Origin: an uncultured Elusimicrobiales bacterium
GTDB taxonomy: Bacteria; Elusimicrobiota; Elusimicrobia; Elusimicrobiales; Elusimicrobiaceae
Direction of reading: 5' to 3'
Assembly (NCBI GenBank): GCA_944325055.1
Contig: CALUYP010000024.1
Location: forward strand, 1 to 47,544
DNA: 47,544 nucleotides
The translations under genes were made by a program, and so were the position numbers. This document shows, in pieces, positions 1-47,544 of the stretch. Each line of letters begins with the position of its first letter. Position 1 is the stretch's first letter. The notes under the pieces were generated by a model. The model had not been told where the DNA came from and made no database searches. It was given only the letters and a program-made list of their open reading frames with translations.

Positions 1-1451
1 TTTACGGCGCCGGACGACTGGGCCGCGGCTTGTTTTGCGTCGGCCGCCCAGCGGATACCGTTCACTTTGGCTTCGCCTTTGAGGTACAAGAGCCCTTTGT
101 CTGCGCAGGTGGCGACGATGAACACATTTTCGTCCGTAATCGGCAGTCCCGCTTCTTTGAGTTTTGCTTCGGCCACTTTCAGGCCTTTTTTCGGATCGGC
201 GTCGTTAATCTCCAGCGGCGTTTTGGTGGTAGGCGGCAAACCCAGCTGCTGGCTGGCTTCTTTGACGACTTCCGGGTCGGGTTCTACCGGCGTTTTGCCA
301 AAATAGCCCAGCACCATTTTGCCGTAGCCGGGGGTAATTTTCTTCCACGGGCCGAACATGACGTTGCTGTACGCCTGCTGGAAATAAAATTGGGAAACGG
401 GCGTAACCGACGTGCCGAAACCGCCGAGTTTCACGCATTCGCCCATCGCTTTTACCACTTCGGGGAATTTGTCAAACGTGCCGTTGTCGCGCATCATTTG
501 GGTATTGGCCGTCAGCGCGCCGCCCGGCAGCGGAGAGAACGGAATAATCGGGTTGACCGCCGTCGCCTCGGGCGGCAGGAAGTATTTGCTCATACAATCC
601 TGGAACACGTTTTCGGCTTCTTGGATTTTCTTGGGATCAATATCCAAGGTGTATTCCGTACCGCGAAGCGCATGCCACATCGTCAAAATATCGGGCTGGC
701 ACGTACCGCCGGAAACGGGCTGCATGGAAAGATCCAGTTGGTCCGCCCCTGCGTGGATAGCTTCCAGACAGCAGGCGATAGAGTTGCCCGCCGTTTCGTG
801 CGTGTGGAACACAATTTTTGTTCCTTCGGGCAGCACCCGGCGCGCCATCGCAACGGTTTTTCCGACGGTGGCCGGCGTGGAAGTGCCGGACGCGTCTTTA
901 AAGCAGAGCGAGTCAAATGGAACGCCGGAATCTAAAATTTGGCGCAGGATTTTCTCGTAAAATTCTTCGGTATGGATCTTGCCGGTGTGATCCCAGCCCG
1001 GAGCTAAAGACATCATGCTGACGCATACTTCGTGCTTGAGTCCCGCGTCGTGAATGCACTGGCCGGAATAGATTAGGTTATTTACGTCGTTTAACGCGTC
1101 AAAGTTGCGGATCGTGGTGGTGCCGTGTTTTTTAAACAGTTGGGCGTGGGCTTTAATTACGTCGGAAGATTGGCTTTCCAGACCAACCACGTTTACGCCG
1201 CGCGCCAAGGTCTGCAGGTTGGCGTCCGGCCCGGCGGTTTTGCGGAAAGTATCCATCATATCAAAGGCGTTTTCGATGCAGTAGAAGAACAACGCTTGAA
1301 AGCGTGCGCCGCCGCCGAATTCCATATGGTTGATTCCCGCGTGGCGGGCGGCTTCCACCGCCGGCATAAAATCTTTGGTCAGTACGCGCGCTCCGTAGAC
1401 GGATTGAAACCCGTCGCGAAACGCAGTCAGCATAAAATTAATTTTTTTCAT
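1..1451 (-). CDS. oadA: Oxaloacetate decarboxylase alpha subunit / pyruvate carboxylase subunit B (carboxyltransferase), C-terminus beyond window
   Basis: About 483 codons are visible. The gene starts at the ATG at 1451 and runs off the left edge, so the C-terminal part and any biotinyl domain are not seen. The protein begins MKKINFMLTAFRDGFQSVYG, the conserved start of biotin-dependent carboxyltransferases. It carries the metal-site and active-site patterns CFKDASGT and FHTHETAG and the later VSGGTCQPD segment. The family moves the carboxyl group of oxaloacetate to enzyme-bound biotin; in Na+-pumping complexes the membrane beta subunit then releases CO2. The gamma-like gene lies 18 nt upstream and a biotin ligase gene precedes that, so the three form one minus-strand unit. 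A beta subunit is expected beyond the window. A GGGGGAAG ribosome site precedes the ATG. The alpha call is strong; oadA versus pycB depends on the unseen part. Confidence 0.9.
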   Translation of the reverse strand, partial: MKKINFMLTAFRDGFQSVYGARVLTKDFMPAVEAARHAGINHMEFGGGARFQALFFYCIENAFDMMDTFRKTAGPDANLQTLARGVNVVGLESQSSDVIKAHAQLFKKHGTTTIRNFDALNDVNNLIYSGQCIHDAGLKHEVCVSMMSLAPGWDHTGKIHTEEFYEKILRQILDSGVPFDSLCFKDASGTSTPATVGKTVAMARRVLPEGTKIVFHTHETAGNSIACCLEAIHAGADQLDLSMQPVSGGTCQPDILTMWHALRGTEYTLDIDPKKIQEAENVFQDCMSKYFLPPEATAVNPIIPFSPLPGGALTANTQMMRDNGTFDKFPEVVKAMGECVKLGGFGTSVTPVSQFYFQQAYSNVMFGPWKKITPGYGKMVLGYFGKTPVEPDPEVVKEASQQLGLPPTTKTPLEINDADPKKGLKVAEAKLKEAGLPITDENVFIVATCADKGLLYLKGEAKVNGIRWAADAKQAAAQSSGAV

Positions 1452-1469
1452 AGTGTTTCTTCCCCCGGT

Positions 1470-1688
1470 TTATTTTCCCTGAAATCGTTTTGCGGCGGCC
1501 ACGGCCACAGCGATTAACGCATTATCTTGCACGCCGGCTGCAGTTTGCGGAAAGTATTTTTCCATCGTCTCTACCAGCTTGCCCAATATTTTCATGATTC
1601 CAACCATGATGATCAGAAACGTAAAAACAACCAACATCCCAATGATGGTAATGTTGACGGACTGCATCATTAGATTATCTGCACTCAT
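1470..1688 (-). CDS. oadG: Oxaloacetate decarboxylase gamma chain-like small membrane protein
   Basis: A 72-residue protein with one strong hydrophobic helix (about residues 12-34, NITIIGMLVVFTFLIIMVGI) followed by an amphipathic stretch. This is the size and shape of OadG, which anchors the decarboxylase alpha subunit to the membrane beta subunit. Its ATG overlaps the final TGA of the upstream biotin-ligase reading frame as ATGA, and oadA begins 18 nt after its stop. An AGGAG lies about 10 nt before the start. The product is too short for a firm call from sequence alone, so the assignment rests mainly on position and topology. Confidence 0.75.
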   Translation of the reverse strand: MSADNLMMQSVNITIIGMLVVFTFLIIMVGIMKILGKLVETMEKYFPQTAAGVQDNALIAVAVAAAKRFQGK

Positions 1689-1846
1689 ACAATCAGGTCT
1701 CCTATATAAATTTCTTCCGGGCCGTTAGCGGTAGCCAGCAAAAGCGTTCCGCGTAAAGATACGTCCTGCACCGTTCCGAAAAGGGGTTTCTCACCGTTTT
1801 TAACGGTGATTTCTTTGCCTAGGAAAGGAAATCTTTCCCGGTAAGC
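1685..1846 (-). pseudogene. birA: C-terminal domain of birA lying after the in-frame TAA
   Basis: In the same frame as the upstream ligase ORF, codons after the TAA read AYRERFPFLGKEITV, then NGEKPLFGTV, SLRGTLLLAT and EEIYIGDLIV, and end in TGA at 1685-1687. This matches the small SH3-like C-terminal domain of biotin protein ligases (a GK-x-V strand, a G-x-V strand and an L-L-L strand). The final TGA overlaps the oadG ATG, the normal operon arrangement, so the frame was coding until recently or still is. Confidence 0.75.
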
Positions 1847-2389
1847 TTAGCAGATGGCGGCAAAGCCGCGTTCCTCTACGGCAGGATAATCCTGCCAAAA
1901 ATAGTTCAGAATGTCTTGTAACAAAGCTTGTGGGTCCGCTTCTATGCCCAACATATATAGAGAGGTGGCCGGCTGTCCCACGTTTGGCATCGTTTTCTGT
2001 CCTACGTTTACCCCCGTGCCGATTACCATCCCTTCCAATCGCCCGCCGGATAAAACGCCTTCGCTTAAAATGCCGCAGAGCTTTTTGCCGTCTGCCAGTA
2101 CATCATTCGGCCATTTTAAGTAGGTGCGGGGAAATAATTTTTCTATGGCGCGGCAGAGTGAAAGCCCCATCAGTTGGGTAAAATTCGGCCAAAAATCGGT
2201 ATGCTGCGGCTTAATTAAAACGGAGAAATAAAGTCCGCCTTCCTCCGAGATCCATTTGCGGTTAAAACGGCCTCTCCCGGCCGTTTGTCTGCGTGCCGTT
2301 ACAAGGGTGCCATGCGGCAGCGAAGCGCAGTTTGCTTTTAGGTAATTATTGGTCGAATCAATCTCTTCAAAATGGATCACGTTGCTCAT
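1847..2389 (-). CDS. birA: Biotin-[acetyl-CoA-carboxylase] ligase, catalytic domain; reading frame cut by an in-frame TAA
   Basis: The 180-residue open frame has the ligase core: the IDSTNNYLK substrate segment, the GRGRFNRKW biotin/ATP loop, LKWPNDVLADGKKLCGIL and VIGTGVNV. There is no N-terminal helix-turn-helix, so this is the monofunctional type that only attaches biotin to carrier proteins. The frame stops at a TAA (1847-1849), but translation continues in the same frame for 53 more codons through a typical ligase C-terminal domain, ending at a TGA that overlaps oadG. It is therefore probably one gene of about 234 residues with a point nonsense change or a base-calling error. No Shine-Dalgarno is seen; TACAAT lies 6 nt before the ATG. 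The partner oadA needs biotin, so loss of function would matter. Confidence 0.88.
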   Translation of the reverse strand: MSNVIHFEEIDSTNNYLKANCASLPHGTLVTARRQTAGRGRFNRKWISEEGGLYFSVLIKPQHTDFWPNFTQLMGLSLCRAIEKLFPRTYLKWPNDVLADGKKLCGILSEGVLSGGRLEGMVIGTGVNVGQKTMPNVGQPATSLYMLGIEADPQALLQDILNYFWQDYPAVEERGFAAIC

Positions 2390-2419
2390 ATTTTCATTGT
2401 AACAAATAAAGCAGTTTCT
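2390..2419 (-). promoter_or_regulatory. Probable promoter of birA-oadG-oadA, leaderless
   Basis: On the minus strand GCGACA (plus 2414-2419) and TACAAT (plus 2396-2401) are separated by 17 nt. TACAAT lies only 6 nt before the birA ATG. No purine-rich ribosome site is present, so transcription would begin at or next to the start codon. Prediction by eye. Confidence 0.5.
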
Positions 2420-2431
2420 GTCGCTGAAAGG

Positions 2432-2468
2432 AAAAAAGATTCGCCCGTTTAAAAAAGAGCGAATCTTT
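2432..2468 (-). terminator. Rho-independent terminator after pdxA
   Basis: The arms AAGATTCGC and GCGAATCTT pair around a 14-nt loop. On the minus strand the hairpin is followed by TTTTTT. It lies 87 nt beyond the pdxA stop and just upstream of the birA promoter, so it should end the Mfd-PdxA transcript. Confidence 0.75.
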
Positions 2469-2554
2469 ATGTTTTTGAAATTATTTTTTCAACCGGATTG
2501 AAAAGATTTTTTGTTATTTCAGATAAACGGTACGAGCCATCTTTTAGAGTATAC

Positions 2555-3490
2555 TTAAAAAATATCCGGCGCTTTACTCCGCTTAGCCGCAAATAAAATG
2601 GCCGCCATCATGCTTTGGGCGTTTGCCTTGTGTTTGCCTGCAATATCAAAAGCGGTTCCATGAGTCGGAGAAGTGCGCAAAAATTTAAGGCCGGCCGTGA
2701 TGTGTACGATGGGATCCCGGGCCGCTAATTTAAGACCCAGCAACGCTTGATCGTGGTACATACATAACAATCCGTCATATTGCCCTTGCGCATGGGAAGA
2801 CCATAAACTGTCTGCCGGGAAAGGGCCGTTGGCGTTGATTCCTTGTCTTCGCAAAAGACGGACCGCCGGCTCTAGAACCAGCTTTTCTTCCACACCAAAT
2901 TTGCCGTTGTCTCCGGCGTGCGGATTCAGTGCACATAATGCAATGCGAGGCCGCTTTATACCCAGACGGTTTAATGCCTTCGAAAAATGCCGGCACGCCT
3001 GACAGACCCGCGTACGGGTAATCAAATCCGGTAAGTCTGAGATAGCAAAATGCTCGCTTACCAAAGCGCAGCGGATCCGTCCGCTGACAAACATCATAAG
3101 TCCTTCTTTTCCCGCCCGCTCCCGCAGTAATTCCGTGTGTCCAATATAGGGGATCTTTCCTAACGCCCAGCTTTGTTTTGAAATCGGTGCGGTGACCAAC
3201 GAACAACCTGTTTTTAATGCCAGTTTGCATCCCAGTTCTACTGCTTTAAAAGAAGACAAGCCGCCCGCTTCCGTCGGTCCATGCGGAGCATCTTGCAGGC
3301 ATTCGCAGGTATCCATACTGACCAGCCGTGCCAGGCGTTCTGAAAATCCCGCACGGAAAAGAGAACACGGCTCCCCAATGACAATCGGAGAACAAGCGTG
3401 CTGTACTAAAGGGCTCTTTAGCGCTTTAACGGTTACTTCCGGGCCGACCCCGAGCGGGTCTCCCGCAGTGATAAATACAACAGGTTTCAT
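2555..3490 (-). CDS. pdxA: 4-hydroxythreonine-4-phosphate dehydrogenase (pyridoxal 5'-phosphate synthesis)
   Basis: A 311-residue protein from the ATG at 3490. It begins MKPVVFITAGDPLGVGPEV, the PdxA phosphate/NAD-binding start, and has TAPISK, IGHTE, the metal-ligand stretch ALNPHAGDNGKFG, DSLW, MYHDQ and the C-terminal RTSPTHGTAFDIAG. PdxA oxidises 4-phosphohydroxy-threonine to the precursor joined by PdxJ to make pyridoxine phosphate. An in-frame TTG 27 nt upstream is possible but has no better ribosome site, and the ATG matches the family N-terminus. It is last in a minus-strand run after two SurA-type genes, about 98 nt from the previous stop. A hairpin terminator follows. Confidence 0.93.
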   Translation of the reverse strand: MKPVVFITAGDPLGVGPEVTVKALKSPLVQHACSPIVIGEPCSLFRAGFSERLARLVSMDTCECLQDAPHGPTEAGGLSSFKAVELGCKLALKTGCSLVTAPISKQSWALGKIPYIGHTELLRERAGKEGLMMFVSGRIRCALVSEHFAISDLPDLITRTRVCQACRHFSKALNRLGIKRPRIALCALNPHAGDNGKFGVEEKLVLEPAVRLLRRQGINANGPFPADSLWSSHAQGQYDGLLCMYHDQALLGLKLAARDPIVHITAGLKFLRTSPTHGTAFDIAGKHKANAQSMMAAILFAAKRSKAPDIF

Positions 3491-3515
3491 GATTTGTCCG
3501 AATCTGTTTAAACTC

Positions 3516-3547
3516 AAAAAGGAGGCGAGGAACCGTTTTGCCTTTTT
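3516..3547 (-). terminator. Weak hairpin between the surA-like gene and pdxA
   Basis: On the minus strand AAAAAGG pairs with CCTTTTT across about 18 nt, with an alternative inner AGGC/GCCT pairing, and the 3' arm is itself T-rich. It could attenuate between the chaperone genes and pdxA. The stem is A/T-rich, so confidence is low. Confidence 0.3.
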
Positions 3548-3588
3548 AGGTTATCACTTAATTGGACAGAACTCCCTATCCGTTTCCG

Positions 3589-4815
3589 TTATTTTTTGGA
3601 TTCTTCCGCTTTTGTTGCTTGCGGTTTATTATCTCCGGATTTGGCGTTGGAAGCGGCTTGGCTGCTAGCTGACTCTTCAGCAGCGGAAGCATTGTCTTGC
3701 AAAAGCGCGTCAGATTCAAATTTTATGGTAACTTTTACGTCCGCTTTGTTATATAACTCTTCAATATATTCAGCCATTGCCAATTGTACGCGTTGCTGGG
3801 CCAAATATTGACCTAAATCTTTGGCAACATCTTCGTAAGAAATGGATCTCTCCGCACGTTTTTCTTTAATCTTGATAATATGAAACCCCAATTCGCTCTT
3901 GATCGGATCGCTTACTTTCCCAACCGCCAGCGAGAAGGCTTTGGCGTCTATTTCTTTGGGAGCTATTCCTTTGATTAAAATCATATCGCCCCCGCTGATC
4001 AGCGAATTTTTGTCTTCGGTATATTTTTTTACCGCTTCCGAAAAATCCATTCCACCGTCAATTTCCTTTTTAATTTGTTTTGCCAGCGCTTCTTTTTTCG
4101 CCGCTTCTTCCGGTTTCATGTCTTTCGTTACGGACAAATAAATATGCCCGATGCGGACTTGCTCTCCGGTCAGTTGTTTTAACTTCGCCGCAATCGCTTG
4201 CGCTTCTTTTAAACGGGTGGGATTTTCTTTTTCCAATTCTTTTATTTTTTTGGTTTTATTTTTCATTACCGCTTCCACATCTTCATAAAGCGCTTTCGCG
4301 TCCGCCTCTTCGACGGGTTTTACTTCCGCCTGCAGTTTTTGCTCCATCAGCTTGCGTACGGCAATGTCTTTCGAAAGTTTATTCTTGTATGTTTTGAGGC
4401 TCATCCCTTGTTTCTTGAGGGCTTCGTTAAAGCGTTTGTCTGCTCCTTTCGGATCCTGCTGGCCGGTTGTTTCATCTATGATAAAACGGGTTTTGATTTC
4501 ATTTAAGCCTTCATCAATTTCCGAGTCTTTTACTTGTATCTTTTCTTCTTCGGCGGCTTGGTAAAGAAGTTCTTTGGAAATGAGCTCTTTAAGCACTTCG
4601 CGGCCCAAAATATCCTTCGCATAAGGTTGTTCTAAAAATTGAGGAGCCGCCGATTGGTATTGTTCTACTACTCCGTCCAAGTAAGCATCATATTCAGAGG
4701 CCAGCACCGGACGTCCGTTTACCGTCGCTACAGAAGATTCCATGACTTTACCTTCCAAGCTCACAGCGCTCGCTGCCAGCAGCACCGCCAAAAATAATCT
4801 ACTCGTCTTTTTCAT
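3589..4815 (-). CDS. SurA/PrsA-type periplasmic peptidyl-prolyl cis-trans isomerase
   Basis: A 408-residue protein with a signal peptide (MKKTSRLFLAVLLAASAVS). A SurA-like N-terminal chaperone region covers roughly residues 25-200. A parvulin (PpiC) domain covers about residues 215-330: VRIGHIYLS, SGGDMILIKG, KVSDPIKSELGFHIIKIKEKR. The tail after about residue 365 is a low-complexity Ala/Ser/Lys segment. Such proteins help fold outer-membrane proteins in the periplasm. The start overlaps the end of the upstream lipoprotein isomerase gene by 17 nt, so the two are probably co-translated. The gene name is left open because SurA, PrsA and PpiC cannot be separated confidently by eye. Confidence 0.85.
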   Translation of the reverse strand: MKKTSRLFLAVLLAASAVSLEGKVMESSVATVNGRPVLASEYDAYLDGVVEQYQSAAPQFLEQPYAKDILGREVLKELISKELLYQAAEEEKIQVKDSEIDEGLNEIKTRFIIDETTGQQDPKGADKRFNEALKKQGMSLKTYKNKLSKDIAVRKLMEQKLQAEVKPVEEADAKALYEDVEAVMKNKTKKIKELEKENPTRLKEAQAIAAKLKQLTGEQVRIGHIYLSVTKDMKPEEAAKKEALAKQIKKEIDGGMDFSEAVKKYTEDKNSLISGGDMILIKGIAPKEIDAKAFSLAVGKVSDPIKSELGFHIIKIKEKRAERSISYEDVAKDLGQYLAQQRVQLAMAEYIEELYNKADVKVTIKFESDALLQDNASAAEESASSQAASNAKSGDNKPQATKAEESKK

Positions 4816-5617
4816 ATATCACAACCTCGTATTTGTTTTTTAAAGAATCCAAAACTTGATCCAACTTCTTATTTTCCAATACTTCCCGTATCCGCGGCTC
4901 GGCTTCTTTGCGTCCAAGCCGTTTTTCACGCGTCTTCCTTATTATATGAAATCCTTGGGAAGTTTTGAAAAAACCTTGTATGCTGCCTGTGGGTGAGTTG
5001 GCAGCAATTACCTCAATATCAGCCAAATATTCCCCAGGCATAAAAGATAACTCCCGCAGCGATTCCGGTGCGATACTGTATTGCCGTTCCAATTCGTTCC
5101 AGCGCCCCGGGGATGCTTTTAGCGCCCGTAGGACTTGGTCTGCCGTTTGGGCGTTGTCGATAATAATTTGCTGCAAGGTCATTTCATATGGATATTTTTT
5201 ATAGTAATCCGCTATTTCTTCATCCGTGACGGCGGTTTCTCCTCTTTCTTTTAATTCCGAATACCATAACTGTTCCAACGTTTGTTCCCCAAACTCGCGG
5301 TATATCTGCGCCAATTGAGCTTGTTTATCCTCCATAATGGAAAGATATACGTCCGATTGGTCCAGCCCGGCCTCTTTGGCAGCGGCATGAATTAATTTTT
5401 CGCGCGTTATGATTTGAAGCAAATTCTGCCGCCCAATCGAAGTTTTCGCAAATTCCCGGTCTTCTTCCGGCAGCAACGCCAAACGGGCCGATACGTCTTC
5501 TTCCGTAATGATTTCATTCCCAACGCGCGCGGCTGTTTCGTCTGACGGAGAAGGAGCTTGTTGTTGGCAGCCCAGCACGGTTAGCAAAATGACTGTTATC
5601 AAAATACTTCGTTTCAT
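4799..5617 (-). CDS. Lipoprotein peptidyl-prolyl isomerase, SurA/PpiC-like
   Basis: About 272 residues. The N-terminus MKRSILITVILLTVLGCQQQ is a signal peptide with a V-L-G-C lipobox (Cys17), so the product should be lipid-anchored. It has a SurA-like helical region (VGNEIITEEDVSARL, LLQIITREKLIHAAAKEAG) and then a parvulin-type domain (MTLQQIIIDNAQTADQVL, FMPGEYLADIE, TSQGFHIIRKTREKR). An alternative ATG lies 6 nt upstream (5623). The gene begins about 14 nt after the mfd stop and overlaps the next chaperone gene by 17 nt. A mfd-chaperone-chaperone order suggests a shared transcript. Function as an outer-membrane protein chaperone is inferred from the family. Confidence 0.8.
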   Translation of the reverse strand: MKRSILITVILLTVLGCQQQAPSPSDETAARVGNEIITEEDVSARLALLPEEDREFAKTSIGRQNLLQIITREKLIHAAAKEAGLDQSDVYLSIMEDKQAQLAQIYREFGEQTLEQLWYSELKERGETAVTDEEIADYYKKYPYEMTLQQIIIDNAQTADQVLRALKASPGRWNELERQYSIAPESLRELSFMPGEYLADIEVIAANSPTGSIQGFFKTSQGFHIIRKTREKRLGRKEAEPRIREVLENKKLDQVLDSLKNKYEVVIYEKDE

Positions 5618-5631
5618 ACCCATATACTATA

Positions 5632-8600
5632 TCATTTTTGCGGATTTAAAATGCTTTCAAAAAAACAAATGCTTTCCCGTGCAAAAGACACCGTATCTTG
5701 ACCTGTTGGCGCAACAATCCGGATGCCGTCCCCATTTTTGGATTTGATAAATTCCACTCGATCCGCGCCAAACCGGTTGAATAATTCTCCCGGCAGACCG
5801 GGCGGCATTTGAAACCGACGTGTAAAAAGCAGTTCCATTTTTCCATCCACCCAATCCATATGATATATTTCCATCGCGCCGGCGCGTGAAGAAAGTTGAA
5901 ATAATTTAGTCAAATTCTGGATTTCCTCAGGAAGCGGACCGCTCAGATCTTGTAGTTTTGCCAAAATGATTTTCGTCTTTTCTTCATCGGCGCTCATCAG
6001 CTCTTTATAATAACGCAGCCGGTCCGCTTCGTCTGGAATATAATCCGGCGGAATATAGGCGGAAACGGGTAAATTAATTTTGGCGCGCAAAGTGCGTTCC
6101 ACGCGTTCGCCTTTGAGTTTTTTGACTTCCGCTGCCACTAAATCACAATATAAACTTAATCCGACTTCATTGACGTATCCGTGTTGTTTTACGCCTAATA
6201 AATCACCCGCTCCGCGTATTTCCATATCGCGTAAGGCCAAGCGGAAACCGCTGCCTAGTTCTCCAAATTCCATCAGCGCCGCTAAGCGCTGGCGGGCTTC
6301 TTCGGTGGGATCTTTTTCCTCTTTGGGTTTCCAGTAAACGGCGGACAAATCGGCAAAATTGTCTTGAGGGGCTTCTTTTTGTTTAAATAGCCAATCCGGA
6401 TGAAATAAATAGCAATAGGCTTTGGTGCTGCCTCGGCCGATTCGTCCGCGCAGCTGGTAAAGCTGGGCCAGCCCAAAGTTATGGGCGTTTTCCACAATCA
6501 GCGTGTTGGCGTTGGTAATGTCTATGCCGGATTCAATAATGGTGGATGCCAGCAGAATATCGTACCGGCCTTTATTAAAATCCCATAAAGTTTGTTCCAG
6601 TTCCTTTTCATCCATTTGACCGTGGGCCATGCAGATGCGCGCTTGCGGAACCAGCTGTTTTAAAAATAAATAGCGCGACTGCATGCTTTGTACGCTGTTA
6701 TATACATAATAAATCTGCCCCCCGCGGGCCAGCTCCCGGTTGATGGCGGCGGCGGCTAAATCATTGTTCCAAGAAGTAACCACTGTTTTAATGGGAGTCC
6801 GTCCGCGCGGAGGTGTGTCTATGAGCGAGATGTCGCGCAGGGAAGAAAGAGATTGGTTGAGCGTGCGCGGAATCGGCGTGGCGCTTAACAGCAGGGAATG
6901 TACCCCTGTCATCTTCGAGCGGATTTTTTCTTTCTGTTTTACTCCAAAACGATGTTCTTCGTCAATAATCACAAGCCCTAAATCGTGAAATTCAATATCT
7001 TTGCTCATCAACCGGTGGGTGCCGATAATAATATCACAAACCCCGTTTTTTAATTCTTCAATCACTTCTTTTTGCTCTTTAGGCGTTTGAAACCGACACA
7101 GCATCCGCACGTTGACGGGGAAGCCCGCCATCCGTTTGGAAAAAGTTTTGTAATGCTGGTCTGCTAAAATGGTGGTGGGAACGAGCACCATTACTTGTTT
7201 GCCCGACAAAGCGACTTTTAAAGCGGCGCGCATGGCGACTTCAGTCTTGCCAAAACCCACGTCTCCCACCAGTACCCGGTCCATGGGTTTAGGTAAATCC
7301 AAATCGTGCAGCGTGTCTTGAATCGCTTGTTCCTGGCCGGGGGTTAATACATAGGGGAACGAATCGGCAAATTCTTGTTCAATTCGTGCGTCGCCCGGTA
7401 CTTCGGGCGCCGCAGACGCTTGGCGCAACGCTTCCAGCCGCAGAATTTCTTTGGCCGATTTCTGGGCTTCTTCCTTTACCCGTTTCTTCACCTCTTTCCA
7501 TGCCGCACCGCCCAATACGGAAAGAGCCGGACGTTTGCCCCCCGCTCCTATATATTTCTGTACTTTTTTGAAATCATACATCGGTACGTATAACCGGCTG
7601 CCACGCCGGTATTCGATAATTAAACAATCGGTGGGATTTTCTTCTTTATCCATTATTTCCAATCCCAAATACCGTCCGATTCCGTGCTCTTGGTGTACCA
7701 CATAATCGCCAGCCTGCAGTTCTTTAAAACGTACCCGTTTGGCGCCTTCGACGTCAAACCGTTTAAGCACGTTGGCGGTGTTGTAACGGCGGTTTAAAAT
7801 CTCGTTGGTGGTAATCAGGGCAAAGCGGTTTTCGGGACTGTAAAAACCTTGCGTGAGGGGGGAAATTTGAAAATTCGTTTTTTGCAAGTGCGGATAATCT
7901 GCGGCGAGTTCGGTCATCCGGTCCAGCTCTCCCCGGTTCAGACAGCACAAAGTCACGTTCATCCCCCGCTCTTGTAAAGAAGCCACTTCGTGGTCCAACA
8001 GCTCCATATTGGCGTTAAAGGCAATATGGGATTTGAGCCCGCAGTCTATTCCTTCTGCCGAGGGAAGCAGGGTGGTTATCACACAGCCGGGATAATCTGT
8101 GAGCGGAAAATCCTTCTCCGGTTCGTTAAATATCAAGCGATAATCCGCTGTATAATCTGATAATTGGGCCGGCGTTTGTTCAAATTTAAGGGGAATGATC
8201 ACGGCTTGATCCGTGTGTTCTTTGGTGTTTTGGGTGTCTAGGTCGAAGGCGCTGATGACATCTACACGGTTGCCTGCAAAATACAACCGCAGCGGTTCGG
8301 GGCGGTTTAAACAAAAAATATCCACCACGCTGCCGCGGGCTGCGTATTGTCCGGGTGTTTCGGCATAATCCTCACGGGTGTAGCCGGATTGTTCCAGGCG
8401 GTCCAGCAGTTCCTGCCGGCGGAAAGTGTCTCCGCGGTGTACGGTAAAAAGCAATTTTTTAAAAGTTTCAATGCTTGGCAGCGGAACGGAAAGAGCTTCA
8501 TAAGACGCGCTTAACAAACGGGGGCCTTGGACCGGGTTAAGCAATTCATACAAAGCATTCATTCGTCCGGTGTCCGTATCCGGAAAATGAAAAATTTGGG

Positions 8601-8775
8601 CGCCGCGCGGCGCAAATTCACGGGCGGCATTGTCGAAATCATCCGTTTCTGAAGCGGTAATAAATAAGGCGTTTTGTGCGTTATTTAAGTATTTTTGACA
8701 AACAAAATAGGCCTGCGCGGCGCCGTTGGGCAGCCCGTAGTAACGGGTAGGGACTGGCTTTTTTTTCTCTGTCAT
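5632..8775 (-). CDS. mfd: Transcription-repair coupling factor Mfd
   Basis: About 1047 residues from the ATG at 8775; a GTG at 8805 is an alternative start. The N-terminal part is the UvrB-like region. The RNA polymerase-interacting segment follows (LQAGDYVVHQEHGIGRYLGLE). Next is the superfamily-2 translocase: Walker A VGDVGFGKTEVAMR, the DEEH box VIIDEEHRFGV, LSATPIPRTL, then STIIESGIDI and QLRGRIGRG. The C-terminal TRCF domain follows. It is about 100 residues shorter than the E. coli protein. Mfd removes stalled RNA polymerase at DNA lesions and recruits UvrA. The gene starts shortly after the PBP1A stop and leads into two chaperone genes. Confidence 0.95.
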   Translation of the reverse strand: MTEKKKPVPTRYYGLPNGAAQAYFVCQKYLNNAQNALFITASETDDFDNAAREFAPRGAQIFHFPDTDTGRMNALYELLNPVQGPRLLSASYEALSVPLPSIETFKKLLFTVHRGDTFRRQELLDRLEQSGYTREDYAETPGQYAARGSVVDIFCLNRPEPLRLYFAGNRVDVISAFDLDTQNTKEHTDQAVIIPLKFEQTPAQLSDYTADYRLIFNEPEKDFPLTDYPGCVITTLLPSAEGIDCGLKSHIAFNANMELLDHEVASLQERGMNVTLCCLNRGELDRMTELAADYPHLQKTNFQISPLTQGFYSPENRFALITTNEILNRRYNTANVLKRFDVEGAKRVRFKELQAGDYVVHQEHGIGRYLGLEIMDKEENPTDCLIIEYRRGSRLYVPMYDFKKVQKYIGAGGKRPALSVLGGAAWKEVKKRVKEEAQKSAKEILRLEALRQASAAPEVPGDARIEQEFADSFPYVLTPGQEQAIQDTLHDLDLPKPMDRVLVGDVGFGKTEVAMRAALKVALSGKQVMVLVPTTILADQHYKTFSKRMAGFPVNVRMLCRFQTPKEQKEVIEELKNGVCDIIIGTHRLMSKDIEFHDLGLVIIDEEHRFGVKQKEKIRSKMTGVHSLLLSATPIPRTLNQSLSSLRDISLIDTPPRGRTPIKTVVTSWNNDLAAAAINRELARGGQIYYVYNSVQSMQSRYLFLKQLVPQARICMAHGQMDEKELEQTLWDFNKGRYDILLASTIIESGIDITNANTLIVENAHNFGLAQLYQLRGRIGRGSTKAYCYLFHPDWLFKQKEAPQDNFADLSAVYWKPKEEKDPTEEARQRLAALMEFGELGSGFRLALRDMEIRGAGDLLGVKQHGYVNEVGLSLYCDLVAAEVKKLKGERVERTLRAKINLPVSAYIPPDYIPDEADRLRYYKELMSADEEKTKIILAKLQDLSGPLPEEIQNLTKLFQLSSRAGAMEIYHMDWVDGKMELLFTRRFQMPPGLPGELFNRFGADRVEFIKSKNGDGIRIVAPTGQDTVSFARESICFFESILNPQK

Positions 8776-8811
8776 ACGCCAAAGCGTTTTTTGTCCCGGC
8801 GGCACAAACCG

Positions 8812-10944
8812 TTAAAAACTTTGCGGCTCGGTCCCGGCTATGAAGGCTTCTAAAAATTTATTGCGTTCGGTGGGCATGGCTAATTTACCCGTCGTCGGAT
8901 TAATATAGGCAAACGAAATCCCTTCCGGAACGGCAAAATCTTCGTTGGGCTCATCTTTAAGTACTTCTTCCATGATGGCGGTCCACCAACGGGCGGTGGT
9001 ACTCCCGGTAAAACGGGCGCCTTGTTCGTGCGAGGAGTCGTCGTCATAACCCATCCACGCGGCGGCGGCGGTGCGCGGCGTCATCCCTACAAACCACATG
9101 TCCCGGTGGCTTTGGGTAGTGCCTGTTTTGCCGGCAATATTGCGTCCCAATCGGGATACATAGGCGCCGCTTCCGCGTTGTACAACGCCTTTCATCATAT
9201 TGATTAACAAATAAGAATCTTGCGGCGAGAAGGCCGCTTCTTCCAAGGGAATATGTTGTTCCAAGATACGTCCGTTCGCGTCTTCAACCCGCTCAATATA
9301 ATAGTTGTCCGTATGGATTCCTCCGTTGGCAAAGGTAGTCAACGCCGCTAAATGCTCGTCCATAGCCACTACGCTTACGCCCAGTGCCAAAGCCGGCACA
9401 CGCGGCAAAGCGGCTGTTATACCCGCCTTGCGGGCTACCCGCACAACTGCCGGAACGCCAATTGCGTCAATTAAATTGACGGCAACCAAATTCTTGGATT
9501 TTTCCAATCCTTTCCTAAGCGTAATCCATCCTTCGTTTCGGCCGCCGTAATTTTGCGGTACCCAAACGCTGAAATCTTTGCTGGCTATAAAAGATTGCTG
9601 GGCCAGATCCAAGGAGTATAAATCGGAATTTTCGTTAAAGGTGCGCCAGTTGCGGCCGTCGTAATAAAACATGGTGGGCAAATCTTTTACCAAGGTAGCC
9701 GGAGTATATCCTTTTTGCAGCGCCGCCATCCAGACATATGGCTTGAACGAAGAGCCCGGCTGACGTTTGGCTTGGGTGGCGCGGTTAAATTTACTTTCAT
9801 CAAATTCCCGTCCGCCGATTAATACCCGCACCGCACCGGTTTTTACGTCGCGTACCATAAAAGCGCCTTGCAGACGCGGATATGCTGCTTCCGGATCAGC
9901 CGGGGCGGATTCTTCCTCAGAGGGCGCTTCAGCGTCTGCTTCGGTATCGTTCGGATCAATTTCTATTCCCAATCCTTTTGCCACCTGTTCATCATACTGT
10001 TGGAGATATTCGTTCATGATTTTTTCCGCTGCGGCTTGTTGGTCGATATCGATTGTGGTGTATATGTTTAACCCGGCTTTCCACAGTACATCCATCCCGT
10101 ATTTGGGTTCCAGAATCCGGCGGATGTGCTCTATAAAATATTGGCCGGGCGTTTCTTCCGGAACAGGCGGTTTCTCGGGCAAAGGTTCTTGTTTGGCGGC
10201 TTGCAGTTCCTCTGGGGTAATGTAATTTTGTTCGTACATAACGTCAAGTACTAAATTGCGGCGCTGGCGGGCCAGTTCCGGGTTGGCAAACGGATTATAG
10301 CGTCCCGGAGCGGGAATCAACCCTACAATTAAGGCCGCTTCTCCGGTGGTTAGTTCGGACAGTTCTTTGTCAAAATACTTTTTGGCGGCCGCTTTGACGC
10401 CGTAAGCGCCGCTTCCTAAATAAATTTCGTTTAAGTACAATTGCAAAATTTCACGTTTACTGAACTGGTGTTCAATTTGGATGGCCAAAATAATTTCGCG
10501 GATTTTACGAATCAATTTTTTTTCTTGTGTTAAGAATACGCCGCGGGAAAGTTGCTGGGTAAGCGTAGAAGCGCCCTGTTTAGCCTGCCCTGTTATGATA
10601 TCGTGCAGCAGCGCTCGGAGGATGCCTTTTATGGAAAAACCCGGATGGGAGAAAAAATCCCGGTCCTCCATTGCCACTACGGCGTTCTGCAGATCTACGG
10701 GAATATCTTCCAACGGCACCATGCTGCGTTTTTCAATTGAAAATTCGTGAATGAGTTTATTATTGCGGTCAAATACCTTTGTCGTTAGAGAAGGGGTATA
10801 CTCCTCCATTTCATACACCGGAGGCAACCCGGAGAAAATATAACGCATAAAGACAGCGCCCAAAATGATGCAAATAAACAGTCCCGCCAATACGGAAAAA
10901 ATGAAGGGTTTGGAGGTAATAAATTGTTTCAGGCGTTTGCGCAT
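8812..10944 (-). CDS. Penicillin-binding protein 1A (bifunctional transglycosylase/transpeptidase)
   Basis: A 710-residue class A PBP. It has a short cytoplasmic N-terminus and a membrane helix at about residues 14-36. The glycosyltransferase-51 domain has catalytic Glu93 in VVAMEDRDFFSHPG, then ASTLTQQLSR and LQLYLNEIYLGSGAYGV. An acidic linker (about residues 328-352) joins the transpeptidase domain, which has SSFK (Ser398, Lys401), SKN (483-485) and KTGTT (606-610). It polymerises and cross-links peptidoglycan. It is first in the minus-strand run leading into mfd. A TATAAT sits 7 nt before the ATG with no Shine-Dalgarno, pointing to a leaderless message. Confidence 0.95.
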   Translation of the reverse strand: MRKRLKQFITSKPFIFSVLAGLFICIILGAVFMRYIFSGLPPVYEMEEYTPSLTTKVFDRNNKLIHEFSIEKRSMVPLEDIPVDLQNAVVAMEDRDFFSHPGFSIKGILRALLHDIITGQAKQGASTLTQQLSRGVFLTQEKKLIRKIREIILAIQIEHQFSKREILQLYLNEIYLGSGAYGVKAAAKKYFDKELSELTTGEAALIVGLIPAPGRYNPFANPELARQRRNLVLDVMYEQNYITPEELQAAKQEPLPEKPPVPEETPGQYFIEHIRRILEPKYGMDVLWKAGLNIYTTIDIDQQAAAEKIMNEYLQQYDEQVAKGLGIEIDPNDTEADAEAPSEEESAPADPEAAYPRLQGAFMVRDVKTGAVRVLIGGREFDESKFNRATQAKRQPGSSFKPYVWMAALQKGYTPATLVKDLPTMFYYDGRNWRTFNENSDLYSLDLAQQSFIASKDFSVWVPQNYGGRNEGWITLRKGLEKSKNLVAVNLIDAIGVPAVVRVARKAGITAALPRVPALALGVSVVAMDEHLAALTTFANGGIHTDNYYIERVEDANGRILEQHIPLEEAAFSPQDSYLLINMMKGVVQRGSGAYVSRLGRNIAGKTGTTQSHRDMWFVGMTPRTAAAAWMGYDDDSSHEQGARFTGSTTARWWTAIMEEVLKDEPNEDFAVPEGISFAYINPTTGKLAMPTERNKFLEAFIAGTEPQSF

Positions 10945-10960
10945 ATATTCAATTATATCA
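10945..10960 (-). promoter_or_regulatory. Extended -10 promoter of the PBP1A operon, leaderless
   Basis: The minus strand reads TGATATAATTGAATAT and then ATG. A perfect TATAAT with an upstream TG (extended -10) ends 7 nt before the start codon. No good -35 and no ribosome site are visible. Confidence 0.55.
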
Positions 10961-11062
10961 AAAATACCTGCTTTTAACTGAGGTCTGTTGCAAGGTTGGA
11001 CAGGTAGTAAAAATAGATAAAACTATTGTAAAATAACAGTTAGGATGTATTAGAGGCTGCTT

Positions 11063-12214
11063 ATGATTAAAAAACGAATTTCCAAGAAAAAGGAAGAACG
11101 TTGTCGCGTTTTCTCCTGTCCTCAACATAAAAGTAAAACAGCAGATTCAGCCCAACAGGCGGAGTTTCCTTTCAGCGTACAGACGAGTACTCTGGAAACT
11201 GTTAAAAAAAACGGAGTGGAAGGGTATGATGTCGTGGCCGTAATGGACGCCAAAACCGGACAATTGGTTATTTTGAGCGATGCGTCGGGACAGATTACAC
11301 CGGAGGATTTAAAAGAAGCCGTCAATTTGCACCAACATGCATTTAAACAGGCCCTTACCGGACATATTCATCATTACGAATGGGAGCTTGAAACAGAAGA
11401 GAAACATTGCTTTTATCAGACGACGCTTATCCCCTTGCGCGGCATACAGTCCAATGTTTCAAGCGTGTTGGTCTTAACGCGCGATATTACCCATTGGGCG
11501 GGTTCATACCAAAAAGGAGAAATGCTGCGGGAAGGATCATCGCCGCGGACGTTCTCACAGATTTTGCTGGCGGCGCGTGAGTCGGAAAAAAAAGAAATCT
11601 CCAAAGCTCTTCATGATGAAATCGGATCTGCGGTAGTTATCTTAACGGCACTTTTAAGTTTGGTAAAAGCCAGCGTAAAAGAAGGGGATAAAAAACAAGC
11701 TTTGGCGGATATCGCCAAGCTGGACGCACAAATTAAAGATAGTATTGACCGGGTAAAAAATATTGTTGTTTCTTTGCGTCCACCAAGCTTGGAAAATGAC
11801 GGTGCATTGGGCGGTTCGATCCGGGAACTTTTGGAAAATATCAGCGGATATGTGCATATTCCATATACCTTTGATTATGATTCTGCTACCGGAGAGAACG
11901 GCATTTCAGACAGTGTAAAAATTTTGCTTTATCGCATTGTGCAGGAAGCGTTAAATAATATTGTGAAACATGCACACGCCAAAAATATTTATGTGCTTTT
12001 GGCGCGGGATGAATCGGATATTCATCTGGTGGTGGAGGATGACGGAATCGGTTTTAAACAGATGAAGCAGCGTTCAATCCGGAAAGTGGGGTTGTTGGCG
12101 ATGAAAGACAGCGTACGGCTTTTGGGCGGAAATATATCTATTAAAAGCGCGCCGGGCAAAGGGACTCGGATTGAGGTGGTATGTCCGTGCGTGGTATATG
12201 GGGGAGAAGAATGA
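11063..12214 (+). CDS. NarL-family sensor histidine kinase (HisKA_3), cytoplasmic
   Basis: A 383-residue protein without clear membrane helices. A PAS-like input region lies at about residues 55-150 (DVVAVMDAKTGQLVI, then TTLIPLRGIQS and VLVLTRDITHW). The HisKA_3 dimerisation box ESEKKEISKALHDEIGSA has the predicted phospho-accepting His184. The HATPase domain has an N-box EALNNIVKHAHA, VVEDDGIGF and a glycine-rich GGNISIKSAPGKGT. Its stop overlaps the start of the response regulator gene (ATGA), so the two are a cognate pair. The signal is unknown; lack of membrane segments suggests an internal cue. A weak AGAGG site precedes the ATG. Confidence 0.9.
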   Translation: MIKKRISKKKEERCRVFSCPQHKSKTADSAQQAEFPFSVQTSTLETVKKNGVEGYDVVAVMDAKTGQLVILSDASGQITPEDLKEAVNLHQHAFKQALTGHIHHYEWELETEEKHCFYQTTLIPLRGIQSNVSSVLVLTRDITHWAGSYQKGEMLREGSSPRTFSQILLAARESEKKEISKALHDEIGSAVVILTALLSLVKASVKEGDKKQALADIAKLDAQIKDSIDRVKNIVVSLRPPSLENDGALGGSIRELLENISGYVHIPYTFDYDSATGENGISDSVKILLYRIVQEALNNIVKHAHAKNIYVLLARDESDIHLVVEDDGIGFKQMKQRSIRKVGLLAMKDSVRLLGGNISIKSAPGKGTRIEVVCPCVVYGGEE

Positions 12215-12858
12215 AAAGAAAAATCGTGTTGGCAGACGATCACGCCATTGTCCGCAACGGAGTGCGGGCGGTATTGGAGAAACTGGGTAAAAATATGGAA
12301 ATCGTGGCGGAAATTTCCAACGGGAAAGATTTGGTGGAATTCGCCCAGAAAAATGAAGCCGATGTATATGTGGTGGATATTTCTATGCCGATTTTAAACG
12401 GTATTGAGGCGACGGAACGCATCGTCAAGCGAAATCCGGCCGCCAAAGTGGTTATTTTAAGTATGTATGATGACCGCGTTTCGGTGGAAAAATCTCTTAA
12501 GGCCGGAGCGAAAGGATTTATAGTGAAAGTTTCCACCGCGGATGAAATCGTAGACGCTATTGAGGAAGTGGCTGCCGGACGGTTTTATTTGTGCAGCAAG
12601 GTTTCCAAGTACATTGTGCAAGGTTTCTTGGGCAAAACCTCTACTCGCAAACGCGATGCCACGGGGTTGACTCCTAAGGAAAAAGAGGTTCTTCAGCTCA
12701 TCGCCGAAGGATACAGCAGTAAACAAATTGCCAAGACGTTTAATTTGTCTTTGAACACCATACACGTACACCGCAATAACATTATGAAGAAGCTGGGTAT
12801 CCATAAACAGGCTGAGTTGGTGCGTTACGCCATTAAAGAAGGAATAGCCCAATTATAA
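12211..12858 (+). CDS. NarL/FixJ-type response regulator with LuxR DNA-binding domain
   Basis: A 215-residue protein starting MKRKIVLADDHAIVRNG at 12211, which overlaps the kinase stop by 4 nt. The receiver domain has the acidic pair D9/D10, phospho-acceptor Asp56 in VYVVDISMPILNG, and the conserved Lys in VKVSTADE. The C-terminal LuxR helix-turn-helix reads LTPKEKEVLQLIAEGYSSK, then NTIHVHRNNIMKKLGI. It should bind DNA when phosphorylated by the adjacent kinase. No target operator was identified. rsmD begins 9 nt downstream. Confidence 0.93.
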   Translation: MKRKIVLADDHAIVRNGVRAVLEKLGKNMEIVAEISNGKDLVEFAQKNEADVYVVDISMPILNGIEATERIVKRNPAAKVVILSMYDDRVSVEKSLKAGAKGFIVKVSTADEIVDAIEEVAAGRFYLCSKVSKYIVQGFLGKTSTRKRDATGLTPKEKEVLQLIAEGYSSKQIAKTFNLSLNTIHVHRNNIMKKLGIHKQAELVRYAIKEGIAQL

Positions 12859-12867
12859 AGGAATTAT

Positions 12868-13470
12868 ATGCGTATCATTGCCGGAACCGCCCGCGGGCGC
12901 AGAATATTTTCGGTTTCTAAAAATCTACCTGTAAAGCCTATATCGGACCGGATTAAACAGTCCTTGTTTGATATCTTGCGGCCCCGCATTACCGGAGCGG
13001 TTATGTTGGATTTGTTTGCCGGAACGGGGAATGTGTCCTTGGAGGCGTTATCCCGCGGGGCACAGAAAACTGTGATGGTAGACCGAGAACCCGCGTGCAT
13101 TAAAAATATACACCGCAATTTGGAACATCTGGGTTTTGCCGATCGGGCCAAAGTGCTTCGCGGAGATGTCTTAAAACCGTTGGATTGGTTAATGCCTTAC
13201 AGCGAGAATGAAGGGTATGACATTATTTTCATGGGGCCTCCCTACCGCGATATCAACAATAAAATGCTTTCTTTATCCCAGCCGGCGTTGGCTAATGTAG
13301 CGTCGGCGCGGCTGCTGGCGCCAAACGGCATTATTGTGCTGCAGAACCATAAAACGGAAGAATTTGCCGTTCCCGCAGGATTGGAAGTCTACCGCGTGGA
13401 AAAATACGGCGATACGCTGCTCCATTTTTTACGTACGGCGCAACCCCACCAAGAGGATTCCCATGTATAG
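12868..13470 (+). CDS. rsmD: 16S rRNA (guanine966-N2)-methyltransferase RsmD, with altered catalytic motif
   Basis: A 200-residue Rossmann methyltransferase. It has the RsmD start MRIIAGTARGRRI, the RPISDRIK-like PISDRIKQSLFDIL, the SAM loop LDLFAGTGNVSLEAL (residues 47-61) and the acidic VDRE strand. The catalytic motif, normally (D/N)PP(F/Y), reads FMGPPYRD (GPPY at 123-126), so the usual acidic/amide residue is Gly. Otherwise the length and order fit RsmD, which methylates G966 of 16S rRNA during 30S assembly. It follows the response regulator by 9 nt and overlaps the next nuclease gene by 8 nt. Activity is uncertain because of the Gly. Confidence 0.88.
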   Translation: MRIIAGTARGRRIFSVSKNLPVKPISDRIKQSLFDILRPRITGAVMLDLFAGTGNVSLEALSRGAQKTVMVDREPACIKNIHRNLEHLGFADRAKVLRGDVLKPLDWLMPYSENEGYDIIFMGPPYRDINNKMLSLSQPALANVASARLLAPNGIIVLQNHKTEEFAVPAGLEVYRVEKYGDTLLHFLRTAQPHQEDSHV

Positions 13471-14197
13471 CGACGTATATGAACTGAATTATTCCAAAAT
13501 TAAAACGTATATGGAATGCCCGGTTCTATATAAGTATAAGTATATAGAGGGCAAGCGGGAGGGATTGGTTCCGGCTTCTTCTTTGGGTGTTTCCATTCAC
13601 CGCGCGTTGGAAGAATATCACCGAAACAGCAATGACCCTTCTGAACTGCTTTCTTATTATGACGACTGCTGGCTGGGGGCGGGATACGCCAGCGCGGGCG
13701 AACAGATGGAATGGTACTTGAAAGGCAAAAAAATGCTTGAATTGTACGCCGAATCAGAATATGAGCGCAAGACCACGGTAGACAGCACGGAACGTGAATT
13801 TATTTTTCAGGAAGGGGCTTGGACTTTGCGCGGTAAAATCGACCGCATTGATAAGCACCCGGACGGATCTTGGGAAGTCATCGATTATAAGACCGGTACG
13901 GACGTTGATTTATCCATGCCTGTAACGGATTCGCTGCAGTTGGGTATTTATGCCGTAGGGGCTAAGCGGGCTTGGAATATGCAAAAGGGAATAGCGACGT
14001 TTTATTTTGTTGCGTTTAACCGGAAAATCAGTGCGCCGTTTGAGGCGTTTGATGAAAAGAAAATTTTGGATACTTTTATAACCGTCGGCAAAAAGATTGA
14101 AGTAAACGATTTTGAACCGAACCTGGAACATTGCGCGGTCTGTCCGTTCCAGACGCGCTGCCAATATGCTGCCGTTGAAAAACAGCCGGAAGCGTAA
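13463..14197 (+). CDS. Cas4/RecB-like PD-(D/E)XK nuclease with probable Fe-S cluster
   Basis: A 244-residue protein from the ATG at 13463. An N-terminal cysteine lies in SKIKTYMECPVLYKYKYI. The nuclease core has GVSIHRALEEY, then LRGKIDRIDKHPDG and EVIDYKTG, which give the D-x(n)-D-x-K motif. The C-terminus has CAVCPFQTRC. One early and three late cysteines is the arrangement that holds a 4Fe-4S cluster in Cas4, AddB and related nucleases. There is no helicase part and no cas gene in the window, so it is a stand-alone RecB-family exonuclease, probably in DNA repair. It overlaps rsmD by 8 nt and precedes proB. Confidence 0.85.
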   Translation: MYSDVYELNYSKIKTYMECPVLYKYKYIEGKREGLVPASSLGVSIHRALEEYHRNSNDPSELLSYYDDCWLGAGYASAGEQMEWYLKGKKMLELYAESEYERKTTVDSTEREFIFQEGAWTLRGKIDRIDKHPDGSWEVIDYKTGTDVDLSMPVTDSLQLGIYAVGAKRAWNMQKGIATFYFVAFNRKISAPFEAFDEKKILDTFITVGKKIEVNDFEPNLEHCAVCPFQTRCQYAAVEKQPEA

Positions 14198-14245
14198 CAA
14201 GTTACAACATTATTTTTGAACAAAATTTACCCGAATGAGGATTTT

Positions 14246-15388
14246 ATGAAAGACTTAATTAAGAAAGCGAAACGGATTGTGATTAAATTTGGGACCAACG
14301 CTTTAAGTGCAGATAATGGAGACTTAGCGTTGTCGCGCTTATATTCTTTTATGGAAGATATTGCAGCGCTTCGTTCCCAAGGCAAAGAAGTGATGATTGT
14401 TACATCCGGTGCGGTGGGGATAGGGAAGAAACGGCTCGGGCTGACGAGTGCTCCCGATGTACTGGCATTGAAACAGGCTTGTGCGGCAGTGGGCCAAATC
14501 AGTTTAATGAAAATCTATGAAGACGGTTTTAAGCAATTGGGCTTAGTGGCGGCGCAGGTGCTTTTGACGGAGGATGATTTTTCCCACCGCAGCCGTTATT
14601 TAAGCATACGCGATACGTTAAACCGGCTACTGGAATTAGGATGCATACCGGTCATTAACCAAAACGATACGGTTTCCACCAACGAGTTGCGCGGATATAA
14701 GGAAAAAGGGATAAAAGTGTGTTTTGGCGATAATGATAAACTTTCGGCGTTAGTAGCCAGCGGAATGGATGCGGATTTATTATGCGTGATGAGTGATGTA
14801 GAGGGATTATTTAACGGCGATCCGCGCAAAGACAAGAAAGCCCAGCTGATTGAAGTGGTAAAAGGAGTAACGCCGGAAATAGAATCGCTCGGTTTTTGCG
14901 CTTCTTCGCGCGGGCGTGGCGGAATGAAAACGAAGCTGGAAGCGGCTCGTGTAGTAACGCGTTCGGGTGCGGCGATGGTAATTGCTTATGGGAAACGTCC
15001 GGGTGCGGTGTCGGCGGTGTTTGGACCGGGTTTTAAAGGGACGCTTTTTCTGCCGGTAGAGGATTTGCCCGGCAAAAAATTATGGCTGGCGTATGCCACC
15101 AACGTATCCGGCGGAGTGACGGTAAATGCGGGAGCGAAGAAGGCGGTTTGTGAAAAAGGTTCTTCTTTGCTGCCGGCGGGCATTATTGCCGTAGGCGGCG
15201 AGTTCGAAGAGGGGGATGCAATCTCCATTTTAGATGAAAAAGGCATCGAATTTGCCCGCGGGATCGCCAATTATTCCGATAAGGAATGCCGCAAAATTGC
15301 CGGCTGCCGGTCGGAAGAAATCGCCAAAAAGATTGGTTATAAAAACTACGATGAAGCCGTTCATCGAGACAATATCGTTTTATTGTGA
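14246..15388 (+). CDS. proB: Glutamate 5-kinase
   Basis: 380 residues from the ATG at 14246, which has GAGG about 6 nt upstream; an in-frame TTG at 14216 is less likely. The amino-acid kinase domain begins with IVIKFGTNAL, then VTSGAVGIGKKRLG, VINQNDTVS, FGDNDKLSALVA and SRGRGGMKTKLEAA. A C-terminal PUA domain covers about residues 280-365. ProB phosphorylates glutamate, the first and usually feedback-inhibited step of proline synthesis. It is followed 8 nt later by proA and then proC, so the whole pathway is in one operon. Confidence 0.97.
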   Translation: MKDLIKKAKRIVIKFGTNALSADNGDLALSRLYSFMEDIAALRSQGKEVMIVTSGAVGIGKKRLGLTSAPDVLALKQACAAVGQISLMKIYEDGFKQLGLVAAQVLLTEDDFSHRSRYLSIRDTLNRLLELGCIPVINQNDTVSTNELRGYKEKGIKVCFGDNDKLSALVASGMDADLLCVMSDVEGLFNGDPRKDKKAQLIEVVKGVTPEIESLGFCASSRGRGGMKTKLEAARVVTRSGAAMVIAYGKRPGAVSAVFGPGFKGTLFLPVEDLPGKKLWLAYATNVSGGVTVNAGAKKAVCEKGSSLLPAGIIAVGGEFEEGDAISILDEKGIEFARGIANYSDKECRKIAGCRSEEIAKKIGYKNYDEAVHRDNIVLL

Positions 15389-15396
15389 GGGATTGT

Positions 15397-16701
15397 ATGA
15401 ATGTATCTGAAAAAGCCGCCCGCGCCAAAGAAGCCTCTTACATATTGGCGGCGTTGGCGCCGGAAACCAAAGACCGGGCTTTAAACGCAATGGCTTGTGC
15501 TATGCGTGTACACGCCGATGAAATTTTGGCGGCCAATCAATTGGATTTACAGGAAGCCAAACGGGCGGTTGAAGAAGGGAAGATGAAAACCGCTCTTTAC
15601 GAGCGTTTAAAATTAACGCGCGAGAAGCTGGAAACGGTCATTAAGGGCGTGGAAGAATTGGTGGAATTGCCCGATCCGGTGGGGAGAGTGTTGGCTGCAA
15701 CGGAATTAGATGAAGGGATGTCTTTGTATAAAATTTCTTGTCCGATCGGATTAATCGGCGTGATTTTTGAGGCCCGTCCGGATGTGGTTCCGCAGATTGC
15801 GGCGTTGGCTGTGAAGTCCGGCAATGCGGTCATGTTAAAAGGCGGACGTGAAGCGCTTCATACCAATGATGCCCTGGCAAAAACCATTCAAAATGCGTTG
15901 GCTTCCGTTCCGGGGTATCCGGCAGATGCACTGCAACTAATTCATACACGTGAAGAGTCGGCTCAAATGTTGGCGTTGGACCAATACTTTGATTTAATTA
16001 TTCCACGCGGGGGGAATGCGCTGATTGCTTATGTTAAAGCGAATACCAAAATTCCCGTATTGGGACATGCGGACGGAGTGTGCCATATTTATGTGGCTCC
16101 GTCGGCGGAGTTGGAGACGGCCTGCCGCATTTGTGTGGATGCAAAGACGCAATATCCTTCCGCATGCAATACCGTGGAAACGCTTCTGTTGGATGAGAGA
16201 TGGCCGGAAACATACCAAAGAGAATTACTGAGTACTCTAGTAAAAAACGGCGTAACGCTTTATGCGGATCAATCCATCGCGGCGTTGGCGCCGGTAGCCG
16301 GCCCGGTAGAAGATTGGCATACCGAATATGGCGAGAAAAAGATTTCTGTCAAACGCGTCAAAAATGTCTTGGAAGCGGTGGAGCATATTAACCGTTACGG
16401 TTCCCATCATACCGACTGTATTTTGACGCAAGAACACGATGAAGCCCAAATCTTTATGGATTTAGTGGATTCAGCCGGAGTGTATCATAATGCTTCCACC
16501 CGTTTTGCTGACGGGTACCGTTACGGTTTTGGAGCGGAAGTGGGTATCAGCACCGGCAAAACGCACGCACGGGGGCCGGTGGGGTTGGAAGGATTGACGA
16601 TTTATAAATATAAGTTATATGGAAACGGTCAAATCGTAGCGGATTATGTGGGCGCTTCGGCTAAACCGTTTACACATAAAAAAATAGGGAGCAAAGAATG
16701 A
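15397..16701 (+). CDS. proA: Glutamate-5-semialdehyde dehydrogenase (gamma-glutamyl phosphate reductase)
   Basis: 434 residues from the ATG at 15397, preceded by GTGAGG; an in-frame upstream ATG at 15385 overlaps the proB stop. It has the ProA hallmarks CPIGLIGVIFEARPDV, KGGREALHTN, LIIPRGGNALI, the catalytic-cysteine segment YPSACNTVETLL, and the C-terminal GAEVGISTGKTHARGPVGLE. It reduces glutamyl phosphate with NADPH to the semialdehyde that cyclises to pyrroline-5-carboxylate. Its stop overlaps the proC start (ATGA). Confidence 0.97.
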   Translation: MNVSEKAARAKEASYILAALAPETKDRALNAMACAMRVHADEILAANQLDLQEAKRAVEEGKMKTALYERLKLTREKLETVIKGVEELVELPDPVGRVLAATELDEGMSLYKISCPIGLIGVIFEARPDVVPQIAALAVKSGNAVMLKGGREALHTNDALAKTIQNALASVPGYPADALQLIHTREESAQMLALDQYFDLIIPRGGNALIAYVKANTKIPVLGHADGVCHIYVAPSAELETACRICVDAKTQYPSACNTVETLLLDERWPETYQRELLSTLVKNGVTLYADQSIAALAPVAGPVEDWHTEYGEKKISVKRVKNVLEAVEHINRYGSHHTDCILTQEHDEAQIFMDLVDSAGVYHNASTRFADGYRYGFGAEVGISTGKTHARGPVGLEGLTIYKYKLYGNGQIVADYVGASAKPFTHKKIGSKE

Positions 16702-17489
16702 AACTGGGATTTATCGGCGCAGGCGAAATGGGCGGCGCCATTATTCAAGGATTAATCAGGAGCGGTTGGCCGAAAGAAGATATTTCAGCCTCAGTGCCTA
16801 CAGAAGAATTGGCCCAGGCTGCGGCAAAGCGGCTAGGAATTAAAGTGGGTACGGATAATGTCAAAACTGCCTCTGAGGCAGAGGTGGTGGTAATTGCCGT
16901 GAAACCCAACATTGTGCCGCAGGTACTTGCGGAAATCAAACAGGCGGAAAGGAGATTGGTAATTTGTATGGCGCTGGGTTGGACCTTGGAAAAGTTGCAA
17001 TCCGCATTGCCCGGCTGGCCGGTAGTACGGATTATGCCCAATACGCCGCTTGCGTTGGGAGAAGGGGTGACGTTGTTTGCGTTTGGCGCGGAAGTTTCCG
17101 CGGCCCAACGTCAAACGGCGCAGCGTATTTTTGCCCGGTTGGGTAAAACGGTGGAACTGTCGGAAGATTTATTTGCGGCGGGTACGGCGGTTTCAGGTTC
17201 CGGCCCGGCGTATGTGTATGCGTTTATTGATGCGCTGGCTCAAGCGGGTGTTTCCCAAGGACTCTCCAGAGAACAAGCGGTTGAACTTGCGTTGCAGACG
17301 GTTGCCGGCGCGGCCAAGATGGTGGAAGCGGAGAAAATATCTCCGGCCGAGCTTGCCCAAAAAGTAGCTACTCCGGGCGGTTGTACGGCGGCTGGAATGG
17401 ATGTGTTAAAAACGACGGGATTAGAAGAAGCGTTAGAAAAAACTATTGCCGCTACTGTGGCTAAAGCGCAAGAGTTTGCGGCGAAATAA
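16698..17489 (+). CDS. proC: Pyrroline-5-carboxylate reductase
   Basis: 263 residues. The N-terminal NAD(P)-binding motif is LGFIGAGEMGGAII. Later motifs are VVIAVKPN, RIMPNTPLALGEG, the conserved AVSGSGPAYVYAFIDAL and KVATPGGCTAAGM. ProC performs the last step of proline synthesis. It overlaps proA by 4 nt and is followed by two hairpin terminators, so it ends the operon. Confidence 0.97.
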   Translation: MKLGFIGAGEMGGAIIQGLIRSGWPKEDISASVPTEELAQAAAKRLGIKVGTDNVKTASEAEVVVIAVKPNIVPQVLAEIKQAERRLVICMALGWTLEKLQSALPGWPVVRIMPNTPLALGEGVTLFAFGAEVSAAQRQTAQRIFARLGKTVELSEDLFAAGTAVSGSGPAYVYAFIDALAQAGVSQGLSREQAVELALQTVAGAAKMVEAEKISPAELAQKVATPGGCTAAGMDVLKTTGLEEALEKTIAATVAKAQEFAAK

Positions 17490-17503
17490 AATTTTAAAAA
17501 GAC

Positions 17504-17540
17504 AAAAAACGGAACGGGGTGTTTCCTCGTTCCGTTTTTT
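17504..17540 (+). terminator. Rho-independent terminator after proC
   Basis: AAAAAACGGAACG pairs with CGTTCCGTTTTTT around an 11-nt loop, 15 nt after the proC stop. The arms end in A- and T-runs, so it can act on both strands. Confidence 0.85.
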
Positions 17541-17565
17541 ATATTTATTTTAAAATTTCTAAGCC

Positions 17566-17597
17566 GAAAAAACGGTTTTAAAATAATCCGTTTTTTC
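17566..17597. terminator. Second, bidirectional terminator hairpin between proC and uppP
   Basis: GAAAAAACGG pairs with CCGTTTTTTC (10 bp) around a 12-nt loop. It can back up the proC terminator. On the minus strand it could end a uppP transcript or a small RNA from 17611-17714. Confidence 0.7.
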
Positions 17598-17610
17598 TAT
17601 AGGCGTGTAT

Positions 17611-17714
17611 ATTGACTGTCTTGGCTCAAGGCATGCGTCTCAGTTTTTTGGCAGGAAGAAGTCTAACAGATCCATCCGCAGCCAAAAAGTAAAACCTCCT
17701 ACAATCAAGACAGA
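17611..17714. other. Nested inverted repeats between proC and uppP; candidate structured RNA
   Basis: Two 8-bp stems are nested: CTGTCTTG (17616-17623) with CAAGACAG (17706-17713), and inside it TTTTTGGC (17645-17652) with GCCAAAAA (17681-17688). On the minus strand the element is followed by the hairpin at 17566-17597 and contains an AGGAGG before a tiny open frame of about 19 codons beginning TTG. No known RNA family was recognised. The rest of the 272-nt gap shows no gene. Confidence 0.35.
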
Positions 17715-17761
17715 AAAATAAGATTGTGAAGGATTCCGTACCGATGACTTTTTTGGACGAA

Positions 17762-18541
17762 TTATTTCCAAAAATAAAATCCGATAATAATCAGCCCCAA
17801 TATCCAACGATAATAAACAAAAATATCAAAGCTATGTGTTTTGATATATTTCATTAACCAGCCGATGACCGCCAATGCTCCGATAAAAGCGCTTATAAAT
17901 CCCCATAATAGCGGCGCATTAAAATCCGTGGCGGTTAAATGACCTATTTCCAGCACCGCGGCTCCGGCTATAATAGGGGCGGAAAGCAAAAAAGAAATCC
18001 GCGCGCCCGCACTGCGGGAGAGGCCCAGTAAAAGGGCGGCGGTAATCGTAATGCCGCTTCGGGAAACGCCCGGCATAATAGCCAACGCCTGCGCGCAGCC
18101 GATAAGCATCATTGTCTTAAACGTAATTTCTTGGTTTTCATTTTTGGAGCCTTTTCGGTCCGCCCAAAACAATAAGCCGGCAAACAGAATCAGGCATAGG
18201 GCAATCATCAGCGGATTGCGAAATACATGCTCCGCCCAGTCTTTGAAGAACAGCCCCGCCAGCCCCGCCGGGACAGTAGCTGCTGCAAGGTACCATAATT
18301 GGCGTCCTTGGGCGGAAGTAGGGCGGGTTAAACCGTCTTTAATGAGGATAAACCAATCTTTGGCAAAATATAATATTACTGCCAGAAGAGTGGCGGCGTG
18401 CAGCATGACATCAAACGCCAAGCCTTGGTATTCCATTCCTCTAAAATAAGGCAGTAATACTAAATGGGCGGAACTGGAAATGGGCAGAAATTCTCCTAAT
18501 GCTTGCAAGAGACCTAATAAAATAGCATCAAATATTGTCAT
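17762..18541 (-). CDS. uppP: Undecaprenyl-diphosphatase (bacitracin-resistance type)
   Basis: A 259-residue multi-spanning membrane protein. It carries both UppP signature regions: LLQALGEFLPISSSAHLVLL near the N-terminus and PGVSRSGITITAALLLGL at about residues 155-172. The enzyme removes a phosphate from undecaprenyl diphosphate so the lipid carrier can be reused in cell-wall synthesis. It begins 3 nt after the SixA-like gene stop, so the two are probably co-transcribed. The 3' side faces proC, with terminators between. Confidence 0.95.
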   Translation of the reverse strand: MTIFDAILLGLLQALGEFLPISSSAHLVLLPYFRGMEYQGLAFDVMLHAATLLAVILYFAKDWFILIKDGLTRPTSAQGRQLWYLAAATVPAGLAGLFFKDWAEHVFRNPLMIALCLILFAGLLFWADRKGSKNENQEITFKTMMLIGCAQALAIMPGVSRSGITITAALLLGLSRSAGARISFLLSAPIIAGAAVLEIGHLTATDFNAPLLWGFISAFIGALAVIGWLMKYIKTHSFDIFVYYRWILGLIIIGFYFWK

Positions 18542-18544
18542 AGG

Positions 18545-19000
18545 TTATTCTCCAAAAGAAAGCAAGCGCGCTGAATGCTCCTGTTCCATCTCCAATACGG
18601 CAAATGCACCGGGCGAGAAATGGAGTAATTTATTGCAAAATAGCTGGGCTACACAGGCAATATTAGGGTTATGTCCGACCGCGGCCACAATGGGCTCCTC
18701 TTTGGTTTTTTCTAGCAGGAAATCCCGTACTTCAAGATCCGTATAAAACCCGTTTAGCCGGTTTTCTTGGCAGAGGGGTACCTGCCAAATACCGCTTAAT
18801 ATTTTTGCAGTTTGTAACGCGCGCAAGAGCGGGCTGGTTAGAATGATATTTGGTTTGATTCCTTGTTTCAGCAAAGTTTTTGCCGTTTGTGCGGCTTGTT
18901 GGCGTCCTTGGCTGGAAAGCGGTCTTTGAGCGTCTGTTTGAACAGCCGCCTCGTAGGCAGTCAGTGCGTGGGCGTGGCGGATTAAAATCAGTTTTTTCAT
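18545..19000 (-). CDS. SixA-like histidine phosphatase
   Basis: A 151-residue phosphoglycerate-mutase-superfamily protein. The RHG-type motif is LILIRHAHAL (His9 as nucleophile), followed by RPLSSQGRQQA, LTSPLLRALQTAKIL and AAVGHNPNIA with the second catalytic His. The short length and RHA form fit SixA, which dephosphorylates phosphohistidine in signalling proteins. The substrate here is unknown. It starts the sixA-uppP unit, divergent from addB, with no clear ribosome site before the ATG (CAGAAT lies 7 nt upstream). Confidence 0.85.
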   Translation of the reverse strand: MKKLILIRHAHALTAYEAAVQTDAQRPLSSQGRQQAAQTAKTLLKQGIKPNIILTSPLLRALQTAKILSGIWQVPLCQENRLNGFYTDLEVRDFLLEKTKEEPIVAAVGHNPNIACVAQLFCNKLLHFSPGAFAVLEMEQEHSARLLSFGE

Positions 19001-19060
19001 TGGTTTGATTCTGTGTCCAAAAATGTAATAATAAAATAAGTATCTTTATTCTACTATTTT

Positions 19061-22000
19061 ATGAAACTTTTTTATGGACATTATCCTTCGTTGGAAGACG
19101 CTTTCGTACGCCGCGTGCAGAAGCGGCGCAGGGATGTGCTGTCGCGTTGGCTGGTAGTGTGTTCTTCGACTTGGGTTGCCCGTCGGCTCAAAGACCGTTT
19201 GACGCGGGAATTGGGCGCCACGGCAAATATTTATTTTTTAACGGCGGGAGCCTTGGTTAGTGAATTGGATCGCGAGGCTCCCGGTACGGTTTTGCCTCTT
19301 TTTCCGCAGGATCATCTGCGTGATTTTTTGATTAAGAATCTGCTGACTGAGCCGGGCTTGGACCGTTATCCCGTCTCGCGCGGTTTTATACAAGCAGTAA
19401 AAAATTCCTTACGCGATTTAGCGGATTCCTTGGCCGATCCCGATGTATTGGACGAACATTTGCGTACCGTTTCGGATTCCGTATTGGAGCGGGACGGCGC
19501 GCGCCTGGCATGGTTGAACCGTTTGTACCGCCGTTATTTGCAAGCCGAGGCGTCCGTACCCGGGTTTCGTCCTTACCAAGCGGCTTTTAACCGGGCGTTA
19601 GAGCAGGCTGAAAAATCCGATTTTTTGCACGGGTTTGATGAAATTATTTTTTATGGCTTTTACGATATGACCGGACGCCAATTGGAACTTTTTAACCGCT
19701 TGCGTGCCTTGTATCCCGTTACGGTTTTTGCCCCTTATTTAAAACATCCGGCTTACCGGTTTGCCCGGAAGTTTTTTGAAACCAATTGGCTGGGTGTGGC
19801 GGATGGAGAAAATGTTGACGAAGAAGATTTCGGAGCATTAGGGAAAAGCGGCCAATTTGTTTTTTCCTCTGAGGGAAGCGCCCCGGCAAACGGGGTAAGT
19901 GTCGTTAGCGCGGCGGATGCGAAGGGGGAAGTATTCTTTGCCGCTAAAGAGATTTTGCGCTTAACGCAGCAGGAAGGATACCGTTTTTCGGATATTGCCG
20001 TTTTAGCGCGTTCCGCGGCGCCTTATCAAGAGGAACTGCGCCGCGTGTTTGCTCAGAATTGTATAGCATTGGACGCTTCTTTTACGTATCCGTTTTCCAA
20101 GTTTCCGCTTGGCGTATTTTGTTTAAATCTCTTTTCATTGGCGGTAAACGGATTCGACCGTCAAACGGTGCTGGCGGTTATTTCGTCTCCGTATTTTAAA
20201 AATACGCGTAAGAAAGCGTGGCGTATATTAGCGGGGCGTTCACTGGTCAGCCGTGACTTAAGCCAGTGGAGAGATTTGTTGCCACAGACTAAAAATTACG
20301 ATCCGTCTTTTTTAGATTGGTTGGAGGAGGTCAGCCGTTGTCTTAACGGACTTGACCAAGCGGCTGCTTGGCCCGAAGGTGTTGCCAATGCGTTGGATTT
20401 CTTAAACCAAAATACCGATCCGGAAGCTTTTGAAGGGAAAGACGCGGAAATTTTCCGTACGGTTTGCGATCAGATCGCAAGTTTTTCATTTTACGAGTCC
20501 ATTTGCCCGCATGTGCGGCGCGGCGAGTTTGTGCGCGAACTGGTTGATACGCTTTCGGCCCTTTCTTTTAACGAAACGGAATCGGTGTACGGAGGGGTGA
20601 CTTTTACGGATGTTTCCCGTGCGAGAGGACTTCGTTTTAAAGTTGTTTTCTTATTGGGAATGAATGATAAATCTTTTCCGCTCATTATAGCGGAAGATCC
20701 TATTCTGCGCGATTATCACCGTTATATTTTGCGGGATGTACTGGGATATTGGATCAACCAAAGTTTAGACCGTGCCGATGAAGAACGCCTGCTTTTCTTT
20801 CAAGCGGCTACCGCCGCGCAGGAAAAATTTTATGCCACCTACGCCCGGGTGGGCGAGGACGGAAAAGACAGCGTTCGCTCGCTTTACCTTTCGGAGCTGG
20901 CGCGTGCCTGTGAATTAAATCTAAACGCTCCGGACGCTCCGCGCGTGAGCGGACGTGTATCGGAGCAGATTAACCGTATTCCCATCGAATTTTTAACGCC
21001 GAAAGAATTGTCTTTCTCGTTTGTTTTCAATCCGCAGACCGCCTCCGAAAATTACCGTATGGCAGGATTGTTTTCGGAAGAGAAGGCCCATTCTTTGACT
21101 GCCGCTTTGGAATTGGCTAAAAACGGTGCATTGGGCGAGCGCGACGGGATGATAAGATCGGGTAAGGAAATTTTTGGACGCGAAAACAACGGGGGTTTTT
21201 CTCCTTCCGCTTTGCAGACGTTGGCTCAGTGTCCTATGAAATATTTTTTGGATAAAGGACTTCAGTTGGATGAGCAGGATGAACCGATCAGCCGGCAGGA
21301 GTTATCTCCCGACAGGCGGGGTACGGCCTATCACGAAATTTTAAGGGATTTTTACCAAACTCTTTACCGAAATGGGATGACGCATAACCTGTCCAACAAC
21401 ACTGCCGAGGCGTATCTTTTGTCTTCTTTTGAGAAGATCTGCCGTCCGGACGGGTATCGCCGGTTTGGTATTTATCCGGTGGTGTGGGAATTGATTTTGC
21501 AGGATATGAAAGAACAGTTGTCTGCTTTTGTGTCGGCGGATTTGCAGCAGCTTGGTTCATTTACGCCCGCCCGTTTTGAGATGGCCGTTTCGGCGGATCC
21601 GGAGGAAGAGATTCCCTTTGCTCTGCGCGGCATTGTAGACCGGGTGGATTTGGATGAAGACAATAAAATATTTTGGATAGCGGATTATAAATCCTCACGC
21701 AAAGGGACCCAGGATCTGGCTTCGGATTTTTTTAAACATTTGATTTTCCAGCCTTTTATATATGGTTGGATTGCACAGCGGTTGAAAGAACTGAAAGGAT
21801 ATACTTTTGCCGGGGCGTGTTTGCTGTCGATTCATAAAGGTTATAAACGGCGGGATTTGACGGCTTCAGATTTTGAAAAGATGAAGTCCCGCGCGTGTTT
21901 ATTCTTAAAATTCTTAACGGATTTAATTCAAAAAGGGCAGTTTTTTATTTGTCCGTCGGGACAATGCGCTTATTGTCCGTATACGGCGGTATGCCGACGG

Positions 22001-22072
22001 GACAGTTTTAAATCACTCTTACGCGCCCGGAAAAGCGTACCAAGCCAATTGTTAGAGGAGCAGCGCCAATGA
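19061..22072 (+). CDS. addB: AddB-like PD-(D/E)XK nuclease subunit, Walker A missing
   Basis: A 1003-residue protein with the AddB layout. The N-terminal helicase-like half lacks an active P-loop: the first strand reads MKLFYGHYPSLEDAF where AddB has GxxGxGK(T/S). A middle region has FKVVFLLGMNDKSFPL. The C-terminal RecB-type nuclease has FSPSALQTLAQCPMKYFL, RGTAYHEIL, VDRVDLDEDNKIFWIADYKSS and the cysteine cluster CAYCPYTAVC. The early cysteine plus three late ones would bind a 4Fe-4S cluster. With AddA it resects double-strand breaks for recombination. Its stop overlaps the addA ATG. No ribosome site precedes the start; TATTCT lies 8 nt upstream. Confidence 0.88.
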   Translation: MKLFYGHYPSLEDAFVRRVQKRRRDVLSRWLVVCSSTWVARRLKDRLTRELGATANIYFLTAGALVSELDREAPGTVLPLFPQDHLRDFLIKNLLTEPGLDRYPVSRGFIQAVKNSLRDLADSLADPDVLDEHLRTVSDSVLERDGARLAWLNRLYRRYLQAEASVPGFRPYQAAFNRALEQAEKSDFLHGFDEIIFYGFYDMTGRQLELFNRLRALYPVTVFAPYLKHPAYRFARKFFETNWLGVADGENVDEEDFGALGKSGQFVFSSEGSAPANGVSVVSAADAKGEVFFAAKEILRLTQQEGYRFSDIAVLARSAAPYQEELRRVFAQNCIALDASFTYPFSKFPLGVFCLNLFSLAVNGFDRQTVLAVISSPYFKNTRKKAWRILAGRSLVSRDLSQWRDLLPQTKNYDPSFLDWLEEVSRCLNGLDQAAAWPEGVANALDFLNQNTDPEAFEGKDAEIFRTVCDQIASFSFYESICPHVRRGEFVRELVDTLSALSFNETESVYGGVTFTDVSRARGLRFKVVFLLGMNDKSFPLIIAEDPILRDYHRYILRDVLGYWINQSLDRADEERLLFFQAATAAQEKFYATYARVGEDGKDSVRSLYLSELARACELNLNAPDAPRVSGRVSEQINRIPIEFLTPKELSFSFVFNPQTASENYRMAGLFSEEKAHSLTAALELAKNGALGERDGMIRSGKEIFGRENNGGFSPSALQTLAQCPMKYFLDKGLQLDEQDEPISRQELSPDRRGTAYHEILRDFYQTLYRNGMTHNLSNNTAEAYLLSSFEKICRPDGYRRFGIYPVVWELILQDMKEQLSAFVSADLQQLGSFTPARFEMAVSADPEEEIPFALRGIVDRVDLDEDNKIFWIADYKSSRKGTQDLASDFFKHLIFQPFIYGWIAQRLKELKGYTFAGACLLSIHKGYKRRDLTASDFEKMKSRACLFLKFLTDLIQKGQFFICPSGQCAYCPYTAVCRRDSFKSLLRARKSVPSQLLEEQRQ

Positions 22073-25000
22073 TTCAGGAAGACCGCCTCCAGGTTCAAAC
22101 CCGGCTGGACATCAATATGGTGGTGGAAGCCGGTGCCGGAACCGGTAAAACCACCCTGCTTATCGACCGGTTATGCCTTGCGGTGCTGGTGCGCAATACG
22201 CCTGTTGAAAAATTGGTGGCGCTTACTTTTACGGAAAAAGCGGCTGCCGAAATTAAAACCCGCTTTATTGATAAACTGCAAAGCTTATTGTTTGCTCTCA
22301 AAGAACATACGTCGGACTGCACGCTTGATCTGCTGCGGGCCTATTTTGCCGTTTCGGATTCCGATTTGATTGCACGTTGCGAATCGGCATTGGCGCGTTT
22401 GGACCGGGCCCCTATTGGCACGATTCATAGTTTTTGCTCGGATATTTTAAGATTGTTTCCGTTAGAGGCGGGTCTTTCCCCCAACGCACAAATTGACTCC
22501 GGCCAACGTGCAGCGCGTATTTTTGATGCGCGCTGGAATACTTTTTTGGATACGGAATTGGGCGCCGCGGCGCCGCGGGCGGAACAGTGGAAACAAGTGC
22601 TTCATTACATTTCGCTGCCTGATTTAAAAAATTTTTCTCAAGAACTTTGCAGCGGCAAAATAGAATCTTATGATTATTATGCCCACCGGAAATTATTGGG
22701 CGGCGTTTGTTTGGAACGCGCCCGCCGCGCCGAGGAAATCGTTTCCGTTTTCACGCGCCCTGGCAAGAAACCGCGTCATGCGGAGTTGTCCCTTGCGGCG
22801 GCGGCGCAATCTTTGCGGCGTACGGCGGATTTTTTGCAGGGGAAAACACCCGCCGCGCCGCCGGAGCAGGAAATACTCTCTTTTCCGGCGGTTGCTTATA
22901 AAGACTGGGATGAGGACTCGTTTGAGGAAGCGCGGTCCATTGTTTCTTTCGCTTCTAAAATTACGCCTGAACAACAACAAATTTTTCTTTCCGCTTTTCA
23001 GTTGGTTCAAGAACTGACCGATTCCGTCCGTGCCGAGTACGGAAGAGAAGGTATTTTAAGTTTTGATGATTTAATCGTTAAAACCCGCAATTTGTTGCAA
23101 ACCAACTTGCAAGTAAGACGTTTATTAAAAGAAAAATTTGACGTATTGTTTATTGACGAGTTTCAAGATACGGATCCGGTCCAAGGAGAATTATTGTTAT
23201 TCTTGGCGGAAGAAAAGAATACTTCCGCCGCCCGTTGGCAAGAGGTGCGATTGGAACAGGGTAAACTTTTTGTAGTGGGCGATCCGAAACAGTCCATTTA
23301 TCGTTTCCGCGGGGCGGATATTACGGCTTATGAATTGTTTAGCGATTTAATTTTAAAACAAGGCGGCATGAAATGTTTTCTGCAAAGAAATTTTCGAAGT
23401 GAACTGGAAATTATCGAAACCGCCAACGCCGTCTGTTCCCGTGCGATGGTACAGCAAACGGCTTTTCAACCGGCCTATGTACCGATTTTTACTGAAAAAT
23501 CGATTCGTGCCCAAGCCGTTGAGTGGCTGTTTATTCCGGATGCGGCGCAGGAAAATCCGTCCGCCGATGATTTTCGCGATAACCAAGCGGAGCGTATTGC
23601 CGATTGGATTGAACGAAACGTAGGGGAAATGGTTTTGGCCAATGGCTGTAAATTAGAATACCGGGATATTGCGCTTCTCACGCGGGCTTCCACTACCGCC
23701 GGTCCGTATACGGACGCTCTTCGGCGGCGGGGCATTGCATTTAATGTGGAAACGGATAAAAATTTTTACCGCAAGCAGGAAGTAAATGATTTTCTAAATT
23801 TTTTACGGGCGGCGGCCGATGAAAATGACAAAACGGCGTTGGCGGGGGTATTGAGAAGTCCTTTATTCGGATTTACGGATGAAGAAATTTATCAAATTGC
23901 CAAGAGAGGAGAATTATCGTTGTCGTCTTCTCCGGCGGATGATAAATTGGCCCGCTGTTATACTCTTTTAAAACAATTTGGCAGACGTGCCGGCCGCACA
24001 TGCTTAAAAGATTTATTGCAGGACGTGTTGGACAACACCTTCCTGCCCGAAGCCTGCGCCGCCGCCTACGAAGGGGAGCAAACACTGGCGAATTTGCACC
24101 GTTTGGTTGCGATGACGCAAGGTTATGCGGCGGACGGGGCGGCCTCTTTGCAGTCATTTTTGGCGGAGGTACAGAAAATTTTGGAAGAAGAACCGGAACG
24201 CTTAGGCGCATGTTTGCAGGAAGAATCGTTAAATGCCGTATCGGTTATGACGGTGCATAAATCCAAAGGGTTGGAATTTCCCGTGGTGATTTTGGCGGAT
24301 TTATCTAAAAAGGATGCGGCGGCGGCATCCCAACCGGCCCGTCATATTTTTTCCTGGCAGTATAATATGCACGGTTTGCGTGCGGGGAAGATATGCGATG
24401 TGAATTTGGCTTTTTTGGAAGAGGAGCAGAAGAAACACGGCAAGTGTGAAGAGGTACGCGTGCTGTATGTGGCTTTAACGCGCGCCAAGGAAAAGTTGCT
24501 TCTTGTAGCGGATGGGCGGAAAGGTTCTCTCAAGGCGGCGGCACCTTTTTTGAAGGCGGGTTTATTTCCGGACGGAGAAACGCGTCCGGCCGTGTTGCGG
24601 GAAGAAGCTTTATCCGTTCCCGTTTATTACGCCGAGTATCAAAATCCGGAAACCTTTCGTTACCGGCATGCTGCTCCCGTCCGCGAGGAGGAAACACGGC
24701 GGGAAATAGCAAACTGGCGGACGGCGTATGAACGGCGCAAAATGCAATATGAACGGTTGCTCCAACAAGATTGTAAACAGGTTCCGAGCGGGGAGGCGCT
24801 GTCCGTTAGCCAACTGACTCCGCTGCAACAGGCGGCTATGCAATTAGGAACGGTATGCCACCGTGTTTTGGAGAAAATTCTGGGCGGCAGCCAGACCAGT
24901 TTGCATGAAGCCGTGTTGCAGGCAGCCGTCCAATCCGGCGCTCCGGAGCGGGCGGCGGAAGCGGAAGAAATATTGCAACCTTTTTTACAGAGCGCGCTGT

Positions 25001-25299
25001 TTAAACAAATTGCGGCGTGTCGGATATTGGCTTGTGAAATGCCGTTTTCGTTTTTGACGGAGGATGGACGGGTGGAGTCGGGAATAATGGATGCAGTCCT
25101 TGAAAAACAAGACGGTTCCATATGGGTGCTGGATTATAAAACCGATCGGGTAAAAACGGGTCAGGAAAATAGTTTGTTGGAGGAAAAATACCGTTCGCAA
25201 CTAACCGTTTATTTGCAGGCCGCCGGTAAACTGTTTCCAGAGCGTTTGATACGGTGTTCGGCGGTGTTTTTGCGGACGTTTGCGGCGGTGGACTTATAA
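22069..25299 (+). CDS. addA: AddA-like UvrD-family helicase/nuclease
   Basis: A 1076-residue superfamily-1 helicase with nuclease domain. Motif I is VVEAGAGTGKTTLLIDR and motif Ia is ALTFTEKAAAEIK. TIHSFCSDILRLFP, motif II FIDEFQDTDPVQ, motif III VVGDPKQSIYRFRGAD, motif IV QRNFRSE, motif V VMTVHKSKGLEFPVVIL and motif VI VLYVALTRAKEKL follow in order. The C-terminal nuclease has LGTVCHRVLEKIL, ESGIMDAVLEKQDG and WVLDYKTDRV. It overlaps addB by 4 nt, giving an AddAB-type end-resection complex in place of RecBCD. Confidence 0.94.
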   Translation: MIQEDRLQVQTRLDINMVVEAGAGTGKTTLLIDRLCLAVLVRNTPVEKLVALTFTEKAAAEIKTRFIDKLQSLLFALKEHTSDCTLDLLRAYFAVSDSDLIARCESALARLDRAPIGTIHSFCSDILRLFPLEAGLSPNAQIDSGQRAARIFDARWNTFLDTELGAAAPRAEQWKQVLHYISLPDLKNFSQELCSGKIESYDYYAHRKLLGGVCLERARRAEEIVSVFTRPGKKPRHAELSLAAAAQSLRRTADFLQGKTPAAPPEQEILSFPAVAYKDWDEDSFEEARSIVSFASKITPEQQQIFLSAFQLVQELTDSVRAEYGREGILSFDDLIVKTRNLLQTNLQVRRLLKEKFDVLFIDEFQDTDPVQGELLLFLAEEKNTSAARWQEVRLEQGKLFVVGDPKQSIYRFRGADITAYELFSDLILKQGGMKCFLQRNFRSELEIIETANAVCSRAMVQQTAFQPAYVPIFTEKSIRAQAVEWLFIPDAAQENPSADDFRDNQAERIADWIERNVGEMVLANGCKLEYRDIALLTRASTTAGPYTDALRRRGIAFNVETDKNFYRKQEVNDFLNFLRAAADENDKTALAGVLRSPLFGFTDEEIYQIAKRGELSLSSSPADDKLARCYTLLKQFGRRAGRTCLKDLLQDVLDNTFLPEACAAAYEGEQTLANLHRLVAMTQGYAADGAASLQSFLAEVQKILEEEPERLGACLQEESLNAVSVMTVHKSKGLEFPVVILADLSKKDAAAASQPARHIFSWQYNMHGLRAGKICDVNLAFLEEEQKKHGKCEEVRVLYVALTRAKEKLLLVADGRKGSLKAAAPFLKAGLFPDGETRPAVLREEALSVPVYYAEYQNPETFRYRHAAPVREEETRREIANWRTAYERRKMQYERLLQQDCKQVPSGEALSVSQLTPLQQAAMQLGTVCHRVLEKILGGSQTSLHEAVLQAAVQSGAPERAAEAEEILQPFLQSALFKQIAACRILACEMPFSFLTEDGRVESGIMDAVLEKQDGSIWVLDYKTDRVKTGQENSLLEEKYRSQLTVYLQAAGKLFPERLIRCSAVFLRTFAAVDL

Positions 25300-25338
25300 A
25301 AGATAGAATATAAAAAATTTTTTAAAGTTGAGGAATAT

Positions 25339-25632
25339 ATGTTTGACAAAATTGGACAATTAAAAGATTTATGGAAACTCAAAAGCCAAATGGAAGAAAT
25401 TAAAAAGCGGCTGGATAATATGGTGATCAAAGTGGACAGCCCGCGCCATTTGTTTGAAGTGACTATCTCCGGCTCTCAAGAAGTGAAAGAAGTGCGGGTG
25501 GATGCATTGGTAAAAAATTATACGGAAGCGGAAATTGCCGAAGATTTGAAAGCCGTTATCAATAAATCCGTGCGGGACAGTCAAGGTATGGCGGCGCAGG
25601 CAATGGGCAATTTTGCCATGCCGCAAGCCTAA
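25339..25632 (+). CDS. YbaB/EbfC-family nucleoid-associated protein
   Basis: A 97-residue protein. It has the YbaB features: an N-terminal helix (LWKLKSQMEEIKKRLDNM), a beta-rich middle (FEVTISGSQEVKEVRVD) and a C-terminal helix (AEIAEDLKAVINKSVRDSQ). The family forms small dimers that bind DNA and is often found beside dnaX/recR; here it follows addA by 39 nt. GAGG lies just upstream of the ATG. It is followed after 1 nt by the CoA-binding protein gene. Confidence 0.85.
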   Translation: MFDKIGQLKDLWKLKSQMEEIKKRLDNMVIKVDSPRHLFEVTISGSQEVKEVRVDALVKNYTEAEIAEDLKAVINKSVRDSQGMAAQAMGNFAMPQA

Positions 25633-25633
25633 T

Positions 25634-25999
25634 ATGTACGAACATAAAACAATTGCCGTGTTTGGCGTATCAGCGGATTCGTCTAAATATGGATATAAAA
25701 TTTTTAAGACGCTTTTAGATAAAGGATTCCGCGTTTTCGGTATTAATCCCAAGGGCGGCAGCGTAGCGGGGCAGGCTATCTATACCAATTTGGCTTCTGT
25801 GCCGGTGCAGCCGGAAGTGGTGGTAATGGTCATTCCGCCGGCCGCGTTGTCTGGAGCGGTGGAGCAATGCGTTGCTGCCGGGGTGAAGGAAATTTGGTTC
25901 CAGCCCGGCACGCAATCCCAAGAGGCATATGAGCAAGCTGTCAAAGCGGGAATAGAAGCGGTGGAATCTTGTTTTATGGCGGATAATGGGTTGTGGTAA
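25634..25999 (+). CDS. CoA-binding domain protein (YccU-like)
   Basis: 121 residues from the ATG at 25634, one base after the ybaB stop. It is a single Rossmann-like CoA-binding domain: KTIAVFGVSADSSKYGYKIF, GFRVFGINPKGG, EVVVMVIPP and KEIWFQPGTQS. The domain resembles the N-terminus of succinyl-CoA synthetase alpha. Small stand-alone members have no settled function. It ends 3 nt before the aldo/keto reductase. Confidence 0.85.
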   Translation: MYEHKTIAVFGVSADSSKYGYKIFKTLLDKGFRVFGINPKGGSVAGQAIYTNLASVPVQPEVVVMVIPPAALSGAVEQCVAAGVKEIWFQPGTQSQEAYEQAVKAGIEAVESCFMADNGLW

Positions 26000-26002
26000 T
26001 TT

Positions 26003-26920
26003 ATGAAATATAACCGCTTGGGACGTACGGAATTGCAAATTTCCGCTGTTGGCCTTGGCGGCTGGGCTTTGGGCGGTGGTACGGATTGGGGGGAAACTTC
26101 CGAAACGGATGCGTACCAAACGGTTTCCGCCGCGCTGGACGCAGGCATTACTTTTTTTGATACCGCACCCATTTACGGAGAAAGCGAATCTTTCTTAGGA
26201 CGAGCTTTAAAAGGACGGCGCCAACATGTGGTATTGGCCACCAAATGCGGCTTGGTCAAAAACGGATCGTGGACGGATCACGATCTGCGGCCCGAAACGA
26301 TTGTCTCCCAGTTGGAAAGCTCGTTAACCCACCTGCAAACCGATTACATTGACTTGTACCAAATTCATTATCCCGATCCTAAAGTGCCGCTCGCGGAAGC
26401 GTTAGAAACACTTGTCCGTTTGCAGGAACAAGGAAAAATCCGCTATATCGGGTTATGCAACGTCGGCGAAAAAGAAGTAAGCGCGGCGGGAGAACAAATA
26501 GCAGTTGTTCAAAACGAATTTTCTTTGTTGCATCCTCAAAAAGCCTTGGACGTTTTCCCCGCTTGTAAAAAATTGAATTTAGGTTTTATCGGTTACGGTA
26601 CGCTGTGCGGCGGCATTTTAAGCGGCAAATACCACAAAGAACCCAACCTGCGCCGCGCCGATGCCCGCAATTATTTTTATAAATGTTACCGCGGTGACGC
26701 TTTTGCGGCGGTGTATCGAACCGTTTTGCGGGTGAAAGAAATAGCTAAAAAGCGGGGCTGTGCGGCGGCTTCAGTGGCGGGGGCGTGGGCGTTGGGGCAT
26801 CCGCAGGTGTCTTGCGTGCTGACGGGTGCCAGAACGGCGGAACAAATATTGCAAAATGCGGCGGCGGCGGAGATAAACTTAAATCCGCCCGAATTAAAAT
26901 TTTTGGAGGGAGAAAAATGA
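26003..26920 (+). CDS. Aldo/keto reductase
   Basis: A 305-residue TIM-barrel oxidoreductase. The catalytic tetrad is visible: Asp and Tyr in FFDTAPIYGESE, Lys in VVLATKCG and His in LYQIHYPDP. The NADPH-binding end reads VLTGARTAEQILQNAAA. The start MKYNRLGRTELQISAVGLGGW is typical. The substrate is unknown. The stop overlaps the ATG of the radical SAM gene (ATGA), consistent with co-transcription. Confidence 0.92.
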   Translation: MKYNRLGRTELQISAVGLGGWALGGGTDWGETSETDAYQTVSAALDAGITFFDTAPIYGESESFLGRALKGRRQHVVLATKCGLVKNGSWTDHDLRPETIVSQLESSLTHLQTDYIDLYQIHYPDPKVPLAEALETLVRLQEQGKIRYIGLCNVGEKEVSAAGEQIAVVQNEFSLLHPQKALDVFPACKKLNLGFIGYGTLCGGILSGKYHKEPNLRRADARNYFYKCYRGDAFAAVYRTVLRVKEIAKKRGCAAASVAGAWALGHPQVSCVLTGARTAEQILQNAAAAEINLNPPELKFLEGEK

Positions 26921-28212
26921 ACGTACGGGCGGTGGAAGAATACGTGTTTGGGCTGTTGCCGAAACTGGGCGTAAATAAACAGCGCGAACTGGTCAGGCTG
27001 GTGTATGAAATCGCCAAGCGGGACGGTATTTCTCTTTCGGAAATTCTGCCTGCGCAAAAAAATCTGAATTTTGAATCCGCCAAAAAGAAATTATTGGCGC
27101 GTCGGTACCCCGTTAATTTTAAGACCGCCGCTAAAGACCGTTTTTATTTGCCCAAGTTGGAATTAAATCCCGCCTTGCGGGCTGATTTGACGCCCCGTCC
27201 CTTTTACCCCAAAACCGTCTATATTGAAACGTCGGTGCAGGACAGCGAACTCGCCGCGCGCGTGCGCGCCGCATTCCCAAAAGCCGAATTTAAAGAAACC
27301 GACGGAAAGACCCAAGTTGGCAGTCCAAACTTTTCACGCCGGCTTGATACCCTTTTGATTCACCGCGAAAAATATGATTTTTTAAAACCCTGTCCCTGCA
27401 GTTGTTCTGCCGCATGCTGTGGATATAATTTAATCAATTTGGGATTTGGCTGTCGGTTTGAATGTGAATATTGCTTCTTGCAGCAATATCAAAATCTGCA
27501 TGCGGTGTTGCTGCCGGCCAATCTAGATGAATTTTTAAGTAAAATAGATGCGGCTCATTTCCGGAAAGGACCGTTTGACCGACCCCGCATCGGCAGCGGC
27601 GAATTTACCGATTCATTGGTTTTTGACGGATTAACCCATTATACGGAAAAGATCGTGCCGTTTTTCCGTGCGCGTCCTCATTTGCAGTTTGAATTTAAAA
27701 CCAAAAGCGTTCATATTGAAGGCCTTCTGCGGGCGGGCGGCTGTGAAAATGTGGTCATATCTTGGTCGGTCAATTCGGCTAAAATTACAGAGCAAGCGGA
27801 GCATTTTACGCCTCCTCTTGCGGCACGTCTGCAGGCCGCCTCTGAGACCGCACGCGCCGGATACCGCTTGGGTTTTCACTTTGACCCTGTGGTTATTTAT
27901 GACGGCTGGAAAGAAGATTATGCCCGCACCGTTGAACAAATGGCAGATGTGTTGCCTAAAGAGAAGGTGGCTTGGATCAGCGTGGGGACTTTGCGTTTTA
28001 GCCGGGAACTTAAAAAAATGCTTGAAAACCGATTTCCTGAGAACATCATTTTAGACGGAGAATTCCTGCTGGATTTTGACGGAAAAATGCGTTATGGAGA
28101 CCAACAGCGCAAAGAAGTATACCAGTTCTTGCTTCCTCTTTTGAGAAAGACTTTTCCCAACGCTTTTGTTTATTTATGTATGGAAGATCCGCAATTGGTC
28201 CGTTGCTTTTGA
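26917..28212 (+). CDS. Spore photoproduct lyase-like radical SAM protein with extra cysteines
   Basis: 431 residues from the ATG at 26917, preceded by GGAGGGAG. An N-terminal helical domain (about 1-60) comes before the radical SAM core. The cluster motif is CRFECEYCF (Cys179, 183, 186) followed by LQQYQN, as in SplB. Further resemblance includes RAGYRLGFHFDPV and YDGWKEDY. Five more cysteines precede the cluster (159, 161, 163, 167, 168). At the position of the hydrogen-donor cysteine of true spore photoproduct lyase (ASCTSD), this protein reads GEFTD. It is probably an SPL-family enzyme with a different substrate; no sporulation gene is seen. It ends the addB operon before a terminator. Confidence 0.82.
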   Translation: MNVRAVEEYVFGLLPKLGVNKQRELVRLVYEIAKRDGISLSEILPAQKNLNFESAKKKLLARRYPVNFKTAAKDRFYLPKLELNPALRADLTPRPFYPKTVYIETSVQDSELAARVRAAFPKAEFKETDGKTQVGSPNFSRRLDTLLIHREKYDFLKPCPCSCSAACCGYNLINLGFGCRFECEYCFLQQYQNLHAVLLPANLDEFLSKIDAAHFRKGPFDRPRIGSGEFTDSLVFDGLTHYTEKIVPFFRARPHLQFEFKTKSVHIEGLLRAGGCENVVISWSVNSAKITEQAEHFTPPLAARLQAASETARAGYRLGFHFDPVVIYDGWKEDYARTVEQMADVLPKEKVAWISVGTLRFSRELKKMLENRFPENIILDGEFLLDFDGKMRYGDQQRKEVYQFLLPLLRKTFPNAFVYLCMEDPQLVRCF

Positions 28213-28231
28213 TAAAATCTGTATGTTGGTG

Positions 28232-28263
28232 CACAAAAAGCCCCGTTAGTCGGGGCTTTTTGT
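28232..28263. terminator. Bidirectional terminator between the SPL-like and thioredoxin-like genes
   Basis: ACAAAAAGCCCC pairs perfectly with GGGGCTTTTTGT around a 7-nt loop. A- and T-runs on both sides suit both convergent transcripts. Confidence 0.88.
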
Positions 28264-28284
28264 AGTTTAAATAGCAGCTGGAGC

Positions 28285-28767
28285 TTATTTTGTTACGCGT
28301 TCGAGCTGTTCGGCAAATTCCTGTGCCAAAGCAGGGCTGAAACCTTCCCATGTTTTTACAAGGCGGTGTTTTTTGTCAAACAATACGGCGTGCGGCAGCC
28401 CGGATACTTGCATTACTTGCGCCGCACCTTGGGCGTTATATAGTACTTTGGTTTTTAAACCGTGTTCTTCGGCTGTCTGCAATACGGTTTTGAGGTCCGG
28501 ATCCATAAAAGCTCCTACAATCTCCGCTTTATCCCCATATTGTTCCGCCGCCGCGTTCAAAGCGGGCATGGACATTTTGCAATACGGACACCAAGATCCC
28601 ATATACATAATCAACACCGGTTTGCCTTCATAATCGGTGGAAGTCCAAAGCGTTTCTTCTTCTGCGGCTACGGGGATTTCTACCACCCCTAAAGTCGGAA
28701 TTTCCGGCAACTTCATACAGGCGGCTGCCAATCCGGCGGCCAGCACTAAAGCTGTTATCTTTTTCAT
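28285..28767 (-). CDS. Thioredoxin-like (TlpA/ResA-type) exported protein, possible lipoprotein
   Basis: 160 residues. The N-terminus MKKITALVLAAGLAAACMK is a signal sequence with a possible lipobox at Cys17 (AAAC). A thioredoxin fold follows with the redox pair WCPYC (Cys60/Cys63), the cis-proline segment SGLPHAVLFDK and strands VLIMYMGSW and AEIVGAFMD. Such proteins reduce or shuffle disulfides on the periplasmic side. An AAGGAGAA ribosome site precedes the ATG, unlike the divergent M23 gene. It is transcribed alone. Confidence 0.88.
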   Translation of the reverse strand: MKKITALVLAAGLAAACMKLPEIPTLGVVEIPVAAEEETLWTSTDYEGKPVLIMYMGSWCPYCKMSMPALNAAAEQYGDKAEIVGAFMDPDLKTVLQTAEEHGLKTKVLYNAQGAAQVMQVSGLPHAVLFDKKHRLVKTWEGFSPALAQEFAEQLERVTK

Positions 28768-28811
28768 GCATTCTCCTTTATACGATGAAAACTGCCCTTG
28801 CAGGCTCTGTA

Positions 28812-28829
28812 TATGATAGAATACAAAAG
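28812..28829 (+). promoter_or_regulatory. Probable leaderless promoter of the M23-bactofilin operon
   Basis: TATGATAGAAT offers two overlapping -10 hexamers. TAGAAT (28817-28822) ends 7 nt before the ATG at 28830. The -35 is poor. Confidence 0.4.
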
Positions 28830-29750
28830 ATGGGTAAATTAATCAATTCCATAGGCCGTCTGTTGGGAGAACGCGTGGATATTTTAGTAATGCCGCGGTT
28901 AGGTTCTTCCATTAAATTCAGAGTGCGTGTGCTTACGCTGGGGCTGGTGTTTGTTTTATGGCTGTTGGTCACTTTGTGCGGGTTTCTGTTTTTTATCCGG
29001 GCGTATGATTACAATATCACGAAAGCCGAAAATAATTTGATGCGCGTAAAAATGACACTGATCGCCGATGAATTGCAGCGCGGACGCAAATATTTGGAAT
29101 TAACCCGCACCACCGATACGCAAATGCGTCAGATGTTGGGTATGCCCGGCGGTAAATTTATTAATCTGCCTAAAGGTTGGGAAGAAGCCCAAGCAAAAGA
29201 AAATGCCCGCTTTGACGAAGAAATGGCGAAGGATTTGAAAGAGCTGGATACCGAAGAGTTTGAAAAATATATTGATTCCATAGAAGAAAGCGCTAAAACG
29301 CGTTTGGCCAGTTTTCAAGAGATTGCTTGGTACTATGCGAACCGTCGCGAAGGGCTCAATTCCATTCCTTCCATTCGTCCTTCTACGGCGCGCATCAGTT
29401 CCGGGTTCGGTTACCGCTTGGACCCCTTTGGACATCGTACCACCAAACGCCATAACGGTATTGACTTTGCAGGTAAGCCGGACAGTCCTATTGTAGTGAC
29501 GGCGGATGGAGTGGTAAGACATGCCGGCTGGGTGCCCAGTTACGGGCAGGCGATTTTGGTGGATCACGGGTTGGGATATTCTACTTTGTATGCGCATACC
29601 ACGCAGATTCGCGTAAAAGCGGGTGATGTCGTAAAACGCGGAGACCGTATCGCCACGATGGGTTCCAGCGGGCGGTCCACCGGCACTCACTTGCATTATG
29701 AGGTATGGAAAGACGGTCAGGCGGTTAATCCGCGAAACTATTTTAAATAA
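28830..29750 (+). CDS. M23-family (LytM-like) peptidoglycan endopeptidase, membrane-anchored
   Basis: 306 residues from the ATG at 28830; an in-frame ATG at 28785 is possible. A membrane helix lies at about residues 34-58. A helical, coiled-coil-prone region follows, then the LytM domain near the C-terminus: RISSGFGYRLDPFGHR, the metal ligands in HNGIDFAG (H-x3-D) and HLHYE, and a glycine-rich VDHGLGYSTLYAH. It should cut peptide cross-links in the wall. It precedes a bactofilin gene by 15 nt, a common pairing for cell-shape control. TAGAAT lies 7 nt before the chosen ATG and no Shine-Dalgarno is seen. Confidence 0.9.
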   Translation: MGKLINSIGRLLGERVDILVMPRLGSSIKFRVRVLTLGLVFVLWLLVTLCGFLFFIRAYDYNITKAENNLMRVKMTLIADELQRGRKYLELTRTTDTQMRQMLGMPGGKFINLPKGWEEAQAKENARFDEEMAKDLKELDTEEFEKYIDSIEESAKTRLASFQEIAWYYANRREGLNSIPSIRPSTARISSGFGYRLDPFGHRTTKRHNGIDFAGKPDSPIVVTADGVVRHAGWVPSYGQAILVDHGLGYSTLYAHTTQIRVKAGDVVKRGDRIATMGSSGRSTGTHLHYEVWKDGQAVNPRNYFK

Positions 29751-29765
29751 ATTTAGGAGGAAGTT

Positions 29766-30164
29766 ATGGGCTTTTTGAAAAAGGATTCGGATTTCTCTTC
29801 CGGTGAGCATTTTTCCGTTGTCAGCGCGGAATGTTACTTTCAGGGAACGCTTAACGTACAGGGTTCTTTGCGGGTGGACGGAACGTTGGAAGGTTCGGTC
29901 GACAATGCGCGCCACGTGATTGTAGGTACGGAAGGCAAAATTGTAGGAGACGTAACAGCGGAGATTGTTGTTTGCGGAGGCATTATTGAAGGAAATGTCT
30001 GCGCGGATATGCTGGAAGTGTTGTCCGCTGCTTCCCTCCATGGTGATATACGGGCTAAAAAGATGATTGTGGAAGAAGGCGGCCGGATTGACGGACAATG
30101 TCTGATCGGCGGGGGAGAAACCGAGCCCGCTGAACCCAAAGAAGAAAAAGAAGAAGCCAACTAA
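29766..30164 (+). CDS. Bactofilin (polymer-forming cytoskeletal protein)
   Basis: 132 residues. Short repeats with alternating hydrophobic and glycine positions (FQGTLNVQGSLRVDGTLEGS, IVGDVTAEI, IIEGNVCAD, LHGDIRAKK) form the beta-helix typical of the DUF583/bactofilin family. Charged ends include a Glu/Lys-rich tail. Bactofilins polymerise and position wall enzymes; the M23 peptidase is directly upstream. A strong AGGAGG precedes the ATG. Confidence 0.93.
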   Translation: MGFLKKDSDFSSGEHFSVVSAECYFQGTLNVQGSLRVDGTLEGSVDNARHVIVGTEGKIVGDVTAEIVVCGGIIEGNVCADMLEVLSAASLHGDIRAKKMIVEEGGRIDGQCLIGGGETEPAEPKEEKEEAN

Positions 30165-30184
30165 ATAACGGGAGTTATCCATAT

Positions 30185-30868
30185 ATGATTTCGTTTTTGA
30201 TTAAACATAAAAAAATTATTCTTATCATCACGCTGGCTTTCTTTTTAGGAAGCATTGTTTATTTGGGGGCGGATGCTTACCGGAGAGGTAATTTTAATAA
30301 TACCGCAGCACAGGTAGGTTCTGCAGATATTTCTTACCGCGATCTTTACCGGCTTACGGAAGACCGCGCCCGTGCCTTGCGTAATCAAGGAGTGGATGTG
30401 GATGAAGATATGATGAAGTTTTTACGCCAACAATTTTTGGCGGCGCTCATCAGCGAAGAAGTCCTAAACCAAGCGGCCCAACAAGCCGGGCTGGCTGTTT
30501 CAGACTATGAGGTAGCTTATGATATTAAAACTTCTCCTCTGTTTTCACAAAACGGACAATTCAGTAAAGAAGCGTACGAATATGTTTTAAAGCGTAATAT
30601 CGGTATTTCTCCGGCTGAGTTTGAGAAACAGCTTAGAAGAGGCAAATTGGCCGACCGATTCCGCGGAGTATTATATTCTTTCTATAAATTAACGCCGGAA
30701 GAAATTAAGTATGCTTATCAAACCCAACACGGTAATTTAAAGGATTTTGAAAAAAACAAAGCCGATTTTGCCGCCCAGTTGATGGATACGAAAATGGAAA
30801 CCGCTCAGACGGGATTCTTTGACCAATTCAACAGTGAAGTGGAAATTAAAACTTTTTTACAGGATTAA
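30185..30868 (+). CDS. PpiD-like membrane-anchored SurA_N protein without a PPIase domain
   Basis: 227 residues. One N-terminal membrane helix (about 10-30, IILIITLAFFLGSIVYLGA) is followed by a SurA/PpiD-type chaperone region (AAQVGSADISYRDLYRLTED, LISEEVLNQAAQQAGL, FSQNGQFSKEAYEYVLKRN). The parvulin domain of full PpiD is absent. It may chaperone periplasmic proteins without isomerase activity. It lies 20 nt after the bactofilin gene and 3 nt before a PfkB kinase gene. Confidence 0.8.
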   Translation: MISFLIKHKKIILIITLAFFLGSIVYLGADAYRRGNFNNTAAQVGSADISYRDLYRLTEDRARALRNQGVDVDEDMMKFLRQQFLAALISEEVLNQAAQQAGLAVSDYEVAYDIKTSPLFSQNGQFSKEAYEYVLKRNIGISPAEFEKQLRRGKLADRFRGVLYSFYKLTPEEIKYAYQTQHGNLKDFEKNKADFAAQLMDTKMETAQTGFFDQFNSEVEIKTFLQD

Positions 30869-30871
30869 GCC

Positions 30872-31780
30872 GTGAATAATGATGTGTTAGTAGTGGGATC
30901 GGTAGCGTTTGATACGGTGGAAAATGCTAACGGTAAAGTGAGCCGCGTATTAGGCGGAGCCGCCAGCTATGCTTCCATTTGCGCCAGTTATTTTGCCCGG
31001 CCCAGCGTGGTGGCGGTGGTGGGAACGGATTTTTCTCCCAAAGACAAAGCACCCTTTTTGAAAAGAGGTGTTAATTTGGACGGGTTAGAAATAAGGGAAG
31101 GAAAAACCTTTCATTGGGGCGGTTGTTATGATAAAGATTTTAATAATGCCGTTACCCGGTTTACGGATTTAAATGTTTTCCAAAATTTTAACCCCGTGCT
31201 GAATGAACGGCAGAAAAACGCCAAAGCGGTTTTTTTGGCTAATATCAATCCAGAGTTGCAGCTTGCCGTTTTAGACCAAGTAAAAAAGCCTTCTTTAGTG
31301 GCTTGCGACACTATGAATTATTGGATCGCTTCGAGAAAAAAAGCGCTTCTGGAGGTAGTAAAACGGATTGATGTATTTTTCCTAAACGAAGGGGAAGCCC
31401 GCCAATTGACAGGAGTTTATAACCTGATTGAGGCCGGAAGAATTTTGTTGGAAAAAGGTGTGAAATACGTAGTCATCAAGTTAGGTTCCAACGGGGCTAT
31501 GCTGGTAAGCAAAAAAGGAATTATTCAATTGCCTCCTTATATTTTGGAACATGTACATGATACTACAGGTGCGGGAGACACTTTCGGCGGCGGATTTACC
31601 GGATATTTGGCCAGTTTAAAAAACTGGAACACGTTAGCTTCCATTAAACGCGCCATGATGATCGGAAATGTAATGGCTTCTTTTACGATAGAATCTTTCA
31701 GCGTGGATCGCTTGGCGCATTTAACCCAGCGTGATATCCGCAAACGTTTGAATGAATATACTACTATGTTAAAATTTTGA
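30872..31780 (+). CDS. PfkB-family carbohydrate/nucleoside kinase
   Basis: 302 residues, GTG start at 30872. The N-terminal glycine motif is VLGGAASYAS. The C-terminal signature DTTGAGDTFGGGF holds the catalytic Asp and anion hole. The middle strand VFFLNEGEARQLTG is typical of ribokinase-like folds. The substrate (sugar or nucleoside) cannot be told from sequence alone. It closes the M23-bactofilin run and precedes the tRNA gene. Confidence 0.88.
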   Translation: MNNDVLVVGSVAFDTVENANGKVSRVLGGAASYASICASYFARPSVVAVVGTDFSPKDKAPFLKRGVNLDGLEIREGKTFHWGGCYDKDFNNAVTRFTDLNVFQNFNPVLNERQKNAKAVFLANINPELQLAVLDQVKKPSLVACDTMNYWIASRKKALLEVVKRIDVFFLNEGEARQLTGVYNLIEAGRILLEKGVKYVVIKLGSNGAMLVSKKGIIQLPPYILEHVHDTTGAGDTFGGGFTGYLASLKNWNTLASIKRAMMIGNVMASFTIESFSVDRLAHLTQRDIRKRLNEYTTMLKF

Positions 31781-31805
31781 TAGTTTGTAAGGAGCAGAGA
31801 AAACA

Positions 31806-31834
31806 TTTTATTTTAGGGAAAAATTTGCTAGAAT
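31806..31834 (+). promoter_or_regulatory. Extended -10 promoter of tRNA-Leu
   Basis: TGCTAGAAT (TAGAAT at 31829-31834 with upstream TG) lies 16 nt before the mature tRNA 5' end. A weak TTTTAT sits 17 nt upstream. Confidence 0.5.
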
Positions 31835-31850
31835 AGACGTATAGATTTAG

Positions 31851-31934
31851 GCCGGGGTGCTGGAATTGGTATACAGGATGGTCTCAAAAACCATTGCCCT
31901 TTCGGGCTTAAGGGTTCAAGTCCCTTCCCCGGTA
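31851..31934 (+). tRNA. tRNA-Leu (anticodon CAA)
   Basis: The acceptor arm GCCGGGG pairs with CCCCGGT (one G-U) and is followed by discriminator A. The anticodon arm ATGGT-CTCAAAA-ACCAT gives anticodon CAA, which reads UUG. A long variable arm (GCCC-TTTC-GGGC) is typical of leucine tRNAs. The T arm is AGGG-TTCAAGT-CCCT. The 3' CCA is not encoded. A terminator follows. Confidence 0.96.
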
Positions 31935-31951
31935 AGATTTTAAAGAGTTAG

Positions 31952-31985
31952 ACCCTTTGACGAGTAAGTCAAAGGGTTTTTTCTT
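31952..31985 (+). terminator. Terminator after tRNA-Leu
   Basis: ACCCTTTGAC pairs with GTCAAAGGGT (10 bp, 6-nt loop) and is followed by a T-rich tail. Confidence 0.9.
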
Positions 31986-32034
31986 TTCATACAGCGGCAA
32001 GCGGGGCCATTTTCGTCGTTTGGAAAGAGAAATT

Positions 32035-32063
32035 GCTACAAAATCAGGAAAAATATATATAAT
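32035..32063 (+). promoter_or_regulatory. Promoter of the beta-barrel gene at 32090
   Basis: A perfect TATAAT (32058-32063) lies 17 nt after GCTACA (TTGCTA at 19 nt is an alternative). The message would have about 20 nt of leader with AAGGAGG. Confidence 0.55.
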
Positions 32064-32089
32064 TTTCTATCTTGTATCAAGGAGGCTGT

Positions 32090-32884
32090 ATGAAAAAAAT
32101 ATTGACTGCACTTTTTTTGTGTGCATTGGCCGTACCTAGCTATGCCCAGCTTTCGGCAACAGATCCCTTTTTTATGTTGCAAAAAGACGGTATGTTATTG
32201 GATAGCGAATTGTCTTACAACAACAATTATGAAGGGGGAGACGGCGCTAAACAGTGGCTGTTAAAAGAAACTTTCCGCTATGGATTAGATGCACGCTGGG
32301 AAGTATTTGGATCGCTGGGATTGGCGAATTTGAAAATGGACGGCGGTTACAGCGAAACGGGATTAACAGACCCTGATTTAGGGGTAAAATACCGGGCCAG
32401 CGAAAATTTGGCCAATCGGGATTTATTGTTGGATCTGAGCGCGCATTTTAGTCCTTCTTTGTTTGATTCTCCTTGGGATAATCATCCGGACGGCGTAGCC
32501 AAAGGTTCTACCGATTTCGGCGTGAAAGCGATGGTCGGCCGAGAAGCCCGTTCTTACGAAGAATGGACGTGGGGCGGTTTTGCCGCGCTGGATTTCATTG
32601 GCAGTACAGATCAAGGAAAGAGCGCTACGGATTTCTACTTGGGTGGAGTAGGCAAGTATTATCTGGATGATTTAAATTCCATTGATGCCGAAGCCAGCTT
32701 GGGCTTTTTGGGAAAACGTTTTGACGACGGAGGAAGCGATACCTCCCTGCGTTTGGCCGGCGGGTATAGCCGTGTGCTGACTTCCGATCTGGATCTGAGC
32801 GGCTTGTTAGGTTTTGCCACGCACAGCGCGGATGGCGCCAAAACAGAAATCTTTCTAGCGGCTCGTTTGCGCTGGCGCATTTAA
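32090..32884 (+). CDS. Outer-membrane beta-barrel protein (porin/transporter-like)
   Basis: 264 residues from the ATG at 32090, with AAGGAGG about 6 nt upstream. The signal peptide is MKKILTALFLCALAVPSYAQ. The mature part is made of alternating beta-strands (LDSELSYNNN, FRYGLDARWEVFGSLGLANL, DLGVKYRA, LDLSAHFSP) and ends in LAARLRWRI, suitable for barrel insertion. No specific transporter family is clear, though the strand order resembles proteins of the MetA-pathway phenol-degradation type. It is a single gene between two terminators. Confidence 0.8.
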   Translation: MKKILTALFLCALAVPSYAQLSATDPFFMLQKDGMLLDSELSYNNNYEGGDGAKQWLLKETFRYGLDARWEVFGSLGLANLKMDGGYSETGLTDPDLGVKYRASENLANRDLLLDLSAHFSPSLFDSPWDNHPDGVAKGSTDFGVKAMVGREARSYEEWTWGGFAALDFIGSTDQGKSATDFYLGGVGKYYLDDLNSIDAEASLGFLGKRFDDGGSDTSLRLAGGYSRVLTSDLDLSGLLGFATHSADGAKTEIFLAARLRWRI

Positions 32885-32901
32885 AACTGGATATATGTTA
32901 C

Positions 32902-32932
32902 AAAAAACGCTCCGGATAACGGAGCGTTTTTT
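32902..32932 (+). terminator. Terminator after the beta-barrel gene
   Basis: AAAAAACGCTCCG and CGGAGCGTTTTTT pair around GATAA, 17 nt after the stop. It works in both directions. Confidence 0.9.
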
Positions 32933-33087
32933 GTTTGTTGTGAAAACCCCCAGCTAGGCCGGAGATATTTCTGCTTTCCAAAAGGATAGTATTTTTTCAT
33001 TTTTCAAAGAAATTATACGAGATGAAATCTTTTATTGAGAGTCTTTTTTAATGGTCGGAAGAATCAAAAAAAAGTATGAAAAAGGCG

Positions 33088-33256
33088 GTGTAGCCTAAAG
33101 GAATCGTAAGATCGGGTAGTAAGTCGGGGGCCAGGGCTCGGCCTGCCGTTTTGTAAGAGTGCGACAAAGCAGAAACAGTGTGGCTTAAACCAATCGTATT
33201 AACGGGCATAGAGTCGGGAGGCCAAGCTTTGGCCCGGCAAGGGGGTTGTTTTGTTT
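33088..33256. repeat. Two imperfect ~75-nt direct repeats, each with a GC-rich hairpin, upstream of the pilin gene
   Basis: Copy A begins GTGTAGCCTAAAGGAATCGT at 33088 and copy B begins GTGTGGCTTAAACCAATCGT at 33178, 90 nt apart. About 30 of the first 41 positions match. Both then run through AGTCGGG into a hairpin: GGCC-AGGGCTC-GGCC in A, GGCCAA-GCT-TTGGCC in B (33220-33234). Both end near GTTTTGT. B is directly followed by the T13 tract. The 470-nt gap (32885-33352) has no credible gene. Confidence 0.6.
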
Positions 33257-33274
33257 TTTTTTTTTTGATACACT
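33246..33274 (+). promoter_or_regulatory. Candidate pilin promoter with a T13 homopolymer in the spacer
   Basis: TTGTTT (33246-33251) and TACACT (33269-33274) are 17 nt apart. The spacer contains 13 consecutive T (33254-33266), the longest homopolymer I noticed in the window. Change in T number would alter spacer length. Confidence 0.45.
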
Positions 33275-33352
33275 GCTCCTAGCATTGATTTTTAGGCAAC
33301 GATGAACAGAAGAAGGACTCAGCCTTTAAATCGGCTTGCTAAGGAGAGAATG

Positions 33353-33817
33353 ATGAAGAAGGGTTTTACATTGATAGAATTATTGGTTGTAGTATTGATT
33401 ATAGGAATATTGGCGGCGATTGCATATCCGCAATATGAAAAAGCGGCAGAAAAAGCACGTTTTTTAGAAGGGCTTACTTTAGTACGAACGATTGGGGAAG
33501 CAAATAGAGCGTATTATTTAGCCAATGGAAAATATGCAGCCCAAATAAGCGATTTAGATATTACCATTCCCGGGCAATTGATTACGGGGATTTTTTATGA
33601 TAGTAAATGGTTTTGGGTGGCGGCTGGGACAGGAACCATTGCTGAACTTCATAGAAAGCCCATGTGGCAATCTTATCGTTTATACATGCATACAAATGGA
33701 ACAATATCTTGCTATTGCAGCAATTCCGATAAAAAAGAAGAAGCGTTAGGGGAATATCTTTGTTCCAGTTTTGGCAAAAAACAGCCGAACAGTAATTGCG
33801 TATATATTATTAGATAA
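33353..33817 (+). CDS. Type IV pilin-like protein (lone, PilE-type leader)
   Basis: 154 residues from the ATG at 33353, 6 nt after GGAG; an adjacent ATG at 33350 and an in-frame ATG at 33302 exist. The leader MKKG is followed by FTLIELLVVVLIIGILAAIA with Glu5, the signature cut and methylated by prepilin peptidase. The C-terminal part has YYLANGKYA, IAELHRKPMW and cysteines in SCYCSNS, YLCSSFGKK and NCVY that may pair. It stands alone between terminators rather than in a pilus operon. Elusimicrobia are known to carry many such solitary pilin-like genes. The preceding region has a T13 promoter and hairpin repeats. Its function in a pilus, adhesion or secretion is unknown. Confidence 0.88.
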   Translation: MKKGFTLIELLVVVLIIGILAAIAYPQYEKAAEKARFLEGLTLVRTIGEANRAYYLANGKYAAQISDLDITIPGQLITGIFYDSKWFWVAAGTGTIAELHRKPMWQSYRLYMHTNGTISCYCSNSDKKEEALGEYLCSSFGKKQPNSNCVYIIR

Positions 33818-33835
33818 CATAGATTAAATATAAAA

Positions 33836-33901
33836 ATGCTCAGGTTAGTACTCAGGATGTTTTGTGAGCAGTATTTGTCCGATAGGAACACCCCGGACAA
33901 A
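33836..33901. other. Inverted repeats downstream of the pilin gene
   Basis: TTTGTCCG (33874-33881) pairs with CGGACAAA (33894-33901), 8 bp, without a T-tail on the plus strand. Just before it are two CTCAGG copies and a TGAGCA that can pair with either. The rest of the 224-nt gap to the next gene is AT-rich and shows only its promoter. Confidence 0.4.
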
Positions 33902-34007
33902 GGAACTGAAAAATAGCCAAATTAATTAGAATTCTTATCTGCTTGTAATAAACTTTTTAATAAGATACTCATACAACAGGTTAATCTACGTAATAGAATT
34001 GCATTAT

Positions 34008-34035
34008 TTTACAGAGGGAAGTATCTTGTTAAAAT
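34008..34035 (+). promoter_or_regulatory. Promoter of the beta-barrel gene at 34042, leaderless
   Basis: TTTACA (34008-34013) and TAAAAT (34030-34035) are 16 nt apart. The hexamer ends 6 nt before the ATG, and no ribosome site lies in between. Confidence 0.5.
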
Positions 34036-34041
34036 ATTTAT

Positions 34042-34656
34042 ATGAAAAGGATTTTGATTTCCGGCGTATTTTTGTTAATATTTTCTTCTTCCTTATTCTC
34101 TCAGAGTTACCGCGCGCAGGATTATTATACGAAAGAAAAACAGGATTTCAGCGGTTTGACCCGTTGGGAGATTTCTGCCGGTTTTAAAGGATCTTCCGGA
34201 CAAGTGCGTGATTTTTTTGGGCAAAATTTATCTCAAGGGGAATATGGTTTAGAGATGAGGTTTTTGTATTCGCTTACGGAGTGGTTTTCTTTCGGAGTGG
34301 AGGGGATGGTCTCTTTTCCTTTTAAACAAGATGTTTCGCTGGATGATTATAAAACGCAAAGCTTAGCCGCTTTGGTTAAACTCACTTTTACTCCGCAGTC
34401 CAGCCCCCGTGCGTATCTTTTGCTTGGGATGGGAGAAGCGTATAAAGAAGCGCAGTATTTCGATAGTTGGAAGTATACGGCGCAGGTTTCTTATTTAACG
34501 TTTGGTTGGGGGATAGAAACAGATATATCTGGCGCGTGGTTTGGCGGGTTGGAGTTGAGGGGGATATACAATTTGGATCTGCGGGAGACGGATTATTTTT
34601 CTTTTGTACGCCGTTGGGAAGGCGCGGTGCATTTGCGGACAGGAATACGCTTTTAA
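34042..34656 (+). CDS. Secreted outer-membrane beta-barrel protein, unknown function
   Basis: 204 residues. The signal peptide is MKRILISGVFLLIFSSSLFSQ. The mature protein is strand-rich with aromatic girdles (WEISAGFKGSSG, YGLEMRFLYSLTEWFSFGVEG, YLTFGWGIETDISGAWFGGLELRG) and ends HLRTGIRF, a typical terminal Phe for barrel assembly. It looks like an OmpA/OmpW-sized 8-strand barrel, but no family is certain. Its stop overlaps the stop of the convergent amidase gene by two bases, so no terminator lies between. Confidence 0.75.
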   Translation: MKRILISGVFLLIFSSSLFSQSYRAQDYYTKEKQDFSGLTRWEISAGFKGSSGQVRDFFGQNLSQGEYGLEMRFLYSLTEWFSFGVEGMVSFPFKQDVSLDDYKTQSLAALVKLTFTPQSSPRAYLLLGMGEAYKEAQYFDSWKYTAQVSYLTFGWGIETDISGAWFGGLELRGIYNLDLRETDYFSFVRRWEGAVHLRTGIRF

Positions 34657-36566
34657 TTTTTCTTACGGTTTGGAACCGCTTTTTTCCGGAAAGGTTTTTT
34701 AAATGCGTTTGGGCGGTTTTTCTCTGCTTTTTCTGGTTTTTTGACTCCATAAAAATTTAGAATTCCTTCATATAGAGCCTGTACGAAAGGAGCTCTTCCT
34801 TCGGGTGTTTTAGCCATTTCTTCTTGCTCAGGGAGAATCAAATAGGCGTTTTCAACCAAAATGCTGGGCATTTGCGGAATCCGCGGAATAAACAGAATAT
34901 CATTGGCAATCATTCCGTTATCCGCAATGGGAACAAGACGCGTAAAAGCGTCATAAACCGATTGGGCCAGTTTAAAACTGTGTGGATAATTATAATAAAC
35001 GGAATAACCCCGTTCGCGGGCAAGCGGATTAATCGTTTCCGGCAGAGCGTTGTAATGTAAGCTGATAAAAATATGTGCTTTTTCCTGAATGGCAAGCTGG
35101 TAGCGGCTTTGTAAGCTCATATGATTGTTCCCGTGGCGGGTCATAATCACGGTAGCTCCCGCTTGTTCCAGGAGCGGTTTTAAATCTTCCGCTAAGGCCA
35201 AATTCGCTTCATATTCTAAATAGCCGGTAGGCCCGATTGTTCCGTCGTACGGAACCGTACGGCGGGGGCTGTGTCCGGCATCCAGCAAAATGCGGGCTCC
35301 TTTTAAAGGAGCGTTGTCTTGGGGGGTTATGGAAGGCGGATGCATTAAATCAAGCAGCAACTTGTTTTCTTCAAAATCATAAGCGTGACCCCATAGTGAA
35401 ACTTCTTTTTTAAAATAAATTTTAAATAGGATTGTATCCTTGGCGGGCTGGGACCAAACAATATTTTCTATGACAGGACTGGTGGTATCGAAACTGTAGT
35501 TCTCAGCAAATCCGTCCGTATAATAAAGAGTCAGTTCCAAACGGTCATTAAATTCATGTACGCTGATGGGCGTTACTCGATTGCCTTCAAAAATAAGCCG
35601 GGTTTTTTCGTTAGTGGAAGAGGTGGTAAGCATGGAAATATGGTTGGGTTTGTAATCTGAAAAGAAAAGATGCTTTAGGTTGGTTTCTTCCAGCCAAGCG
35701 GACTCATCGTCGTTTAGAAAAATACGATATTGTCCGTTCATCCGTCCATTGAGGAGAACCTCTCCATAAGCGCGGTAAAAAGGATATAAATTTTCACGCG
35801 GAGTGGGAATCTTACGCAATTTAACTCCGGGCGAAAGCACTTTGGCATGAATGAAGGGATCTTCTTTATCCAGCACTTTTATTGTGGCCGGCGCGGTAAT
35901 TTTAGCGTTTGTATCATCCGGCCCGTTTTTCATTTTATAAGTAACCCGGGCCGTTTTGGGTTTTTGTTTTTCGTCGATTAAATACTTGGCGCGGTACATA
36001 CCTGGTGACGAGACGTCTTCTTTCATGAGAATATTTTTGGCATCTTGGAGTCCGGAAAGGGTAAAGGTAACTTCCGCGCCGGGTGTACCCCGAACGTAAA
36101 GGCCGACCACATCTCCTGGGAGTAGTTCTACGGGCTTTTGGGGAAAGACTTCTTCTTCGTCAAATTCTGCTTGGGCGGAAAAGTCCTTAATGTCCGCTCC
36201 CGGTACAATAATCCGCCGGACGGCGCGGACCGTTTCGTGGTTGGCGGAAGCGGTTAATATAAATTCAAATTCTCCGCTTTTCACAGGTAAAAAAGCCAAA
36301 AAGGCGCCGTTATCATATACGGGTATCTTTTCTCCGTTGATGTCTAATTCTGCCTTGCCGGGAAGATTAATTTGTCCAAACAAAAAAATATGGCTGGCTC
36401 CCCTTGCTACAGTCATTTTTTCATAGGGAAATTGGACGGTAATGGGCGCTTGGGTACCGGGTGGAATGTTTTGGGCGGGCAAATAGGGCGCGGTCGGAAT
36501 GTTTTCCCCGCGTGCCGAAACATAAAATGAGAAGAGAAAAAGCAGCAAAAAAAGGGTTCTTTTCAT
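34653..36566 (-). CDS. N-acetylmuramoyl-L-alanine amidase (Amidase_3) with large N-terminal region
   Basis: 637 residues from the ATG at 36566. The signal peptide is MKRTLFLLLFLFSFYVSARG. A long beta-rich N-terminal part (about 25-410) includes Ig-like strands, an SH3-like segment (GVKLRKIPTPRENLYPFYRAYGE) and an AMIN-like region. The catalytic Amidase_3 domain follows: GARILLDAGH, EYEANLALAEDL, VIMTRHGN, HIFISLHYNA and SILVENAY, giving the two zinc His, the zinc Glu and the catalytic Glu. The tail is Lys/Arg-rich. It splits stem peptides from glycan in septal wall. It is divergent from the Nif3 gene with only 25 nt between starts. Confidence 0.88.
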   Translation of the reverse strand: MKRTLFLLLFLFSFYVSARGENIPTAPYLPAQNIPPGTQAPITVQFPYEKMTVARGASHIFLFGQINLPGKAELDINGEKIPVYDNGAFLAFLPVKSGEFEFILTASANHETVRAVRRIIVPGADIKDFSAQAEFDEEEVFPQKPVELLPGDVVGLYVRGTPGAEVTFTLSGLQDAKNILMKEDVSSPGMYRAKYLIDEKQKPKTARVTYKMKNGPDDTNAKITAPATIKVLDKEDPFIHAKVLSPGVKLRKIPTPRENLYPFYRAYGEVLLNGRMNGQYRIFLNDDESAWLEETNLKHLFFSDYKPNHISMLTTSSTNEKTRLIFEGNRVTPISVHEFNDRLELTLYYTDGFAENYSFDTTSPVIENIVWSQPAKDTILFKIYFKKEVSLWGHAYDFEENKLLLDLMHPPSITPQDNAPLKGARILLDAGHSPRRTVPYDGTIGPTGYLEYEANLALAEDLKPLLEQAGATVIMTRHGNNHMSLQSRYQLAIQEKAHIFISLHYNALPETINPLARERGYSVYYNYPHSFKLAQSVYDAFTRLVPIADNGMIANDILFIPRIPQMPSILVENAYLILPEQEEMAKTPEGRAPFVQALYEGILNFYGVKKPEKAEKNRPNAFKKPFRKKAVPNRKKN

Positions 36567-36579
36567 TCTTATAAAATGA

Positions 36580-36591
36580 TAACATAATTCT
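36580..36591 (+). promoter_or_regulatory. Probable leaderless -10 of the nif3-M20-pilD operon
   Basis: TAACAT (36580-36585) is followed by 6 nt and the ATG. The gap between this gene and the divergent amidase is only 25 nt, so promoter elements must overlap the amidase start. Confidence 0.35.
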
Positions 36592-37344
36592 ATGGTCAAT
36601 TGCGAAGACGTAATCCATTTCTTGGATACCTATCTTAACACGGCCCAAATTCCTGATTCCAGCCGCAACGGATTACAAGTTTCCGGTACGCAGCGGGTTG
36701 GGAAAGTTGTATTTGGCGTATCCGCTTCGTTGGAATTATTTCATCAAGCCAAAGCGGCGGGTGCGGATTTAATTGTGGTCCACCACGGGCTTTTATGGGG
36801 GCAGGAACAACCCATAACCGGTATTTTTCGCGAAAGAATTGCTTTTCTATTAAAAAACAATTTAAATTTGGCAGGATACCACTTGCCGTTGGATATGCAT
36901 CCGGTAGTGGGGCACAACGCTTGTCTGATGCGTGCGATGCGGGCGGAGCGGATTGAGCCTTTTGGGGAATATCACGGATCGCTTATTGGATTTTGCGGGC
37001 GGTTGTCTTCCGTTGAGTTGGACGCGGCGGCCGCTGTATTAGAAGCTTACTGCGGCACGAAAGCGCAAGTGTTGGCGTATGGACCCAAGCAAATAGAAAA
37101 GGTGGGGGTGGTCAGCGGAGGCGCTTACAGCATGATTCCGCAGGCGATCGAAAAAAAATTGGATTTATATGTAACCGGTGCCTTGGATGAACCCGCACAG
37201 GAATGGTGCCGAGAAGGAAAGATAAATTGTATTGCTTTAGGACATTATAATTCGGAAAAACCGGGGGTATCGGCACTGATGGAACTTGTGGCCAAACGTT
37301 TTGGCGTGCCGACGGAATTTATTGATGTGCCAAACCCGCTTTAA
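36592..37344 (+). CDS. Nif3-like dinuclear metal-centre protein
   Basis: 250 residues. Metal-binding motifs of the Nif3/YbgI/YqfO family are present: VVHHGLLWG, AGYHLPLDMHP and ALGHYNSEKPG. The start region SRNGLQVSG is also typical. The length matches the simple two-domain form without the YqfO insertion. A hydrolase role is suspected but unproven for the family. TAACAT lies 6 nt before the ATG and no ribosome site is present. The M20 peptidase gene follows after 19 nt. Confidence 0.9.
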   Translation: MVNCEDVIHFLDTYLNTAQIPDSSRNGLQVSGTQRVGKVVFGVSASLELFHQAKAAGADLIVVHHGLLWGQEQPITGIFRERIAFLLKNNLNLAGYHLPLDMHPVVGHNACLMRAMRAERIEPFGEYHGSLIGFCGRLSSVELDAAAAVLEAYCGTKAQVLAYGPKQIEKVGVVSGGAYSMIPQAIEKKLDLYVTGALDEPAQEWCREGKINCIALGHYNSEKPGVSALMELVAKRFGVPTEFIDVPNPL

Positions 37345-37363
37345 ACCGCCGTACGGAGGAGAT

Positions 37364-38593
37364 ATGGAAAAAGAATTGTTTAAAAAAATAGATTCTTATA
37401 AACAAACGGTTATCGATTGGCAGACCCGTATGATGGCTTGTCCGGCGGTGTCGCCGCATAGCGGTGGAGAAGGAGAGCATGCGAAAGCGGCGTATTTGAT
37501 GTCTGTCTTGAAACAAATGAATTTTGATGAATTGTATGTAATTAACGTGAAAGATTCCAAAGCCAAAGACGGGGTGCGTCCGAATATTGTAGCGAAATAT
37601 TATGGGCAAAATAAAAAGAAAACATTATGGGTAATGGCGCATATGGATATTGTGCCGCCCGGCGATTTGGCGCTTTGGAAAACGGATCCTTTTAAAGCGG
37701 TGGTAAAAGGCGATAAAATTTACGGAAGAGGGTCGGAGGATAATCAGCAGGGATTGGTGTCCGGGCTGCTGGCTGTTAAGGCGATGATGGAGTGTAACGT
37801 ACGGCCGCCGTGCAATTATGCGCTTTTGTTTAACGCGGATGAAGAAATCGGCAGCGTATATGGGATAGATGCCATTCTTAAAAAACACGCTAAAACTTTC
37901 GGAAAAGAAGATGTTTTTTTAGTGCCTGACGGCGGTAATCCGGAAGGGACCATGGTGGAAATTGCTGAGAAAAATATGCTGTGGGTCAAGTTTACCGTTA
38001 CCGGAAAGCAAACGCACGCTTCCACCCCGCATTGCGGAATCAATGCCCACCGGGCGGCGGCTTATTTAGTGATCAAATTAGGCGATTTATATAAGAAATT
38101 TAATAAAAAAGACAAACTTTTTGCTCCCGAAAGCACCAGCACTTTCGAACCAACCAAACGTGAAGCCAACGTACCTAACATAAATACTCTTCCGGGTACG
38201 GATGTTTTTTATTTGGACTGCCGTGTACTGCCGTGTTATAAAAATGCGGATGTCTTAAAGGAGATTGCCAAAATCTCTAAAGCGGTAGAAAAGCAATGCC
38301 AAGTGAAAATTCAGTTTGAACCGGTAATGAGCGAAAGTTCTAAACCCACTCCAAAAGACGCTCCGCTGGTAAAACTGACTCAAGAAGCGGTCAAAACCGT
38401 TTATAAAAATACGCCGCGCACAATGGGCGTAGGAGGCGGTACGGTGGGAGCTTATTTGCGTAATGCGGGTTATACGGCCGTGGTGTATTCGAAATTAGAT
38501 GAGATGGCCCATCAACCCAATGAGTATTCCAGCATTAAAAATACGCTGGGAGATGCAAAAGTGTTTGCCCTGGTATCCTTACATTTTAAATAG
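37364..38593 (+). CDS. M20-family metallopeptidase (DapE/ArgE-like), cytoplasmic
   Basis: 409 residues from the ATG at 37364 with a perfect ACGGAGGAG upstream. Di-zinc ligands are in WVMAHMDIVPPG, YGRGSEDNQQG, FNADEEIGS, VPDGG and a C-terminal MAHQPNEY. The dimerisation domain includes TGKQTHASTPH. No signal peptide is present. Similar proteins are annotated as diaminopimelate-type desuccinylase or carnosinase-like dipeptidases; the substrate is not determinable here. It sits between nif3 and a pseudopilin gene. Confidence 0.9.
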   Translation: MEKELFKKIDSYKQTVIDWQTRMMACPAVSPHSGGEGEHAKAAYLMSVLKQMNFDELYVINVKDSKAKDGVRPNIVAKYYGQNKKKTLWVMAHMDIVPPGDLALWKTDPFKAVVKGDKIYGRGSEDNQQGLVSGLLAVKAMMECNVRPPCNYALLFNADEEIGSVYGIDAILKKHAKTFGKEDVFLVPDGGNPEGTMVEIAEKNMLWVKFTVTGKQTHASTPHCGINAHRAAAYLVIKLGDLYKKFNKKDKLFAPESTSTFEPTKREANVPNINTLPGTDVFYLDCRVLPCYKNADVLKEIAKISKAVEKQCQVKIQFEPVMSESSKPTPKDAPLVKLTQEAVKTVYKNTPRTMGVGGGTVGAYLRNAGYTAVVYSKLDEMAHQPNEYSSIKNTLGDAKVFALVSLHFK

Positions 38594-38601
38594 AGGTGTC
38601 T

Positions 38602-39018
38602 ATGAAAAGAGGTTTTACAGTAACAGAGATTGTAATTACGGTAGTCATTTTTGCGCTCTTGTTGGGTTTTACCGTCCCTAAATTTATTGTTTTGGTGCAT
38701 AAAGCGCAGGAAGGAAGCACGAAACACCAGTTGGTAAAAGTCAGAAGCGCCATCGCCGCCTATTACGGGGAACACCAAGGAAATTATCCAACCGATGATT
38801 TATCCAGTTTGGTTCCAACTTATATTGAAAAAATACCGCAGGCTATTATACCCGGCTATCCGCCTTCTGCCCATGTATCGGTTGGCAGTTTTGAAGAATG
38901 TTTTACCAAAACCGGCGGTTGGGCTTATGTAAATGACCCGGCGGATCCGCGTTATGGTGATTTTTTTGTCAATACCGACCAAGCGGACAGCTATGGGAAA
39001 GCGTGGAATACCCACTAA
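38602..39018 (+). CDS. GspG-like pseudopilin
   Basis: 138 residues from the ATG at 38602. The leader MKRG precedes FTVTEIVITVVIFALLLGFT, with Glu at mature position 5. The C-terminal part has AIAAYYGEHQGNYPTDDLSSL, like type II secretion/type IV pseudopilins. The prepilin peptidase gene begins 29 nt later, which would process it. No other secretion gene is adjacent. Confidence 0.85.
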   Translation: MKRGFTVTEIVITVVIFALLLGFTVPKFIVLVHKAQEGSTKHQLVKVRSAIAAYYGEHQGNYPTDDLSSLVPTYIEKIPQAIIPGYPPSAHVSVGSFEECFTKTGGWAYVNDPADPRYGDFFVNTDQADSYGKAWNTH

Positions 39019-39047
39019 TTTTCAGTTCATTTTTAGTTAGGAGAATT

Positions 39048-39830
39048 ATGCAACCTTTAATTTTATGTTTTGCGGCTGTTTTTGGTTTGTTGTTTGGCAG
39101 TTTTTTGAATGTGTGCATTTACCGTATCCCGCGTGAAAAATCCATTGTATGGCCTCCTTCTTCTTGTCCGGGCTGCGGGGCTCGTATCAAGTGGTACGAC
39201 AATATTCCGGTATTTAGTTATCTGTTTTTACTTGGCAAGTGCCGCCATTGCAAACAACCGATTTCGCTTCAGTATCCGATCATAGAAATACTAACCGGTG
39301 CATTGACCTTATTATTTGTATGGCGTTTAGGGATTAGCGTGTGGACCTTTGTTGTATTAGCGGCGGTATATGCGTTGATTATCTTGTCTGTCATTGACCT
39401 CGAGTTTATGATTATCCCGGACCGTTTCTCTTTGGGACTCATCGTGTTGGGATTATTGTTTGGATGGGCTAATCCCCATTTTTCCGGGCTTTGGTGGCAG
39501 AAAGAGTTGGCGGCGTTATTAGGAGCGGGAGTAGGATTATTTGGCGTGTTGGCGATTGCGTTATTGGGTACGTGGATGTTTAAAAAAGAGGCGATGGGCG
39601 GAGGAGACGTTAAATTGATGGGCGGCGTCGGCGCGTTGATCGGATGGGAAGGGGTAATTACGACGGTTGTATTGGCTTCCTTTTTAGGACTTGTATATGC
39701 TTTGTTTTTAATTATTTTTAAAGGCAAGAAAGGCGGCGATGCGATTCCTTTCGGACCTTTTTTAAGTGCCGGCGCGCTGATTAATTTGTTTTGTTTAATC
39801 ACGCCTTCTATGCTGGTAATTGAAATCTGA
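39048..39830 (+). CDS. pilD: Prepilin leader peptidase / N-methyltransferase
   Basis: 260 residues from the ATG at 39048 with TTAGGAGAAT upstream. The methyltransferase part has FLNVCIYRIPR, the zinc pair CPGCG and CRHCKQPI, and WYDNIPVFSYL. The peptidase aspartates are in SVIDLEFMIIPDRFS and GGGDVKLMGGVGAL (GxGD). There are several membrane helices. It cuts pilin leaders after Gly and methylates the new N-terminus. Targets include the neighbouring pseudopilin and the pilin at 33353. Confidence 0.95.
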   Translation: MQPLILCFAAVFGLLFGSFLNVCIYRIPREKSIVWPPSSCPGCGARIKWYDNIPVFSYLFLLGKCRHCKQPISLQYPIIEILTGALTLLFVWRLGISVWTFVVLAAVYALIILSVIDLEFMIIPDRFSLGLIVLGLLFGWANPHFSGLWWQKELAALLGAGVGLFGVLAIALLGTWMFKKEAMGGGDVKLMGGVGALIGWEGVITTVVLASFLGLVYALFLIIFKGKKGGDAIPFGPFLSAGALINLFCLITPSMLVIEI

Positions 39831-39857
39831 TTTCTCTTTACGAATGTTCAGAGCAAA

Positions 39858-39890
39858 ATCCCCCGATCTTATGTCCGGGGGATATTTATT
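39858..39890 (+). terminator. Terminator after pilD
   Basis: ATCCCCCG pairs with CGGGGGAT around a 10-nt loop and is followed by ATTTATTTGGTTTT. It overlaps the end of the convergent rdgB. Confidence 0.75.
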
Positions 39891-40497
39891 TGGTTTTGAG
39901 CAAGATTAGATGTTTGGCTAGTTTTTTAAAGGCTTTAGCGCGGTGGCTGATTTGGTTTTTTTCGGTTTCAGTCATTTCCGCCAATGTTTTTTTAGAATTT
40001 CCTACCAGGAAAATGGGGTCATATCCAAATCCGTTTTCGCCTTTATAACCAAATCCTATAAAGCCATCCAGTTTGCCGTCAAATATTTGCACGCGGCCTT
40101 GCGGAGTAGCCAGACAAGCTACCGTACGGAAGCTGGCGGCGCGGGCGGGCAACAATTTCCCGTCTAAAGCGGCTAAGAGCTTACGGTTATTGTCGTCGGC
40201 ATCGGCGTATTCACCGGCATAACGCGCCGTATGGACGCCCGGCGCTCCGTTTAAAGCTTGGACTTCCAGACCGGTATCGTCGGAAATGGCGGGAAGGCCT
40301 GTTTCCCGGGCTGCATAAACTGCTTTTATTTCGGCATTATCTTCTAAAGTATTTCCGGTTTCCGGCGGCAGAACAATTCCTTTAAACCCCGATAAACTCA
40401 TATATTCTATCGGCGTTCCATTTTTTAATTTTGAAGGCAAAATATGAAGCAGTTCCCTAAATTTATTTACATTGGCGGTAGCAATTAAAATTTTCAT
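39886..40497 (-). CDS. rdgB: XTP/dITP diphosphatase (Ham1/RdgB family)
   Basis: 203 residues. It begins KILIATANVNKFREL. Motifs are ETGNTLEDNAEIKA, the catalytic AISDDTGLEVQALNGAPGV, ENGFGYDPIF and ISHRAKAF. It hydrolyses non-canonical purine triphosphates and keeps them out of DNA. It starts 4 nt after the stop of the exported PepT-like gene, so the two share a transcript, though their functions are unrelated. Confidence 0.95.
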   Translation of the reverse strand: MKILIATANVNKFRELLHILPSKLKNGTPIEYMSLSGFKGIVLPPETGNTLEDNAEIKAVYAARETGLPAISDDTGLEVQALNGAPGVHTARYAGEYADADDNNRKLLAALDGKLLPARAASFRTVACLATPQGRVQIFDGKLDGFIGFGYKGENGFGYDPIFLVGNSKKTLAEMTETEKNQISHRAKAFKKLAKHLILLKTK

Positions 40498-40501
40498 GAT
40501 G

Positions 40502-41914
40502 TTAATTCCATTTTTTCGTTCTTAATGTTTCATCGATTAAATTAAACAGCACCAGATAAGAATGATACATATCTTCTTCACTGAGCCATTCGGTAAAAGC
40601 ATGCGGATTGTTTTGCCCTGTAAAGAGCGTGTATGCCCCGCGGTTTAGTTTTAACATCAGCATGGCGGCAGTGGTGCCGGCACGTTCTTTTTTAAAACGG
40701 GGCGTAAGGCCCGCTTGTTTTATGGCGTTTTCTGCTATTCTTTGTGCTTCTGGTCTTATATTCTGGGAAACGTTTTGATATTGCTTATAAACTTCCCGCT
40801 CGATTTTGACGTCAAAACGCTCACTGATTTTGTTTGCCACGCTGTCGGCGTATCCTTTCCAGGATTCAATATTTTTTTGATTGAAATCGCGCAGCCGAAA
40901 ATCCAGTTCCGCTACATTGGATTTTCCATCCACCATATTCATGTGATGTAACTCTACATAGCCTTGATCGCCGCTGCTGCGATTAGGCATCCACTCTTCT
41001 TTGGCGCATTGGGCGCCTAATTCGCAGGCCGGAGTCCAAGCATTTCGGTAGCCGTTTTGAGCCGCTTGAGATTGATGGGCATTAACGCCGTATACCCGAT
41101 AAATTACTTTTTCTGCATTGAAATTGCTCAGCGTCAATTCTCCGTCGGTTCCTCCGTCCAAATCAAAAGCGATATCCGGATTATAGGGTGTTCCTTCTAT
41201 AAATTCCGCCGCACGGCCGACGTCCTCATTGGGCGCAAAAACAATCTGGATGGGACCGTGCTTCTTAGACGGATTTTCAGCAAGAGTTTGGATGAATGTC
41301 ACTAAAATGGACACGCCCGCTTTATCATCTGCCGACAGCATAGTTGTTCCGTCAGAAGTAACGATGGTCTTTCCGATCATCTCTTTTAAATAGGGATCCG
41401 TTTCCGTACTCAGCACATGGCCATTCTGGAGTTCAATGGGTTTTCCATTATATTTCTTTATTTTTTGGGCTTTAATTCCTTTTCCGGGAATATCGGGAGT
41501 CGTATCATAATGGCAGCTGAATCCCAAAGAAAAAGCGTCCCAAGAAATATTGGAAGGAATATCTACATAAATATAGTAATGGGAAGTCAGCAGAGTAGGA
41601 AAACCAAATTGTTTGATTTCATCGTATAATTTTTCGGCGGTTTCAATTTGTTCCGGCGTAATGGGCGTGCTGTCGCTGCTTTGGCTGTCATACGTAGTAT
41701 ACTTAAGGAACCGTTCCAGCAAAGTTTGCCGGTATTTGGCGGCCATTTTGGCATTTTGCTGGGCGGTATTTTCCCGAAGAAAAGATAGGAGATAAACCGG
41801 TTTTTGTTTAGTTTCTTCTTTCCGACTGGATAAGGAAACGGCATATGAGAGAGGATAGACTGTAAATAAAAACAGAGAAGCCACAATAAGCGGTAACGCT
41901 TTTTTAAAGGTCAT
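40502..41914 (-). CDS. Exported M20 peptidase, PepT-like, with diverged active-site motifs
   Basis: 470 residues. The signal peptide is MTFKKALPLIVASLFLFTVYPLSYA, unlike ordinary cytoplasmic PepT. M20 motifs are GFSCHYDTTPD, MLSADDKAGVSI, FAPNEDVGRAAE, AFDLDGG and a terminal NNPHAFTEWL. PepT usually has DEE(I/V)G and RGGTDG; here these are NEDVG and RAGTTA, so one metal ligand is Asp and the substrate loop differs. It may cut peptides outside the inner membrane. rdgB follows after 4 nt. A 323-nt gap separates it from the second PepT-like gene. Confidence 0.85.
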   Translation of the reverse strand: MTFKKALPLIVASLFLFTVYPLSYAVSLSSRKEETKQKPVYLLSFLRENTAQQNAKMAAKYRQTLLERFLKYTTYDSQSSDSTPITPEQIETAEKLYDEIKQFGFPTLLTSHYYIYVDIPSNISWDAFSLGFSCHYDTTPDIPGKGIKAQKIKKYNGKPIELQNGHVLSTETDPYLKEMIGKTIVTSDGTTMLSADDKAGVSILVTFIQTLAENPSKKHGPIQIVFAPNEDVGRAAEFIEGTPYNPDIAFDLDGGTDGELTLSNFNAEKVIYRVYGVNAHQSQAAQNGYRNAWTPACELGAQCAKEEWMPNRSSGDQGYVELHHMNMVDGKSNVAELDFRLRDFNQKNIESWKGYADSVANKISERFDVKIEREVYKQYQNVSQNIRPEAQRIAENAIKQAGLTPRFKKERAGTTAAMLMLKLNRGAYTLFTGQNNPHAFTEWLSEEDMYHSYLVLFNLIDETLRTKKWN

Positions 41915-42179
41915 AAAAGCTCCTAGTACTAAAATTCGTTTACTTTTATTCTATGAATCTCTCCCAATCGTTCACAAGGGCCAAAGGGCCTAATTTATAT
42001 TAGGACTTTTCCCTGTGTCAAAATAGCTATGAAACGTTTCGGTTCCCTGCCCCGTGATTTTTTGTATTTTCAAATATTCTCTCCATCTGATTTTTCCTTT
42101 ATCAAGTGCTTATCAGAAAACTTATTTTCTAGGTAATAGATTTTATTTTCTGGCCCTTCTTGCGAGCGGTACTTATAAG
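41915..42179. other. Gene-free gap with a 16-nt palindrome
   Basis: No supported gene. It contains CCTAATTTATATTAGG (41989-42004; 6-bp arms, 4-nt loop) just after GGGCCAAAGGG, which could be an operator or a small hairpin upstream of the PepT-like gene. A minus-strand open frame of about 50 codons here lacks any recognisable content. Confidence 0.35.
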
Positions 42180-42210
42180 AAACCCGCTGTTGTTTGATGA
42201 CAGCGGGTTT
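42180..42210 (-). terminator. Terminator after the second exported PepT-like gene
   Basis: AAACCCGCTGT pairs with ACAGCGGGTTT (11 bp, 9-nt loop). On the minus strand it ends in a TTTCTTAT tail, 28 nt after the stop. Confidence 0.8.
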
Positions 42211-42237
42211 TAACAGAAATATCACTTTGTTAAGCGT

Positions 42238-43590
42238 TTAATTGGGCTGCTGCATATTCCACAAGGTAATCAGCCTCAAGACCGTACGCAAGGAGGCTTC
42301 CATGACATCTACATCTGCATATTCCAGTTCGCTGTGGATATTATATTGGCCCGCAAATAAATCCGGCGTGGGAAGCCCCTTAAAAGATAGGGAAGATCCA
42401 TCCGTTCCGCCGCGCGCTGCATTCAAAACGGGGGTAATATCCTCATTTTTCATGGCAAGCTGCGCTAAAGAAACTACTTGTTCCGGCAAAGCCTCTTTCA
42501 TATTTTTATATTGGTCCGTAAAAGTCAATTCGAAATTTTTCCCCTTATAATTCATCCCTTTGACGGTATTGAAAGCACGGGTTACTTCGTTGACCAGTTC
42601 TTGCATTTCCTCATCCGAGAAAGCGCGCAGAATGCCTTTGACTTCCGTCCGGTCTTCCTTTGTGGTAATAGCGTCTACCCAAATATATCCGCGCCGATCC
42701 GCCGTTGTTTCCGGCCGGCGATGGCGGGGGAGAAGCGTATGGAAATCCGAGGCCATCAGAATATTATCCGAAAAAGCGGAGTTCATGGCTTCCCCGGGAT
42801 GTATGGCGCGGGTCCCTTCGAATACGGCGGTGAAAGCTTTAGCGTTAAATGTTTCATTAGTAAGTTGGCCGAGGTCGCCGCCGTCCAAGGTATAGGCGTA
42901 ATCCGCTCCGAAAGAGGCAACGTCAAATTTTTCCCGTCCGGCGCCGGTTTCTTCATCCGGAGTAAAGGCCACTTTAACGGTTCCGTGGGAAATTTCCGGG
43001 TGATCATGGAGGTATTGGACCATGGTCATAATAATGGCGATACCATTTTTATCATCAGCTCCCAACAAGGTTCCTCCGGAAGCCGTAATGATATCGTGTC
43101 CGCGCGCCCGGGCCAGTTGGGGAGAATTAGCGGGGTTAATGATTAATTTTTTTTCGGCGTTTATGATGATATCCGCTCCTTGGTAATTTTTATGCAGTTG
43201 CGGCTTGACGTCTTTCCCTGAAGCTTCCAATGCCGTATCCATATGCGCTATGAATGCAATAACGGGCGCTTCATGCGCTGAGTTGGAAGGAATTTCTGCC
43301 GTTACAATGCCGTTCTTATCCACTTTTACGTCTTTTGCGCCGTTTTTCTTTAGTTCTTTTGCCAGCGCTTTTGCCAATTTCATTTGTCCGGCCGTGCTGG
43401 GCACTTTGTCTGTTTGGTCGCTGGCTTGGGTGTCAAACGCGACGTATTCAGTAAGCCGTTGCGCCAACTGTTTTTTCGTTTCACTTTTATCGTAACGTGA
43501 AGCGGATTTCCAATCCGTTTCTTGGGAAAGAGCCGTAAGCGGCAAGCAAACGGCGGAGGCCATTACGGCGGTGGTAATCAGTTTGTTCAT
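42238..43590 (-). CDS. Exported tripeptidase T-like M20 peptidase
   Basis: 450 residues. The signal peptide is MNKLITTAVMASAVCLPLTALSQ. Canonical PepT motifs are kept: FIAHMDTALEASG, GTLLGADDKNGIAI, FTPDEETGAG, YTLDGGDLG and ARGGTDGSSLSFKGLP. PepT removes N-terminal residues from tripeptides, normally in the cytoplasm; export would place it in the periplasm. Its ATG overlaps the valS stop (TAATG), so it is translated from the valS message. It is the intact partner of the diverged paralogue at 40502. Confidence 0.9.
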   Translation of the reverse strand: MNKLITTAVMASAVCLPLTALSQETDWKSASRYDKSETKKQLAQRLTEYVAFDTQASDQTDKVPSTAGQMKLAKALAKELKKNGAKDVKVDKNGIVTAEIPSNSAHEAPVIAFIAHMDTALEASGKDVKPQLHKNYQGADIIINAEKKLIINPANSPQLARARGHDIITASGGTLLGADDKNGIAIIMTMVQYLHDHPEISHGTVKVAFTPDEETGAGREKFDVASFGADYAYTLDGGDLGQLTNETFNAKAFTAVFEGTRAIHPGEAMNSAFSDNILMASDFHTLLPRHRRPETTADRRGYIWVDAITTKEDRTEVKGILRAFSDEEMQELVNEVTRAFNTVKGMNYKGKNFELTFTDQYKNMKEALPEQVVSLAQLAMKNEDITPVLNAARGGTDGSSLSFKGLPTPDLFAGQYNIHSELEYADVDVMEASLRTVLRLITLWNMQQPN

Positions 43591-46307
43591 TAGGCTAAAT
43601 CCTCCAGTGAAGCTGTTACTTGCGCTAGTGCCATTTGGGCGGCGGCAAGTTCATTTTTCGTTTTTTCGATTTGTTCTTTGGGCGCATTTTTAATAAAATT
43701 CTCCTGCGCCAGCCGCGCTTGACGCGAGGCGATATTAGCTTTGGCGGCGGCTAAATCTTTTTCCAGCCGTTTCCTTTCTTTTTCAAAGTCAATCAGCCCG
43801 GTAAGCGGAACGTAAACGGCGATGTTCTCAAATACGGCCGTAGCGGTTTGTTTGGGCTTTTCCAAATGAATGCCGATTTGCAGTTTATCCGCTTTTGCCA
43901 TCAATTTAATATAGCCTTCGTATTCTTTCACGACCGCCAGTTCCTGCTGGTCTTTTGCGCTCAGAACAGCCGTAATTTTAAGACCCGGCGGTACGTTAAA
44001 TTGTGAACGGATGGTGCGTATTTCCCGAGTAACGCCTTGTATGATATCCATTTTACGTACAGCCTCTTTATAACACCAGCCGGCTTTAAATTCCGGGTAA
44101 CGTTGTTCCAGCAAAAACTCGCCTTTTTCCGAGACATACGGACGCAAAGAAGCGGCAATTTCTTCTGTAATAAATGGAATCAGCGGGTGCAGCGCTTTTA
44201 ATGTACCGTACAGAATGTTGACGCACAATGCCATCACTTTTTCTTTCTCGGCGGTTTGGAAACGCTGTTTTGCCAGTTCTACATACCAGTCGCAGAAATC
44301 GCCCCACAGAAAATGGTAAAGGGTATTAGCCGTCAGCGCCAGATTGTATTTTTCAATTCCTTCCCGGGCGGTTTTGACGGCTTGGTTATAACGGTCTAGA
44401 ATCCATTGGTCAGCCAATTCGGTAATCTCTTGTGGCATCTCCAACGGCCCTTTAATACCTTCCATATTCATCAGGATAAAGCGTGACGCATTATAGATTT
44501 TGTTGCAGAAATTGCGCGCTCCGGTAATGCTTTCCTCCGCAAACGGAATATCTTTTCCGGGAATAGCCTGCATCAGCAGCGAAAAACGCACCGCATCGGT
44601 ACCATACTTAGCGGTCATATCCAAGGGATCAATAACGTTGCCTAAGGACTTAGACATTTTTTTACCGGTTCGGTCCCGCACAATCCCGTTTAGAAATACA
44701 TCCGTAAACGGCAGTTTTCCCGTGAATTCCAGCCCCGTCATGACCATACGGGCCACCCACAAATACAGAATTTCATATCCGGTAACCATCGTACTGGTGG
44801 GATAAAAATATTTAAAATCTTCGGTTTTTTCCGGCCAGCCAAAAACAGACATTGGCCACAAAGCGGAAGAAAACCACGTATCCAGCACGTCGGGATCTTG
44901 CACTAAATCGTGTCCTCCGCAGACAGGACATTTTTCCGGTTTCTCGTAGGAGACGATCGGTTTCGCACCCGATTCAAAAGAAACTTTGGTCAATTGTTCC
45001 CGCCCTTGTTGGTCGGTGGAAAAGGTGAGTCCTTTTTCGCTGCAGCGGCGGCAATACCAAACCGGAATGCGGTGTCCCCACCAGATTTGGCGCGAAATAC
45101 ACCAGTCTTGTAAATTTTTCAGCCAGTTTACAAAAGGCGTTTTCCACGATTCCGGATGAAATTTTAATGCCCCGGATTCCGCCGCCTCAATCGCCGGTTT
45201 CGCCAACTCATCCATTTTTACAAACCATTGTTCGCTTAAGTATGGTTCAATGGCGTTGTGGCATCGGTAGCAGGTGGAAACGGCGTTATTGTATTTTTCT
45301 TCTTTGACCAAGAGGCCGGCGGCGTCCAGATCTTTGACGGTTTCCTTGCGGCAGAGTTCACGGTCCATACCCATATATTTTTCGGGGCAGTTGATCATCT
45401 TGCCTTTATCGTTGATTACCGTTAGCAGCGGCAAATTATGGCGCTGGCCGACTTCATAGTCCGTCGCGTCGTGCGCCGGGGTAATCTTTAGGGCGCCTGT
45501 CCCAAATTCCATCTCTACCGCTTCGTCGGCAATTACGGGAATAGCCCGCCCGGACAGAGGAATAATCACTTTTTTGCCGACCATATTTTTATAACGTTTG
45601 TCTTTGGGATTGACGGCGATAGCGGCGTCGGCATAGATGGTTTCCGGACGGGTGGTGGCAATCACTATCCCGTCTGAACCGTCCTCCCCTTTATACCGCA
45701 AATGCCACAGTTTCCCGGCATGCTGTTCGTGTTCCACTTCAATATCGGACAAGGCGGTAGAACAACGCACGCACCAGTTGATCAAGCGTTTGCCGCGGTA
45801 AATATATTTCTTCTCCCACCATTGGCGGAAACATTCGTACACGGCTTTGGCGCGTTTTTCGTCCATGGTGAAACGAAGATTTTGAGGATCCAAGTTTAAG
45901 CTCCAGCCCATTTTTTTGAACTGGTTGAAAATAGCGTTGCCGCAGTCGTTGTACCATTCCCAGACTGTTTTTACAAATTCTTCGCGTCCCAAATCGTGCC
46001 GTGATTTATGTTCTTCTTTGGCAAGTTTCTTTTCTATGACGTTTTGCGTGGCAATGCCGCCGTGGTCTGTTCCCGGCACCCAGAACGCTTCTTCTCCAAA
46101 CATCCGGTGGGAGCGGATGAGTGCGTCCTGCAAGGTGTTATTCAGCGCATGGCCCATGTGCAGGGCGCCGGTGATATTGGGGGGCGGAATCACGATCACA
46201 AAAGGTTTTTTAGTCTTATCCACTTTGGCGGCAAATAAGCCGGCTTTTTGCCATTTGTCTGCCAGTTTTTGTTCTACTTCCTGCGGTTCATACGCTTTGG
46301 GTAACAT
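43590..46307 (-). CDS. valS: Valyl-tRNA synthetase
   Basis: 905 residues. The class I motifs are PPPNITGALHMGHALN (HIGH) and GKKMSKSLGN (KMSKS). The editing domain has TTRPETIYADAAIAV. Zinc-type cysteines occur in CVRCS and CPVCGG. The C-terminus is a coiled coil (ERKRLEKDLAAAKANIASR) typical of ValRS. The start MLPKAYEPQEVEQ is preceded by AGAGG 10-13 nt upstream. A hairpin lies in its leader region. The gene leads into an exported peptidase gene by a TAATG overlap. Confidence 0.97.
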   Translation of the reverse strand: MLPKAYEPQEVEQKLADKWQKAGLFAAKVDKTKKPFVIVIPPPNITGALHMGHALNNTLQDALIRSHRMFGEEAFWVPGTDHGGIATQNVIEKKLAKEEHKSRHDLGREEFVKTVWEWYNDCGNAIFNQFKKMGWSLNLDPQNLRFTMDEKRAKAVYECFRQWWEKKYIYRGKRLINWCVRCSTALSDIEVEHEQHAGKLWHLRYKGEDGSDGIVIATTRPETIYADAAIAVNPKDKRYKNMVGKKVIIPLSGRAIPVIADEAVEMEFGTGALKITPAHDATDYEVGQRHNLPLLTVINDKGKMINCPEKYMGMDRELCRKETVKDLDAAGLLVKEEKYNNAVSTCYRCHNAIEPYLSEQWFVKMDELAKPAIEAAESGALKFHPESWKTPFVNWLKNLQDWCISRQIWWGHRIPVWYCRRCSEKGLTFSTDQQGREQLTKVSFESGAKPIVSYEKPEKCPVCGGHDLVQDPDVLDTWFSSALWPMSVFGWPEKTEDFKYFYPTSTMVTGYEILYLWVARMVMTGLEFTGKLPFTDVFLNGIVRDRTGKKMSKSLGNVIDPLDMTAKYGTDAVRFSLLMQAIPGKDIPFAEESITGARNFCNKIYNASRFILMNMEGIKGPLEMPQEITELADQWILDRYNQAVKTAREGIEKYNLALTANTLYHFLWGDFCDWYVELAKQRFQTAEKEKVMALCVNILYGTLKALHPLIPFITEEIAASLRPYVSEKGEFLLEQRYPEFKAGWCYKEAVRKMDIIQGVTREIRTIRSQFNVPPGLKITAVLSAKDQQELAVVKEYEGYIKLMAKADKLQIGIHLEKPKQTATAVFENIAVYVPLTGLIDFEKERKRLEKDLAAAKANIASRQARLAQENFIKNAPKEQIEKTKNELAAAQMALAQVTASLEDLA

Positions 46308-46337
46308 AATCAGTAAGTCCTCTTTACTTGGTTTCTT

Positions 46338-46358
46338 CGCGTAATGTGACGTTACGCG
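46338..46358 (-). promoter_or_regulatory. Inverted repeat in the valS leader
   Basis: CGCGTAA and TTACGCG (7 bp) flank a 7-nt loop between the A/T-rich promoter area (46359-46385) and the valS ribosome site. It could be an operator or leader hairpin. There is no T-tail, so it is not a terminator. Confidence 0.4.
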
Positions 46359-46413
46359 CTTATATATATTTTACCAATTTAGAAGAAAAATTTTTTCTAA
46401 TGCAAGATCATTT

Positions 46414-46443
46414 TTGATTGCTGGATCCATATTATGTCATAAT
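46414..46443 (+). promoter_or_regulatory. Promoter of the small membrane protein gene, leaderless
   Basis: TTGATT (46414-46419) and CATAAT (46438-46443) are 18 nt apart. The hexamer ends 6 nt before the ATG at 46450, with no ribosome site. Confidence 0.5.
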
Positions 46444-46449
46444 ATAAGT

Positions 46450-46713
46450 ATGGAAGAAAAAGAAATCATTCACACCGAAGAAATCATAGAACCCGAAATC
46501 TTGGATGAGAACGGACGGCGTATTCATCCGCACCCAGTCCGAGAGAGGGCCCGTCCGAAGGGAGATATGGGCGGCTTGATAAGCGGATTTTTTGTGCTGG
46601 CGTTTGGGTTTATTGTGACGCTTGTAGTAGCGGTGTTTAGTATTTGTATCTTGCTTCCGCTGATGTTGTTGGGGCGGCTGCTCGGTATGCAGATTAAAAC
46701 TTTTCGGCGTTGA
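46450..46713 (+). CDS. Small single-pass membrane protein, unknown function
   Basis: 87 residues. The charged N-terminal half (EEKEIIHTEEIIEPEILDEN, then HPHPVRERARPKGD) is followed by one or two hydrophobic helices (about residues 40-78, GLISGFFVLAFGFIVTLVVA and ICILLPLMLLGRLLGM) and a basic end. No family is recognised. The gene stands alone, divergent from valS and convergent with the interrupted beta-barrel gene. Coding status is supported by the promoter and the clean hydrophobic pattern. Confidence 0.7.
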   Translation: MEEKEIIHTEEIIEPEILDENGRRIHPHPVRERARPKGDMGGLISGFFVLAFGFIVTLVVAVFSICILLPLMLLGRLLGMQIKTFRR

Positions 46714-46751
46714 AAACAATTCGTTTGAATTTTGTCCCTATTTGATCATAA

Positions 46752-46776
46752 AGAAAGCCCCTGAACGGGGCTTTCT
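46752..46776 (-). terminator. Hairpin terminator at the end of the interrupted beta-barrel gene
   Basis: AGAAAGCCCC pairs with GGGGCTTTCT (10 bp, 5-nt loop) and is followed on the minus strand by TTAT. It lies one base past the TAA at 46778. Confidence 0.7.
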
Positions 46777-46777
46777 G

Positions 46778-46969
46778 TTACAGATAGAGAATTTTAAATC
46801 CCAACATCAGTTCCCAATTGTAGGAGTATTTGTTGCCCGCCAAATGCCAGCCGCCGCGTACGTACATAGACGATCCTACATTGACCATGGTTCCCAGTTC
46901 AAATTCTCCGATCAGTTCTGCTTCGCCGGGGTTTTGGTGGTCCACCGTATAGCGCGGGTCAAATTCAAA
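46778..46969 (-). pseudogene. C-terminal part of the beta-barrel gene after an in-frame TGA
   Basis: In the same frame as the upstream ORF, 63 codons follow the TGA: FEFDPRYTVDHQNPGEAEL, then GEFELGTMVNVGSSMYV, RGGWHLAG and NWELMLGFKILYL, ending in TAA at 46778-46780 just before the terminator. The strand pattern and terminal aromatic/leucine end complete a barrel. Loss would remove the last three or four strands. Confidence 0.7.
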
Positions 46970-47533
46970 TCACCAACCGTCCTGCCCGATGAGGCCGAAA
47001 ATCATTCGATAGCGGCTTTCATTGATATTTTCTCTACCGCTGCTGCCCGCGAACGAAAAAATGTGGTGGTATTCCGCTTCCACAAAAAACGAGGAATTTA
47101 ATTTCCATACCGTAAAAATTTCCGGCTCGGCCACCCACTTGCCGTCTCCTAGGCTGCGGTCGGTGGCGGTAGGGGTAGTCAGTTCCATTGCCAAGCCGTA
47201 CGAAAATGCTTTACTGGGCGTATATTCCACATAACTTCCGGACACCATAATATCGCCCAACCCCTTGGCGGAGGAAGTATCGTTTCCCACGCGGGCAATC
47301 GGAATTTCGGCACCGAATTTCCAGTGCCGGTTTAATTTAAAAGACGGCTTGATTTCAATAGTAGAAGAAATATCGTTTGCCGAATCATCTTTAGCTTTAA
47401 AACGCGGTTTAATTTCCAGCGAAGTGATGTTTTCCGTAGGCAGGATCCCCCACACCTGTAGGTTCTCCTGCAACTGGGCGCAGGCGGGCAGCGTACAAAG
47501 AAGTGTACAAAGCGTAAAAAAATGTTTTCGCAT
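46970..47533 (-). CDS. Outer-membrane beta-barrel protein, frame cut by an in-frame TGA
   Basis: 187 residues from the ATG at 47533 (a TTG at 47539 is also possible) to a TGA at 46970-46972. The signal peptide is MRKHFFTLCTLLCTLPACAQ. Strands include ITSLEIKPRFKAKDD, TIEIKPSFKLNRHWKFGAEI, GLGDIMVSGSYVEYTP, FSYGLAMELTTPT and FFVEAEYHHIFSFAG. This resembles the outer-membrane transporter-like barrels of the phenol-degradation MetA family. The frame continues intact beyond the TGA to 46778, so the full gene would encode about 250 residues. The upstream region lies outside the window. Confidence 0.75.
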   Translation of the reverse strand: MRKHFFTLCTLLCTLPACAQLQENLQVWGILPTENITSLEIKPRFKAKDDSANDISSTIEIKPSFKLNRHWKFGAEIPIARVGNDTSSAKGLGDIMVSGSYVEYTPSKAFSYGLAMELTTPTATDRSLGDGKWVAEPEIFTVWKLNSSFFVEAEYHHIFSFAGSSGRENINESRYRMIFGLIGQDGW

Positions 47534-47544
47534 CAACACTTCAG

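Follow-up and report, generated by a model that had tools for sequence, protein, structure and literature searches.

Hairpin-ended repeat arrays upstream of dispersed type IV pilin genes in uncultured Elusimicrobia: a candidate module of pilin contingency loci

The R1 repeat family and its terminal hairpin

Upstream of a type IV pilin gene in an uncultured Elusimicrobiales bacterium lie two diverged direct repeats, each running into a GC-rich hairpin. What are these repeats, and what do they do ahead of a pilin? The initial annotation of the window (the whole stretch of 47,544 nucleotides analysed here) had offered a duplicated structured RNA, a site for moving or exchanging pilin cassettes, or a regulatory leader. 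The copies at 33088 and 33178 are identical at 30 of 41 nt (73%) with an offset of 90 nt, against a best pair of 25/41 in 25 dinucleotide shuffles of the region, and run as described into GC hairpins, GGCCAGGGCTCGGCC (33129-33143) and GGCCAAGCTTTGGCC (33220-33234); an ungapped repeat search did not return the pair. Searched with blast against its own genome, 33060-33270 matched 13 times on 9 contigs, for the most part at their ends. An nhmmer family profile, which both window copies had helped to build, recovered the first at E=2e-6 and the second at E=4e-29. On the forward strand, copy 1 is degenerate and occupies 33085-33143 (model match 33082-33144), and copy 2 is full length at 33145-33234 (model match 33146-33235, 98.8 bits). 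We conclude that the two window copies form a small array, in part decayed, of a family of repeats that we call R1; the observation is confirmed as real, and is larger in extent than first noted.

The R1 unit of ~90 nt comprises a conserved core of ~75 nt and a terminal GC hairpin of about 15 nt, and successive units abut in arrays of one to five, with up to five in tandem on one contig of the window's own genome. Among 104 units (89 distinct) the hairpin sequence varies and pairing is maintained: versions include GGCCAAGCTTTGGCC, GCCCAGGCTCTGGGC, GCACCGGCTCGGTGC and GGGGCGGCTCGCCCC, and pairs often change from G-C to C-G or from A-U to C-G. The hairpin positions covary, with pairing in 80% of cells versus 61.5% (sd 1.7; maximum 67% in 1000) in column shuffles, a figure to be read as a comparison and not as a probability, the rows being related to each other; sliding the columns by 1-3 positions gave at most 57%. 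The rest of the unit behaved differently from a structured RNA: RNAalifold returned no consensus fold across the 104 units, their 5' 76 nt folded no better than shuffles (mean z -0.2), and whole-unit RNA folds and alignment folds revealed no conserved structure besides the terminal hairpin. What survives of the structured-RNA proposal is a duplicated hairpin element tied to pilins; structure beyond the short terminal hairpin found no backing in RNAalifold or the shuffles. Nor does R1 belong to a known RNA family, in agreement with the initial annotation: Rfam gave no match at gathering score and chance-level matches only at a permissive threshold.

R1 is confined to one genus among the genomes tested. 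A sequence-only model built from 18 own-genome units found it in 8 of 37 genus genomes, with 21 copies in the window's own genome, 70 in G006 (rising to 96 in a more sensitive single-genome search), 40 in G023, 16 in G020, 15 in G011, 10 in G013, two in G028 and one in G034; the 24 genomes from other genera of the order had none. Six further genomes added G177, with 91 copies; the other five had none, two of them belonging to a sister genus and one being already negative in the first screen. Overall, R1 occurs in 9 of about 40 genus genomes tested and nowhere else tested. These genomes are mostly MAGs, one per species, and the repeats lie at contig ends, making the copy numbers lower bounds. 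Searched against a named genome collection, the exact core pattern matched only MAG records labelled uncultured Elusimicrobiales or uncultured bacterium. It matched no viral contig, and on this ground we rejected a phage origin.

Many arrays carry a second element, b, between their R1 units. Element b is ~200 nt long and folds as a single long hairpin (DNA z -7.6), the arms of which, judged by eye, appear to change together between copies. It was present in all five R1-bearing genomes searched; of eight R1-free genomes seven lacked it, and the eighth, G010, gave three weak matches. Element b lies beside R1 at the ends of most of own-genome contigs C4, C22, C25, C30, C77, C1 and C64; because the assembly breaks at b and R1, further pilin loci are probably missing from this genome. 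At five loci (L081, L089, L102, L106 and L076) a segment of about 100 nt, beginning TTGTTCCCTATTRCGTAAGCACCGT, separates the last R1 unit from the promoter. One array, at G006 L089 (6036-6292), places three R1 units 38 nt upstream of a glycerophosphodiesterase-like gene and not a pilin.

A candidate T-run promoter between array and pilin

The window pilin gene (33350-33817, forward strand; product beginning MMKKGFTLIELLVVV) has a ribosome-binding site, AAGGAG, at 33341-33346 and matches Pfam N_methyl PF07963 and NCBIfam TIGR02532 above cut-off. The prepilin signal was recovered by both Pfam and NCBIfam in this pilin and another, and by Pfam in two more. R1 does lie upstream of other solitary pilin genes: in the contexts retrieved from five relatives, a solitary type IV pilin stands on the same strand behind most arrays. 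These loci are scattered over the chromosome between unrelated genes, and 3' of the pilins we found no repeat matching the array, only short terminator-like hairpins and syntenic flanks. The window pilin is itself flanked by two secreted or outer-membrane-like proteins (32072-32884 and 34042-34656); the 270-aa protein has no Pfam or NCBIfam match, and the 204-aa protein has only a sub-threshold OMP beta-barrel match.

Between array and pilin lies a uniform segment: TTGAYTYG, a T run, then GATAAATTTTG or GATACACTG. It yields the promoter-like pattern TTGAYTYG-T(8-14)-GATAMA, with putative hexamers that could be read as a sigma-70-type TTGACT, a 16-nt spacer at T12 (17 nt at T13), and TAAATT or TACACT. 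The window holds a corresponding candidate at 33246-33274 on the forward strand, with TTGTTT (33246-33251), a 17-nt spacer and TACACT (33269-33274), assigned from sequence alone by its position and form, which are those seen at other pilin loci. Most of its spacer is a run of 13 T (33254-33266, forward strand), the sole homopolymer longer than 8 in the window. Its hexamers are far from consensus, and a generic promoter scan did not report the site. Pilin leaders fall into two classes. In class A 7 nt separate the -10 from the start codon, which would leave the mRNA almost without a leader; in class B, which includes the window pilin and has the same leader at own contig C13, a longer 5' UTR carries a ribosome-binding site. 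Class A leaders (L090 and L096, for example) contain a palindrome, GATAAATTTTG-N7-CAAAATTTATC, overlapping the -10 and start codon, which at L115 and L121 of G015 becomes GATACATTTTG...CAAAATGTATC, with both sides changed; it could be an operator or a start-site hairpin.

The T run sets these promoters apart. Of the 65 T runs of at least 9 in 455 kb of locus sequence, selected for its nearness to these sites, 64 lay inside the promoters. Most matches have runs of 8 to 14 T. The length is not constant from locus to locus, and one syntenic pair has T10 against T12; 12 is the strong mode, so the spread among loci is modest. Spacer homopolymers are a classic design in the promoters of phase-variable surface genes, and it is on this likeness that we read the T-run promoter as a candidate phase-variable promoter and suggest phase variation of the pilins.

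The promoter is more widespread than the array. The pattern occurs in 23 of 41 genus genomes, at up to 56 sites per genome, and also in a sister genus, and a reversed-pattern control gave no match in the genus and isolated single matches elsewhere in the phylum. Two sister-genus genomes, G067 and G074, have 23 and 27 T-run promoters but lack R1, which makes the promoter system either older than the array or wider in distribution. In R1-free genomes the same promoter mostly has a pilin behind it and typically follows a neighbouring gene and its terminator. Where both are present, the last R1 unit usually ends 2-23 nt before the -35 (range 2 to more than 100 nt). A matching promoter follows 40 of 56 R1 clusters of G006 at no more than 600 nt, and no R1 unit was detectable at 15 of its 55 promoters; some of the promoter misses are near-matches of the pattern, such as TTGACGCG. 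In G177, a held-out genome that took no part in forming the idea, a unit lies at most 121 nt upstream of 19 of 25 listed promoters.

These arrangements speak against the regulatory leader of the initial annotation. In the window both copies precede the promoter-like TTGTTT-17-TACACT (33246-33274), so that transcription of the pilin would be expected to begin beyond them, and a promoter-like sequence likewise lies downstream of the array at the pilin loci examined. Together with its presence without an array in R1-free genomes, this argues that the R1 array would be an optional module upstream of the promoter and not a leader of the pilin mRNA.

Could the array instead act on transcription from outside? 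Its core is unstructured yet strongly conserved, and it sits near the -35 in fixed orientation, as would be expected if tandem cores bound a protein that activates or silences the pilin promoter. A distance to the promoter that varies from 2 to more than 100 nt, unit numbers from one to five, and the many promoters of the same class without any unit make such a binding site very unlikely. The hairpins suggest another role: the terminal hairpins, the last of them together with TTGAYTYG and the T run, might terminate read-through from the neighbouring gene, leaving the pilin dependent on its own switchable promoter. The hairpin directly 5' of a T-rich stretch, the compensatory changes that conserve its pairing, and a terminator scan that placed sites at 33128-33144 and 33230-33248 (three in the region versus 1.1 in shuffles) are all consistent with insulation of this kind. 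We nevertheless consider it unlikely: neighbouring genes have their own terminators (32900-32934, for example), no T tail follows the internal units, and insulation does not account for the conserved unstructured core. Moreover, upstream genes at array loci lie about equally on either strand, with no enrichment of co-directional neighbours, and so there is no bias to sites needing insulation.

A third possibility is that R1 and b serve no pilin function and are REP- or MITE-like repeats, accumulated where intergenic regions tolerate insertion and recombine often. The patchy distribution inside one genus, tandem growth and degenerate copies, the long hairpin of b, the optional presence of R1 at pilin loci and the clusters without a downstream promoter match would all suit a selfish or passive repeat. 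Tolerance alone, however, hardly explains why the units concentrate on one strand a few nt upstream of pilin promoters, and we found no mobiliser, the Y1 transposase being absent from the R1-rich G006, G023 and G020. We therefore judge a purely passive origin improbable.

Turnover and orientation of pilin loci

Pilins at syntenic sites with well-conserved neighbours are often non-orthologous. One genome can have another pilin there, or the same pilin lacking the array and promoter that accompany it elsewhere, or no locus at all. The clearest pair is G006 L094 and G020 L103, where an array of about 330 nt is 100% identical and the flanks are about 86-90% identical. Identity reaches into the T run (T10 versus T12), beyond which stand a different promoter class and an unrelated pilin, before flank identity resumes. 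At the etfA site, the window's own genome (contig C46, L040) has a pilin without array or T run. G023 carries its ortholog (65% identical), with another leader, behind an array and a T11 promoter; in G006 four units and T12 precede a pilin that is not the same. Synteny and alignment identified an empty counterpart in the window (2446-2561) of the array, promoter and pilin locus L093 of G006. At the window's own site we found no pilin, unit or promoter in the flanks read from G034, G020, G011, G023, G006 and G028, of which the G023 flank reaches the next conserved gene and the other five cover part of the interval. These differences and empty sites show that modules and cassettes come and go, and we regard turnover of pilin loci as well supported by the comparisons.

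Whether the array takes part is a separate matter. Homology borders fall at the promoter and in the conserved pilin N-terminus, and several blocks common to loci begin at -3 to 0 of the promoter. The array is common to loci with different pilins and homology stops at its border, for which reason we rank an exchange role first, with insulation, a selfish repeat and a binding site as serious competitors, and R1 may mediate the turnover. The proposal that the repeats serve to move or exchange pilin cassettes thus draws support from non-orthologous pilins at syntenic sites and a homology break at the promoter; a dedicated recombination site would go beyond these findings, and we found no recombinase linked to the R1 array. 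A tyrosine recombinase beside arrays on own contig C51 and at G023 L075 proved to be the same syntenic gene, apparently of ordinary Xer type by its domains, and we treated its position as a coincidence.

Pilin loci also share an orientation. At 43 of 44 array loci the array-forward strand is G-rich, local coding being about equal on both strands, and in genomes where R1 is rare or absent 20 of 20 loci follow the same rule. Strands were mixed on none of 39 contigs in G006, G023 and G020 and on none of 37 in the held-out G177; on G096 contig 1, promoters are on the minus strand at negative skew and on the plus strand at positive skew. The G-rich strand rule and its agreement with skew indicate that pilin loci run with the replication fork, and practically all of them would be co-directional with it. 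Because array-free loci obey the rule as well, the array is not its cause.

A candidate system of pilin contingency loci

We propose, with about even confidence, that R1 arrays are the upstream module of dispersed pilin contingency loci, with T-run switching and a role in exchange. By sequence each locus follows one plan: R1 units ending in hairpins, in some cases accompanied by element b, lead into a promoter-like segment with a T-run spacer, and one pilin gene comes next. Slippage in the T run would alter the -35/-10 spacing and turn each pilin on or off. Less certainly, the co-oriented repeats and hairpins may supply homology or break points at many loci, and array-plus-promoter modules and pilin cassettes may in this way move between loci and strains. 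The same promoters and the same pilin turnover occur in many genomes without R1, so R1 is needed for neither. A bolder version, which we think rather doubtful, is that R1 arrays are a cis element of a new kind: hairpin-ended repeats which, through their shared orientation to the fork, would promote replication-linked slippage of the adjoining T run and strand exchange among dozens of pilin loci, giving a combinatorial repertoire that is both swappable and phase-variable.

The design is reminiscent of promoter-spacer contingency loci such as Neisseria fetA, porA and opc, Bordetella fim and Mycoplasma vlp, where a homopolymer between -35 and -10 of surface-protein genes varies in length between loci. 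Here too a homopolymer lies between -35-like and -10-like hexamers, as far as these can be assigned. The pilin loci differ in having a T run where those have G or C, in numbering dozens of dispersed single-pilin loci per genome, and in their strict co-orientation with replication and, in some species, an upstream hairpin-repeat array. Simple-sequence contingency loci are reviewed more generally in PMC4235727.

Other systems resemble R1 in part. Neisseria pilE/pilS antigenic variation, with a G-quadruplex upstream of pilE (PMC3547852), likewise pairs a cis DNA element upstream of a pilin promoter, the orientation of which matters, with pilins of conserved N-terminus and variable C-terminus. Unlike in that system, every pilin examined behind an array is a complete gene that has a promoter of its own, with no silent promoterless partial copies among them, and a G-quadruplex motif was absent from the window array and present in 1 of 35 array regions on each strand. 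REP/BIME elements with RAYT are also short hairpin-bearing intergenic repeats in small tandem arrays with many copies per genome; the R1 unit differs in its ~90 nt, conserved non-hairpin core and tie to pilin promoters, and the Y1 transposase (PF01797) is absent from R1-carrying G011 and G013 as well as from G006, G023 and G020. Integron attC arrays share co-oriented ~90-nt repeats with hairpin potential beside exchangeable genes, whereas R1 units abut without a gene between them and their loci are chromosome-wide. The initial annotation had recognised no attachment-site consensus, and indeed the core-site pair RYYYAAC/GTTRRRY, in attC order, occurs in none of the 104 units. R1 fits none of the signatures of known RNA families, integrons, RAYT or G-quadruplexes.

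Taken together, the loci appear to form a hitherto undescribed system by which an uncultured group of Elusimicrobia would switch and swap its surface fibres. Titles and abstracts on Elusimicrobia combined with pilin, type IV pili or phase variation, the scope of our literature search (subscription papers lay outside it), describe no such system. R1 and b break assemblies at pilin loci, and pilin repertoires would consequently be under-counted. The fork-facing rule, which holds with or without arrays, offers a testable clue to the way in which homopolymer switching or cassette insertion depends on replication. If our proposal is true, small-genome Elusimicrobia, which have scarcely been studied in the laboratory, use as many as about 56 separately switchable loci for surface variation, most of those examined being single pilins.
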